DNA of 51,917 nt from Deltaproteobacteria bacterium (lineage in GTDB: Bacteria > Desulfobacterota > Binatia > UBA9968 > JAJDTQ01), in the NCBI GenBank assembly GCA_028818775.1, contig JAPPNE010000153.1, positions 1 through 51,917 of the forward strand, written 5' to 3'. Within the stretch, counting starts at the first letter, position 1; each line of letters opens with the position of its first letter. The position numbers and the translations under genes were made by a program. Below, piece by piece: positions 1 to 51,917 of the stretch. Below the pieces are notes generated by a model. The model did no database searches, was not told the DNA's origin, and saw nothing but the letters and a program-made list of their open reading frames with translations.

Positions 1-134
1 ATGATCTCCAGGTCGGGATCGACCTCCTTGTCCGTCTCGATCAGGTCGCCTTCGGACTTGAGCCACTCCAGCGCATTGCGCAGATCGTGGATCTGCTCGG
101 CCGCGGCCCCGAGTTTCTTTGCTGGTTTCGCCAT
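1..134 (-). CDS. UbiD family decarboxylase, N-terminal part (cut by window edge)
   Basis: Only the first 44 codons are inside the window. The ATG at 134 follows an AGGAG ribosome site 6-9 bases upstream. After a short MAKPAKK leader the protein reads DLRNALEWLKSEGDLIETDK and then VDPDLEI. This is the usual opening of UbiD-like carboxylyases (a Leu-Arg-x-Ala/Phe-Leu-x-x-Leu helix, a Glu-Gly-Asp/Glu-Leu turn, then the 'evDP..Ei' motif). Members use prenylated FMN to decarboxylate aromatic or unsaturated acids. The prFMN-binding and catalytic residues are outside the window, so activity cannot be judged. A possible promoter lies about 190 bases upstream. Confidence 0.72.
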   Translation of the reverse strand, partial: MAKPAKKLGAAAEQIHDLRNALEWLKSEGDLIETDKEVDPDLEI

Positions 135-276
135 TTCCCACTCCTCTTGTGTGATGTACGGTTGAACGGATCCGCTCTCGTCCGCGGCTCGCCCTTGTGG
201 TGGCGCCACCGGTGGGTCATGTGGACTCGCCGGCGACGGTAAATTCTTCCTCAACTCTGCAAAGGATAAAGGAATT

Positions 277-293
277 CGTCCGACCGTCGGACG
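277..293. promoter_or_regulatory. perfect palindrome CGTCCGA-CCG-TCGGACG, operator-like
   Basis: Two perfect 7-base inverted arms are separated by 3 bases. The site lies between the putative promoter and the start codon of the ubiD-like gene, where a repressor site or a leader hairpin would act. No regulator gene is visible next to it. Confidence 0.35.
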
Positions 294-323
294 GGGCGTT
301 GCGCTCGCGAGCGGAGTCCCATC

Positions 324-352
324 AAGTTAGCCAAAGGGACAGACCGTGTCAA
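324..352 (-). promoter_or_regulatory. putative sigma70 promoter of the ubiD-like gene
   Basis: On the minus strand a perfect TTGACA (352-347) is followed after 17 bases by TAACTT (329-324), a weak -10 match. It would give a leader of roughly 190 bases before the ATG at 134. A perfect 7+7 palindrome at 277-293 lies inside that leader. Inferred from sequence only. Confidence 0.35.
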
Positions 353-377
353 CCTTTGGTTCCCGCTTTTCCGGCCT

Positions 378-1658
378 TCACCCGAGCTCCGGCCGAAACC
401 GCCTTTTCCAGATCAGGCTGCCGAGGATGCAAACGTAGACCAGCGCGGCGCACAGGAGCGCCAGGAGCCACGCGAAGCGGTACGAGCCCGTGACGTCGTA
501 GGCGAAGCCGCCGAACCATGTCCCGGTGGCGAAACCGAGGCCGAAGGTGATTTCCAGCATGCCTACGATGGTGGCGATGTTCCGGCCCCAGAAGATATCG
601 GCGATGGTGGCGGAGTAGATGGGATGGCTGGCGCTGTGTCCCAGGCCGTAGAGGAATACGAAGGCCGCGAACCACCACCGGGGCGCCGCCGGCCCCAGCA
701 GCATGAACAGGCCGATGCCGCTCAGCATCATGATGGTGGAGATGCCGAAGGCGCGTTCGCGGCCGAGCCGGTCCGAGACGAACCCCCAGATGGCCGTACC
801 GGGTACCCGCGCCATGCCCACCAGGCTCAGGACCGAGGCCGCGCCGAGCTTGCCCATGCCGGTGTGCACCAGGTGGGCGACGGCGTGAGTGTACATTAGC
901 GAAGTGCCGGTGCCGACGCCCAGGTGCCCCAGGAAAATGGCCCAGAAGGGAAAAGAGGACAGGACGTCCCGGAACGTCCACTCGCGGTGGGGGAAGGCCC
1001 GCTTGGGGACGGTCTGGGCGGCGGGGCCGTGCGCCTCCGGTTCTTCCACTCGGTCGCCGTCCGGGAGCTGCCCGATATCCTCGGGCCGGCGCCGCTGAAA
1101 CAGCGCGTTGAGCGGCACCAGCGAGCCCAGCACGGCCGCTCCGAACAGCAGCATGGCGGTGCGCCAGCCGTAGCCGGAGATGAGGAGCTGGACCAAGGGT
1201 ACGACGACGATGCCGAGTCCCAGCCCCATGGCGGCGAAGCCGATGGCGGTGGCCCGGCGCCTGCGGAACCAGTGGGAGATCACCGCGGTGGTGCCGACGA
1301 AATCGATGCAGCCGAGGCCGAAACCCGCCAGCAGGCCGTAACCGAGATAGAACTGCCACAGGGAGGAGCTGCCGCTCGACAGCACCAGCCCGAGGCCCAC
1401 GAGCCCGCACCCCAGCGGCATGAGGATGCGCGGCCCGAGACGGTCGTAGAGCCATCCCGCCACCGGCGCCATGGCGCTGTAGGTGATACCGTTCACGGAG
1501 GCGATGGTGGCGGTGGTGGCGCGCGGCCAGCGGAACGTCTCCAGCAGGGCGACGTTGAACACGCTGAACGCGGCCATGAACGTGCCCACGAGCATCACGT
1601 TCAGGAAGCACAGGGTGACGATGACGTAGCCGTAAAAGAACGGGCGCCGCATGGACAT
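378..1658 (-). CDS. MFS transporter (first of two tandem paralogues)
   Basis: A 12-helix major facilitator of about 426 residues, opening with RRPFFYGYVIV and carrying the inter-helix motif YDRLGPR and its C-terminal counterpart SDRLGRERA. A charged cytoplasmic loop of about 40 residues lies near the middle. It resembles the monocarboxylate/oxalate-formate-type MFS proteins of environmental bacteria; the substrate is unknown. The start is uncertain: GTG 1661, ATG 1658 and ATG 1652 are in frame and none has a strong ribosome site. The paralogue just upstream aligns best with 1652. It is the last gene of the minus-strand group LLM oxidoreductase - MFS - MFS. Confidence 0.88.
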   Translation of the reverse strand: MSMRRPFFYGYVIVTLCFLNVMLVGTFMAAFSVFNVALLETFRWPRATTATIASVNGITYSAMAPVAGWLYDRLGPRILMPLGCGLVGLGLVLSSGSSSLWQFYLGYGLLAGFGLGCIDFVGTTAVISHWFRRRRATAIGFAAMGLGLGIVVVPLVQLLISGYGWRTAMLLFGAAVLGSLVPLNALFQRRRPEDIGQLPDGDRVEEPEAHGPAAQTVPKRAFPHREWTFRDVLSSFPFWAIFLGHLGVGTGTSLMYTHAVAHLVHTGMGKLGAASVLSLVGMARVPGTAIWGFVSDRLGRERAFGISTIMMLSGIGLFMLLGPAAPRWWFAAFVFLYGLGHSASHPIYSATIADIFWGRNIATIVGMLEITFGLGFATGTWFGGFAYDVTGSYRFAWLLALLCAALVYVCILGSLIWKRRFRPELG

Positions 1659-1691
1659 CACTCGATGGCGCGTGTCTCCGAGCGGCGCGCG

Positions 1692-2969
1692 TCAGCGCGT
1701 CTCGGGGTGAACCCGCCGCTGCCACGTCATGCTGGCCCGGATGCTTACGTAGGTCATGGCGAAGGACGCCATCCCCACGATCCAGGCGGTCTGGTAGGAA
1801 CCGGCGACGTCGTAGGCGTATCCCCCGAACCAGGGCCCGAACGCCACCCCGATGCCGAAGGTGATCTCCAGCCACCCGAGGATCTTGCCCACGTCCTTGC
1901 CGCTGAAGATGTCCGTGATGGTGGAGCCGAAAGTGGGGTTGCCCCCGCTGTGGCCGACCCCGTAGAGGACGGCGAAGGCCACGAACCACCATGCCGGCGC
2001 CTCGGCGCTGAGGGCCATGAGCACGCCGAGGCCGGCCAGGGTGACGAGGGTGGCGACACCATAGGCTTGGTCCCGGCCCAGGCGGTCCGAGGCCAGCCCC
2101 CAGACGGCCGTGCCGGGAATGCGCGCCAACCCCACCATGCTGAACGCGGACGCCGCCGCCAGGTCGTCCAACCCCACGTGCACCAGGTGCGCCACCGCGT
2201 GTGTGTACATGAGGGACAGGCCGATGCCCAGGGCCAGGTGGCCCACCGCGATGGCCCAGAAAGGGAAGGATGCGAAGGCCTCCCGGAGGGTCCAGTCATG
2301 CCGCGGAGCGGGCCCCTCCCGGCGGGCCTCACCGGGCCTCGGGGCGTCATCCGCGGCGCCCGTCAGCTCGCCGTCCGGAAGCTGTCCGATGTCTTCCGGC
2401 CGGCCTCTCTGGAAAACGGCGTTCAACGGCACCAGCGTGACGAGAACGGTGGCGCCCAGCAGCACCATGGCCGCGCGCCACCCGAAGCGCTCGATGAGCA
2501 CCTGCACTCCCGGCACGAGCAGGATGCCCGCGCCCAGCCCCATGGTGGCGAAGCCCATGGCCGTGGCCCGTCGCCGCCGGAACCACTGGGACAGCAGCGC
2601 GGTGTTGCTCACGAAACCGATGCAGCCGACGCCCAGTCCCACGAACACGCCGTAGAAGAGGCACAAATGCCACCAGGACGTACTGGCGCCGGAGAGCAAG
2701 AGCCCGACCCCGATGGCAGCGCACCCCAGGGGCATGAGAATGCGCGGCCCCAGGCGGTCGTAGGCCCAGCCCACGAGCGGGGAGGCGAAGCTGTAGACCA
2801 GGCCGTTGACCGAGGCGATGCTCGCGGTGGCGGCGCGCGACCACTGGAAGGTGTCCAGAAAAGCGATGTTGAAGACGCTGAACGACGCGAGGATGCCGCG
2901 CATCAGCACCATGTTGAAGAAGCAGATGGCGACGATGACGTAGCCGTAGAAGAAGGGGCGGCGCGCCAT
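1692..2969 (-). CDS. MFS transporter (second tandem paralogue)
   Basis: A 425-residue, 12-helix MFS protein. It matches the gene at 378-1658 along its whole length: the same RRPFFYGYVIV opening, SVNG motif in helix 2, YDRLGPRILMPLGC loop, and central RPEDIGQLPDG segment. The pair is clearly a tandem duplication, now well diverged. The start is set at the ATG at 2969 because that is where the paralogue begins; the frame stays open upstream over the neighbouring LLM gene, but that stretch is a shadow. The LLM oxidoreductase gene ends 8 bases upstream, so the three genes are probably co-transcribed. Substrate unknown; an organic acid or a product of the LLM enzyme is a guess. Confidence 0.88.
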   Translation of the reverse strand: MARRPFFYGYVIVAICFFNMVLMRGILASFSVFNIAFLDTFQWSRAATASIASVNGLVYSFASPLVGWAYDRLGPRILMPLGCAAIGVGLLLSGASTSWWHLCLFYGVFVGLGVGCIGFVSNTALLSQWFRRRRATAMGFATMGLGAGILLVPGVQVLIERFGWRAAMVLLGATVLVTLVPLNAVFQRGRPEDIGQLPDGELTGAADDAPRPGEARREGPAPRHDWTLREAFASFPFWAIAVGHLALGIGLSLMYTHAVAHLVHVGLDDLAAASAFSMVGLARIPGTAVWGLASDRLGRDQAYGVATLVTLAGLGVLMALSAEAPAWWFVAFAVLYGVGHSGGNPTFGSTITDIFSGKDVGKILGWLEITFGIGVAFGPWFGGYAYDVAGSYQTAWIVGMASFAMTYVSIRASMTWQRRVHPETR

Positions 2970-2977
2970 GAATGGGC

Positions 2978-3904
2978 TCACAGGCGCGGCAGGGCTTCCT
3001 CGGCGAAGTGCTGCATCTGCTCCAGCCGGTCGGGCCAGCGCGGCACCATGAACTGCAGCGCCAGGTGCTCCACGCCGGCATCGCGGTAGCGCGCGATGGC
3101 TTCCACGAGCTGCGCCGGGGTGCCGGCGAGGCGGTCCGGTTCCTGCGGCACGGCTGCGCGCGTGACCTCGACGGGGAGGCAGCAGTTGAGCCGCAGGCTC
3201 TCCGGCGCGCGGCCGGCGGCCTCGGCGTGGCGCCGGGCGTTGTCGAAGCGCGCGGCCAGTTCGTCCGGGCGGATGCGCACGAAGTAGGGGAACCACGCGT
3301 CGCCATGGCGGCCGGCGCGTCGCTGGGCGTGCTCGCCCTCGCCGCCGACCCATATGGGGATGCCTCCGGGACGGCACGGCTTGGGCAGGAAGGCGATGTC
3401 CTCGAACTCGTAGAACCGGCCGGAGAAGCTCGCGTGCTCGGCGTTCCAGAGTTCCTTGAGCACCTGGAGCTGCTCGTCTGTGCGGCGTCCGCGGTCCCGG
3501 AACGGAGCCTGGAGCGCGCGAAACTCCTCTTCCATCCAGCCGACGCCCACGCCCAGGATGAAGCGTCCGTTGGACAGGTGGTCCAGGGTCACGGCGATCT
3601 TGGACCACACCAGGGGTTGGCGGTAGGGCAGCACCAGCACGCTGATGCCCAGCTCCACGCGGCTGGTGCACGCGGCCAGGAAAGTCAGGCAGGTGAGGGA
3701 GTCGAGGAACGGCCGGTCCGGCGGCACGATGAACGTCCCGCCCCGGGCGTAGGGGTAGTGCGTGTCGATGCGCCAGGGAATGATGATGCGGTCCGCCGCC
3801 CAGATGGAGTCGAAACCCCACGCTTCCGCGCTCTGGGCTGCCTGACGCAGGGTCTCGGGAGTGGCGGCGCGGCCCGAGATGGGAAGAAAGACGCCGGTCT
3901 TCGT
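2978..3904 (-). CDS. LLM class F420-dependent oxidoreductase, apparent ACG start
   Basis: Luciferase-like monooxygenase family, TIM-barrel flavin/F420 enzyme. Diagnostic segments are SAEAWGFDSIWAADR, DHLSNGRFILGVGVGWMEEE, PIWVGGEGE and a C-terminal LALQFMVPRWPDRLEQMQ. The length from 3904 is 308 residues, normal for the family. The family's usual opening (Met-Lys-Thr-Gly-Val-Phe-Leu-Pro) is present, but the expected ATG is ACG (3904-3902). A GGAG lies 7 bases ahead of it, so this is placed like a real start. The first conventional in-frame start is a GTG at 3727, which would cut off the first beta-alpha unit. Either ACG is used, ATG was lost, or there is a base error. The substrate is unknown. 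Confidence 0.82.
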   Translation of the reverse strand, partial: TKTGVFLPISGRAATPETLRQAAQSAEAWGFDSIWAADRIIIPWRIDTHYPYARGGTFIVPPDRPFLDSLTCLTFLAACTSRVELGISVLVLPYRQPLVWSKIAVTLDHLSNGRFILGVGVGWMEEEFRALQAPFRDRGRRTDEQLQVLKELWNAEHASFSGRFYEFEDIAFLPKPCRPGGIPIWVGGEGEHAQRRAGRHGDAWFPYFVRIRPDELAARFDNARRHAEAAGRAPESLRLNCCLPVEVTRAAVPQEPDRLAGTPAQLVEAIARYRDAGVEHLALQFMVPRWPDRLEQMQHFAEEALPRL

Positions 3905-4116
3905 GGTGCGGCTCCGTTTCCAGGAAGTGGTCTGCGACGGCTGGTGAACTCGCAGGTTTCTTAGTAGCCGGACGGTGCGGGGCTGTCAAATTCGTTCGCG
4001 GTCGGTCCGTTTGACGCGGGCCGGGCAAAGGGGCTATGGCTACGTTGCGCGCGGGTTGCGGAGACACCGTTCCGAGCCCCGCGGGACCGGCGAGGGAGAG
4101 CATCGGGAGATCGACC

Positions 4117-5034
4117 GTGGAGTTCCGCCGCATCGGCATTCTCAACATCGGCGAAATGGGTTACCACTGGGCGCGTCTCCTGGCGGCGCGCGGCGCGGAG
4201 CCGTTGACCTGCGTCGCGGGACGGAGCGAGGCCACCCGGCAGCGCTGCGACGAGGCCCCGGTCCGGCAGGTGGATAACATGGAGCGGCTCGTCGAGGAGG
4301 CCGACCTGGTCGTCTCCATCGTGGTGCCGTCCGCCGCGTTGGAAGTGGCGCGGTCGGTGGCGCACGCGGCCGCCGCGGTGAAACGCCGAGGGCTGCCGTT
4401 CCTCGAAGCCAACGCCATTTCGCCCATGACCGCCGAGGCCGCCCGCGCCGCGCTGGAAGGCGCTGGCGGCGTGTACGTGGACGGCTGCATCATCGGCAGC
4501 GCGCGGCGGCTGGAAAAGGCCGCGGTCTACGTCTCCGGCCCGCAGGCGGAGCGCCTGGCGCCGCTGCGGGAACTGGGGCTGCCGATCCGCGTGCTGGGAG
4601 ATGGCGCGACCCAGGCGTCGGCCTTCAAGGTCGTCTACGCCGGGTTCACCAAGGGGCTCGCGGGCCTCTTTACCGAGCTTTTGACCGGCGCGCACAAGAT
4701 GGGCCTGCTCGAACAGATTCTCGAGCGCTACGAGGAGAGCTTCCCGGGCCTGCCCGGCAAGGCGAGCGGCTCCATCACGTCGCTGCGGCTCCACGCGGCG
4801 CGGCGCAGCGAGGAGATGGCGGAACTGGCGGACACCTTCAGGCATGCGGGTCTGGAGCCGGTGGTGACCCCGGCCATCGAGCGGCTCTTGAAGGCGGTCG
4901 CGGCGGCGGAGTCAGGGCACGGGCCGAAACACCGCGACGAGTTGGGGTCGTTGCCGGAGACCGTGGAGGGGTTCGTGGAACACGGGCTGTTGGCGGCGCA
5001 CGGCCAAGACGGCGGCGAAGGGAAGGACAGGTAA
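4117..5034 (+). CDS. NAD(P)-dependent oxidoreductase with DUF1932 C-terminal domain
   Basis: A beta-hydroxyacid-dehydrogenase-like protein of 305 residues. The N-terminal Rossmann domain opens with RRIGILNIGEMG (a variant of the GxGxMG dinucleotide motif). DLVVSIVVPSAALEVA follows, then FLEANAISPMTA, where the family places its substrate-binding loop. The C-terminal helical part from about residue 165 (KVVYAGFTKGLAGLFTELL) is typical of DUF1932 proteins related to 6-phosphogluconate dehydrogenase. The GTG at 4117 is preferred: it has GGGAGA 6 bases upstream and starts just before the Rossmann strand. An ATG at 4036 is in frame but adds 27 residues of low-complexity sequence. A ThDP enzyme follows after 49 bases and is probably in the same transcript. 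The substrate is unknown. Confidence 0.85.
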   Translation: MEFRRIGILNIGEMGYHWARLLAARGAEPLTCVAGRSEATRQRCDEAPVRQVDNMERLVEEADLVVSIVVPSAALEVARSVAHAAAAVKRRGLPFLEANAISPMTAEAARAALEGAGGVYVDGCIIGSARRLEKAAVYVSGPQAERLAPLRELGLPIRVLGDGATQASAFKVVYAGFTKGLAGLFTELLTGAHKMGLLEQILERYEESFPGLPGKASGSITSLRLHAARRSEEMAELADTFRHAGLEPVVTPAIERLLKAVAAAESGHGPKHRDELGSLPETVEGFVEHGLLAAHGQDGGEGKDR

Positions 5035-5083
5035 ACACCAACCAGGAAACACGGCGCAAGCCGCGCCGAGGGAGAACATCGAC

Positions 5084-6853
5084 ATGGCACAGGCCAGCAG
5101 GACGGAGAAGAAACAGGCCGAGTACGGGTCCGACGTGGTCGTCGATATGCTCAAGGCCTTCGACATCGAGTACACGGCTTTCAACCCCGGGGCGAGCTTC
5201 CGCGGCATCCACGACTCCATCGTCAACTATGGCGGCAACCACCACCCGGAGGTGATCTTCTGCTGTCACGAAGAGATTTCGGTGGCCATCTCCCACGGCT
5301 ACGCCAAGGCCACGGGCAAGCCCATGGTGGCGATCCTGCATGACGTGGTGGGACTCCAGCACGGCAGCATGGGGATCTTCAACGCCTGGTGCGACCGGGT
5401 GCCCGTGATCTGCCTGGGCGGCACCGGCCCGGTGGACACCACCATCCGGCGCCCGTGGATTGACTGGATCCACACCGCCCTCACCCAGGGCAACCAAGTG
5501 CGCGACTACACCAAGTGGGACGACCAGCCGGCCACGCTGGAGAGCATTCCCGAGTCCTTCATCCGCGGCTACCGCCTGGCGGTCACCGAGCCCACCGCGC
5601 CGGTGTACATCAACTACGACGCGGGCCTCCAGGAAATGGCCATGTCCAAGCAGATCGAGATCCCGGACGTGAGCCGGTTCGCGCCCCAGGCCCCGATGCA
5701 GGGGAACCCCGACGCCATGCGCCGGGCGGCGGAACTCCTGGTGGGCGCCAAGGCGCCGCTCATCATCGCCGACTTCATGGGACGGAAGCCCGCGGCGGTG
5801 GCGGCCCTGGCCGAGCTGGCGGAGCTGCTGGCGATTCCAGTCATCGACAAGGGCAACCGCCACAACATCGCCAACACGCATCCGCTGGACGTGACCAACG
5901 TCTCCGGCGACTTCTTGAAGAAGGCCGACGTGGTGCTGGCCCTGGACGTGCAGGACCTCTACGGCTCGCTCACCACGGTGGACCGCACCACCCGCGAGAT
6001 GGGCTACGTGATCCAGCCCGGCACGCAGATCATTCACATCAACCTGAACGACATGCTGGTGCACAGTTGGGCCACCGACGTCCAGCCGCTGCAGGCGGTG
6101 GACGTGCCCATCAGCGCCGATACCGCCATCGCGCTGCCCGAGCTGACGCGCCTGTGCCGCGAACGGATGGACGGAAACAAGGCGGCGGTCGAGGCCCGCG
6201 CCAAGGAGGTCCAGGCGGTGCACGACTCGGCGCGTGCCCGCTGGCAGGAGGAAGCGCGCCAGACCCTGACCCGGAACGAGATCACCACCGCGTGCCTCGG
6301 TTACGAGTTGGGCGAGGCCATAAAGCGCGAGGACTGGGTGCTGGCCAACGGCAGCGCCAACGGGTGGGCGCGGAAGCTGTGGGACTGGACCAAGCCGGGC
6401 CAGTACCTGGGGCGGAGCGGCGGCGCCGGCGTGGGCTACGGCATGAGCGCGGCCATCGGCGTCGCCCTGGGCCACATGAAGACGGACAAGTTCTGCGTGG
6501 ACATCCAGTCCGACGGCGACCTGCTGATGACGTCGAGCGCGTTGTGGACGGCGGCGCACCACAAGATCCCGCTGCTCATCGTCATCCACAACAACCAGTC
6601 CTTCTACAACTCGGAAGAGCACGGCATCAAGCTGGCGGAGTTCCGCAACCGCCCGGTGGAGAACGCCGGCATCGGCACCCACGTGAGCGATCCGCTCGTG
6701 GACTACTCCAAGATGGCCGAGTGCTTCGGCGTGTGGGGCGAAGGCCCCATCCGCACGCCCGCCGAGCTGGGTCCCGCGCTGGAGCGGGCCTGCAAGGTGG
6801 TGAAGGAGCAGCGGCTCCCGGCCGTGGTGGACGTCGTATCCGAGCCGCGCTGA
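5084..6853 (+). CDS. thiamine-pyrophosphate-dependent enzyme (acetolactate synthase-like)
   Basis: A 589-residue ThDP enzyme with the standard three domains: N-terminal pyrimidine-binding (1-185), central (205-350) and C-terminal PP-binding (400-570). The glutamate that activates ThDP is in CHEEIS at about 63-64. The metal-binding motif is SDGDLLM at about 475, followed 26 residues later by HNNQ, so the first Gly of the usual GDG is Ser here. The family includes acetolactate synthase, benzoylformate decarboxylase and oxalyl-CoA decarboxylase; the sequence does not tell which reaction applies. The ATG at 5084 has GGGAGA upstream. A 12-bp hairpin lies 19 bases after the stop codon. Confidence 0.87.
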   Translation: MAQASRTEKKQAEYGSDVVVDMLKAFDIEYTAFNPGASFRGIHDSIVNYGGNHHPEVIFCCHEEISVAISHGYAKATGKPMVAILHDVVGLQHGSMGIFNAWCDRVPVICLGGTGPVDTTIRRPWIDWIHTALTQGNQVRDYTKWDDQPATLESIPESFIRGYRLAVTEPTAPVYINYDAGLQEMAMSKQIEIPDVSRFAPQAPMQGNPDAMRRAAELLVGAKAPLIIADFMGRKPAAVAALAELAELLAIPVIDKGNRHNIANTHPLDVTNVSGDFLKKADVVLALDVQDLYGSLTTVDRTTREMGYVIQPGTQIIHINLNDMLVHSWATDVQPLQAVDVPISADTAIALPELTRLCRERMDGNKAAVEARAKEVQAVHDSARARWQEEARQTLTRNEITTACLGYELGEAIKREDWVLANGSANGWARKLWDWTKPGQYLGRSGGAGVGYGMSAAIGVALGHMKTDKFCVDIQSDGDLLMTSSALWTAAHHKIPLLIVIHNNQSFYNSEEHGIKLAEFRNRPVENAGIGTHVSDPLVDYSKMAECFGVWGEGPIRTPAELGPALERACKVVKEQRLPAVVDVVSEPR

Positions 6854-6872
6854 CCGGGTTCGCCTCGGGACG

Positions 6873-6900
6873 CGCCGGCCCGCGGGAGCGCGGGCCGGCG
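6873..6900 (+). terminator. perfect 12-bp GC hairpin without T-run
   Basis: Arms 6873-6884 and 6889-6900 are perfect complements (CGCCGGCCCGCG and its inverse) around a GGAG loop. It lies 19 bases after the stop of the ThDP gene and 52 bases before the SirB1-like gene. No T-tract follows, so it is either an 'I-shaped' terminator/attenuator or a stabilising 3' end. Confidence 0.55.
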
Positions 6901-6952
6901 GTGTCCCCGCGCGGCGGAGAAGGGCCGCCGCGGTTTTGCGCCGGAGGGAGAA

Positions 6953-7768
6953 ATGGACGAGAGCGCGCAGTACCAGGCTTTCGCCGAGGCGGTGTCCGCG
7001 CCCGATATGGATTTGGCCCGCGTGGCCCTCACCATCGCCCTGCCCGAGTATCCGGATCTCGACATCCAGGAATACCTGAGCCGCCTGGACGGGCTCGCCG
7101 AGAGGGTGAGCAAGGCGGCCGGCACGGAGGACAGCGCATACCGGCGTCTCGCGTGCGTCGACTACGTGCTGTTCAAGCAGGAACGCTTCGAGGGCAACGA
7201 GGACGACTACTACGACCCCGAGAACAGCTTCCTGAACCGGGTCATGGCGCGCAGGCGCGGCATCCCCATCACCCTGTCGGTGCTCTACATGGAAGTCGCC
7301 CGGCGTATCGGACTCGACGTCGAGGGGGTGGGTTTTCCCGGGCACTTCCTGGTGAAGGCCCAATGCGACGGCGAGGAGATCCTCGTGGATCCCTTCCACG
7401 GCGGCGACATCCTGTCGCCCGCCGACCTCCAGGGTCTGCTCGACAAGCTCTACGGCGGCCGGCTGCAGGTGCAGGCGGAATACCTTTCCGCCGTATCCGC
7501 CCGCCACATCGTCCAGCGCATGCTCAACAACATCAAGCTGATCTATGCCAATCGCCAGGACCTGAAGCGGTGCCTCCGGGCGGTGGAGCAACTGGTGATC
7601 CTCAACCCGGACGACGCCGAGCAGGTGCGCGAACGGGGCCTGCTGCGCCTGCGCCTGCGGGACGGCGCGGGCGCGCTGACCGACCTGGAGCGGTTTCTGG
7701 AGCTGGCGCCGGACTCCGGCAGCGCCGCCACGGTGCGCGAGCAGATCGAACGGATCCGCAAGCACTGA
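6953..7768 (+). CDS. SirB1 family protein (transglutaminase-like core plus TPR tail)
   Basis: A 271-residue protein with a transglutaminase-like fold (Transglut_core2), recognised by the block RLACVDYVLF, then YYDPENSFLNRVMARRRGIP, SVLYMEVARRIGLDVEGVGF and PGHFLVK. This is the segment shared by SirB1/YchA-like proteins. Residues about 190-271 form two or three TPR-like helix pairs (NRQDLKRCLRAVEQLVILNP and the following repeats). The catalytic Cys of true transglutaminases is not evident, as is usual in this family; the role is unknown and likely protein binding. GGAGGGAGAA directly ahead of the ATG at 6953 serves as the ribosome site. Confidence 0.85.
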   Translation: MDESAQYQAFAEAVSAPDMDLARVALTIALPEYPDLDIQEYLSRLDGLAERVSKAAGTEDSAYRRLACVDYVLFKQERFEGNEDDYYDPENSFLNRVMARRRGIPITLSVLYMEVARRIGLDVEGVGFPGHFLVKAQCDGEEILVDPFHGGDILSPADLQGLLDKLYGGRLQVQAEYLSAVSARHIVQRMLNNIKLIYANRQDLKRCLRAVEQLVILNPDDAEQVRERGLLRLRLRDGAGALTDLERFLELAPDSGSAATVREQIERIRKH

Positions 7769-7791
7769 AGGCGGCGGGTCCAAGCACCTGA

Positions 7792-8778
7792 GTGTCCGAT
7801 TCCAGAAATGGCCGGAAGCCGGCTCCGCGCGAGCTGTCGCCGCTCTTCCACACCCACATCATCGTCGACTGGTCGGCGCGATCCAAGCCGAGTCCCGCGA
7901 AGCGCACCAAGGACGCAATCTGGTGGGCTGTCGCCCGCATCGACGGCGGCAGCGTATCGGTCCATCGACCTGGGTACGCGCGTACCCGCCACACCGTCCT
8001 GCGGCGCCTCGCACGCCTGATCGCCGGGGAGCTCGACTCCGGCCGGCGCGTGATGGTAGGATTCGACTTCCCCTTTGGCTATCCGGAAGGCGTCGCCGCG
8101 CATCTGACCGGCAAGGCGTGTGCCTTGACCCTTTGGGATTGGCTGGCGGCCCGCGTCAAGGACCAGCCCGACAACACGAACAAACGTTACGACGTCGCGG
8201 CCGAGATCAACGCGGCCTATCCGGGTTGCGGTCCGTGCTGGGGCCGGCCCGGCAAATGGCCCTACCCGACCATCCCGGTGAAGGAGTCGGAGCGTACCGA
8301 ACGAGGACGCCACCCGCCGGAGCGCCGCATCGCCGATCGCTGCGCCAAGGGTTCGAAGACCGTTTGGCAACTGGCCTATGCCGGTTCCGTCGGCTCCCAG
8401 GTCTTGCTCGGTCTGCCCGCCCTGAAGCACCTGATGGAGGCCCGGTCCATCGCCGGCCGCGCGGCGGTCTGGCCGTTTCAAACGGGTCTCCGGACACCGG
8501 AGGCGCCGGCGGTGATCGCCGAAGTGTATCCCTCCCTGCTCAGGACGCAGATCGGCGAGCGCAGGCGCGAACGTGAAATTCTCGATTGTGCGCAAGTGCG
8601 GGTAAACGCGGAGGCGTTCGCGCGGCTGGATGCGGACGGAGGGTTGGCGCCGCTGTTCGACGGCGCCTCATGGCTGACCCCGGTTCAACGTGGCGTCATC
8701 GAGACGGAGGAGGCGTGGATACTCGGCGTGGGCCACGAAGAGGCGCTCAAGGGCGCGCTGCCTACTGGAAGGCCCTGA
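7792..8778 (+). CDS. DUF429-like RNase H-fold hypothetical protein
   Basis: A 328-residue soluble protein of unknown function. It begins with a GTG, and after about 20 residues reads HIIVDWSARSKPS, a beta strand with an acidic residue. Later GRRVMVGFDFPFGYPEG carries a second acidic residue. This pattern (VDWSA then GFDFPFGYP) occurs in DUF429-like proteins predicted to have an RNase H-like fold; some relatives carry cobalamin- or molybdopterin-related names, which I do not trust. A Cys pair (GCGPCWG) could bind metal. Its last 17 bases overlap the 3' end of the convergent radical SAM gene. Confidence 0.62.
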   Translation: MSDSRNGRKPAPRELSPLFHTHIIVDWSARSKPSPAKRTKDAIWWAVARIDGGSVSVHRPGYARTRHTVLRRLARLIAGELDSGRRVMVGFDFPFGYPEGVAAHLTGKACALTLWDWLAARVKDQPDNTNKRYDVAAEINAAYPGCGPCWGRPGKWPYPTIPVKESERTERGRHPPERRIADRCAKGSKTVWQLAYAGSVGSQVLLGLPALKHLMEARSIAGRAAVWPFQTGLRTPEAPAVIAEVYPSLLRTQIGERRREREILDCAQVRVNAEAFARLDADGGLAPLFDGASWLTPVQRGVIETEEAWILGVGHEEALKGALPTGRP

Positions 8779-10783
8779 CGTAGGCCCGCTGGAGCCGTTC
8801 CACGCGGCTGGTGTACATCAGCCCGATGCGCGCGAAGGCTTCCAGGGCCGCGCCGTCTCCCTGGTCCATGGGGAAGTGGACCACCTTGGGGAAGCGGCGG
8901 ATCTCCTTCTGGGACTCCTCGTTCAGGTGCTCCACCACCTGCTGCAGTTCCTCGCGCCCCTTGAGCACCTTGTTGAGGATCGGCAGCACGAGCACGTCGG
9001 CCTTGTCCTGGATGCGTGACAGGGCGGCGCTCGCCACCGGCACGACGTCGATGTCGAGGTCCGAAAGGAAGTTGCTGAGGCGCTGGCCCACTTGGTCCTT
9101 GAGGAAAGCCTCGGGCACGGCCACGGCGTGGCGCAGCCGCCGCCGCATCCAGCGCCGTGCCCCTGGGTACAACTCGCGCCGCAGCTTGCGGAGGTAGTCC
9201 TTGCTCAGCTCGCCCCAGGTGTGCTCCGCGGTGACGCTCTCGGCGAAGGGCGTCGCCGCCACCGCCTCGGGATCGCCATGGGTCTTGTTCACGTAGTCGT
9301 GGAAGTGCTTTTCCGAGATCATGTAGCTGACGGCGTAGTCGAGCTTTTCGAAGTTGGGGTGCGGCCACATGATCTGGCGCAGCGTCCTCAGGAAGAAGCG
9401 CCGCCGCGCGCTGTCGGTGGTGAAAACGTAGTGCCGGATCGTCTTGGCCAGGATGCCCAGGACCTCTCGATCCACCTTGTTGCCGCGGCCGTGGCGCGTG
9501 TATTCGGGGCGGAAGTGCTCGATGCCCTTGACCAGCCGCGCACCGTAGTTCTCGTATTTGTAGAGGCTCCGGATCAGCCAGTTGTAGCCCTGCTGCACCT
9601 CCTCGATGCTCATCAGCTTGGGAACGAAGTTCAGGTCCGCCGAGCCGTGGCCCATCATCTGCGCGGAGTCGTAGGGGATCAGCCGACCTTCCTTCTCCAT
9701 GCGCTCGTAGAGGGGCGTCTTCTCGATGGCCGTGAGCACCCCGCTGGTGGTGAAGGCGATGCCGGCCTCCTGCAGGAAGTCGAACTGCTCCCGGAAGATG
9801 TCCTTGTCGTCGTTGTCGAAGCCCACGATCATGCCCGCCAGGATCGCCATGTTGTGGGACTGGATCTTGCGGATGCTCTCCATCAGCGGCGAGGTGGTGT
9901 TCTGCCGTTTCTGGGTCTCGTTGAGGCTCGCCACCCGCGGCGACTCGATGCCCAGGAACATGCTGGTGAAGTTGGCGTCGTGCAGCAACTGCAGCAGCCT
10001 GGGCTTCTCCGCGACGTTGATGGTCATCTCCCCGGAGAAGTTGATGGGGTAGCCCTTGGCGCGGCCGAACTCCGCCACGGCCTCGAGCAGCCCCTCGGCG
10101 TAGCGCATGTTGCCGATCAGGTTGGCGTCGGAGAAGCTGATGTGCTTTCCGCCCACGGCCTCGACGGCCTCGATCTCCCGGATCACGTGGTCCACGCTCT
10201 TGGTGCGCGGCACGCGCCCGTCGGTGATGATGATGTCGCAGAACTCGCACTTGAAGGGACAGCCCCGGGTGGTCTGCAGGAAGTAGTAGAGGTAGTCGTC
10301 GCGGGACGCCAGATCCACCCGCGGCACCGGCGAGAGCGTGATGTCGACGTTGCCCTCCTGCTTGTAGACGGACTTGTAGTCGCCGGCGCGGAGATCGTCG
10401 CAGAACTGCGGCCAGGTAATCTCCACCTCGCCGTCGAAGACCACGTCGAAGAGCCCGTCGGTGAAGCGCTCCGGGCACAGCGAGGGGTAGGGGCCGCCCA
10501 CCACCACCGTCTTTCCCTGCTTGCGGAACGCCTGGGCGATGTGCCGGGCGCGATTGTACTGGATGTTCCAGCACGCGATGGCCACCACGTCCGCGTCGGT
10601 GTCGAAATGCAGCGGCCGGACGTTTTCGTCCTGAAGCTCCACGTCGAAGTCGGGCGGCGTCAACGCGGCCACGGTGAGCAGGCCCAACGGGGTCTGCGCA
10701 CAGCGCTGCGGCAGGATGTCGGTAATGCCTGTCAGGCGCCACAGTGAGTTCGGGAAGCGCGGATTGACGAACAGGATCTTCAT
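8762..10783 (-). CDS. B12-binding domain radical SAM protein
   Basis: A 673-residue protein. Residues 1-150 are a cobalamin-binding Rossmann-like domain opening with MKILFVNPRFP and containing VVVGGPYPSL and FDVVFDGEVEITWP. The radical SAM core follows, with the 4Fe-4S motif C175-x3-C179-x2-C182 (TRGCPFKCEFCD). The long C-terminal part (about 420-673) contains a DUF4070-like segment. Such enzymes perform methylations or rearrangements on lipids (hopanoids) or natural products; the substrate cannot be deduced. The ATG at 10783 is chosen because it has AGGAA 8 bases upstream and begins the conserved strand; an upstream extension to 10900 is not conserved. It is monocistronic and divergent from ftsE. 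Confidence 0.87.
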   Translation of the reverse strand: MKILFVNPRFPNSLWRLTGITDILPQRCAQTPLGLLTVAALTPPDFDVELQDENVRPLHFDTDADVVAIACWNIQYNRARHIAQAFRKQGKTVVVGGPYPSLCPERFTDGLFDVVFDGEVEITWPQFCDDLRAGDYKSVYKQEGNVDITLSPVPRVDLASRDDYLYYFLQTTRGCPFKCEFCDIIITDGRVPRTKSVDHVIREIEAVEAVGGKHISFSDANLIGNMRYAEGLLEAVAEFGRAKGYPINFSGEMTINVAEKPRLLQLLHDANFTSMFLGIESPRVASLNETQKRQNTTSPLMESIRKIQSHNMAILAGMIVGFDNDDKDIFREQFDFLQEAGIAFTTSGVLTAIEKTPLYERMEKEGRLIPYDSAQMMGHGSADLNFVPKLMSIEEVQQGYNWLIRSLYKYENYGARLVKGIEHFRPEYTRHGRGNKVDREVLGILAKTIRHYVFTTDSARRRFFLRTLRQIMWPHPNFEKLDYAVSYMISEKHFHDYVNKTHGDPEAVAATPFAESVTAEHTWGELSKDYLRKLRRELYPGARRWMRRRLRHAVAVPEAFLKDQVGQRLSNFLSDLDIDVVPVASAALSRIQDKADVLVLPILNKVLKGREELQQVVEHLNEESQKEIRRFPKVVHFPMDQGDGAALEAFARIGLMYTSRVERLQRAYVRAFQ

Positions 10784-10898
10784 GGCGTGCATTCCTACTG
10801 CGGTCGGTGACTCCGCGGTTTCCTTTTTGTTACGGAGCCGGTTTAGTGGTAACCTGCGTGAGAGAGGCCGGGAAAATACAATAGAACGTATTTCCGCC

Positions 10899-10928
10899 AC
10901 GTTATCAGCCGTCCAACGGGAATGTCAA
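10899..10928 (-). promoter_or_regulatory. putative promoter of the radical SAM gene
   Basis: On the minus strand TTGACA (10928-10923) is followed by an 18-base spacer and TAACGT (10904-10899). It lies about 115 bases upstream of the radical SAM start, in the divergent space shared with ftsE. The -35 is perfect; the -10 is weak. Confidence 0.35.
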
Positions 10929-10978
10929 GGTGGATTTCGCGGTTTTCCGGGGCAATCCCAGGTTCTCCCCCGATGTCC

Positions 10979-11665
10979 ATGATTCAGCTTCACAGCGTCT
11001 CGAAGGTGTACCCCCCGGACAACGCCGGAGTGAAGGACATCACGTTCCAGGTGGAGGCAGGCGAGTTCCTGTTCCTGTGCGGTCCCAGCGGCGCCGGAAA
11101 GACCACGCTGCTGCGGTTGCTGTTCCGTTCCGAGCAGGCCACCGAGGGCCAGATCATCGTCAACGGACGCAACATCACCCGCCTGAAGGGGCCCGGACTG
11201 GCGGCCTACCGGAGAAAGCTGGGACTCGTTTTCCAGGACTTCAAGCTCATCCCGCACATGACCGCGCTGGAGAACGTCTCGCTGGCGGCGGACGTCGTCG
11301 GCGTTCCCTGGCGCCAGAGCCGGCGCCGGGCCTTCCGCCTGCTCTCCGAGCTCGGGCTCAAGGACAAGTACGGCGTGCTGCCGCCCGCTCTGTCGGGCGG
11401 TGAACAGCAGCGGGTGGCCATCGCCCGGGCGCTGGTGAACGGTCCCGAGCTCGTGCTGGCGGACGAGCCCACGGGGAACCTGGACCCCGAGAGGGCTGCG
11501 GAGAGCCTGCGGCTCTTCGCGCGCATCAACGAGGAAGGCACCACCGTGCTCATCGCCACCCATGACCCGCGTCTGTTGCGGAGTTCCGACGGCCGTGTCC
11601 TGCTGATGCACCAGGGACGGCTGCTGCGGCGCGCGGACCTGGAAGCGGCGGCCTCCGCGCCATGA
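10979..11665 (+). CDS. ftsE: cell division ATP-binding protein FtsE
   Basis: A 228-residue ABC ATPase. Walker A GPSGAGKTT is at 35-43, the Q-loop VFQDFKLIPHMTALENV at 84-100, the signature LSGGEQQRVAIARAL at 138-152, and Walker B LVLADEPTGNLDP at 158-170. FtsE pairs with FtsX at the septal membrane and drives, through a coiled-coil activator, peptidoglycan amidases during division. The start at 10979 matches the family N-terminus (MIQLHSVSK); an ATG 6 bases earlier is equally possible. No strong ribosome site is visible. Its TGA overlaps the ATG of ftsX (ATGA), so the two are translationally coupled, and an EnvC-like gene follows. Confidence 0.95.
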   Translation: MIQLHSVSKVYPPDNAGVKDITFQVEAGEFLFLCGPSGAGKTTLLRLLFRSEQATEGQIIVNGRNITRLKGPGLAAYRRKLGLVFQDFKLIPHMTALENVSLAADVVGVPWRQSRRRAFRLLSELGLKDKYGVLPPALSGGEQQRVAIARALVNGPELVLADEPTGNLDPERAAESLRLFARINEEGTTVLIATHDPRLLRSSDGRVLLMHQGRLLRRADLEAAASAP

Positions 11666-12558
11666 AGCTCGCCCACGTCGCATTCGTGACCGGACGCGTG
11701 GTCCGGAGCCTGAGGGAGCTTTTCTGGACCCATCTGCTGACAGCCGGCGTCATGGCCATGACCCTGCTGGTGTTCGGCGGGTTCCTGCTGATCCAGGAGA
11801 ACGTCGGCCAGCTTGTGCGAGGGTGGGGCGAGGATATCCACGTGTTCGCCTACCTGGACGAAAACGTGGACGCGGCCGCGGCGGCGGACCTGCGGGTCCG
11901 GCTGGAGAGCTTCCCGGAGGTGGGCGCCGCGCGCTACGTTTCCCGGGAGCGTGCATGGGAGGATTTCAAGAGCGCGCTGGGCTCGCAGTCGGGAATCCTG
12001 GAGGGACTCGACCCGGCGATGCTGCCGGCGTCCATGGAGCTGGAGCTGCGCGCCGGCTCCCGGTCGCGTGACGCCGTGGCGGGGCTGGTGGAACGGCTGG
12101 GGGCCCTGGAGGGAGTCCGGGAGGTGGAGTATCCCGAGACCTGGATGGAACGGCTGCGGCTCCTGCTGGCGGGCATGGAGTGGCTCAAGTGGGTGCTCGG
12201 CGGGGTCCTGTTCCTGGTGGCCTTTCTGATCGTCGGCAGCACCATCAAGCTGGCCATCGTGGCGCGGCAGGACGAGATCGAGATCATGCAACTGGTGGGA
12301 GCCGGCACGGGCCTGATCAAGGCGCCGTTCGTCATCGAGGGGATGATCCAGGGGCTGTTGGGCGCGGCCCTCGCCCTCGGGCTCCTGCGGGCGGCGTTCT
12401 CGCTCCTCGGCGCGGAATTGCTGGCCCCGTTCGGGTCGCTCGCGGCCGGTATCCAGTTCACGTTCCTCAACTCCTGGCAATGCGTGGAGCTGCTTTTCCT
12501 GGGGTGGCTTCTCGGGACCGCCGGCAGCGCGCTGTCGGTGAAGCGTTTCCTGGCCTGA
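11662..12558 (+). CDS. ftsX: cell division permease FtsX
   Basis: A 298-residue membrane protein with FtsX topology. A first transmembrane helix lies near residues 25-48, then a periplasmic domain (about 50-170) with VFAYLDENVD and ARYVSRERAWEDFK. Three more helices follow near 172-198, 215-245 and 265-290. The segment ARQDEIEIMQLVGA after the second helix is a family hallmark. FtsX transmits ATP-dependent changes from FtsE to a periplasmic hydrolase activator. It overlaps ftsE by 4 bases and is followed 20 bases later by the gene for a LytM/coiled-coil protein, the expected partner. Confidence 0.94.
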   Translation: MKLAHVAFVTGRVVRSLRELFWTHLLTAGVMAMTLLVFGGFLLIQENVGQLVRGWGEDIHVFAYLDENVDAAAAADLRVRLESFPEVGAARYVSRERAWEDFKSALGSQSGILEGLDPAMLPASMELELRAGSRSRDAVAGLVERLGALEGVREVEYPETWMERLRLLLAGMEWLKWVLGGVLFLVAFLIVGSTIKLAIVARQDEIEIMQLVGAGTGLIKAPFVIEGMIQGLLGAALALGLLRAAFSLLGAELLAPFGSLAAGIQFTFLNSWQCVELLFLGWLLGTAGSALSVKRFLA

Positions 12559-12578
12559 CGGCGGCGTCCCCAAGGCGA

Positions 12579-13772
12579 ATGTTCCGGTCGCGTCCCACGA
12601 AGGTTTTCCCCATCGCCTGCCGTGCCGTGGCGGCGACCGGCCTGTGCCTCTGCCTGGGTTTCCCCGCGCCCGCCCGGACGCAGGACGAGGGAGAGCTGGC
12701 GGAGTTGCAGGAGCGCATCGCCGCGGGGCGCGCCGCCCTGGACAAGGTCCGGCGCGGGGAAGCGTCGGTGCTGGAGGTGCTCGACGATCTCGAAACGGCC
12801 CTGGAACGCCGCACGCGCCGGCTCAAGACCTTGAACGCGAGCCTCGAGCGGCGCGAGGGCGAGGTGGAAGAGGCGGTGCGGGCGGCGAACGAAGCCGCCG
12901 CGGCACTGGAGCAGGGACGCCGGGCGCTGGTGAAGCGGGTGCGGGCACTCTACAAGTGGCAACGCGGGGGAACGCCCTTCGTGCTGCTCAACGGCGAATT
13001 GTCGGTGCCGGAACTGATGCGTCGCAAGCGGTTGCTGGAGACCGTGCTGGGCCGGGACCAGGCGCTGATCGGGCGGCTGGCGGACAACCTCCGGCGGAGC
13101 CGGGACCTGCGGAGCACGGTGGAGGCCCGGCGCCGGGCGCTCGCGCGCGAGCGGGACGAGGTGGCGGCGCTGGGCGATGAGCTGAGGAAGGAGCGGGCGC
13201 GCAGGCAGGGCACGTTGCGGGCATTGCGGCGGGAGCGCACGCTCCGCGGACGCGCCTTGCAGGAGCTGCGGGAGGCGGCGCGGCGCCTGGAGGGCATCAT
13301 CCGTGGTTCGGAGGAGGAGGGCCGCGCATCCGTGGCGAGCCCGGCGGCCACTGTCGCGGACGGTCTGGTGCTGCCCGTGGACGGCACCATCGTCAGCGGC
13401 TTCGGCATCCACAAGCATCCCGACCTGGACGTGGACGTGCACCGTCCCGGCATCGACATCGCCGCGCCGGCGGGAGCCGAGATCCGCGCGGTGGAGCGTG
13501 GTCGGGTGCTGTTCGCGGATCGCTTGCCGGGCTACGGAAAGATGCTTATTCTCGACCACGGAAAGCGCTATTACACGGTGTACGGCCACCTGTCCCAGTT
13601 GGCCAAGTCCGTCGGTGATCGCGTCGCGCGGGGCGAGGGCATCGCGCGGGTCGGCGGCGACCCTTCGTCCGGCCGGTCTCGGCTCTACTTCGAGATGCGC
13701 CGAAACGGCAAGCCGGTGGACCCGCTCCCCTGGTTCCGCCGGGCGCGGGCGGTGGCCAGAGGGAAAAAATAG
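12579..13772 (+). CDS. EnvC-like murein hydrolase activator (coiled coil + degenerate LytM/M23)
   Basis: A 397-residue exported protein. A signal peptide covers about residues 1-30 (a basic start, then a hydrophobic stretch ending PAPARTQD). A long coiled coil with Glu/Arg heptads spans about 35-250, and a LytM/peptidase M23 domain about 275-390. In the M23 domain HRPGIDIAAPAG keeps the first metal motif (His..Asp) and VYGHLSQ is present, but the final His-x-His motif is RLY in SRLYFEMRRNG. The site is therefore incomplete, as in EnvC, which activates amidases rather than cutting peptidoglycan. Position directly after ftsEX supports the same role. The ATG at 12579 is chosen for the signal peptide; the frame is open far upstream over ftsX but not coding there. 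Confidence 0.9.
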   Translation: MFRSRPTKVFPIACRAVAATGLCLCLGFPAPARTQDEGELAELQERIAAGRAALDKVRRGEASVLEVLDDLETALERRTRRLKTLNASLERREGEVEEAVRAANEAAAALEQGRRALVKRVRALYKWQRGGTPFVLLNGELSVPELMRRKRLLETVLGRDQALIGRLADNLRRSRDLRSTVEARRRALARERDEVAALGDELRKERARRQGTLRALRRERTLRGRALQELREAARRLEGIIRGSEEEGRASVASPAATVADGLVLPVDGTIVSGFGIHKHPDLDVDVHRPGIDIAAPAGAEIRAVERGRVLFADRLPGYGKMLILDHGKRYYTVYGHLSQLAKSVGDRVARGEGIARVGGDPSSGRSRLYFEMRRNGKPVDPLPWFRRARAVARGKK

Positions 13773-13799
13773 ACGGAGTCGTCGGGAGGAGACGATACG

Positions 13800-15113
13800 A
13801 TGAAGCTGCGGAATGGAAAGCGCCGCGTGTCCGGCTGGTTCTGGGTGTTGGGCTGGGTCCTGTTCGCGGCCGGGCTGGTCGTGCCGCGTGTCTCGGCCGT
13901 GGACTCCGGCGCCTATGAGAGCCTGGAGAACTTCGCGAACATCCTCGCCATCGTGCAGAGGAACTACGTGAAGGAGGTGGAGACGGACAAGCTGGTCGAC
14001 GGCGCCATCAAGGGCATGCTGGAATCCCTGGACCCTCACAGCAGCTACCTGACCGAGGATTCCTACCGCGCGCTTCAGACCGAGACCGAAGGACGCTTCG
14101 GCGGTCTGGGCGTGGAGATCACCGTGCGCAACGGACTCCTGACCGTGGTGTCGCCCATCGAGGACACGCCCGCGGCGCGCGCGGGCCTGCAGCCGGGCGA
14201 TCAGATCGTCGGCATCGACGACGAGACCACCGAGGACATGACTCTGACCGAGGCCGTCAAGCGGCTGCGCGGACCCAAGGATTCCAGTGTTACCCTGCTG
14301 GTGCGGCGGAAGGGCGAGGACAAGCTGCTCACGTTCACCCTCGTGCGCGCCGTGATCGAGATCAGCAGCGTGCGCGCGCGCGTGCTCGAGCCGGGTTTTC
14401 TCTACATGCGCATCGCGCAGTTCCAGGACCGCACCAGCAACAACCTGATCGACGCCATGGCCAGGCACCAGCCCGGGGACGGCTCCTACAAGGGCGTGGT
14501 GCTCGACCTGCGCAACAACCCCGGTGGACTGCTCAGCCAGGCGGTGGGAGTCTCGGACCTGTTTCTCGACTCCGGCCTGATCGTCTACACGGAAGGGCGC
14601 GGGAGCCAGAACAAGCAGAGGTTCTCCGCCACCCGTGACGGGTCCCGGACCGACTTCCCCATGGTGGTGCTGGTGAACGGCGGCAGCGCCAGCGCGTCCG
14701 AGATCGTCGCCGGGGCGCTGCAGGACCACAAGCGCGCGCTGGTCCTGGGGACTCAAACCTTCGGCAAGGGGTCGGTGCAGACCATCCTGCCGCTGGACGG
14801 CCGCTCGGCCCTGCGCCTGACCACGGCACAGTACTTCACGCCCAAGGGCCGGTCGATACACGAGGTCGGCATCAAGCCGGACATCGTGATGGATCCCAAG
14901 GCAAGGCCGGCCGTCGCCGAGGCTCCTTCCGCGGACAAGGCGGCGGAGCCGGAGGCCGGCGGGCCGGCAGCGGCGCCGGCGGAGAGAGCCGCGGTACCCG
15001 ACGACCTGGTCCAGCGGCTCAGGAACGACCCGGAGATCGGACGCGCGCTGGAGCTCCTCAAGGGTTGGGAAATGTTCCGCGGCCTCGCCGGCTCGGCCAA
15101 GGAAAAGACCTGA
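13800..15113 (+). CDS. ctpA: C-terminal processing peptidase, S41 family
   Basis: A 437-residue periplasmic serine protease. It has a signal/anchor helix (about 12-34), an N-terminal cap, a PDZ domain (about 95-170, GRFGGLGVEI to PGDQIVGID), and the S41 catalytic core. The core has GVVLDLRNNPGGLL, the nucleophile in NGGSASASEIVAGAL near residue 297, and the general-base lysine in GTQTFGKGSVQ near 323. The Pro/Ala-rich tail from about 360 is a linker before a final helix. CtpA-type proteases trim or degrade periplasmic proteins and often control peptidoglycan hydrolases, which fits its place after ftsEX-envC. A strong GGGAGGAG precedes the ATG. Confidence 0.93.
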   Translation: MKLRNGKRRVSGWFWVLGWVLFAAGLVVPRVSAVDSGAYESLENFANILAIVQRNYVKEVETDKLVDGAIKGMLESLDPHSSYLTEDSYRALQTETEGRFGGLGVEITVRNGLLTVVSPIEDTPAARAGLQPGDQIVGIDDETTEDMTLTEAVKRLRGPKDSSVTLLVRRKGEDKLLTFTLVRAVIEISSVRARVLEPGFLYMRIAQFQDRTSNNLIDAMARHQPGDGSYKGVVLDLRNNPGGLLSQAVGVSDLFLDSGLIVYTEGRGSQNKQRFSATRDGSRTDFPMVVLVNGGSASASEIVAGALQDHKRALVLGTQTFGKGSVQTILPLDGRSALRLTTAQYFTPKGRSIHEVGIKPDIVMDPKARPAVAEAPSADKAAEPEAGGPAAAPAERAAVPDDLVQRLRNDPEIGRALELLKGWEMFRGLAGSAKEKT

Positions 15114-15126
15114 GCGGCGTGCGCCG

Positions 15127-16353
15127 ATGTCGCGTCCCTTCCACCACCCTTCCGTGGGACAGCCGGCCGCGGTCCTCACGGTCAGCGAGCTGAACGACAT
15201 CATCCGGGACCGGCTGGAGACCGGTCTCGATGCCTTGTGGGTGGCCGGGGAACTGTCCAACGTACGCTTCGCGCCCTCGGGACACGTCTACTTCACGCTC
15301 AAGGACTCCGAATCGCAGATCGCGGCGGTGCTGTTCCGCCGCAACGCCGAGAGGCTGCGGTTCCGTCTGGAAGACGGCATGGAGGTGGTCTGCTCCGGCC
15401 GGGTCGGCCTGTACACGGTGCGCGGCGCGCTCCAGTTCTACGCCGTGGAGGTGGAAGCGCGCGGCAAGGGCGCGTTGACCGTCGCCTTCGAGCAGTTGAA
15501 GAAACGCCTCTGGCAGGAAGGCCTGTTCGAGAGCGAGCGGAAGAAGCCGCTGCCGTTCCTGCCGCGTACCGTCGGCATCGTCACCTCGCTTCAGGGGGCG
15601 GCGGTGCGCGACATGCTGAGCATCATCGGCGAACGGTTTCCGGAGCGCCGGGTGATCATCCGGCCGGTGAAGGTGCAGGGCCAGGGCGCCGCCCTGGAAA
15701 TCGCCCAGGGGGTCCGGGAACTGGATGAGACCGGCGTGGTGGACGTCATGATCGTGGGCCGCGGCGGCGGTTCGCTGGAGGATCTCTGGGCGTTCAACGA
15801 GGAGGCGGTGGCGCGGGCCATCGCCGCCGCGCGCACGCCGGTCGTGTCCGCGGTGGGCCACGAGATCGACGTGACCATCGCGGACTTCGTGGCCGACCAG
15901 CGCGCGGCCACGCCCACGGCCGCGGCCGAGATGATCCTTCCCCGCCGGCGCGAGTTGGAGGAGCGCGTGGCGCTGTGGGCGCGCCGGCTGCGGCGCGGCG
16001 CCGAGAGCCGCATGGAGCGGCGGCGCGAGAATCTGCGTTACTGGGCGCGCCGGCTGGCGGATCCCGGCCGGGGGCTGCGGCAGGGACAGATGCGCCTGGA
16101 CGAGCTGTCGTTGCGGCTCTGGCGGCGCCAGGAGGACGCGGTGCTGCGCGTGCGGGAACGGCTGGGCCATCTCGCCGGGCGGCTGGGCGGCGTCGATCCG
16201 CTGGCGGTGCTGCGGCGCGGCTACAGCATCGTCTACGACGTCCCGGGCGGGCGCATCGTCAAGGACGCCGCCGCCCTCAGCAAGGGCCAGCAGGTGCGGG
16301 TGGACTTCGCCGCGGGGCGGGCCGTCTGCCGGGTGGAAGAGGTGGAGGAGTAG
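15127..16353 (+). CDS. xseA: exodeoxyribonuclease VII large subunit
   Basis: A 408-residue protein. The N-terminal OB-fold (about 15-110) contains LNDIIRDRLE, LWVAGELSNVR and GHVYFTLKD, the standard XseA opening. The catalytic region includes LPRTVGIVTSLQGAA, DVMIVGRGGGSLEDLWAFNE and AVGHEIDVTIADFVAD. After a long Arg-rich helical arm the C-terminal strand PLAVLRRGYSIV closes the protein. With XseB it degrades single-stranded DNA to oligonucleotides in both directions. It starts 13 bases after ctpA and is followed by xseB 31 bases on. The length is slightly short of E. coli XseA but complete. Confidence 0.95.
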   Translation: MSRPFHHPSVGQPAAVLTVSELNDIIRDRLETGLDALWVAGELSNVRFAPSGHVYFTLKDSESQIAAVLFRRNAERLRFRLEDGMEVVCSGRVGLYTVRGALQFYAVEVEARGKGALTVAFEQLKKRLWQEGLFESERKKPLPFLPRTVGIVTSLQGAAVRDMLSIIGERFPERRVIIRPVKVQGQGAALEIAQGVRELDETGVVDVMIVGRGGGSLEDLWAFNEEAVARAIAAARTPVVSAVGHEIDVTIADFVADQRAATPTAAAEMILPRRRELEERVALWARRLRRGAESRMERRRENLRYWARRLADPGRGLRQGQMRLDELSLRLWRRQEDAVLRVRERLGHLAGRLGGVDPLAVLRRGYSIVYDVPGGRIVKDAAALSKGQQVRVDFAAGRAVCRVEEVEE

Positions 16354-16384
16354 GACGAACGGAGTTTCCGTAAGGGGGATGGGA

Positions 16385-16641
16385 ATGTCTCAGGACGAGA
16401 GCGCGCGGGAGGCGCGGGACGAACGCAGCTTCGAGGAGTGCCTGCAGGCCCTCGAGAAGGTCGTGGAGCGCATCGAGAGCGGCGAGTTGAACCTCGAGGA
16501 GTCGCTCGCCACCTTCGAGGAGGGCGTGCGCCTGGTGCGGTCGTGCAACCACAAGCTCGGCGAGGTCGAGCGGCGCATCGAGGTGCTGACCAAGGATTCC
16601 GAAGGGCGCTCGCGTCTGCGCGAGTTGGTCGAGGAGGAAGA

Positions 16642-16645
<4 letters not shown>
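16385..16645 (+). CDS. xseB: exodeoxyribonuclease VII small subunit
   Basis: An 86-residue all-helical protein with the family pattern FEECLQALEKVVERIESGEL, NLEESLATFEEGVRLVRSCN and the tail EVERRIEVL. It is the small subunit that binds in several copies to XseA. ATG 16385 is preferred over ATG 16379 because the AGGGGG ribosome site is correctly spaced only for the former. Its TGA overlaps the TTG start of tlyA. Confidence 0.94.
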
Positions 16646-17430
<785 letters not shown>

Positions 17431-17470
17431 TTGGCTATAGTTCGACAGACCCAAGGAGTGGAACCAGCCT

Positions 17471-17671
17471 ATGACAGGTGTTCGAATCAAGGAAAACGAG
17501 TCCATCGAAAGCGCTATCCGGCGTTTCAAGAAGCAATGTGAGAAGGCCGGAATTCTGGCGGAGTTGCGCAAGCGGGAACACTACGAGAAGCCGAGCGTCA
17601 AGCGTAAGAGGAAGGCCATCGCAGCCAAAAAGCGTGCCATGAAGCGCGCCCGAAGCCACCAGTGGTACTAG
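17471..17671 (+). CDS. rpsU: 30S ribosomal protein bS21
   Basis: A 66-residue basic protein with the complete bS21 pattern: an acidic start ([20 protein letters not shown]), [16 protein letters not shown], then a Lys/Arg-rich tail. It binds the 30S platform next to the 3' end of 16S rRNA and helps initiation. It heads the classical macromolecular-synthesis operon, here with a cvpA gene between rpsU and dnaG. AAGGAG lies upstream of the ATG. Confidence 0.96.
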
Positions 17672-17806
17672 GGCTCACGTAACTGCGACTGGGAGTTCCG
17701 GGCGTGGCAATGGCACGGGCCGGGTGAGTTCGACCGAGCCGGCTCCGCGGGATCCATGGTGGATCCCTTGCGGAGAGCGGGCTCCGGCGGCGCCCAACAG
17801 GCCATT

Positions 17807-18340
17807 GTGAATATCGTAGACGCAGTGTTGGCAGCGGTCCTGTGCGTGTTTGCCGTGAGGGGATACGCCAGGGGACTGTTCCGGGAGGTATTCGCCTTGC
17901 TGGGTCTTTCGGTCGGCCTCATCGTCGCCGTAAGGTACTACGACCAAGCCTCCTCCTGGGCCGACCTCTGGCCCTACTCTCCGCTCATCCTGAACGTCCT
18001 CGCCTTCATCGTTCTCTTCTTTCTGGCCTATATCGGGCTCAACTGGGTGGGGCACCTGCTCCACCGGTCCGCCGACCGCTTCTTTCTCAGCGGCTTCAAC
18101 CGTTTGGGGGGCCTCCTGGTGGGCGGCGCCAAGGGGGCGGTGTTTCTGGGAATCGTCCTCTTCATCGCCATCGAGCAGGCGTGGGTGCCGCAGAAGCTGG
18201 AGCAGCCGTTGGGAACGGCCGCGCTGGTGGGACCCCTTTACGGCTTCGGCGCCGGCGTGACCTCCATGGGCGAATCCTTCAAGTGGCCCGGGGCCTGGAA
18301 CCCGGGTTCCGCGTCGATGGATACACGGGACGGGGCATGA
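17807..18340 (+). CDS. CvpA family membrane protein
   Basis: A CvpA/colicin V production family inner-membrane protein of about 177 residues. It starts with NIVDAVLAAVLCVFAVRGYA, followed by RGLFREVFALLGLSVGLI, and has four predicted membrane helices (about 5-25, 32-52, 65-90, 105-130). The GTG at 17807 matches where the family begins; an ATG at 17756 in the same frame adds 17 unconserved residues, and neither has a strong ribosome site. Its stop overlaps the dnaG start (ATGA). The biochemical role of CvpA is not settled; relatives have been linked to envelope homeostasis. Confidence 0.82.
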   Translation: MNIVDAVLAAVLCVFAVRGYARGLFREVFALLGLSVGLIVAVRYYDQASSWADLWPYSPLILNVLAFIVLFFLAYIGLNWVGHLLHRSADRFFLSGFNRLGGLLVGGAKGAVFLGIVLFIAIEQAWVPQKLEQPLGTAALVGPLYGFGAGVTSMGESFKWPGAWNPGSASMDTRDGA

Positions 18341-20069
18341 TCTCCGATCAGACCACTCAAGAGGTTCGCGCAAGGGCCCCCATCGTGGAGGTGGTCTCCG
18401 ACTACGTCACCCTCAAGAAGGCCGGCCAGAACTACTCGGGGCTGTGTCCCTTCCATTCGGAGAAGACGCCTTCCTTCACGGTCAACGAGGAGAAGGGCGT
18501 CTTCTACTGTTTCGGTTGCCGCGAAGGCGGCGACGTCTTCAAGTTCGTCATGCTCTACGATGGGCTCACCTTTCCCGAGTCCGTGGAGCGGCTGGCGGAA
18601 CGCTACGGCATTCCCATCGAGCAGTCGGGGTCGGGGAGCGGCCGGCGCGGCGACCTTTTCCGCCTGAACGAGCAGGCGGCGGAGTGGTTCCACCGGCTGC
18701 TGCTGGAGCCCGCCCAAGGGACCCAGGCGCGCCACTACCTCCAGAAGCGTGGCGTCGACGAATCCCTGTGGCCGCGTTTCAACCTCGGCTTCGCGCCGCG
18801 GGGCGACGGCCTCGCGTCCCACTTGCGGCGCCTGGACGTGGCGCCGGCCGACGCGGCCGCGGCGGGCCTCCTGGTGGAGCGGGAGCGGGGCCGGTTCCGC
18901 GACCGGTTCTTCGACCGGGTGATCTTTCCCATCACCGAGCCGGGCGGCAAGATCGTGGGCTTCGGCGGGCGGGTCATCGGCGAAGGCGCTCCCAAGTACC
19001 TCAATTCCCCCGAGACGCCGCTGTTTCACAAGAGCGCTCAGGTCTACGGCCTGAAGCAGGCCCGGGACGGCATCCGCGCCCAGGACCGGGTCCTGGTGGT
19101 GGAGGGCTATCTCGACGTGCTCTCGCTGGCGCAGTACGGCGTCACCCACGCGGTGGCCACCCTGGGCACGGCCCTGACCGCGGAGCACCTGCGCCTGTTG
19201 GCGCGCTACACCCGCAACGTGACCGCGCTGTTCGACGGCGACGCCGCCGGGCGCGCCGCGGCCGCGCGGAGCGTCGAGGTGTTCCAGCAGGCGGGCCTGT
19301 GGGGCCGGGCCGCCTTCCTGCCGGGGAACGAGGATCCGGACACCTTCGTCCGCGCCCACGGGAAGGACGCGCTGGAGAGCGTGCTGGAGCGCGCCGTGCC
19401 CATCGTGGACTTCTACATGGACTGGTTGCGCGAACGGCACGGTACGAGCCTCGAGGGCAGGAGCCGTTCGGCCGCCGAGGTCAGCGGGATGTTGGCCAAG
19501 TTGACCAACCCCAACGACCGCGATCTGCTGGCCGGCCGCGCGGCGGACCTCCTGGGCGTGCGCGAGGAGTCGTTGCGCCGGCATGCCGGCGGCGGCCCGG
19601 CGGCGGGCGCGCGGCCGGCCGGAAACGACCGGGGCGGCGCGGGCCGTCCGGCGCCGCGCGCGGCCGACCGGTGGACCCTCGGGGACGACCGCGCGGAGGC
19701 GGCGCTGGTGGCGCTGATGCTGCGGTTTCCGGCGGTGGTGACGGCACTGCGCCGGGAGCCCATGGACAAGCTCGTGAGCGGGAAGTGGAGCGACGTGATC
19801 CGGCGGATGTTCGCGAACGCCGGGGACGACGGGGGGCTGGAAGTGGGGGCCTTGACCGAGGGTCTGGCGCCGGAGCTGGCCTCGGAGGTGACGGGGCTCG
19901 TGTTGCAAGGACAGGAGTTCGCCGAGAGCGAGCGTGAGCGAATGACCCGGGACTGTCTCCTGTTCTTGAAAAGGCGTTATCTGAACCGGCTCGATCGGGA
20001 GTTGTGCAGAGCGATTCGCGTTGCCGAAGAGACCCGCGATGACGCTGCCAAGAAAGAGAGGATGCGGCA

Positions 20070-21923
<1,854 letters not shown>

Positions 21924-21997
21924 GAAGCGCCCAGCCATGGGGCGTCGGCGGGCTACTTCCTTCCGCGCGCGATTCGTTCGGCGCGCCAGTCATTTCC

Positions 21998-22071
21998 GGG
22001 CCCATAGCTCAGTTGGTTAGAGCCACCGGCTCATAACCGGTAGGTCCCTGGTTCGAATCCAGGTGGGCCCA
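21998..22071 (+). tRNA. tRNA with CAT anticodon (Met-elongator or Ile2)
   Basis: A complete 74-base cloverleaf. The acceptor GGGCCCA pairs with TGGGCCC and is followed by discriminator A. The D-arm is AGCTCAGTTGGTTAGAGC, the anticodon stem is ACCGG/CCGGT around CTCATAA (anticodon CAT), and the T-arm is CCTGGTTCGAATCCAGG. CCA is not encoded. A CAT tRNA after rpoD is common in delta-type proteobacteria. Whether it is elongator Met or TilS-modified Ile2 cannot be decided by eye. Confidence 0.95.
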
Positions 22072-22138
22072 CTCATCCCGTCCGGGTCCGAGCCTGATTC
22101 AGAACGCACCGGGACGGCCGGCAAGGGAGGTACCGTCC

Positions 22139-23173
22139 ATGGCCGAGAATATCACCGCGGGCATCGACAACTGTGTCGCGTCGTGCGCCAGGGTCGAGCG
22201 CGGCCAAAGCGTCTACATCGTCACCGAGGAGGGAGTCGCCGACGCGGCGGTGGTGGAGGCGTTGACCGAGTCGGCGCGGGACCGGGGCGGGGACGTCCAC
22301 GTGGTGAACGGCCCGGCCATCCCCAAGGACCGGCCCGAGGAGATTCCGGCTGCCGTGCTGGACGCCTACGGGCGCGCGGACGTGCTGTTCGCGCACTACC
22401 CCTCGCTCAAGCGCGAGGAGCTGCACCATCATTTCCCCGGAGAGGCGCGCGTGCGAGTGCCCAACCGCGCACGTACCGTCGCCCTCATGTCCTCGGACTG
22501 GGCGGCATTTCCCTACTCGGTGCAGCGGGTCCTCGCCAACACCCTCGACGCGCTGTCGGCGCCGGGCAAGTCATGGCGCATCACCAGCCCCAACGGCACG
22601 GACGTGCGGGGAACCTTCGGCGCGCGCGAGAGCACGGTGGCGCAGGCCTACTTCGTCGAGGACGAGGGCGGCCGGGCGCGCCGCAACTTTCCCGGCGGCG
22701 TGCACAGCCCGGTGGTGGCCGTGGCCACCGAGGGCGTCATCGTCGCCGACCACATCGCGAAGTTCGGCGGCATGCCGGAATCCGTGCGCCTGGAGCTGAA
22801 GGACGGACGCGTGGTCTCGCTGGAGGGCGGCGACCCGTCGATGCACGCCAGGTTGAACGCCACGGACGGCTTCATCGACTCGTGGCACGCCGGCGTCAAT
22901 CCCAAGACCATCGTGCCGACGGCCCGCGCCGACAACCCCGTGGAATGGTACAGCTACTCCCACTGCAGCCCGACCATCGTGCACTTCCACGTGGGCCGCT
23001 CCCACGATCCCGTGGACGTCGCCTGCTTCGACCAGACCATCGAGATCGACGGCCGCACCGTCTACGACGAGGGCAAGCTGACCATCTGGGACGAGCCCGA
23101 GGTGGAGGCCGCCATCAATGCCGCCCGAATGGCCGACTCCATGATGGTGAACACACCGATGACGACGGACTGA
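22139..23173 (+). CDS. aminopeptidase T (M29)-like protein
   Basis: A 344-residue soluble protein with the layout of M29 leucyl-aminopeptidase-like proteins. The opening NCVASCARVERGQSVYIVTE is followed by a strand-rich N-terminal half with RADVLFAHYPSLKREE. A C-terminal half contains AVATEGVIVADHIAKFGG, LELKDGRVVSLEGGD and SYSHCSPTIVHFHVG. The usual M29 metal ligands (Glu/His/Asp) are only partly recognisable, so it may be a non-peptidase relative. The ATG has GGGAGG 8 bases upstream. It ends 3 bases from the end of a convergent amidohydrolase gene. Confidence 0.66.
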   Translation: MAENITAGIDNCVASCARVERGQSVYIVTEEGVADAAVVEALTESARDRGGDVHVVNGPAIPKDRPEEIPAAVLDAYGRADVLFAHYPSLKREELHHHFPGEARVRVPNRARTVALMSSDWAAFPYSVQRVLANTLDALSAPGKSWRITSPNGTDVRGTFGARESTVAQAYFVEDEGGRARRNFPGGVHSPVVAVATEGVIVADHIAKFGGMPESVRLELKDGRVVSLEGGDPSMHARLNATDGFIDSWHAGVNPKTIVPTARADNPVEWYSYSHCSPTIVHFHVGRSHDPVDVACFDQTIEIDGRTVYDEGKLTIWDEPEVEAAINAARMADSMMVNTPMTTD

Positions 23174-23176
23174 CGC

Positions 23177-24298
23177 TCACCCTTCCCCCAGGTAGAGCTT
23201 CCTGGCGTTGTCCCGCGTGATCTTGCGCACCACCGCCGCGTCCATGCCGGCCATGTCCTGCTCGACGGTCTGATGCGACAGCGGCCACACGGAGTCGCCG
23301 TGGGGATAGTCCGAGGCCCACAGCACCGTGTCCTCTCCCATCACGTCCAGCAGCCTCAAGCCCACCGGGTCCTCCTGGAACGTCGCGTACATCTGCCGCT
23401 GGTAGTATTCGGACGGCTTCATCCTGAGCGCGCCGGCGCCGGTGGGGCGCATGCGCGGCCGGATGTCGAACTCCTGGTCCATTTTCTGCAGGATGTACGG
23501 GATCCAGCCCAGGGAGCTTTCCCCCAGCACGGCCCTGAACTTGGGGTGCCGCGCCAGCACGCCGGAAAGCACCAGCGACGCCAGCACCTCGTCGAGCTGC
23601 GCCGCCACCACCGTGATGCGGATCAGGTCGACGCCGCGTCCCGGCGGGATGTTGGTGCGGCCGGTGCTCCAGAAGCCCGCGCCCTGGTGGAACGAGATCG
23701 GCAGCCCGGTATCCTCCGCCGCGCTCCACAGCGGCTCCCAGGCCTCGTCCCAAACCCGTTTGGCGGCGTCGAAGGCCTGGAACTGCACCCCCTTGAGCCC
23801 CAGCCGGGCGCAGTGGTGCAGCTCCTCCACCGCCGCCTCCACCCCCTGGACCGGGAGAAACCCCAGCCCGATGAGCCGCTCGGGGGCGGCGCCGCAGAAC
23901 TCCGCGATCCACTGGTTGTACGCACGCAGGCTCACGGAATTCAGCTCGGGTTCCTCCAACTGAAATCCCGAGATCAACCCGCCGTACATGACCTGGCACT
24001 CCACCCCGTCCCGGTCCATGTCCTCGAGCCGCAGCTCCGGCGTCGTCGGCCGCCACCGCCCCGGCTCCTGCGTTACCGGCGTGGTGGCTTTGCCGAACCG
24101 GATGCTCGTGTAGTTGTCGTAGCGGTAGGGGACGCCGAAGAGCTTGCCGTCCGCCTCCCAGTGCCACTCCTCCGCGCTCTCCACCAGCCGCGGCACCCGG
24201 TCCCGGAACTTCCGCGGCACCCGCGCCGTCCACAGATCGCCCGGCAGGTAGGGCAGGTCCACGTGGTCGTCGGCGGAAAACAGTTTCCAGTCGGGCAT
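23177..24298 (-). CDS. amidohydrolase family protein (amidohydrolase-2/PF04909 type)
   Basis: A 373-residue TIM-barrel metal hydrolase. The N-terminal metal motif is SADDHVDLP (Asp-Asp-His in place of D-x-H). LRLEDMDRDGVECQVMYGG is the usual 'mD..GVd.qv' block, PISFHQGAGFW carries the barrel His, LGESSLGWIPYIL follows, and WASDYPHGDSVWP has the metal/catalytic Asp. Relatives hydrolyse or decarboxylate cyclic carboxylic acids. It sits directly downstream of queC on the same strand (60 bases), but no functional link is expected. It is the most divergent of the four amidohydrolases here. Confidence 0.85.
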   Translation of the reverse strand: MPDWKLFSADDHVDLPYLPGDLWTARVPRKFRDRVPRLVESAEEWHWEADGKLFGVPYRYDNYTSIRFGKATTPVTQEPGRWRPTTPELRLEDMDRDGVECQVMYGGLISGFQLEEPELNSVSLRAYNQWIAEFCGAAPERLIGLGFLPVQGVEAAVEELHHCARLGLKGVQFQAFDAAKRVWDEAWEPLWSAAEDTGLPISFHQGAGFWSTGRTNIPPGRGVDLIRITVVAAQLDEVLASLVLSGVLARHPKFRAVLGESSLGWIPYILQKMDQEFDIRPRMRPTGAGALRMKPSEYYQRQMYATFQEDPVGLRLLDVMGEDTVLWASDYPHGDSVWPLSHQTVEQDMAGMDAAVVRKITRDNARKLYLGEG

Positions 24299-24358
24299 GG
24301 TGGCCTCCGTTCTTCGAGCTTGGTCCCGACAGGTGTCGGAAACCGTGGTTTGCCGCGG

Positions 24359-25102
24359 TCAGGTTCCGCCGAGCCTCACGAGCAGCGGGTCGGGAATGCC
24401 CGCCTCGGCGAACCCCTTGGCCCGCAGGACACAACTGTCGCACGAGCCGCAGGGGACATTCCCGCCCTTGTAGCAGCTCCAGGTGTGCTCCAGCGGGGCT
24501 CCCAGCCGGATCCCGAGCGCGGCTATCTCGGCTTTCGAGAGATCGATGATCGGAGTTTCGACCCTGATCGGCACCGCGTACTCCGTCCACAGCTTGCTAC
24601 CCAGATCCAGCGTGCGCCTTGTGGCCTCGTAGAACTCGGGGCGGCAGTCGGGGTAGCCGCTGTAGTCGAGCGCGTTGGGGGCCATGTACACGGAAGCCTC
24701 CACGTCGGATGCGGCCACGCCCTCCACCTCGATGGCGTACAGCACCCGACTCTCCAGCCAGGCCGCGGCAAGCGACAGGAAGATGGTATTCCGCATGGGC
24801 ACGTAGGTGATCGGGATTCCGTGTCCCATCTCCCCGGCGGCGCGCCCGAACGGTACCGGGAAGCGGTCGGGGCTGATCAAGGCGGAGTACCAGGCGACAT
24901 CGGATAGAAAGGAGATGTCCAGGAGCCGGTGCTCGATGTCCAGCATGCCGGCGATCCGCACCGCGCAGTCGACCTCCTTCGAGTGACTCTGGCCGTAGCG
25001 GAACGTGATCGCCGACATGTTGTCGACACGGCCCTTGGCATAGGCCGCTACCGTGGTGGAGTCCAGTCCTCCGGAGAGAAGAGTGACACCATAACTGGGC
25101 AT
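24359..25102 (-). CDS. queC: 7-cyano-7-deazaguanine synthase QueC
   Basis: A 247-residue enzyme that converts 7-carboxy-7-deazaguanine to preQ0 with ATP and ammonia. The PP-loop is SGGLDSTT at about 10-17. The family segment ITYVPMRNTIFLSLAAAWLE and the Asp-rich DYSGYPDCRPEF are present. The C-terminal zinc site is CYKGGNVPCGSCDSC, with four cysteines in the expected C-x8-C-x2-C-x2-C spacing. Other queuosine genes are not in the window. A TATAAG box sits shortly upstream of the start but its -35 partner (TTGAGA) is 19 bases away, so the promoter is uncertain. Confidence 0.95.
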   Translation of the reverse strand: MPSYGVTLLSGGLDSTTVAAYAKGRVDNMSAITFRYGQSHSKEVDCAVRIAGMLDIEHRLLDISFLSDVAWYSALISPDRFPVPFGRAAGEMGHGIPITYVPMRNTIFLSLAAAWLESRVLYAIEVEGVAASDVEASVYMAPNALDYSGYPDCRPEFYEATRRTLDLGSKLWTEYAVPIRVETPIIDLSKAEIAALGIRLGAPLEHTWSCYKGGNVPCGSCDSCVLRAKGFAEAGIPDPLLVRLGGT

Positions 25103-25168
25103 GGAAGACTTATAGCAGATCGCCGGGCACCCATCTCAACGGGTTACAATGCATCAGCCGCCCCGAAA

Positions 25169-25230
25169 CGTCATTCCCGCGAAAGCATCGCCCCGATCGG
25201 GGTCGAGGGCATGCTTTCGCAAGAATGACG
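25169..25230. repeat. interrupted palindromic intergenic element
   Basis: Outer arms CGTCATTC (25169-25176) and GAATGACG (25223-25230) are perfect inverses, and inside them GCGAAAGCAT faces ATGCTTTCGC. A central GC-rich loop completes a 62-base hairpin. It has the look of a dispersed genomic palindrome (REP-like); only one copy is in this window. Confidence 0.5.
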
Positions 25231-25346
25231 GAACCGATGTGGCGATGGCCCTGACATTGCTCCCGCGCTGGCCGGGTGGTAGCCTCGGCAACCGGACAGA
25301 ACCGACGGACCCATCCCGCGCCCTGCGCACAAACAAGGGAGGCATC

Positions 25347-26231
25347 ATGGTCATCGACATACACCGGCATTTCTGGCGCGGGAACCAGCGCTACTACGAC
25401 GCGGAGGCCTCCGCGGAAGCCGCCGCGCCCGCGCCGCCCGATTGGGAAGAGACGACGCGGGAACTGGTCGAGGAGATGGACGCCTCCGGCGTGGACGTAT
25501 CCGCGATGCTGGTGGCGGACTACGGCGACCGCCTGGGCACGCCGCATTTCACCATCGACCAGGAGAACTGGATCCTGGCCCAGGCCCAGGCGCGCCACCC
25601 GGAGCGCATCGTCGCCTTCTACGGCATCGATCCGCGCCGCCCCGGAGCACCCGAGAAGTTCGAGCGCGCCATCCAGGAGTGGGGCATGGGCGGCATCAAG
25701 CTGCACGCCACCGCCGGCTACTTCCCGCACGACCGGGCCTGCTACCCCATCTACGAGATCTGCATCAAGCACGACGTGCCCGTGCTGCATCACTCCGGCG
25801 AGCGCTTCCACCCACTGCTGTACAGCCGCTTCACCCATCCGCTGGAGTTCGACCAAGTGGCCGTCGACTTCCCGCGTCTCAAGATGATCCTGGGCCACGC
25901 CGGCGGCCAATGGTGGGCCGACTGCGCCACCATCGCACGCGTCCACGACAACGTGGTGGTGGACCTGTCCGAGTGGCAGACCAAGCTCCGCGACAGACCC
26001 GAGGAAACCCTCGCAGCTCTCGACCACATGCGCAACTTCCTGGGCACCGAACGCATCCTCTGGGGCACCGACTTCCCGCACATGCGCCAGCACATGTCCC
26101 TCAAGGACACCGTGGACATCTACCGCCGCCTCCCCTCCCTCGCCCACGAGCACGGCTACGGGTTCACCGACGGCGAGGCCGAGGCGATGTTGGGCGGGAA
26201 CGCCGCGAGGGTGCTGGAAAAGGGGGCGTGA
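25347..26231 (+). CDS. amidohydrolase family protein (short form)
   Basis: A 294-residue amidohydrolase-2 type metal hydrolase. IDIHRHFWR carries the first two metal His residues, then LVEEMDASGVDVSAMLV. GGIKLHATAGYFPHDRACYP and VPVLHHSGERF hold the barrel His, LILGHAGG-like MILGHAGGQWW follows, and ILWGTDFPHMRQHM contains the catalytic Asp. All expected metal ligands are present. The ATG at 25347 has GGGAGG 5 bases upstream. It stands alone between a palindromic repeat and a decayed region; the substrate is unknown. Confidence 0.87.
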   Translation: MVIDIHRHFWRGNQRYYDAEASAEAAAPAPPDWEETTRELVEEMDASGVDVSAMLVADYGDRLGTPHFTIDQENWILAQAQARHPERIVAFYGIDPRRPGAPEKFERAIQEWGMGGIKLHATAGYFPHDRACYPIYEICIKHDVPVLHHSGERFHPLLYSRFTHPLEFDQVAVDFPRLKMILGHAGGQWWADCATIARVHDNVVVDLSEWQTKLRDRPEETLAALDHMRNFLGTERILWGTDFPHMRQHMSLKDTVDIYRRLPSLAHEHGYGFTDGEAEAMLGGNAARVLEKGA

Positions 26232-26235
26232 ACGT

Positions 26236-26447
26236 ATGCCTCGATCCACCAAGACCTTGACATTCTCGCTCTCTCCGGTAATGGCCGACAGGGTCGACCA
26301 AGTAGAACGACTCGCGACAAATTCGCGAAGCACTCGATGGTTGTGTGCGAGTCCTCGCGGAACATGATTTGAAGGGTTGCGAAAATAGGGTGCGAGAATT
26401 GAAGGTCGACCTTGAGTCGACGGGCAGCGCAAGGTTCTGGCGGTAAC
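26236..26447 (+). pseudogene. frameshifted ribbon-helix-helix (CopG-like) antitoxin remnant
   Basis: The ATG at 26236 opens MPRSTKTLTFSLSPVMADRV, the classic start of RHH/CopG-type antitoxins. The reading frame then diverges and stops. One frame over, starting near 26300, IREALDGCVRVLAEHD reads like the second RHH helix (family: 'S-E-L-I-R-E-A-L') and runs to a TAA near 26447. A frameshift around 26290-26312 would rejoin the two. The gene is probably dead. No intact toxin is next to it. Confidence 0.38.
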
Positions 26448-26449
26448 CC

Positions 26450-27399
26450 GTGGCCCATGCGCAGACAGCTCTTGACGTCCGTGTTTCAACGGAACCCCCG
26501 GATAGTTCGTGGACGTGGCAGATCAACCCGAACGCAGTCCGCTTCGGGTTTAGGGAGGGCGGTAGGTACCGGATACGGAGGCCGGGCGAAGGCTACCGAC
26601 TGTTGATAGACGATGAAGCCATCGAAACCGATGGTGACGAGTGGGTTTGGAGTCCAGACTTCTACGCCGGTCAAGTGCGCGCTGAGTTGCTTGGACCCGA
26701 CGACCGTGTTCGAGCGCAATACCTTTTGGATGTATCTCCCCACCCAGGTAAGGTGGGCCGCGATATGTTTCAGAAGATGCTCGATCAGATCCAGAAGTTC
26801 GATCCGAGGCTGGTCTTGGGCACGGAACCGGCTAGTCTTTCCATAGGACACGAAGCGGAAATCGAAGACGATTGGCTCGAATATGCGCGACTGCGAGGCC
26901 ATGGTGAAGGCTTCGTGCATGCGCTGTCGGCGATAGCGCGTCATCCGTTGAGATCTATGAACGGTGGTGTTTCGTCCGACTAGGCGACGCGGTTCAGTCG
27001 CTCAAGCCCGGATACGACTGGTCGATTTCACGAAAACACAAGTCAGGCGCGAAGGTGGCATTAACGGGCTCGACAGGAGGAACGGCGCGCATCGAGCTGT
27101 TGCTGCAGCCACCGTTTCCTGCGGGTGACCACAATTCGAATGCAGGCTTCCGCTCGATTTCACGCAGGCGGGAACCCGATATCGTATTGACGCGGATGGA
27201 TCCCGAGCATCCGCCAAAATGGTCCATTTTCGATGCGAAGTACCGAACACAACGGACCCATGTCCTCGAAGCCATGGCCTCGGCGCACATTTACAGAGAT
27301 GCGTTGCGTTGGCGCGAGACGGATTCCGAGGAGATTCGATCGTTGCTCTGCGAAGACTTTGACGAGGTTTCCGAATCCTCTGCGAAGGTGACGATATAG
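26450..27399 (+). pseudogene. DUF2357/McrC-like PD-(D/E)XK nuclease, internally deleted
   Basis: Two frames hold the two ends of one protein. Frame A (26450-26983) gives an N-terminal DUF2357-type domain, ending QYLLDVSPHPGKVGRDMFQK, then DPRLVLGTEPAS and a helix (FVHALSAIARHPLRS). Frame B, open from about 26925 to 27399, gives VEIYERWCFVRLGDAV (the 'YE.WCF' motif) and then a nuclease core, REPDIVLTRMDPEHPPKWSI with FDAKYRT, i.e. the Asp...Asp-x-Lys pattern. Intact relatives have a long helical middle between these parts, so there is an internal deletion plus a change of frame near 26920-26950. Such proteins usually act with an McrB-like ATPase in restriction; none is left here. Confidence 0.58.
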
Positions 27400-27533
27400 C
27401 CGCTGTTGTCATGGTGTAGTCTTTGTGTTGCTTCGGCTGGAGATGGGTGGCGGCAGCCTGTCCCTAGCCAAACGTGGAGCCCACATTGCCTGAGAAAACT
27501 GCGCTCGATCCGGAGTGGAAGAGACCGCGGCAC

Positions 27534-28424
27534 TCAGCGCAACTCGGGGTAGCCTTGGGCGGCGGCGAGGCGTTGGAACTCGATGATCCGGTCATACGCG
27601 GAACGGGGAAGGATCTCCACGCCGCCGATGAACACGGCGGCACCGGCGACGCGGACTTCAGGCTCTTCGAAGGCCTCCATAAGTGCATTCTGCAACCGCC
27701 GGATCCGATCCGGAGCGGTCCCGGCCCGCGTCACGAAGGGAATACCGGGGGCGCTCGCCGTGTAGCAGAGCTGGCGGGTCCCTTGGAGCAGGGAAGGGCG
27801 ATAACGCTCGAGGTGGGCATACGTGACACAGTCGATGGCGGCGATATCAGCGTCTCCCCGCGCCACCGTAGCGACGCTCGCCGGGTGCGAACCGCTGGTG
27901 ACGATACGCGAGAAAAAGCGGCCCCGCAGGTTGAGCGGGGCTACCAGCGCCCGCAGCGCGTTTGCCCCGGAGTGGGATTCGAGGCTGTTGACCACGCATA
28001 CCGTGTCGCGCAGGTCTGACATCTCGGTGGCGGGCGAATCCTCGGCGACTAGGACTACGCTCGAATAGTCGCAACCGTCGCAGCCCGGCGCTTGGTAGAT
28101 CGGCGTGGCCACCAAGGCGAGTGTCCCGGTGTAGCAGCCGACGAGATCGGCCCCGCAGCACTGGCTTAGCAGCAGCCCCGGATCCGTCCAGAGTTCGTGA
28201 ACGCCCCAGGATCGATTGAGAGCTGCGGGAACCCCTTCCATCCCCGCCCTTCCCAGCTTCTGAGCGACACTTGCCCAGAGGACATCGTGGACGCCGCGCA
28301 CCTCCTCGAAGTCGTACATGGGGAAGCTCGCCGACAGCATCATCGGGCGCGTTCGCAATCGGTGCTTGGATTCGTCGGGAGGCAATAAAACGGTCTCATG
28401 AAGGGGGGAATCGGCGGTCGCCAC
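27534..28424 (-). CDS. PhnD/phosphonate-type substrate-binding protein without signal peptide
   Basis: A 296-residue periplasmic-binding-protein fold of the PhnD-like class: SASFPMYDFEEVRGVHDVLW, then ELWTDPGLLLSQCCGADLVG, VVLVAEDSPATEMSDLRD, the ligand-hinge segment SLESHSGANALRALV, and GDADIAAIDCVTYAHLERY. No signal peptide or lipobox is visible at either plausible start (GTG 28424, or ATG about 28346 just before the fold). It may therefore be cytoplasmic, unlike transport-linked family members. No ABC permease or ATPase is adjacent. A large perfect inverted repeat lies in the divergent gap upstream. Confidence 0.75.
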   Translation of the reverse strand: MATADSPLHETVLLPPDESKHRLRTRPMMLSASFPMYDFEEVRGVHDVLWASVAQKLGRAGMEGVPAALNRSWGVHELWTDPGLLLSQCCGADLVGCYTGTLALVATPIYQAPGCDGCDYSSVVLVAEDSPATEMSDLRDTVCVVNSLESHSGANALRALVAPLNLRGRFFSRIVTSGSHPASVATVARGDADIAAIDCVTYAHLERYRPSLLQGTRQLCYTASAPGIPFVTRAGTAPDRIRRLQNALMEAFEEPEVRVAGAAVFIGGVEILPRSAYDRIIEFQRLAAAQGYPELR

Positions 28425-28462
28425 CTAACCTATACCTGCCCGCGATCCTCGACATCAAGAGG

Positions 28463-28523
28463 AGCACCGTGCCGCCAGCGAAATCGTCCAGATGTCAGCG
28501 TGGATCGCAGGCGGCACGGTGCT
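28463..28523. repeat. perfect 14-bp inverted repeat in divergent gap
   Basis: AGCACCGTGCCGCC (28463-28476) and its exact inverse GGCGGCACGGTGCT (28510-28523) enclose a 33-base loop. TGTTTT follows the right arm. It lies between the divergent starts of the PhnD-like and VOC genes and could be a leader attenuator for the VOC gene or a bipartite operator. Confidence 0.6.
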
Positions 28524-28595
28524 TGTTTTGCCGCCTCCCGGCGTCCGTGGTAGCCTGCGTCTGCGATTGTGTTTCCGAACGCCAAGGAGGTTCCC

Positions 28596-28970
28596 ATGAC
28601 CATCGAGCTCAATCACACGATCGTGCCCGTTCGTGACAAAGAGGAGTCGGCCCGTTTCTGGGAGAAGATTTTCGGGTTTGAGCACCAGAAGCCGCTGGGT
28701 AACTTCCAGCCGATCCATATTTCCTCCCAGTCCTTGTCGCTGGATCTGGACGACCGCAAGGAGGTGGAGCACCACCACTATGCCTTCAAGGTCAGCGAGC
28801 CGGAGTTCGACGAGATCTTCGGACGCATCAAGGCGGCGGGGCTGGAGTACGGCAGCGGCCCCAGGAGTTCCACCGACATGAAGACCAACACCTGGAACGG
28901 CGGGCGCGGCGTCTATTTCCGGGACCCTAACGGACACCTGCTGGAGTTGCTCACGCAGGACTACGCGTGA
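28596..28970 (+). CDS. VOC family protein (glyoxalase/bleomycin resistance/dioxygenase fold)
   Basis: A 124-residue VOC protein of two beta-alpha-beta-beta-beta units. It starts LNHTIVPVRDKEESARFWEK, with the first metal-type His in LNHTIV. The second unit contains HHHYAFKVSEPEFDE, and the end GVYFRDPNGHLLELLT has the conserved Glu. These three positions fit a divalent metal site. The substrate is unknown. The ATG is fixed by a perfect AAGGAGG 5 bases upstream. Transcription would pass through the 14-bp inverted repeat in its leader. Confidence 0.87.
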   Translation: MTIELNHTIVPVRDKEESARFWEKIFGFEHQKPLGNFQPIHISSQSLSLDLDDRKEVEHHHYAFKVSEPEFDEIFGRIKAAGLEYGSGPRSSTDMKTNTWNGGRGVYFRDPNGHLLELLTQDYA

Positions 28971-29010
28971 ACCGATTTCCGGGTTTGGGTTGGGAAAGAG
29001 CCCGCCACGC

Positions 29011-29634
29011 CTACCAGCCCGGCGGTTTGGTGATGGTGCCTTGCGCATCCGAGAGGGTGTCTGGAAATAGACTGGCGCGCAATGGCCCCTCGCGTAACGG
29101 CCGGTACCAAGAGGCCGCGCTGTGCAGCTCGAAGCTCCGCCTACGGCTCGGGTCGAAGACCCCGACCTCCTTCGCCAACCTTGTTCGCGCCATTCGGATG
29201 GGAAGCTGCAAGTCGGAGTCGTTGGAGATAACGACGGCCGTTTCGTACTCGTCTTCAAAGCCGTCAAGCAGCAGGTATGAGGCTAGATTGACGTCCGACC
29301 CTTTTTCCTCGGTGTCGAGTATCTCGACGGTACGCGGGCCGGTCCGAGGTGGTTGAGCCAATGGCCTCCGCTTGGTCTTCGCAAGGAGATGTCCGTAGTG
29401 GATCGTCAGGTCGGGGATGGTTTTCAAAGCGCGAAGGTACGCCTGTTGTCGTTGCGCTTGAGTGGGGTCACTGGGCCGGTTAGCGACGATCGCGGTGAAG
29501 TAGCGTATCCGCGCTATGTCGTGCCGGGACAGGAGAAACCCCGCCAGCTTTCCGATGTCCAGCCAACGGTAAGGCGTACCGCGCAAGGCACGATAGTAGA
29601 GATTAAAGCCGTCAATATAGACGTTGGTACGGAT
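29011..29634 (-). CDS. NYN domain (LabA/DUF88-like) ribonuclease, apparent ATC start
   Basis: A NYN/PIN-like nuclease. The fold opens RTNVYIDGFNLYYRAL, with the first active-site Asp. EEKGSDVNLASYLLLDGFED carries the Asp pair, and VVISNDSDLQLPIRMAR the last acidic site. Homologues start Met-Arg-Thr-Asn-Val-Tyr; here the codon before Arg is ATC (29634-29632). No ATG, GTG or TTG exists between it and a rho-independent terminator just upstream (29646-29676). The next in-frame start, TTG 29763, lies beyond that terminator. From ATC the protein has 207 residues, a normal length. It probably degrades or processes RNA; single-gene unit. Confidence 0.77.
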   Translation of the reverse strand: MRTNVYIDGFNLYYRALRGTPYRWLDIGKLAGFLLSRHDIARIRYFTAIVANRPSDPTQAQRQQAYLRALKTIPDLTIHYGHLLAKTKRRPLAQPPRTGPRTVEILDTEEKGSDVNLASYLLLDGFEDEYETAVVISNDSDLQLPIRMARTRLAKEVGVFDPSRRRSFELHSAASWYRPLREGPLRASLFPDTLSDAQGTITKPPGW

Positions 29635-29645
29635 AGGACCATCCC

Positions 29646-29676
29646 AAAAAAGCCAAGGCTGCCTTGCGGCAGCCTT
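29646..29676 (-). terminator. rho-independent terminator of the MFS-containing operon
   Basis: On the minus strand a 9-bp perfect stem (AAGGCTGCC / GGCAGCCTT) with a GCAA tetraloop is followed by GGC and six T. It lies 107 bases after the stop of the MFS gene (29783) and only 12 bases before the NYN fold begins, so it separates the two transcripts. Confidence 0.85.
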
Positions 29677-29782
29677 GCGCCCTGCCGCCGAAGCGAGCAG
29701 GGGGTGTATGAGGTCAACGTACTCGATACAGTTGCCGGCTGTCAAGCAGCGCGGATGTGGCAAGTTGAGAGGATCGCCCGTC

Positions 29783-30985
29783 CTACGGCCGCGCCGGCTC
29801 CGGTAGCGGGGCGTCGTCGGAGCGGATGGCGATGTAGATGAGCAGGGCGGACGACAGGAGGATCAGGCTCATGATCTGCATGAAGCCGTCGTAGCTGCCG
29901 TAAATGTCGAAGTAGACGCCGGCCAGAAAGGGGCCGCTGGCGGAGCCGACTTGGTGCACGATGAAGCTCAGGCCCATGATGAGTCCGGCGAGGCGCGGCC
30001 CCACCATCTCGAAGAACATGACGTTCTGGATCGCGATGGTGCCGAAGGTCGGCCCCATGGCCAGCGCCACCACCAGGTAGAACGTCAGCGGGTCCGACAT
30101 GTCCAGGGACATGAGCAGAGTGCCGACGCCGCGGCAGACGTAGGTGAGGGCCAGCATCTGGGCGCGGCCGTAGCGGTCGGACAGCCAGCCGAAGGTCACC
30201 GCGGACACGGCGGCGGCTATGCCGAAAACGGACACGGCGATGGCTCCGGTGGCGTGGTCGAAGTCCTTGCTCAGCGCGATGCCCACCAGGTGCACGCTCT
30301 GGAACAGGGCCATGCCGCACGAGAAACGCGCCAGGAACTGCAGGATCATCGAGCGGTCGCGCAGGTAGGGCAGGCAGCTCGCCCAGCTCGCGCGTTCCCG
30401 CTTCCTCGTGGAGGAGCGATCGGGATCGCGCGCGCCGACCCATCCGAACGGAAGGGCCACGCCCAGGAGCAGCGCCCCGCACGCGAACGCGGCCACGCGC
30501 CAGTCGTAGCTCCCGATGAGGAAATACAGCAGCGGCGCCAGGAAGAACGGGCTCAGGGGCGACGCGGTCTGCACGATGCTCACCACGAAGCCGCGTTTCT
30601 CGGCTTCATAGTGTTTGGACACCAAGAGCGAGATGATCACCAGCCCGCAGGCGCCCTTGGCCATGCCGGTCATGATGCCGAAGGTCAGGCATAGCTGCCA
30701 CAGGTTCTGCGACAGGCCCATGCCGATGAAGCCCCCGGCCATGAGGAGCACGCCGCCGAGAATCACCGGGCGGGTGCCGAGGTCGTCCGCCATCTTGCCG
30801 AACAGCACCCCGCCGATGCCCCAGCCCAGCATGGCGAACACGTAGGGGATGGTGGCCACCGAACGCGACCAGCCGAAGGTGTCCTCGATGGGCGTGAGGA
30901 ACAGGCTGAACGCGTTCATGCTGATGGACGTGATCACCACGACCGCGGCGGAGAAGACGACGATGAGGGCGCGCGGGATTCGCAT
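29783..30985 (-). CDS. MFS transporter
   Basis: A 400-residue, 12-helix major facilitator: IEDTFGWSRSVATIPYVFAM in helix 2, then LFGKMADDLGTRPVILGG (motif A) between helices 2 and 3, and FGWLSDRYGRAQML in the second half. It belongs to a different MFS branch from the tandem pair at the left end. It begins 3 bases after the TAXI-like gene stops, so it is last in the operon SDR - amidohydrolase - TAXI protein - MFS. It probably imports or exports the compound this operon handles; the substrate is unknown. Confidence 0.88.
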   Translation of the reverse strand: MRIPRALIVVFSAAVVVITSISMNAFSLFLTPIEDTFGWSRSVATIPYVFAMLGWGIGGVLFGKMADDLGTRPVILGGVLLMAGGFIGMGLSQNLWQLCLTFGIMTGMAKGACGLVIISLLVSKHYEAEKRGFVVSIVQTASPLSPFFLAPLLYFLIGSYDWRVAAFACGALLLGVALPFGWVGARDPDRSSTRKRERASWASCLPYLRDRSMILQFLARFSCGMALFQSVHLVGIALSKDFDHATGAIAVSVFGIAAAVSAVTFGWLSDRYGRAQMLALTYVCRGVGTLLMSLDMSDPLTFYLVVALAMGPTFGTIAIQNVMFFEMVGPRLAGLIMGLSFIVHQVGSASGPFLAGVYFDIYGSYDGFMQIMSLILLSSALLIYIAIRSDDAPLPEPARP

Positions 30986-30988
30986 GGG

Positions 30989-32011
30989 TCACTCGAGGTA
31001 CCCGCGCTCCCGATAGAACCGCGCGGCGCCGGGATGGAGAGGCACGTCATAGGGCGCCTCTTCGTCGTTGGCGCAGAGCTGCGCGATGTTCAGGGGCTTG
31101 AAGTTGTCCGTGGGGATGGTCTTGCGCCGCAGCTCCAGGGCCTCGCACAGGGCGTAGGCGACCTCGTCGGGCATGTCCTTTCGCACCACCATGGGCCAGC
31201 CGCTGAAGTCGACGGTGGTGACGTCCTCGGTCATGCCCTTGAAGTGGGTCCTGGGCAACAGCGCCTCGCGGTACCCCATGGCCTTGAGCCGGCGCAGCAC
31301 CGCGCCGTCGATGGAGAGGTAGCGGAAGCCGTTGTCCACGGCGGTCTGCCCCCAGCTCTTGATGCCTTCGTCGAACACCGCGTTGACGGCGCCGTTTTCG
31401 ATGGCCGTGCGCCGGTCCGGATGGCTCGGACGGGTCACCGACTGGATCCTGCCGCCCCACTTGCGGATGTCCGCGACGCTCAGGCCCGCGGCCTGGAGCA
31501 CCGACGCCACGGTGTACGCCACCGGCGTGTCCACCAGGCTGCGCTTGCCCGTGGGACCGGTGGAAAGGCGCAGCGGAATGCGCTCTTTCGCGATCTGCCT
31601 GAGCGAGGTGATGCCGGTGGACTCGTGCACGGCGAAGCCCATGACGTCCCAGGACGGGAACACCGCGATGGTGCGCAGCGGCATGCGCCCTTCGAGCGGC
31701 CCCTTGCCCTTGTACGCCAGGGTCACCGACGCCGACGGATTGATCCACGCCATGGAGATCTTGCCGTCGGCGAGCATCTTGAGCTCGCGGAAACTGTCCG
31801 CCGCGAACGAAAGCGAGACGCAGTCGTCCTGGCTGCCCCGCGGCAAGAGCGACAACTGGAGGTAGTAGCCGAGCCGGGCGTCGGTCTGGAGCACGCCTTC
31901 CGCCGCCCGGCGGGTCTGGTGCGAGAGGGAGGTTTCGTACAGGCCCGAAGCCAGCTCGAGCATGCCCTTTACCCGTTGCACAGCCGCGTTGTAGCGCCGC
32001 TTGGTGGCCAT
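30989..32011 (-). CDS. TAXI family TRAP-type solute-binding protein without signal peptide
   Basis: A 340-residue protein of the TAXI (TRAP-associated extracytoplasmic immunogenic) fold. SLSFAADSFRELKMLADGKI and ISMAWINPSASVTLAYKGKG match the 'l..g..d.a....a' block. AVHESTGITSLRQIAKERIP, STGPTGKRSLVDTPVAYTVA and GAVNAVFDEGIKSWG cover the ligand cleft and second lobe. No signal peptide is seen: the start MATKRRYNAAVQRVKGMLEL is an amphipathic helix. No TRAP membrane genes adjoin; an MFS gene follows 3 bases later instead. A cytoplasmic sensor/chaperone role or a missing leader are both possible. Confidence 0.77.
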   Translation of the reverse strand: MATKRRYNAAVQRVKGMLELASGLYETSLSHQTRRAAEGVLQTDARLGYYLQLSLLPRGSQDDCVSLSFAADSFRELKMLADGKISMAWINPSASVTLAYKGKGPLEGRMPLRTIAVFPSWDVMGFAVHESTGITSLRQIAKERIPLRLSTGPTGKRSLVDTPVAYTVASVLQAAGLSVADIRKWGGRIQSVTRPSHPDRRTAIENGAVNAVFDEGIKSWGQTAVDNGFRYLSIDGAVLRRLKAMGYREALLPRTHFKGMTEDVTTVDFSGWPMVVRKDMPDEVAYALCEALELRRKTIPTDNFKPLNIAQLCANDEEAPYDVPLHPGAARFYRERGYLE

Positions 32012-32076
32012 GAGAGGAGGTCTCCCGTTGTTTCGACAGGGCGAACGGCGCCGCCCGCGCGGTTCGGACGCCGGTT

Positions 32077-33165
32077 CTAAAGGCCGTACAGCGCCTTGGG
32101 GTTGTGGTACAGGATGTTGTCCTTCCGCTCCTGGCTGATGTCGTCCATCTTCTTCAGGTCGAGGATGGCGTCCATCTCGCTGGACGGGTCGGTGTGGCCG
32201 TAGTCGGTGCCGATGACCAGGTTGCCCTCGCCCGAGTACTTGAGCACGTAAGGGATGTCGTCGTTGGTCTGGCAGGTGACGTAGATGCCGTACTCGGCGA
32301 ACAGGTCCTTGGGGAACTCGCGTCCGGCCGCCTGGTAGCGGTTCTCGCTTTCCAGGTAGATCCACGGCACCCACTGGGAGGAGGCTTCGATGAAGCCCCA
32401 CCGGAGTTTCGGGAACACCTGGGGAATCTCGCTCATGACGAGGCCCAGGCACGAGGTGACCGTGGGCGCCCGGAACATGGCGAAGCGGCCCGCCGTGGTC
32501 GGACGGTAGGTGTCGCAGTTGCCGGGATTGCCGTTGGCGATGTGCACGGCGACGGCCATGTCCAGGTCGCTGGCCGCCTGGTAGACGGGGTAGAAGTACG
32601 GGTCGCACATGTCCCGGTCCCCCTCCAGCGGCCTCATGCACACCGCCACCGCGCCGTCTTCCTGGGCCTGCTTCATCTGCGCTACCGCTTCGTCCAGGGC
32701 CAGCACCGGCACCACGCACGACCAGCGCAGCCGGCCCTGGCTCTGCCGGTAGATGTCGCCGAGCCAGCGGTTCCAGCTCCGGCACAGCGCGACTTCCACG
32801 TCCGGCTTGGTCGTGATCTGTTCGATCCAGAAAGTGTTGTGCAGCACCTGGACATCGACCCCGAGCTTTTCCATGTGGTCGAGCCGAAGCTGCACGTCGT
32901 CCAGCTCGCGCGCGGCCTGCGGCGACTCGACGTTCCGTCCGAACTGGTCCGACAGGTCCCTCAGTTGCTGCTCGCTGTAGGTCGGAAAGCGGAACCCGCG
33001 GATCTTCTCGTCGATGACCCAGTACTGGAGCGTGGGCTCCTGGGGCGAGGAGAACAGCGACGGGCGGTACTTCTCCTCCGACGGTTCCAGGTAATCCCAC
33101 GTGTGCTCCGTCTCGATCACGTGGGCGTCCGCATCGATAACGGGGAGGCTCTCCTGGCTGGACAT
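32077..33165 (-). CDS. amidohydrolase family protein
   Basis: A 362-residue PF04909-type metal hydrolase. VIDADAHVIETEHTWDYLEP gives the D-x-D-x-H opening, RLDHMEKLGVDVQVLHNTFW follows, AVAVHIANGNPG has the barrel His, and VIGTDYGHTDPSSEMDAI the catalytic Asp and His. It is clearly homologous to the gene at 36995-38071 (the same opening, the same W-N/N-R-W-L segment and the same GTDYGH tail). AAGGAGA lies 7 bases before ATG 33165; an in-frame upstream extension is not conserved. It is part of the SDR-amidohydrolase-TAXI-MFS operon. Confidence 0.88.
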   Translation of the reverse strand: MSSQESLPVIDADAHVIETEHTWDYLEPSEEKYRPSLFSSPQEPTLQYWVIDEKIRGFRFPTYSEQQLRDLSDQFGRNVESPQAARELDDVQLRLDHMEKLGVDVQVLHNTFWIEQITTKPDVEVALCRSWNRWLGDIYRQSQGRLRWSCVVPVLALDEAVAQMKQAQEDGAVAVCMRPLEGDRDMCDPYFYPVYQAASDLDMAVAVHIANGNPGNCDTYRPTTAGRFAMFRAPTVTSCLGLVMSEIPQVFPKLRWGFIEASSQWVPWIYLESENRYQAAGREFPKDLFAEYGIYVTCQTNDDIPYVLKYSGEGNLVIGTDYGHTDPSSEMDAILDLKKMDDISQERKDNILYHNPKALYGL

Positions 33166-33288
33166 GGCGTGTCTCCTTGATACGCGGCCCGAGAGGTTCC
33201 GGGCCGGCAGGTTTTTCGGGCGAACCGCGCGGCGGCGGCCGGCACTCAACCGTCAAATTCGACCAAGAGCGGGCGTTTGTCAACCGGC

Positions 33289-34053
33289 CTAGTGCAGGTT
33301 GGCGCCGCCGTTCACGAGAATGGCCTGGCCGGTGACGAAGGCGCTCAGGTCGGACAATAGGTAGAGCGCGGTGCCCACCACGTCCTCCGGCTTCTCGATG
33401 CGCTGCAGGATGCGCTTGGACGCCGAGCGCTCGTAGTCCTCGAGGGCGGCCTCCGTGGGCTCCGGCTCGCTGGCCGTGGAGCCCGGCGCCAGGGTGTTCA
33501 CGCGGATGTTGTCGGGACCCAGCTCGCGCGCCAGCACCCGCGTGAAGCCCACGACGGCGGCCTTGGACACGACGTAGTGCATCATGCCGGCGCCGCCGTT
33601 GTAGGCCATGTTGGAGGCGATGTTGACGATGCTGCCCTGTCCGCGCTCCTGCATGGCGGGGACCACCGCGCGGCTGCACAGCCACAGTCCCTTCACGTTG
33701 ACCGCCATCACCCGGTCCCATTCCTCCTCGCGGATGTCCTGGAAACCCGAGCGCGTCACCGGCACGCTCATGAAGATCGCGGCGTTGTTGACGAGTCCGT
33801 CGATCCTGCCGAACTGTTCCAGGGCTGCCTGGGCCATGGCCTGGCAGCTTCCGAAGTCGGCCACGTCCGTCTGCACGCCCAGGGCCTGGCCGCCGCTCCC
33901 GGCCACCTCCCGGGCCACGGACCGGGCGCCCTCCCCGTCGATGTCGGCGGCTACGGGTACGCCGCCCTCGCGCGCGATGCCCAGGCAATACGCCCTGCCG
34001 ATGCCGTTGCCTCCGCCCGTCACGACTACGACTTTCTGATCCAACAGACCCAT
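33289..34053 (-). CDS. SDR family oxidoreductase
   Basis: A classical short-chain dehydrogenase of 254 residues. The cofactor motif is VTGGGNGIGRA (TGxxxGxG), the NNAG-type motif is LVNNAAI, and VNVKGLWLCSRAVVPAM follows. The catalytic Y-x-x-x-K is HYVVSKAAV, preceded by the strand VNIASNMAYNGGAG. The C-terminal PEDVVGTALYLLSDLSAFVT and GQAILVNGGANL are standard. ATG 34053 has AAAGGA upstream. It is the first gene of the operon running to the terminator at 29646; it probably oxidises or reduces an alcohol/ketone intermediate, substrate unknown. Confidence 0.9.
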   Translation of the reverse strand: MGLLDQKVVVVTGGGNGIGRAYCLGIAREGGVPVAADIDGEGARSVAREVAGSGGQALGVQTDVADFGSCQAMAQAALEQFGRIDGLVNNAAIFMSVPVTRSGFQDIREEEWDRVMAVNVKGLWLCSRAVVPAMQERGQGSIVNIASNMAYNGGAGMMHYVVSKAAVVGFTRVLARELGPDNIRVNTLAPGSTASEPEPTEAALEDYERSASKRILQRIEKPEDVVGTALYLLSDLSAFVTGQAILVNGGANLH

Positions 34054-34108
34054 GATCGGTCCTTTCTTTCCCGGCCGCGCGTTGTCCGCGGCAGGTTGCA
34101 ACTGTTCA

Positions 34109-35023
34109 CTACGCCAACGCTACGATCCAGCACAGCACCACCGCCCCCGCCGCCGCCACACCGATCCTGAGCTGAACCGTCGTGGTTTCCGGCCGCTCCA
34201 CGAAGAGGGCCGCGCAGATCCCCGCGCCCGCGCCGGCGCCGAAGCCCCAGAAGTGCGCCCACAGGTCCACGCGCGGTCCGCCGGTGCCGAGCATGGCGAG
34301 AATGGCTACCCCCGCGGCCAAAGGTATCCAGGCGCGGCGTCCCTGCATCCCGAGGCGCTGGCGCTCGACGACGCCGATGGCGCCGAGCAGGCCCAGGGCG
34401 CCGAACACCGCGGTCGAGGCGCCCACGGAGTGGTGGTCGAAGCCGTGAAACCAAGCGTTGAAGAGGTTGCCCAGCGCCCCCACCGCCAGCACCATGGCCG
34501 CGCCGAACCCGGGTCCCAGGGAACGGCACACCGCGGTCAGGAAGAAGACAAGAGCGACCGCGTTGGAGGCTACGTGGGGGAAATCGCCGTGCAGGGTAAG
34601 GGCGGTGACCGTGCGCCACAGTTGGCCGCGCAGGATCCAGTCGGCCGACGCGTTGCCGTGCTCGACCCAGCGCACGGATTCCTGAGTCCAGGCGGCGAGG
34701 AAAAAGAACGCCAGGAGTCCCGCCGCGACGCCGAGCCCCGTGTAGAACGGAGCGCGACCGGGCCACGGGCGGTCTTCTTCCGCCTCCGTGGCGCGGTTTT
34801 CGCTCTCGTACGCCCACAGCTCCGTGGCGGCCCGCTCCAGGTGCTGGGACGGCACCGAGATGATCCATCCGCTGGACGTGTGCAACAGCCGAGGCGCCAG
34901 CCCCTCGGCTTCCAGCACCAACGCCCACTCCTCGGCGCGGCGGTGGTCGCGCGTCCTGCGTACGATGATTTCCCTTCCTGCGAGCGTCATGGGCGGCGAG
35001 TCTGCCTTGTGTGGTTCGTCCAT
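34109..35023 (-). CDS. rhomboid family intramembrane serine protease
   Basis: A 304-residue protein. A cytosolic N-terminal part of about 90 residues resembles the small domain seen before some bacterial rhomboids (RAEEWALVLEAEGLAPRLLH ... SGWIISVPSQH). Six or seven membrane helices follow. The active-site Ser203 is in GASTAVFG, the catalytic His257 in DLWAHFWGFG, and the helix-2 oxyanion residues H150 and N154 in HVASNAVAL. All key residues are present, so it should be active on membrane proteins. A second ATG at 34990 is possible. It lies between the SDR operon and the DMT transporter. Confidence 0.9.
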   Translation of the reverse strand: MDEPHKADSPPMTLAGREIIVRRTRDHRRAEEWALVLEAEGLAPRLLHTSSGWIISVPSQHLERAATELWAYESENRATEAEEDRPWPGRAPFYTGLGVAAGLLAFFFLAAWTQESVRWVEHGNASADWILRGQLWRTVTALTLHGDFPHVASNAVALVFFLTAVCRSLGPGFGAAMVLAVGALGNLFNAWFHGFDHHSVGASTAVFGALGLLGAIGVVERQRLGMQGRRAWIPLAAGVAILAMLGTGGPRVDLWAHFWGFGAGAGAGICAALFVERPETTTVQLRIGVAAAGAVVLCWIVALA

Positions 35024-35072
35024 GTTCTCAAATATCGGAGACGGATAACGGCTTCAACAGTCGGTTGCCGCC

Positions 35073-35975
35073 TCAACGGTACGTGATGAGCGCGATGCCG
35101 GTGACAATGAGCAGCGCGCCGGCGGCGACGCGGGCGTTGATGGTCTCCAGGTCCCGAAGGAACAGCGCGCTGAAGAGCACGATGAAGAGCGGGTTCGTGT
35201 TGATGAGCGGCACCACCACGGACACGTCGCCCTCGGCCAGGGCGATGTAGCCCAGCAGTTGCGCGGTGGCCGAGACCACGGCGGCGGTGCCGTAGAACGG
35301 CAGGCACTTCCGGTCGCCCCGGAGGGTGTGCAACTGCCCCGTCGCCACGAGGCTCAATGAGAACACCACCAGCGACGTGGTGATGGTGACCGCCGTGGCG
35401 ACATAGGGGTTGGGCATGATCAGGAGCCCGGTCTTGCGGAAGTTCTGCGAGATGGCCGTGAGGAAGGCCGCGCCCAGCGGATACGCCAGGTGAATTGCCT
35501 TCCACTCGCTCTCTCCCTCCCGTCGGCTCGAGGTGAGCCAGACCCCGACGACGCTCAGCAACGACCCCAGGTAGACGCCGGCGTCGGGCCGTTCGCCGAG
35601 AAACGAGAAGGCGATGGCGATGGCGAACAGCGGCGTCACGCTGCGCACCGGGCCGGCGCGCGACGCGCCCAGGCGGACGATGCCGGTGTAGTGGAGGAAG
35701 CGGACGATGGCCGGCTGAATCAGCCCGCTGATGATGAAGTACCAGGTGCCTCGGGTGTAGAGCAGACTTAGCGGAAGGAAGAGCCAGATGGCGCTCCACA
35801 GCACCACCGTGCTCAGCACGAAGCCCATGAGCGCGGCGAGCACGACGCTGGCGTAGCGCGCGCCGCGGCGCACCAGGATCGCCTCGGAACCCCAGGCCAC
35901 CGCCGCGCTCAGGGCTAGTAGCTCGGCGCCCAGACTTACTCCAGCACGAGCGGCGTGTCGTCGCGGTTGGCCCAC
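35073..35975 (-). CDS. EamA/DMT family transporter, start overlapping the Sec-rhodanese gene
   Basis: A 10-helix DMT protein of about 300 residues with two EamA repeats: first LLALSAAVAWGSEAILVRRG ... TPLFAIAIAFSFLGERPDAG, second AAFLTAISQNFRKTG ... VPLINTNPLFIVLFSALFLR. The fold begins right after the stop of the upstream rhodanese. There is no ATG: a GTG at 35975 starts inside the rhodanese C-terminal coding region, and a CTG at 35933 has GGAG 5 bases ahead. Either way its translation start is within, or right after, the part of the rhodanese made only if the UGA is read through. It is likely a small-molecule exporter. Confidence 0.75.
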   Translation of the reverse strand: MGQPRRHAARAGVSLGAELLALSAAVAWGSEAILVRRGARYASVVLAALMGFVLSTVVLWSAIWLFLPLSLLYTRGTWYFIISGLIQPAIVRFLHYTGIVRLGASRAGPVRSVTPLFAIAIAFSFLGERPDAGVYLGSLLSVVGVWLTSSRREGESEWKAIHLAYPLGAAFLTAISQNFRKTGLLIMPNPYVATAVTITTSLVVFSLSLVATGQLHTLRGDRKCLPFYGTAAVVSATAQLLGYIALAEGDVSVVVPLINTNPLFIVLFSALFLRDLETINARVAAGALLIVTGIALITYR

Positions 35976-36784
35976 TCGGCCATGGAGCCGTCGTAGTTGC
36001 GTGCCCGTTCGTAACCCAGCAGTGTCAGGACAAAGACTCCGTGCGCCGCACGGATGCCGCCCTGTCAATACGTGACCACTTCACGATCGGGTGGAACCCC
36101 CGCCTGCTCCAGCAGGCTGCGCAGCTCGCCGGCCTCCTTGAAGGTCCGGTAGGGCTTGTCGTGGACGAAGTTGAGCCACTCCAGGTGCACGGCCCCGGGT
36201 ATGCGGCCGGCGCGCTTGTTGCCGCGGTTGTTGGCCCCCGTCCACTCGCCGTCCGAGCGCACGTCGAGGAACACCACGTCCGGGTTGCCCACGGCGGCGG
36301 TGCCGTAGTCCACGGTGCACACCAGGTCCGGATTGGCCTTGGGAGTGAAGGTGGCCGCGTCCGGCCTGGGCACGTCCAGGGTCGCCGGACGGCCCTCGTC
36401 GAACCACTTCTGCCAGCCGCCGTTGAGCACCGTCACCTTGGTGTGGCCGTAGTAGTTCAGCACCCACCACAGGCGCGCCGCCCACAGCGAACCGTTGCTG
36501 TCGTAGGCCACGACATGCGTCTCGTCGCCGATGCCCAGGCTCTCCATGACCTCCCTGGCCGTGTCCGGAGGCGCTACCAGCGGGTACTTGCGCGGGTCCG
36601 TGGGGTATTCCGGCTGCTTGATGTAGTGGTGCACGCGGATGCCCGCCGCGCCCTTGATGTGCGCCCGGCGGTAGACGTCGTAGGGGTCGCAGTCGACGAT
36701 GCGGATGTCCGGGTCGTCGAGATGCTGCTCCAGCCAATCCGTCTCCGTCAACAGGTCCGGGCGCGCATAGCCTGCCTGTGCCAT
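35936..36784 (-). CDS. two-domain rhodanese/3-mercaptopyruvate-type sulfurtransferase, probable selenoprotein (UGA at codon 240)
   Basis: Starting at ATG 36784 (GGGAGGTGG upstream), an N-terminal rhodanese domain (IRIVDCDPYDVYRRAHIKGA; HVVAYDSNGSLWAARLWWVL) is followed by the catalytic domain (VVFLDVRSDGEWTG; RIPGAVHLEWLNFV). At EVVTY the frame meets TGA (36067-36065) instead of the TGC/TGT for the catalytic Cys. It then continues QGGIRAAHGVFVLTLLGYER and RARNYDGSMAEWANRDDTPL to TAA at 35936. These 42 codons are the normal conserved C-terminus. Right after UGA, CAGG/CCUG pairs as a lower stem and UCCGUGC/GCACGGA as a 7-bp upper stem around a GGC loop, 17 bases from the UGA. This fits the bacterial SECIS layout. 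The likely product is a 282-residue sulfurtransferase with Sec240. The alternative is a nonsense mutation. Confidence 0.78.
36026..36067 (-). promoter_or_regulatory. candidate bacterial SECIS element with UGA(Sec)
   Basis: UGA is at 36067-36065. The lower stem is CAGG (36064-36061) with CCUG (36029-36026). The upper stem is UCCGUGC (36054-36048) with GCACGGA (36044-36038), with apical loop GGC (36047-36045). The distance from UGA to the loop is 17 bases, and the first loop base is G. SelB-dependent elements in bacteria typically have this spacing and a G near the loop start. Confidence 0.65.
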
Positions 36785-36994
36785 GAGTCCACCTCCCGTT
36801 CTGCCGGTTCCGGCGCATCGGCTCCCGTAACCAAGTCGCGAGCCAGCCGGACCGACGTGTCGAATCTGTACCAAATGAAATGACGGCGCGCGAGAGCCGC
36901 CGGGTTGAACTTTCGACGCGTCCTGGGCGAGAATGATTCCGGGCGGCGAGCCGGGCCTGATACCGAGCCCAATAAATCCGCGGGAGGAAACGAC

Positions 36995-38071
36995 ATGTCA
37001 CTGTTCATCGACGCCGACGCGCACGTGATCGAGAACGAACAGACCTGGGAGTTCATGGCCGAGGAGGACCGCCACCTGGCGCCCGACCTGCTGGTGTCAC
37101 AGAGCACGGGGCTGCGCTACTGGCGCATCGACGAGCGCGTGGTGCCCAACACCAACATCGGCCTCAACACTTCCGCGGAATCCCGCGAACTGGTCAATGT
37201 GGGGGCGCGCATCGCCCACATGGACGAGCTGTCCGTGGACATCCAGGTGATCTATCCGACCATGTTCCTGCGACCCCTGACCGCTCGCGGCGACGTGGAG
37301 CGGGCGCTCTGCCGGGCCTACAACCGCTGGCTGGCGGAGATCTGGAAGCAGGGGGGCGGGCGCCTGCGCTGGGTGGTGGTGGCGCCGCTGCGGTCCATGG
37401 ACCAGGCCATCGAGGAGATCCACTTCGGCAAGGAGCACGGCGCCTGCGGCGTGTTCATGCGCGGCATCGAGGGCGGGCGGCTGCTCTCCGACGACACGCT
37501 CTTCCCCATTTACCGGGAGGCCGGCGACCTCGACATCCCCATCTGCGTGCATGCCGGCGGGGGCAGCTTCGACCACTACGACCTGTTCCTCCAGGACACG
37601 TTCGCGCGCTTCAAGCTGTCCACCGTGGGCGCGTTCAACAATCTCATCTACAAGGGTGTTCCGGACAAGTTTCCGGACCTGCGCTGGTGCTTCGTGGAAT
37701 CCACGTCCCAATGGGTGCCCTACGCTCTGAACGACCTGATGATCCGCACCCAGGCGGAGCTGGCGTTCCGCCGCAAGCATGCGGACAACGCGCTGGCGGC
37801 GGTGCGCGGCGCGCCGCGGGAGTTGGCCAACGGCAACCTGCTCAAGGAGAACCGCATCTACGTGGCCTGCCAGACCACGGACGACCTGTCCTACGTGCTG
37901 GAATACGCCGGCGAGGACAACATCATCGTCGGCACCGACTACGGGCACGCGGACTACTCCAACGACATGGAAGCCATCGCCAAGCTGTCCAAGGACGGCG
38001 TGCTCGCCGGCGGCGTCGCGGACAAGATCCTGAGCGAGAACCCGGCACGGCTGTACGGCCTGCAGGATTGA
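36995..38071 (+). CDS. amidohydrolase family protein
   Basis: A 358-residue homologue of the product at 32077-33165. LFIDADAHVIENEQTWEFMA supplies the first metal motif, IAHMDELSVDIQVIYPTMFL follows, IPICVHAGGGSFDHYD has the barrel His, RWCFVESTSQWVPYALND comes next, and IIVGTDYGHADYSNDMEAI carries the catalytic residues. ATG 36995 has GGGAGGAA 6 bases upstream; the upstream in-frame sequence is not conserved. It heads a plus-strand operon with an LLM oxidoreductase (3 bases downstream) and an MFS transporter. The three likely act on one organic substrate, which is unknown. Confidence 0.88.
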   Translation: MSLFIDADAHVIENEQTWEFMAEEDRHLAPDLLVSQSTGLRYWRIDERVVPNTNIGLNTSAESRELVNVGARIAHMDELSVDIQVIYPTMFLRPLTARGDVERALCRAYNRWLAEIWKQGGGRLRWVVVAPLRSMDQAIEEIHFGKEHGACGVFMRGIEGGRLLSDDTLFPIYREAGDLDIPICVHAGGGSFDHYDLFLQDTFARFKLSTVGAFNNLIYKGVPDKFPDLRWCFVESTSQWVPYALNDLMIRTQAELAFRRKHADNALAAVRGAPRELANGNLLKENRIYVACQTTDDLSYVLEYAGEDNIIVGTDYGHADYSNDMEAIAKLSKDGVLAGGVADKILSENPARLYGLQD

Positions 38072-38074
38072 CGC

Positions 38075-39085
38075 ATGGCGAAAGTCTCCTTCGGCGTCGA
38101 GATTCATCCCTACTACGACGTGCCCGAACTGATGCGGGAGATCACGCTCGCCGAGGAGCTGGGCTACGACCAGGTGTGGGTGGGGGATTCCCAGCTCATC
38201 TGGCGCGAGATGTACGTGATCCTGGGCGCCGCGGCCCAGGCCACCTCCAGGATGCTTCTCGGAAGCGGCGTCACCAATCCCGTCACCCGGGTTTCCGCGG
38301 TCACCGCCAGCGCCGCGGCGACGTTGCAGGAGCTGTCCGGAGGACGCCTCACGCTGGGAATCGGCAGCGGCTTCACCTCGGTCAACACCATGGGCCAGCG
38401 GCCCGCCACGCGCGCCCGGCTGGAAGCCTGTGTCGATGAAATCCGCGCGCTGTGCCGCGGCGCGCGCGTGCCCGCCGGTTCCGAGGACATGCGCCTCATG
38501 TTCGCGGCGCCGGAGAAGTGCCCGCCCATCGCGGTGGCGGCCAGCGGACCCAAGATGTTGCGACTCGCCGGGCGCATCGGCGACGGGGTGATCCTGGCCC
38601 GGGTCGCCATGGAGGGGGACATGCTCGCGCGGATGCTGGAGTGCGTGAACGACGGCCGTCGGCAAGAGCGCCGGGAAACCGAGCCCTTCCAAACGTTTCT
38701 TTCGGTCTCCGCGGCCGTGGACGAGGACGGGTCCAAGGCGGTGTCGGTGGTGCGGCCGCACGTGGCCCGGTCCATCCTCAAGCCGTTCTGGGGGCTGAGC
38801 CCCGCGGCCGCCGCGGCGGCGGAACGGATGACCGGCCGCTACGACAACTACCAGCACCTGAACCCCAACGCCGCCCATGCCGACGCCGTGCCCGACGACG
38901 TGGTGCCGGAGTTCGCCTTGGCCGGCACCCCCGCCCGCTGCATCGAGACGGCCCAGCGCATGTTCGACAACGGCATCAACCAGATCACCATCCGTCCCTA
39001 CGCCGTGGACGGCCGGCCCCGGGCCAGCATGATCCGCGCCTTCGCCGAGCAGGTGATGCAGCCCATGCTGCGCGCTGACCGATGA
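38075..39085 (+). CDS. LLM class flavin/F420-dependent oxidoreductase
   Basis: A 336-residue luciferase-like TIM barrel: FGVEIHPYYDVPELMREITL, then AEELGYDQVWVGDSQLIWRE, ATLQELSGGRLTLGIGSGFT, PIAVAASGPKMLRLAGRIGD (the flavin/F420-binding 'aasGpk' block), and a helical end. It differs clearly from the LLM protein at the left end. It is sandwiched between an amidohydrolase (3 bases) and an MFS gene whose ATG overlaps its stop (ATGA). Such enzymes reduce or oxidise ring systems or imines with F420 or FMN; the substrate is unknown. Confidence 0.88.
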   Translation: MAKVSFGVEIHPYYDVPELMREITLAEELGYDQVWVGDSQLIWREMYVILGAAAQATSRMLLGSGVTNPVTRVSAVTASAAATLQELSGGRLTLGIGSGFTSVNTMGQRPATRARLEACVDEIRALCRGARVPAGSEDMRLMFAAPEKCPPIAVAASGPKMLRLAGRIGDGVILARVAMEGDMLARMLECVNDGRRQERRETEPFQTFLSVSAAVDEDGSKAVSVVRPHVARSILKPFWGLSPAAAAAAERMTGRYDNYQHLNPNAAHADAVPDDVVPEFALAGTPARCIETAQRMFDNGINQITIRPYAVDGRPRASMIRAFAEQVMQPMLRADR

Positions 39086-40287
39086 ACCTCGTCTTCCTCG
39101 CCGCCGCGCACTTCCTCGATCATCTCTTCATGCTGATCTTCGCGACGGTGGCGGCCTTGCGCCTCGCGCACGAATGGAACATGAGCTACGCGGCCCTGAT
39201 CCCCTATGCCACGCCCGGTTTCGTGGCCTTCGGGGTCGGCGCCATCGTGGCCGGGTGGATCGGCGACAAGTGGAGCCGGCCGGGCATGATCACCATCTTC
39301 TTCGTCGGCATCGGCGTGGCCTCGATTCTCACCGCGCTGGCCGACACGCCCTTCGAGATCGCGCTGGGGCTGCTGGCCGTCGGCATTTTCGCCGCCATCT
39401 ACCACCCCGTCGGCATCGCCATGGTCATACAGGGACGGCGGAAGACCGGCATCCCCATCGCCGTCAACGGCGTCTTCGGCAACCTCGGGGTCGCCGCCGC
39501 CGCGCTGCTCACCGGCTACCTCATCGACACCGGCGGCTGGCGCAGCGCTTTCGTCGTGCCCGGCGCGGTCTCCGTCGTTCTCGGGATCGCCTACGGAGTC
39601 CTGGTATGGGCGCGGCAGGGGAGTGGGGGTGCGGGCCTGGCGGACGATGCCGGCGGCCCGGGCGGCACGTCCACGGTGGACGCGCCGACCATCGCACGTT
39701 CGACGTTCATCCGCGTCCTCTGCATCATCGTGTTCACCACCGCCATCGGCGGCCTCGTGTTCCAGAGCACCACCTTCGCGCTGCCGAAGATCTTCGACGA
39801 GCGGCTCGGCGATCTCGCCGGCTCCGCCACCGCCGTGGGCGGCTACGCATTTCTGGTGTTCGCCATCGCGGCCTTGGCCCAGCTCGTGGTGGGGTACCTC
39901 GTCGACCGCCACTCCGTGCGCACCGTGTTCGCCTTCGTCGGCGGCCTGCAGGCGCTGTTCTTCGCGCTCATGTACCAGCTCACCGGCGCCGCCGCGCTTG
40001 TGGTCTCCGTCGCCTTCATGCTCGTCGTCTTCGGCCAGATCCCCATCAACGACGTCCTCATCGGCCGCATCACCAAGAGCGAATGGCGCAGCCGCGTCTT
40101 CGCCCTGCGCTACATCGTGACCTTCTCCGTCATGGCCTCCACCTTGCCCGTGGTCGCCGGCATCCACGCGGGCTGGGGCTTCGGCGCCCTGTTCGTGGTG
40201 ATGGCGGTGGCCGGGGGAGGCGTGCTTGCCGCCGCCCTGATGCTGCCGCGCGCGGAGGCGGTCGTCGCTCAACCCGTCCCCGCGTGA
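39082..40287 (+). CDS. MFS transporter
   Basis: A 401-residue MFS protein with 12 helices. Motif A is IVAGWIGDKWSRPGMITIFF; ILLGLLAVGIFAAIYHPVGI-type helix 4 reads LGLLAVGIFAAIYHPVGIAM; and the second half has VVGYLVDRHSVRTVFAF. The HPVG element in helix 4 is typical of fosmidomycin-resistance-like/Fsr-related MFS proteins, though the substrate here is unknown. Its ATG overlaps the stop of the LLM gene by 4 bases, so it is translationally coupled and last in the amidohydrolase-LLM-MFS operon. Confidence 0.88.
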   Translation: MNLVFLAAAHFLDHLFMLIFATVAALRLAHEWNMSYAALIPYATPGFVAFGVGAIVAGWIGDKWSRPGMITIFFVGIGVASILTALADTPFEIALGLLAVGIFAAIYHPVGIAMVIQGRRKTGIPIAVNGVFGNLGVAAAALLTGYLIDTGGWRSAFVVPGAVSVVLGIAYGVLVWARQGSGGAGLADDAGGPGGTSTVDAPTIARSTFIRVLCIIVFTTAIGGLVFQSTTFALPKIFDERLGDLAGSATAVGGYAFLVFAIAALAQLVVGYLVDRHSVRTVFAFVGGLQALFFALMYQLTGAAALVVSVAFMLVVFGQIPINDVLIGRITKSEWRSRVFALRYIVTFSVMASTLPVVAGIHAGWGFGALFVVMAVAGGGVLAAALMLPRAEAVVAQPVPA

Positions 40288-40317
40288 AGCCGCGCCGTAG
40301 CGCACTCTCGGCAATCG

Positions 40318-40446
40318 CCGTTTCGACCTCGGATACAAGCACTTCGCGGAGCGCCTGAAGGACCCGGTGCCGGAGTTTCCCCTGGTGCCGGTGACGGCGC
40401 GGCTGTCGGCGGCCCTGAACGGTTCGTCGCTGCCCTGTCTCTTTCG
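40318..40446 (+). pseudogene. orphan GC3-biased coding fragment
   Basis: About 40 codons reading FDLGYKHFAERLKDPVPEFP and then LVPVTARLSAALNGSSLPCL have nearly every third base G or C, as real genes here do. The bias ends abruptly near 40446, where AT-rich sequence begins. No start or stop frames it. It looks like the leftover of a deleted gene; I do not recognise the family. Confidence 0.4.
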
Positions 40447-40502
40447 GATCGATAGATTGATAATCGGCTCGGTTCAAGTGACAGAGACGTCGGATTGGGT
40501 GT

Positions 40503-40542
40503 TTGACAAAACGATTTCAATGATAAATTATTCTCAATAATC
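40503..40542 (+). promoter_or_regulatory. promoter overlapped by a Fur/Zur-like operator, upstream of aztD
   Basis: TTGACA (40503-40508), a 17-base spacer and AATTAT (40526-40531) form a promoter. The -10 lies in an AT-rich dyad, TGATAAATTATTCTCA with TTATT-CTC-AATAA (40528-40540) nested next to it, resembling Fur-family boxes (TGATAAT-n-ATTATCA type). A zinc-responsive Zur would fit the aztD-like gene downstream. No regulator gene is nearby. Confidence 0.55.
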
Positions 40543-40567
40543 TTTCGGACCAGGAGGAACTAAGCTC

Positions 40568-40633
40568 GTGCGCGATGCTCGCGCCGAGGGGGTCGAGGAG
40601 CATGAATTGACCGGCCAAGGTCGTGGCGGGTGA
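40568..40633 (+). CDS. possible 21-codon leader ORF upstream of aztD
   Basis: GTG 40568 follows a perfect AGGAGG (40552-40557) by 10 bases and reads 21 codons (VRDARAEGVEEHELTGQGRG plus Gly) to TGA. It lies between the Fur/Zur-like promoter and aztD. The composition is GC-rich. It could be a leader peptide or the end of a deleted gene's 5' region; nothing in its sequence suggests metal sensing. Confidence 0.2.
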   Translation: MRDARAEGVEEHELTGQGRGG

Positions 40634-40719
40634 TCCGGTGAAGAAGTCTTGACAAGGACCTTTAGATGATAAAGAAATCTCGCTATCGAATTACTTTTCG
40701 TGAAAGGAGAACGCATACC

Positions 40720-41973
40720 GTGAGAATCGAGAAACTCAAACCGCTTGCAACACTGATTATTTCATTGGGTTTGTTGTTCGCCGTCGGCCTGGCCACGGCG
40801 GCAGAGAACTCAACTTCCGTTTCAGGCCGCCTGCTGGTGGGCGACGGCGAGACCAGCAAGATGTCGATCATCGACCTGAAAAAGGGCACCGTACAGCAGG
40901 ACGCCTTTGACATGGGGTCCCGGGCCGGCCGCATCTACGCGACGAAGAGCGGACGCTACGCCCTCGCGGTCTCCAGCGACGCTAATACGGTGCACGTCTT
41001 CGACGGCGGCATCTACCTGGAAAAACACGGCGACCACTTCGACCGGGTGAGCGGGCCGGTCAAGCAAATCGATGTGGACCTGACCGGCGAGCGCCCGGTG
41101 CACTTGTATGTCAGTGGCAAGTGGTCCGCCATATTCTACGACGGATCCGGCGACGTGGTGCTGCTCAACGAGGAGGAACTTGAGAAGAAGCGAGCCAACT
41201 ACAAGCCGCCGAAGCTCAACGCGGGTGCCCACCACGGCGGGGCGGTGCCATTGGCACATGACCTGTTCGCGGTCACCCTCCAGCACCCCGACTTTGCGGC
41301 CAACCCCAAGGACTACCGTCTCCCCATCGGCGCCAAGATCGTCGACCTGTCGGGGAAGGAACTGCATCGCCAGGAGGGCTGCAAGGATCTACACGGCGAC
41401 GCCGGAAACGGCCACGTGGCGGCCTTCGCCTGCAGGGGCGGCGTCCTCACGCTGGAAGCGGACCACGGCAAGTACAAGGGGAGGTTCATCCCGTTTCCGG
41501 AGGGTGTAGACAAGGAACTCCGCTTGACCGCGATCTGGGGCTACTCCGGTCTGGACCACTTCTTCCCTCTCGGTTCCGCGGCTGGCGTGTACGCCGTGGA
41601 TGCCAAGAAAGGCGTCATGAAGCAGTTGGTCTCCGCTTCGGACGCACTGAAGCCCGTCAACGCCGGGATGAGCCACGACGGCAAGGCTCTGCTGGTGGTG
41701 ATGAGCGACGGCGAGTTGCGCAAGTACGACACTCGCAAGCTCGATCTGTTGGCCTCGGCGCGCGATTTCCTGGCGACTCCGGTAGAGACGGGCTTCTGGG
41801 CGCGCCCCCACGTGACCACCATTCCCGGCGCGGTGTTCATCACCGATTCGGTGGGTGGCAAGGTGCTGCAACTGGACGACAAGAACCTGAAGGTCGTCAA
41901 GAGCTGGAAGATCGCCGGCAACCCCACCAAGGTGGCCTTCGTCGGCATCATGGGGAAGACCAAGGGCCACTAG
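40720..41973 (+). CDS. aztD: AztD-like periplasmic zinc metallochaperone (beta-propeller)
   Basis: A 417-residue exported beta-propeller protein. The signal peptide covers residues 1 to about 28 (hydrophobic core LATLIISLGLLFAVGLATAA). Repeated blades include GRLLVGDGETSKMSIIDLKK, RIYATKSGRYALAVSSDANT, and KPVNAGMSHDGKALLVVMSD. His/acidic segments match AztD: EKHGDHFDRV near residue 100, GAHHGGAVPLAHDLFAVTLQ, and the cysteine-flanked EGCKDLHGDAGNGHVAAFAC. AztD delivers zinc to the binding protein AztC of an ABC importer. GTG 40720 is chosen: AAAGGAGAA lies 8 bases upstream and it begins the signal peptide; ATG 40666 is possible. No aztABC genes are nearby. Confidence 0.8.
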   Translation: MRIEKLKPLATLIISLGLLFAVGLATAAENSTSVSGRLLVGDGETSKMSIIDLKKGTVQQDAFDMGSRAGRIYATKSGRYALAVSSDANTVHVFDGGIYLEKHGDHFDRVSGPVKQIDVDLTGERPVHLYVSGKWSAIFYDGSGDVVLLNEEELEKKRANYKPPKLNAGAHHGGAVPLAHDLFAVTLQHPDFAANPKDYRLPIGAKIVDLSGKELHRQEGCKDLHGDAGNGHVAAFACRGGVLTLEADHGKYKGRFIPFPEGVDKELRLTAIWGYSGLDHFFPLGSAAGVYAVDAKKGVMKQLVSASDALKPVNAGMSHDGKALLVVMSDGELRKYDTRKLDLLASARDFLATPVETGFWARPHVTTIPGAVFITDSVGGKVLQLDDKNLKVVKSWKIAGNPTKVAFVGIMGKTKGH

Positions 41974-42028
41974 AGCCAGCGCCTCCCATTACCCCCGGCC
42001 CCGGCGCGCCGCGCGCTTTCCCTGCGTG

Positions 42029-42045
42029 CGGCCCCGTCGGGGCCG
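42029..42045 (+). terminator. GC hairpin 56 bases after aztD
   Basis: CGGCCCC-GTC-GGGGCCG is a perfect 7-bp stem with a 3-base loop, in a GC-rich stretch following aztD. No T-run follows. It may end the aztD transcript. The next 170 bases (42068-42215) are AT-rich with no gene; GCATAATATGC at 42091-42101 is a small palindrome. Confidence 0.35.
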
Positions 42046-42215
42046 GGTCCCCCGCCTGCGGACACTAGTGTGGTGTCTGGTTAATTCGCAGCATAATATG
42101 CGGGTCTTTTCTGTATTAAGATCACTTTTTAGCATATTTATCAATGAGTTATGTATACTTCACATAGGCTGTAATCGTACCGTAATCGGATTGGATCTAT
42201 CCGCTGGCAGCGCAA

Positions 42216-42756
42216 GTGCACGCATGCGCGTCGTTCAATCTGTTCGCGCACGGCAATTTCACGGGCTTCCGTGTGCGCGTCCACCCTTCGGAGACCAACT
42301 CTTATGCTATAAACTACCGCGCTGGCAACGGCGGGCGCAAGGCGCCCAACAAGCGGGTAGTGGTGGGCCGTGTCGGGCGGGGCGGCGGGCCAACTGCGAC
42401 ACCCTGCGAGAGGAGAACCGCGGGTGGGTGTTCCCTACCCGTCAAGCGCCTCAGGGCACGTGGAGGAGCTTCAGGCGCACTACGAGGCCATCGGGCGGGT
42501 GGGCGGAGCGAAGTTCTGGTTCCACGCGTTGCGCAACTGTTTCATCACAATTGGCGAGCGGGAGCTGATGCTGCCGCGGTCATTGACCAAGCGACTGGTG
42601 AACCACGCGCGGCCCGGCGACGTGACCGAGGGCTGCGCCACGGACTGGACGGTGGAGCAGCTCCGCGAGCCCGCACAACAGATGGCCGATTGCATCGACA
42701 GGCTTACGGAGGTCGACGCGCCGGTGACGACGCCGGCCCAACCGACTGCAGGGTAA
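42216..42756 (+). pseudogene. decayed tyrosine integrase (arm domain + C-terminal catalytic part)
   Basis: Frame one (from 42216) gives GFRVRVHPSETNSYAINYRA and GNGGRKAPNKRVVVGRV, the arm-type N-terminal domain of phage/island integrases. Almost the whole middle is missing. A second frame has RGWVFPTR and a third (to 42756) gives HVEELQAHYEAIGRVGGAKF, then FHALRNCFITIGERELMLPR (box with catalytic His and Arg), and LVNHARPGDVTEGCATDWTV. The position after EG is normally the nucleophile Tyr; here it is Cys. Deletion, two frame changes and loss of Tyr show the gene is dead. Confidence 0.72.
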
Positions 42757-42884
42757 CGCGTGGCGCGTTGTTCACTACCCGCCGTTGCACCGCCGGTCTC
42801 TGAATCTCCGGTGCCGGGCGCATGTTACCTTATTGGAACCGAGGCCGTTTTCGCGTACCAAGGAAATGAAAGGGGACAGGCCAA

Positions 42885-43112
42885 ATGAACTGGCGAGAAC
42901 ACATCACCGTCGATCCCGAAGTCTGCCACGGGAGAGCCTGCATTACGGGCACGCGGGTCTTGGTCGCCACCATCCTCGACAATCTGGCGGCGGGTTTGGG
43001 TTCAGAGGAAATCACCAAGAGCTATCCTTCGATCAGAAAGGAGTCCGTGCAGGCAGCGGTGTGCTACGCCGCGGAGTTGGCCAAGGAACGGACGGTAGCG
43101 CTGTCCGAGTAG
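42885..43112 (+). CDS. DUF433 family antitoxin
   Basis: A 75-residue protein of the DUF433 family: HITVDPEVCHGRACITGTRV, then TILDNLAAGLGSEEITKSYP and VQAAVCYAAELAKE. This is the helix-turn-helix-like antitoxin usually paired with a PIN-like DUF5615 toxin, which indeed follows after 12 bases. The antitoxin-first order suggests it represses the pair and neutralises the toxin. It lies just after the integrase remnant, in the accessory island. Confidence 0.9.
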   Translation: MNWREHITVDPEVCHGRACITGTRVLVATILDNLAAGLGSEEITKSYPSIRKESVQAAVCYAAELAKERTVALSE

Positions 43113-43124
43113 GGAACTGTCCAA

Positions 43125-43478
43125 GTGCGGTTTAAGCTAGACGAAAACCTCCCCGCGGAAATGGCGGATTTGTTCAATGGGGCCGGCCATGATGCGGTCA
43201 CCGTTCTCGATGAGCAGATGGGCGGTGCAACCGATCCGGATCTGGCGACCGTCTGTGTTCAGGAGCGCCGCGCAATCGTGACGCTCGATAGTGACTTTTC
43301 GGATATCCGAACGTACCGGCCCAGCGCATATTCGGGAATTGTCGTGTTTCGACTGGACAATCAAGCACGTGACCATCTTCTGGAAATTGGAGCACGGTTT
43401 CTTCATCAGCTTTCCACCGGCTCCCTCGATGGCCAACTCTGGATCGTGGAGGAATCGAGGATTCGGGTGCGTGATTGA
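43125..43478 (+). CDS. DUF5615 PIN-like toxin
   Basis: A 117-residue PIN-like protein. It starts MRFKLDENLPAEMADLFNGA, with the first acidic site in LDENLP. GHDAVTVLDEQMGGATDPDL is followed by ERRAIVTLDSDFSDIRTY with the second acidic cluster (Asp-x-Asp-Phe), and GIVVFRLDNQARDHLLEIG ends the fold. It is predicted to be an RNase-type toxin. It starts with GTG 12 bases after the DUF433 gene, so it is co-transcribed. The acidic residues are intact, so the pair looks functional. Confidence 0.9.
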   Translation: MRFKLDENLPAEMADLFNGAGHDAVTVLDEQMGGATDPDLATVCVQERRAIVTLDSDFSDIRTYRPSAYSGIVVFRLDNQARDHLLEIGARFLHQLSTGSLDGQLWIVEESRIRVRD

Positions 43479-43595
43479 GTAATCCCTTCGGGTCGATTTC
43501 GGACCTTTGGATATCAGACTTATTCGAACGCCGAGTTGACCCGTAATCGAATGCGGTGCGTTGACTCCGGGCAGGGGCCAGCGGACCTGACGTGA

Positions 43596-44534
43596 TTGTA
43601 CCCAACGAAAGCGGACAAAATTGTGCCAAGGCATGGAATCAGGAACACCCACTCGCAGTGCCCATTTCAATTGCTGATACACGATCAGCATGGGGTGGTG
43701 CTCTCCTCAGGCAGCGCCTTTTTCTTCGAGACGGCCGGAAACTGGTTTCTCATCACGAATTGGCACATCGTCAGCGGCCGCCATTTCCTGACCCGCGAAC
43801 CACTGACCCCTTCGTTCCGGGAGCCTATCAGTCTGACCGCCAAGTTGGCGTCATACAAAATTGGTGATCCTGACGGCAGAGAATTCGGAATCGTGCCACA
43901 TTCCATCCGACTCTATGACGGAGAGTATCCGGTGTGGCTTGAACATCCTGATTTAGGCCCCTCCTGCGACGTGATTGCGATCCCGATGGCAAAACCGGAA
44001 TCATGTCCCGAGTTCATGCACAACGCGGCAAACCGTATCAACGAAAACGAAATACCGGTTGAGCCTGGATGTACGGTCTTCATTATCGGCTTCCCGCAGG
44101 GCATCAGCGTTGGCTTCGGCCTGCCGTTGTGGAAGTCCGGCTATATCGCCTCCGAACCGTATTACGACATCGACCTAGCCGGAAAGCTGCAGGCGTACGG
44201 CGGATTGACAGGCGGCACGCGCATACCGGCGTTCTTCGTAGACGCACAAACGCGGGCAGGTATGTCAGGATCCCCGGTGTTTGCTCGCTACTACGGCGCT
44301 TGGGATATGAAAGATCCGTATCGCAAGGTTGATCCCGACGAACCAGGATTCTGGGATAGGGACGACATCGCGATCTGGGGCAGCCAGGGCACCCAGTTCG
44401 TTGGATGCTACAGCGGTCGTGCCATGCAATCGGAAAGCGAAGCGGCATTGGGTTTGTGTTGGCGCACCGACACAATCCAAGCAATCTGCTGTCGTGGCAA
44501 ACTCGGACGCAATCCTCATCTGACCGCCGCCTGA
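43596..44534 (+). CDS. trypsin-like serine peptidase
   Basis: A 312-residue (from TTG 43596) chymotrypsin-fold protein. The catalytic triad is visible: His57 in FLITNWHIVSG, Asp125 in PSCDVIAIPM, and Ser224 in AGMSGSPVF. GCTVFIIGFPQGIS before the Ser region is typical of stand-alone bacterial trypsin-like peptidases. There is no signal peptide or membrane helix, so it is probably cytoplasmic. The start is unsure; only TTG codons occur near the fold start. Third-position GC is lower than in the core genes, in keeping with horizontal transfer. It lies between integrase remnants, next to a TA pair. Confidence 0.82.
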   Translation: MYPTKADKIVPRHGIRNTHSQCPFQLLIHDQHGVVLSSGSAFFFETAGNWFLITNWHIVSGRHFLTREPLTPSFREPISLTAKLASYKIGDPDGREFGIVPHSIRLYDGEYPVWLEHPDLGPSCDVIAIPMAKPESCPEFMHNAANRINENEIPVEPGCTVFIIGFPQGISVGFGLPLWKSGYIASEPYYDIDLAGKLQAYGGLTGGTRIPAFFVDAQTRAGMSGSPVFARYYGAWDMKDPYRKVDPDEPGFWDRDDIAIWGSQGTQFVGCYSGRAMQSESEAALGLCWRTDTIQAICCRGKLGRNPHLTAA

Positions 44535-44620
44535 CGACATCGTTACTGGCTCAGCCGTGGCCTCCACAGGCGCCAAGCCCGGTGGCCCCAGGGGACCGCC
44601 GCCATCCACCTTCTCCCCTC

Positions 44621-44671
44621 ACCGGTTGCCGCCTTGGCGAGGCGCTGACCCTGCGCCGGCGCAACATCGGT
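44621..44671 (+). pseudogene. integrase box-I fragment
   Basis: One frame reads TGCRLGEALTLRRRNIG, the 'TG.R.gEal.LrW.dId' box containing the first catalytic Arg of tyrosine recombinases. Nothing before or after it continues the domain. The surrounding 44535-45104 has no other recognisable gene. Confidence 0.4.
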
Positions 44672-45104
44672 CCAGCCGCCGTCTACCTCCGGCCCGCGCG
44701 CGCTGCTACCCATCGGCGTCGTCGCGCCCGTCGGTCGATTTACTGCCAGTACCCCGCCACCGGGCGCCCTGAGCATTCTCGACCTTTGCGACCGGAAGGG
44801 CTACCTTGTCGCGGGAGTGTTAGTTCGCGACCGGCGCGAATTCGAAGCTCGACAGGCTGCCCCTGTATGACCTCGGGCCCACGATAGCCAGTCACGTTAT
44901 CATGTCGCGCGAGACCTACCGCTGGTCCGCAGTCTGCTTGGTCAATGCCCGTACCGTACGAGAGAGCGCCATGCCAATCGGCCCGCGGGCACCATATCGA
45001 AGTCACCAAATTTGTCGGAAACAGAATCGCCGAAGCGATGCGCATCCTGGCCACAGAAACATGCCGCAACCATGCAGACGCGCATTGAGGGCGCGTCTAT
45101 CGTT

Positions 45105-46001
45105 TCATAGTTCGTCAAACCACATCGGATCCGCATCCCCCATGCGTCCAAGCTCCGAGTCGTAGTTGAGTGCACCTGAATATGGAAGTATGACCTCGCT
45201 CGGAATTGCAAATGTTACAGGATGCAACGTCCCGCTTGAGTCCTCAAGGCTTGAGGTAATCATTCCGTAAGCCGCACCCGTTTCCGGATCAAACACCGCC
45301 CCACCGCTCATACCGCCAGCGGCCGGAGTACTCAACTGAATTAGCCGTGTTTCCCTTTCGTTCTGCGCAGGTATAATCGCGCTTACGATGCCATCGAAGA
45401 ATGAAGGCTGCACAACCCCGCGATTGTTCTGAGCAATTTTGAAGAGGTCCGTCCCGTAGGGATATCCTCCAATTAGCATCCGATCTCCAACGCCTAATTT
45501 AGTGGAATCCCCCCACACGATTGACGGGGTGTCGATAACGTGACCGTGGCGGTCTCTAGGAACAAAGGGAATTACGGATAGGTCGACGCCCCCGTCTCCC
45601 GTCCTTTGACCGGGTCGAACATACTTGAGGGCGTGGCTAGAGTCGAACGAACAAGCCGTGTGGTGAATCGTGTTCCGCGCCAGTTTACGCGATACAAGTA
45701 CATATCCCCTCAGGTTCCGGTCGGTAATGTCATCAACTACATGCAGGCAGGTCACTAGTTTTCCAGTGCCAGTTTTAATTGCAGTTCCAACTATGTTCAA
45801 GAGATATTTCTCGAACTCCTTATCCTTGTTCGTTATTTCTTTCGCTGTTCCCTCATATTGCCAGACAGGCAGACTTGGATTGTAAACGCCAATGGGCAAC
45901 AGGCTACGTCCGACTTCTGACACTACACTCGATCGTCCCGTCGAGGCCCATGGAATGATGTTTGCAAAATCGTCGTACTGGCGCCGCGGTTTTCGTGTCA
46001 T
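45105..46001 (-). CDS. trypsin-like serine peptidase (second, opposite strand)
   Basis: A 298-residue protease with a chymotrypsin-like triad: His87 in LVTCLHVVDD, Asp140 in GGVDLSVIPF, Ser232 in AGGMSGGAVFD. GDRMLIGGYPYGTDLF precedes the Ser domain. It shares only the general fold with the protease at 43596. No signal peptide is seen. ATG 46001 has GAGG 8 bases upstream; a GTG at 46010 is also in frame. GC content is near 47-50%, clearly below its surroundings, a sign of recent acquisition. A short reading frame ending just before it (46012-46119) could be the tail of a lost partner gene. Confidence 0.82.
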   Translation of the reverse strand: MTRKPRRQYDDFANIIPWASTGRSSVVSEVGRSLLPIGVYNPSLPVWQYEGTAKEITNKDKEFEKYLLNIVGTAIKTGTGKLVTCLHVVDDITDRNLRGYVLVSRKLARNTIHHTACSFDSSHALKYVRPGQRTGDGGVDLSVIPFVPRDRHGHVIDTPSIVWGDSTKLGVGDRMLIGGYPYGTDLFKIAQNNRGVVQPSFFDGIVSAIIPAQNERETRLIQLSTPAAGGMSGGAVFDPETGAAYGMITSSLEDSSGTLHPVTFAIPSEVILPYSGALNYDSELGRMGDADPMWFDEL

Positions 46002-46011
46002 TCCTGGCACC

Positions 46012-46388
46012 TCACAACTTGCTGGTGGTACTTGCCATTACGAGTACGCCGATCCTCCGCGCCGTATCGGTGAAGTGCTCTCCGTAGCGGCTGATCGACT
46101 CCGCGAAAACCTCTGCCTCTTAAAGAGAAGCAATCTGAAATGTTTCGGTCTCCTTATACATTACGTTCTCTGTTCATGCACGGCCCGCCCAGGCAGTCGC
46201 CGAGAGTCGTCTTCGACGTGCGTCTGATTCTCCTCATTTGGCTGCCAGCGGCCAGTATACATCTTCTCATAGAGCATGAACAGATGCTTGGCCCGCTCGC
46301 GCTCGGAAGCGAAACGTTTCGCCGATAGAACCGCCCCACTGCGCAGTCGAGAGCTTGATGCGACCGGCGAAGTTTCGGCAGCATCGGA
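46012..46388 (-). pseudogene. two coding-like fragments upstream of the second protease
   Basis: On the minus strand, 46161-46388 is a 75-codon open stretch ending KRFASERERAKHLFMLYEKM, YTGRWQPNEENQTHVEDDSR and RLPGRAVHEQRT before TAA, but it has no start codon. At 46012-46119 a further stretch reads EAEVFAESISRYGEHFTDTA and ends in TGA 11 bases before the protease ATG. They may be pieces of one decayed gene that once preceded the protease. Family not recognised. Confidence 0.3.
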
Positions 46389-46802
46389 TCAGGACTCATT
46401 GACGTAAATCCCTATCGCCGACGAGCGCACACGTGCGCGTCTATGTCGTAAGTTACTGTAATATCTATTAAATGCGGTTTGAAACGGTCACGGAATCGGC
46501 TTCCTTTCCAGCCGGATGAGGAGCGCCGGGGACGGCGCCGTCCTTCCCGTACGTTGTTTCCTCAGCGGAAGGGCGATAGGGCGCCAGCGGTCGGAGAAGG
46601 GAGATCGAGACGTTGGGAAGCCGCACGATTCACGGGCGCCTCAACGGATGGATGGCTGTCCTCGACCTCAGTATGTGGGTCCGGGCGCTGCTCGCTGGGG
46701 CCTTAATGTGGGCGGTGGCGTGCGCGGTCGCATTAGCGCCCGACACCACGAGGCATGACTGGTACGCCACGAGCAAGCTCACCCTGACGCGGCCCGCAGG
46801 GT

Positions 46803-47125
46803 CCGAAACGCCTCACCCTCGGGCGCTACGGTCAACTGTTGGCCGGCGACGCCCGCAAGCAGGCCGCCGAGGCGATCGACCGCATCAAGCGGGGTCTGAC
46901 CCCACCGTTGCCGACGTCGCGGCGCGCTGCATGCGCGCCTACGTCATGGTCCAGTGCAAGGCGAGGACGCAGATGCTCTACCGCACCGCCATCGACCTGC
47001 ACATCGTCCCAGCGCTCGGCACCATGGCGGTCAAGGATGTCGGCTCGAAGCATGTCATCGAACTCCACGGCCACATGCGCGATACGCCGGCGATGGCCAA
47101 CGAGCGCTGGCGAAATTGGCGATCA
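46803..47125 (+). pseudogene. decayed tyrosine integrase (N-terminal and SAM-like core part)
   Basis: One frame gives PKRLTLGRYGQLLAGDARKQ and AAEAIDRIKRG, the end of the arm domain of island integrases. After a frame change near 46900 the next frame gives TVADVAARCMRAYVMVQCKA, then RTQMLYRTAIDLHIVPALGT and KDVGSKHVIELHGHMRDTPA, the core-binding domain. The catalytic domain is absent. It is a second, separate integrase remnant, 4 kb from the first. The stretch 47126-47370 holds no recognisable gene. Confidence 0.68.
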
Positions 47126-47370
47126 CGACGCGTTCATGATGGGCGATCGCGCGAGATACCGGTTCGGTCGTTCGCTCAACCCGAGGTGGTCCGCGAACAC
47201 CGTTCGGACCTGGGTGCTTTTCTCCCGCGGGCACTTCTTCTCTACTGCTGGATCGCCTTTGCATCCCGTTCCAACGCAGTTCCCACCGGCCGCTGGTAAC
47301 TCCACCCCAACCGCCGATAAACTCGGTTTGTGACGCCCCATGTGTCGTCGGCCATGCGTCTTCCTGTCGG

Positions 47371-50300
47371 CTATTCTTGTTCGAAGCCGTGGCTGATGAA
47401 CTTCAACGTACGGGTGTTCTCGGTGACGGTGCGAACGACACGGTCCGGGGCACCGTCGGGAATCTCGGCTTCGACCTCCAAGGTCACCTTGACTTTCGCA
47501 CCGACGAGGCTGGTGAGATGGGCGACTACTTCGTCGGCGATCTGGCTCGCATCGAGTCCAACCCGCATGGCGTCCAATTCGACGGTGCCGTGAAAACGCC
47601 TTGGCCGAAGGGCGACCAGTTTGACAGGTCCGATGTTGTCAGATCCAGACCCAGGGGCGACTGGAGCCGCTGGCGGTTTAATCTCATCTGGCTGGTTGGC
47701 TGGCACCGTCGAGCTAGGCGCTTCCGCGTCGAGTTGCCGGCACGCCACTTCAGGCTTCACCAGCATACCGTACGAGCCGGCATCAGGGAGTGCGATCGCG
47801 TGGCCCCCCCGAAGCCCTCGGTAACGCTGCCCCTGTTCATCATAGCTTTCGGCGAAAGCGAAGGAATCCTGCCGCCAGTTCAGGAGCCCGACGCCGTCGG
47901 CGATGGCCGTTAGCACGACCGTTGAATCCTTAAGACGCGGTAGATAGGGGTATCGGGAGAAGTCTTCAACGATCTGTTGGACCGTCACGTGATTGCCACG
48001 CCACAACGGAACCTGGTCCATCTCCATTCGAAGCCGGGTCGCACCCAGGGCCACGACCAAGTGTTCCTCGCTCTTGAGCCTCTTGCATGCTCGCACCGCA
48101 AGGGGACCCTCGCCCGTCAGCCTTATTGACTGCCACGCCATCGAATCTTGTGGTTTCGATTGCACGGGCACCAGGAGCCATTGGTAGGTTTCCGGCAGTC
48201 GGACCGTAACCGCACTGGCCGAGGCATCCAATTGGATTTCGGCCTGCTTCACTTGATGCGGTGATAGATTGAGCTGCTCTCTCTCCGCCAGGATCGATTC
48301 CCAGGCTAGGCGATGTCGCAACGCCTCGTCGAGGTCTTGTAGACGAGTCCTATCAGCAGCCAGGAAGACGAGCGAATTGCGGTACAACCTGGGCGCAGTC
48401 CCGCGTGATTCCAGGATGGCTGTCGCTGTCACCTGGGCGGGGTTGTCACCTTCCCGGCTGTACGGCTGATCCCCGCCCAAAACCACGAGACGCGCGTCAC
48501 GATCGTCAGGCACATCCTGGCCGGACTGTGGCAAGGGATGGACGCGGCTGAAGTCGCCTCTTTGACGCAGGTCGGCGCTGAGACAGTTCCGCAGTTCCTG
48601 AACCAGCTTGTCGGGTTCACGCCTTAGCTGCTCCGCCCGGTCCTCGGCAAGCTTGGTGACCGTGGGCTGGGTTGAGTACCAGTAACGATTGCCGTCCTGG
48701 TACAAGTAGGTAGCCGCCCCTGCCAAACGTCTCAGAGCATCCCCGAACACTGCGGGCGACTCGCCCGGCAAGACGCACCCGAGCTTGACGCGACGGTCTT
48801 CTAATCCGCGGTTTGCGGCCTCCAGTGCGGGAGCGGAACCGAGATAGATGGTTCGGGCCACCCGGCGCGCAGCCGAGAACTTGCCCAGATTGGGCGTCTC
48901 CCTGTCGATTCGCAACGGCAACGAACTGGGGCCGGCAACATCTTTTTCGAGGATCGGCACCCAGTTGTCCGGCAGATAGCGCGTAAGCTCGAACTGCACC
49001 CGGTTATCATCAATCGAGACGTGGGCAGGAAGAATTAGAGGATTTGGATCGCCGTTCTCCCACAGGCTGTGAATAACCGCGGCCATCAGGCGGAGAACGC
49101 CGCGCGTACGCTGGAAGCTCGCCAAGGTGGACCAATCCGAATAGAGGCGGTCGAAGACTTCAGGGTGAATCGGATAGGCGGCCCGGATCCGCTTTTCGTA
49201 GTCCGCATCCCGACACTCCACCGGAAACTCCTGCTGCTGGGTTCGGTAGAGGTCGGCGAAGCCTCGCGCCACCACGTCCCGGTCCTTGAACCGCCCCGGG
49301 TCGGTGAGGGGCTCGAACAGGCGCCGCCGAACGATCTCGAAACCCTCATCTGCGCTAGCCGGACGCCAAGACGATTCGACACGGGCCACCACGTTGCGTA
49401 GCCGGACGAGAGCCTCGCGACCGCGCTGTCCACCCACCTCCACGTCATCCACATGAGGCGAACCACCTGAATCCGACGCCGGCAGGCTGATGACTAGAAG
49501 GCAGTTCCTGGCCGCTCTCGCTGCTTCGGTGAGCGTCTGGGCAAAGGTGAACTGAGTTTCGAAGCTCCCGGCGGGCAGGTCGCTCTGATCGTGAAGTTGG
49601 CGCGCATAGGCGACCCACTCGTCGATCAGGATCATGCAGGGACCATATTCGTTGAGAAGCTCCCGCAGCACGTCGCCCGGACTCGTGGCCCTCTCGTCGT
49701 CCGCTTGAACCCGGTCGAAAGCGCTCTTGCCGAGCTGCCAAGCCAACTCACCCCATAGGGTTCGAACCGTCGTGCCATCCGGTTTGATTGAAGGATTTCC
49801 GGGAGATATCTTGTTGCCCACCAACACGATCCGTGCGACAGATGGCAGTCGGTCCGCGCCGGCATCCTGCATGATCTGCTCCACATCCATCAAGTCGCTG
49901 GTGGTAGCACCCGAGAACAGGTGATACAGCGCAAGCATCGAGTGGGTTTTCCCGCCCCCGAAGTTGGTCTGAAGGTCCACCACGGGGTCGCCGTCATTCC
50001 CGGTCAAGCGTTGCACGGCCCTCACCAGTAGCCGCTTCAGACTCTCCGTGAGGTACGTACGCCGGAAGAACTCCACCGGGTCCCGATAGTCGTCGGTCCC
50101 CTCGCCCAGGTACACCTGCCACAGGTCAGCGGCAAACTCGGCCTGCTGATAGCGGCCACTGGCCACATCCGCGTGCGGCGTGATCACCTCGCGCCACGGC
50201 TTGAGGCCGGCCGTTGCTCCGCTCTCGATGGCCGCACCTACCTGCTTGCGGCGCTCTCCCCGTGTCTGTTCATCGAACCGGACGCGTAAGAGTTCCATCT

Positions 50301-50667
50301 TGAGCTTGTCCAATTCTTCGGACTGTGGCGCCGACACGGCCGCCAGAAGACGACTGGCCGAGTCCAGCGCCCGATAGGCATCGTCGCTAGAGATGCTTTC
50401 CTGGTGCGCCCACTTATTGCGCCACCCACGCAGCTCGGACACGAGACTCCGTTCCGCATTCCCCAGGATGTTCCGAAACACTAACTGCCAGTTGTCCCAA
50501 ATCAGCTTCAGCAGACCCGCAACGTCCTGCTCGGACAAGGGCTTGCTCGGTGCAGCGGTGCCTTCTGCGGCGTTCTTGTCCTTTAACTCCCGTCCGACGA
50601 AGGGCACGAGGCCGTCTCGGAGCACCTCCATCGCCTTACCGACTCGTTCGTGATTGGTTATCGCCAT
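47371..50667 (-). CDS. Swt1-type HEPN + DUF499 ATPase, anti-phage-associated
   Basis: A 1098-residue protein. Residues 1 to about 115 form a Swt1-like HEPN domain (NHERVGKAMEVLRDGLVPFV; RNase-type motif R83-x4-H88 in RGWRNKWAHQ). The DUF499 ATPase follows, with Walker A NFGGGKTHS (Lys240) and Walker B CMILIDEW (346-350), then a long C-terminal region with WYSTQPTVTKLAEDRAEQLR and a Pro-rich linker near 1000. DUF499 proteins are found with DUF1156 methylase-like proteins in anti-phage operons, and such a gene is 0.64 kb upstream. The HEPN motif suggests RNA cleavage during defence. A BrnT/BrnA pair lies between the two. Confidence 0.88.
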   Translation of the reverse strand: MAITNHERVGKAMEVLRDGLVPFVGRELKDKNAAEGTAAPSKPLSEQDVAGLLKLIWDNWQLVFRNILGNAERSLVSELRGWRNKWAHQESISSDDAYRALDSASRLLAAVSAPQSEELDKLKMELLRVRFDEQTRGERRKQVGAAIESGATAGLKPWREVITPHADVASGRYQQAEFAADLWQVYLGEGTDDYRDPVEFFRRTYLTESLKRLLVRAVQRLTGNDGDPVVDLQTNFGGGKTHSMLALYHLFSGATTSDLMDVEQIMQDAGADRLPSVARIVLVGNKISPGNPSIKPDGTTVRTLWGELAWQLGKSAFDRVQADDERATSPGDVLRELLNEYGPCMILIDEWVAYARQLHDQSDLPAGSFETQFTFAQTLTEAARAARNCLLVISLPASDSGGSPHVDDVEVGGQRGREALVRLRNVVARVESSWRPASADEGFEIVRRRLFEPLTDPGRFKDRDVVARGFADLYRTQQQEFPVECRDADYEKRIRAAYPIHPEVFDRLYSDWSTLASFQRTRGVLRLMAAVIHSLWENGDPNPLILPAHVSIDDNRVQFELTRYLPDNWVPILEKDVAGPSSLPLRIDRETPNLGKFSAARRVARTIYLGSAPALEAANRGLEDRRVKLGCVLPGESPAVFGDALRRLAGAATYLYQDGNRYWYSTQPTVTKLAEDRAEQLRREPDKLVQELRNCLSADLRQRGDFSRVHPLPQSGQDVPDDRDARLVVLGGDQPYSREGDNPAQVTATAILESRGTAPRLYRNSLVFLAADRTRLQDLDEALRHRLAWESILAEREQLNLSPHQVKQAEIQLDASASAVTVRLPETYQWLLVPVQSKPQDSMAWQSIRLTGEGPLAVRACKRLKSEEHLVVALGATRLRMEMDQVPLWRGNHVTVQQIVEDFSRYPYLPRLKDSTVVLTAIADGVGLLNWRQDSFAFAESYDEQGQRYRGLRGGHAIALPDAGSYGMLVKPEVACRQLDAEAPSSTVPANQPDEIKPPAAPVAPGSGSDNIGPVKLVALRPRRFHGTVELDAMRVGLDASQIADEVVAHLTSLVGAKVKVTLEVEAEIPDGAPDRVVRTVTENTRTLKFISHGFEQE

Positions 50668-50732
50668 CCGTCGCCTCGGTTCGCTCCCAGTATCGTCTCA
50701 CGGCTCATCCGCAGTCCATTCCACAGGATTGT

Positions 50733-51011
50733 TCAGCGGGCGGCCAGTTCGCGCTTCAAGTCGGCAAACGCCGCCTCTTCGAGATCGAGGCGGTCACGAA
50801 TGATGCGTTCGATCCACGCGTCGATACTCTTCTCACGGTGGAGGCGCGCGAAGAAGGCGGCTCGCGTGGCAAGCTGCGCGGACAACGGTACGTTCGTGGC
50901 TTTGCCCTTCCTGCCACGGATAGGTTTTCCCCAGGCCGCGTCATCGTCTGCCTGAGCAACGACGATGTCGTCAATTTCTCTCTCGCTTAAGGGTGTTTTC
51001 TTTTTTCTCAT
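50733..51011 (-). CDS. BrnA-like antitoxin
   Basis: A 92-residue protein that opens MRKKKTPLSEREIDDIVVAQ, followed by a disordered middle and a ribbon-helix-helix-like C-terminus (TNVPLSAQLATRAAFFARLH). This is the arrangement of BrnA-type antitoxins. The ATG at 51011 overlaps the toxin stop (ATGA) and has AGGA 8 bases upstream; an ATG 9 bases earlier is possible. Toxin first, antitoxin second is the usual brnTA order. It ends 65 bases before the DUF499 gene on the same strand. Confidence 0.78.
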   Translation of the reverse strand: MRKKKTPLSEREIDDIVVAQADDDAAWGKPIRGRKGKATNVPLSAQLATRAAFFARLHREKSIDAWIERIIRDRLDLEEAAFADLKRELAAR

Positions 51012-51259
51012 ATCGGCCATCCTGTAATGATCCGGACAATATCGCCCGGCTTCAGTTGAAAAATGATTTTTAGGCGCCTTCCGCCCACCGTTCGTCCCAG
51101 CAGTTGGTAGCGGTCTTTATACGACTTGTTGCGACGTATCTCGAAATCCGAAAAGAAACACTCGACTGCTTCCTCGAAAGTGACCTTGTGAGAGGCAAGT
51201 TCATCCCGCTCAAAGTCATACTCAAAGTCGACCGGCGTGAAACGTGCCCAGTTTACCAT
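51008..51259 (-). CDS. BrnT-like toxin
   Basis: An 83-residue RelE-fold protein: FEYDFERDELASHKVTFEEA, VECFFSDFEIRRNKSYKDRY, and QLLGRTVGGRRLKIIFQL, then IVRIITGWPI. These match BrnT (a D-x-x-K/E-x-x-x-N/S-x-x-K-H-x-V-S/T-F-E-E-A opening and the 'R...G......V.....I.RIIS' strand pair). BrnT cleaves RNA. Catalytic Lys/Arg residues appear retained. It is transcribed with, and overlaps, the BrnA-like gene, and stands between the DUF1156 and DUF499 genes. Confidence 0.8.
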   Translation of the reverse strand: MVNWARFTPVDFEYDFERDELASHKVTFEEAVECFFSDFEIRRNKSYKDRYQLLGRTVGGRRLKIIFQLKPGDIVRIITGWPI

Positions 51260-51309
51260 TCCGCAGATTGCCCCCTACTTGCGGGGTCACTCAAACCAGT
51301 GCCCCAGAG

Positions 51310-51917
51310 TCATAGCAACTCGCCCTGCTCCAACGAGCGGGCCAAGCGGCTAATCTCCGGCCAGCTCTGGACAAGAGAATTATACGATAACGCTTCCGCG
51401 GGACGGCCCTTCCTTTCGGCGATGCTGTAAAGGCGATAAGCGAGTTCACGCGCGGCCTCTCCCACCTCTCCGAGTCGTCTAAGGAGCGCCGCAGCTTGGG
51501 TCTCGCCGCCGCTCTCCAGAACGCGTACGAGTTGGTGTACGACTTCCCACGCCGTCAGTCGCGAGTCGGAGGTTGGATCCCAATCGTCCGTCAATTCGTT
51601 GGGGCGGAGAAGTCGCACCTTGCCTCCATGGGAGGCCAGGATGCCCCCCTGAGCGATACCCGCAATGCTGGTGTTCTTAGCCTTGGACAGCGTCTCGGCC
51701 ACGCCGTAGTCGCCCTCGCCGAAGCCCTGATGCTCGAACCAAGCCAACGCCCAACGGCTGTCCGCGTCGAACTCGCCTTCCTGTTCAGCGAGAGTTTCAT
51801 CAAGAGTCTGGTTGATGAGTGCCAAAGCGTCCCGGACGGGTACCTGCTTGCCCTCGGCGTCGAGCACCTTGGCGTAGCGTGTGTAAACCGCCATTCCCGG
51901 CCCGATGGCCGCCTGGG
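51310..51917 (-). CDS. DUF1156 domain (adenine-specific methylase-like) protein, C-terminal part
   Basis: The frame is open to the window edge, so the N-terminus and the methylase motifs lie outside. The visible 202 residues begin QAAIGPGMAVYTRYAKVLDA, then EGKQVPVRDALALINQTLDE, RWALAWFEHQGFGEGDYGVA and a helical end (RKGRPAEALSYNSLVQSWPE). These match the C-terminal region of DUF1156 proteins, large enzymes with DNA-methylase-like and zinc-ribbon parts. It is the first gene seen of a defence operon with the DUF499 ATPase downstream. The ATG at 51894 is internal, not the start. Confidence 0.78.
   Translation of the reverse strand, partial: QAAIGPGMAVYTRYAKVLDAEGKQVPVRDALALINQTLDETLAEQEGEFDADSRWALAWFEHQGFGEGDYGVAETLSKAKNTSIAGIAQGGILASHGGKVRLLRPNELTDDWDPTSDSRLTAWEVVHQLVRVLESGGETQAAALLRRLGEVGEAARELAYRLYSIAERKGRPAEALSYNSLVQSWPEISRLARSLEQGELL

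Follow-up and report, generated by a model that had tools for sequence, protein, structure and literature searches.

The window analysed here, a stretch of 51,917 nucleotides from a Binatia genome, carries on its reverse strand a gene for a two-domain rhodanese with an in-frame TGA at the position of the catalytic residue. Direct reading agrees with the preliminary description of this DNA, which had noted that the frame halts at a TGA and that the family C-terminus continues beyond it, intact, to a TAA. The features of the locus are:

35936-36784, reverse strand: predicted selenoprotein gene for a two-domain rhodanese (thiosulfate/mercaptopyruvate sulfurtransferase-like), 282 residues with selenocysteine (Sec) at position 240; from ORF reading, Pfam and a structure match
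36791-36797, reverse strand: Shine-Dalgarno-like GGGAGGT, 6 nt 5' of the ATG; direct reading
36784, reverse strand: ATG start of the rhodanese; direct reading
36401-36742, reverse strand: N-terminal rhodanese domain, residues 15-128, with an active-site loop (AYDSNGSL) without a catalytic Cys; Pfam and sequence
36065-36067, reverse strand: in-frame TGA, codon 240, right after EVVTY, very probably read as Sec at the catalytic position; ORF reading and alignment
35939-36064, reverse strand: the 42 codons 3' of the Sec codon, which complete the second rhodanese domain with its C-terminal part intact; purifying selection
36026-36064, reverse strand: whole predicted hairpin, including a tentative lower stem, CAGG (36064-36061) with CCTG (36029-36026)
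36038-36054, reverse strand: SECIS upper stem-loop, TCCGTGC-GGC-GCACGGA, a 7-bp stem closing the GGC loop (36047-36045); this portion of the element is the conserved one; fold and homologue comparison
35936-35938, reverse strand: TAA stop of the rhodanese; direct reading

The Pfam rhodanese model (PF00581) matches the protein twice, scoring 126.5 bits (cut-off 22.2). The protein is of the COG2897/SseA type, with the catalytic loop U-Q-G-G-I-R in its second domain; the residues after the TGA read QGGIRAAHGVF...TPLVLE. In other two-domain rhodaneses the loop of the N-terminal domain likewise lacks a catalytic Cys. In an AlphaFold model of the protein (mean pLDDT 83), strand 235-240 ends with residue 240, and the active-site helix 244-255 follows. 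The best structure match of this model is the rhodanese of Thermus thermophilus (1uar; Z 32.8 over 268 residues), and RhdA of Azotobacter vinelandii (1e0c) gives Z 31.1. Both solved enzymes have the same two-domain fold with the catalytic residue in the same place, and in the sequence alignment their catalytic Cys falls on residue 240, which favours the original proposal that Sec stands in for the catalytic Cys. Where they have Cys and the loops CRIAER/CQTHHR, however, the window protein would have Sec in the loop UQGGIR. Another cysteine, Cys32 (window 36689-36691), is kept in 90% of the Sec forms and of the near Cys forms of the family, and not in the distant Cys forms. Because it is kept equally in Sec and near Cys forms, Cys32 is a mark of the subfamily rather than a partner of Sec.

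The protein also has its fold and COG in common with E. coli SseA, a 3-mercaptopyruvate sulfurtransferase (1urh), but it scores far below the cut-off of the corresponding family model (NF008557; 116.5 vs 250 bits), and this counts against assigning a substrate. The loop of the SseA family is of the CGSGVT type and differs from that of the window protein. Selenoprotein rhodaneses with a single domain, such as form 3 (CxU, NF041203), share with the window protein a rhodanese domain and Sec; their motif differs, however, and NF041203 reaches only 38.7 on the window protein against a cut-off of 115, in the N-terminal half only.

The in-frame TGA is widely shared among relatives. In a six-frame search, each of the eight genus members with a match (84-100% identity) showed TGA at codon 240, as did 16 genomes of another Binatia family (f6; 54-61% identity), and none of these relatives has a stop inside the gene other than the TGA itself. 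Homologues from Chloroflexota (SAR202/Dehalococcoidia), found by scanning 85,000 species genomes, also have TGA there. Over all homologous loci, codon 240 is TGA in 86 and TGC in 39, with no third codon; these loci include the same genomes from two collections, and 65 TGA and 38 TGC forms are distinct at the DNA level. The Cys/Sec alternation that had been suggested as a check on the Sec reading thus exists and falls exactly on codon 240, and the catalytic loop starting at the TGA is invariant. Within the genus, pN/pS is 0.18 after the TGA and 0.21 before it, indicating purifying selection on the downstream 42 codons. The pS is lower after the TGA than before it (0.10 vs 0.35), as would be expected if the RNA were under constraint too.

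The genome that contains the window (97.5% complete) encodes the full machinery for Sec, namely the four genes for which a search had been proposed at the outset. A tRNA-Sec gene (selC) scores 73.1 bits against a cut-off of 47, and ARAGORN agrees, with anticodon TCA; selA (581.6 bits), selB (388.2) and selD (372.5) are each above their cut-offs. The last three adjoin one another on one contig (C61), and the rhodanese gene lies on another (C153). The selD gene (G000 C61:8657-9583, locus L059) carries one in-frame TGA of its own, so that SelD itself is probably a selenoprotein. SelA was found in 24/24 TGA-form genomes of the class and, among those examined outside the class, in 29 of 32. The other three (G158, G183 and G186, with loci L098, L139 and L142) gave no SelA match, which was weighed against the Sec reading; these genomes are of about 1.4 Mb, and the missing SelA is probably a matter of incomplete assembly. 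The complete genome of Tepidiforma flava, without SelA, has Cys at codon 240. The idea that Cys-form relatives are those without Sec machinery, taken from one genome (G010), was rejected, because SelA is present in 123 of the 148 genomes of the class, including most Cys-form ones. The machinery is therefore necessary for the Sec form and yet does not predict it.

A hairpin begins directly after the UGA. Reading and folding recovered the layout first described for it, with a lower stem of 4 bp (CAGG/CCUG), an upper stem of 7 bp (UCCGUGC/GCACGGA), and a GGC loop that lies 17 nt from the UGA and has G as its first base. Its minimum free energy is -22.1 kcal/mol, with z -3.3 against dinucleotide shuffles. 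Published rules for bacterial SECIS elements call for a loop of 3-9 nt, an upper stem of 4-16 bp, a G in the first two loop positions, a distance of 16-37 nt from the UGA and a free energy of -7.5 or lower (PMC13188914), and the window hairpin agrees with every one of them. Among codon-resampled controls of the window sequence, 285 of 4000 (7%) fold equally well, and the same 7-bp stem with G at the start of the loop arises in 1% of the resampled versions. The folding evidence from a single sequence is accordingly modest, and it is the comparison of homologues that decides the matter.

In that comparison, the upper stem distinguishes the two forms sharply. Five to seven of its seven pairs can form in the TGA sequences (6-7 in 64 of the 65 distinct ones), against 1-5 in the 38 distinct TGC sequences. 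CGT encodes Arg245 in every one of the 65 TGA forms but in only 5 of the 38 TGC forms (Fisher p 5e-22), although upstream in these TGA-form genes it accounts for only 11% of Arg codons. Similarly, GCG encodes Ala246 in 62/63 TGA forms vs 11/31 TGC forms, and Ala247 in 63/63 vs 16/35. Compensatory changes in the stem were found as well: a G-C pair has become U-A in the TGA loci L141 and L148, swapping Ala246 for Ser and His248 for Asn within 30 nt after the Sec codon, and a C-G pair has become G-C in the TGA locus L157. Codon 249 makes up the 3' foot of the stem, and it encodes Gly in 56 of 63 TGA forms but mostly Ala, Ser or Thr in TGC forms. The covariation score of the element was matched by 1 of 500 shuffles, a kind of score that kinship among sequences can also give without structure. 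A search of the hairpin against Rfam returned no matching family, which was counted against the Sec reading.

These comparisons of homologous sequences argue that the upper stem-loop is a SECIS element, selected in the Sec forms only. The preliminary proposal of a SECIS hairpin thus stands for the fold and for the upper stem, and the specific conservation of the lower stem was not confirmed. Pairing in the lower stem is about equal in TGA and TGC forms (the largest gap is at one pair, 68% vs 42%), and the idea that this stem is conserved as part of the SECIS was set aside, having no support beyond codon constraint.

Three other explanations of the TGA have to be set against this evidence. The assembly is in 189 contigs, and TGA and TGC are one base apart, so one might suspect a sequencing or assembly error for TGC or TGT, or else a recent pseudogene. 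The same TGA is found, however, in independent assemblies that include single-contig genomes (G003 and G050), and the purifying selection on the codons beyond it is not that of a pseudogene; its conservation across phyla in 65 distinct homologues refutes this explanation, whose probability we consider vanishingly small. The TGA could instead be a true stop, as a standard ORF call takes it to be, in which case translation would give a product of 239 residues that lacks the catalytic one, and C-terminal peptides such as NYDGSMAEWANR would not be made. The low pN/pS of the 42 codons downstream, the invariance of the catalytic loop from the TGA onward and the full Sec machinery in the genome make this extremely improbable. 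Finally, read-through is required whether or not the residue inserted is Sec, and the UGA might be decoded otherwise, by genome-wide reassignment (for example to Trp) or by a near-cognate suppressor. But other genes of the genome, for example selA and selB, have uninterrupted frames in the standard code, without any internal TGA, every relative without the TGA has Cys at codon 240, and a SECIS and a tRNA-Sec are present; decoding as anything else than Sec therefore seems no more credible than a true stop. The comparative evidence comprises the conservation of the UGA, the SECIS-specific constraint, the full Sec machinery and the position at the catalytic residue, and it implies that Sec is very probably inserted at residue 240.

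Rhodaneses of this kind have precedents. A 2005 study of the Sargasso Sea reported three Sec-containing COG2897 (SseA) sequences with predicted SECIS elements (PMC1088965), further ones were found in the Global Ocean survey (PMC2398784), and the group is listed in the reviews PMC9312934 and PMC13188914; the statement in the preliminary description that selenoproteome surveys had reported Sec rhodaneses is thereby borne out. The 'form 4, UxxG' of the 2026 review (PMC13188914) is probably the same family as Sec-COG2897. The window protein has in common with the Sargasso Sea sequences the two-domain type, the UxxG motif (UQGG here), a SECIS directly 3' of the UGA and many Cys homologues, a likeness in motif and domain type as judged from the published description. 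Those sequences came from a marine metagenome, whereas the gene described here belongs to a Binatia genus, has the Sec machinery in the same genome and has relatives in another phylum. Since Sec-COG2897 rhodaneses have been listed since 2005, the selenoprotein type was already known, and the window gene is probably an added member. A search of the open-licence literature found none that pairs SAR202 with selenoproteins, and for Binatota with selenocysteine it found one paper, which to judge by its title deals with methane cycling in sponges.

What is new here is the phylogenetic placement of the gene. A maximum-likelihood tree built from 101 proteins requires four changes between the labels Sec and Cys. 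The genus of the window (family f1, Binatia) is placed with strong support within a Chloroflexota clade of Sec forms, and the other Binatia family has its Sec forms outside this clade; a topology that forces the two Binatia groups together is rejected (p-AU 0.0002). The simplest reading of this nesting, within Chloroflexota and away from other Binatia, is transfer across phyla. The rhodanese gene and its SECIS probably moved together, and the donor was probably within the Sec-rhodanese clade of Chloroflexota (SAR202/Dehalococcoidia), with the Binatia genus as the recipient. A search of viral contigs for a homologue of the rhodanese found none, so a phage origin is unsupported, and a plasmid search gave one distant sulfurtransferase.

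The surroundings of the window gene show synteny at the level of the genus only, and no conserved neighbours that reveal a function. The rhodanese region has an Amidohydro_2 protein on either side, both of one family (36905-38071, forward strand, and 32077-33249, reverse strand), and a luciferase-like monooxygenase (38075-39085) and an MFS transporter (39082-40287) are also present; this Amidohydro_2/monooxygenase/MFS arrangement is largely kept within the genus. An ORF for an EamA transporter (35073-36068, reverse strand) can be opened at an upstream TTG that lies within the C-terminal part of the rhodanese, and its true start probably lies after the rhodanese stop. A tRNA gene lies at 21998-22071 on the forward strand (Rfam RF00005, 73 bits). 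In 19 Chloroflexota loci (for example L089, L093 and L147), an arylsulfotransferase-like gene (PF05935) directly follows the Sec-rhodanese. Such a gene is absent at the rhodanese locus of the window, and the PF05935 neighbour serves as a lead towards a role in organosulfur metabolism.

In the proposed mechanism, SelB and Sec-tRNA(Sec) would decode UGA 240 under the direction of the SECIS stem-loop directly after it, within the sequence that encodes QGGIRAAHG. With thiosulfate, mercaptopyruvate or a persulfide as the candidate donor, the selenolate of Sec240 would then take up a sulfane sulfur, forming a selenosulfide, and pass it on to a thiol acceptor. The gain over the Cys forms would be an active site that is more nucleophilic and more readily re-reduced.

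Rhodaneses can carry selenium in vitro, and the enzyme might accordingly be a carrier of selenide or perselenide that feeds SelD, and not a general sulfurtransferase. Cys forms of the same subfamily occur in genomes without SelA, however, and the rhodanese gene stands apart from the selA-selB-selD contig. A supplier of Sec synthesis that itself requires Sec would also be circular, though SelD sets a precedent. Overall, a role in feeding SelD seems unlikely. Somewhat less doubtful, though still improbable, is a broader proposal, in which the Sec-rhodaneses would form a subfamily whose role is specific to selenium, and gene and SECIS would have moved between Chloroflexota and Binatia as one ready-made unit able to work with the recipient's SelB. 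Such a role may be, for example, selenium transfer, or the detoxification of persulfides or polysulfides, for which the re-reducibility of selenium would be needed. The account that we favour with high confidence, as judged from sequence comparison, is that of a two-domain rhodanese with Sec240, made by SelB- and SECIS-dependent decoding of the UGA and probably acquired from the Chloroflexota clade.

Genes of this type are easily mis-annotated as truncated, because a standard ORF call ends at residue 239, before the catalytic residue. The homologues, 65 distinct sequences with Sec and 38 with Cys, constitute a natural experiment in the constraint that a SECIS imposes on the sequence of a protein, with Gly249 and the changes A246S and H248N, which go together with changes in the RNA stem, as examples of the element shaping the protein. 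The window gene also provides a probable case of a selenoprotein gene crossing phyla, and a Sec rhodanese would allow the contribution of selenium to sulfur transfer chemistry to be tested.
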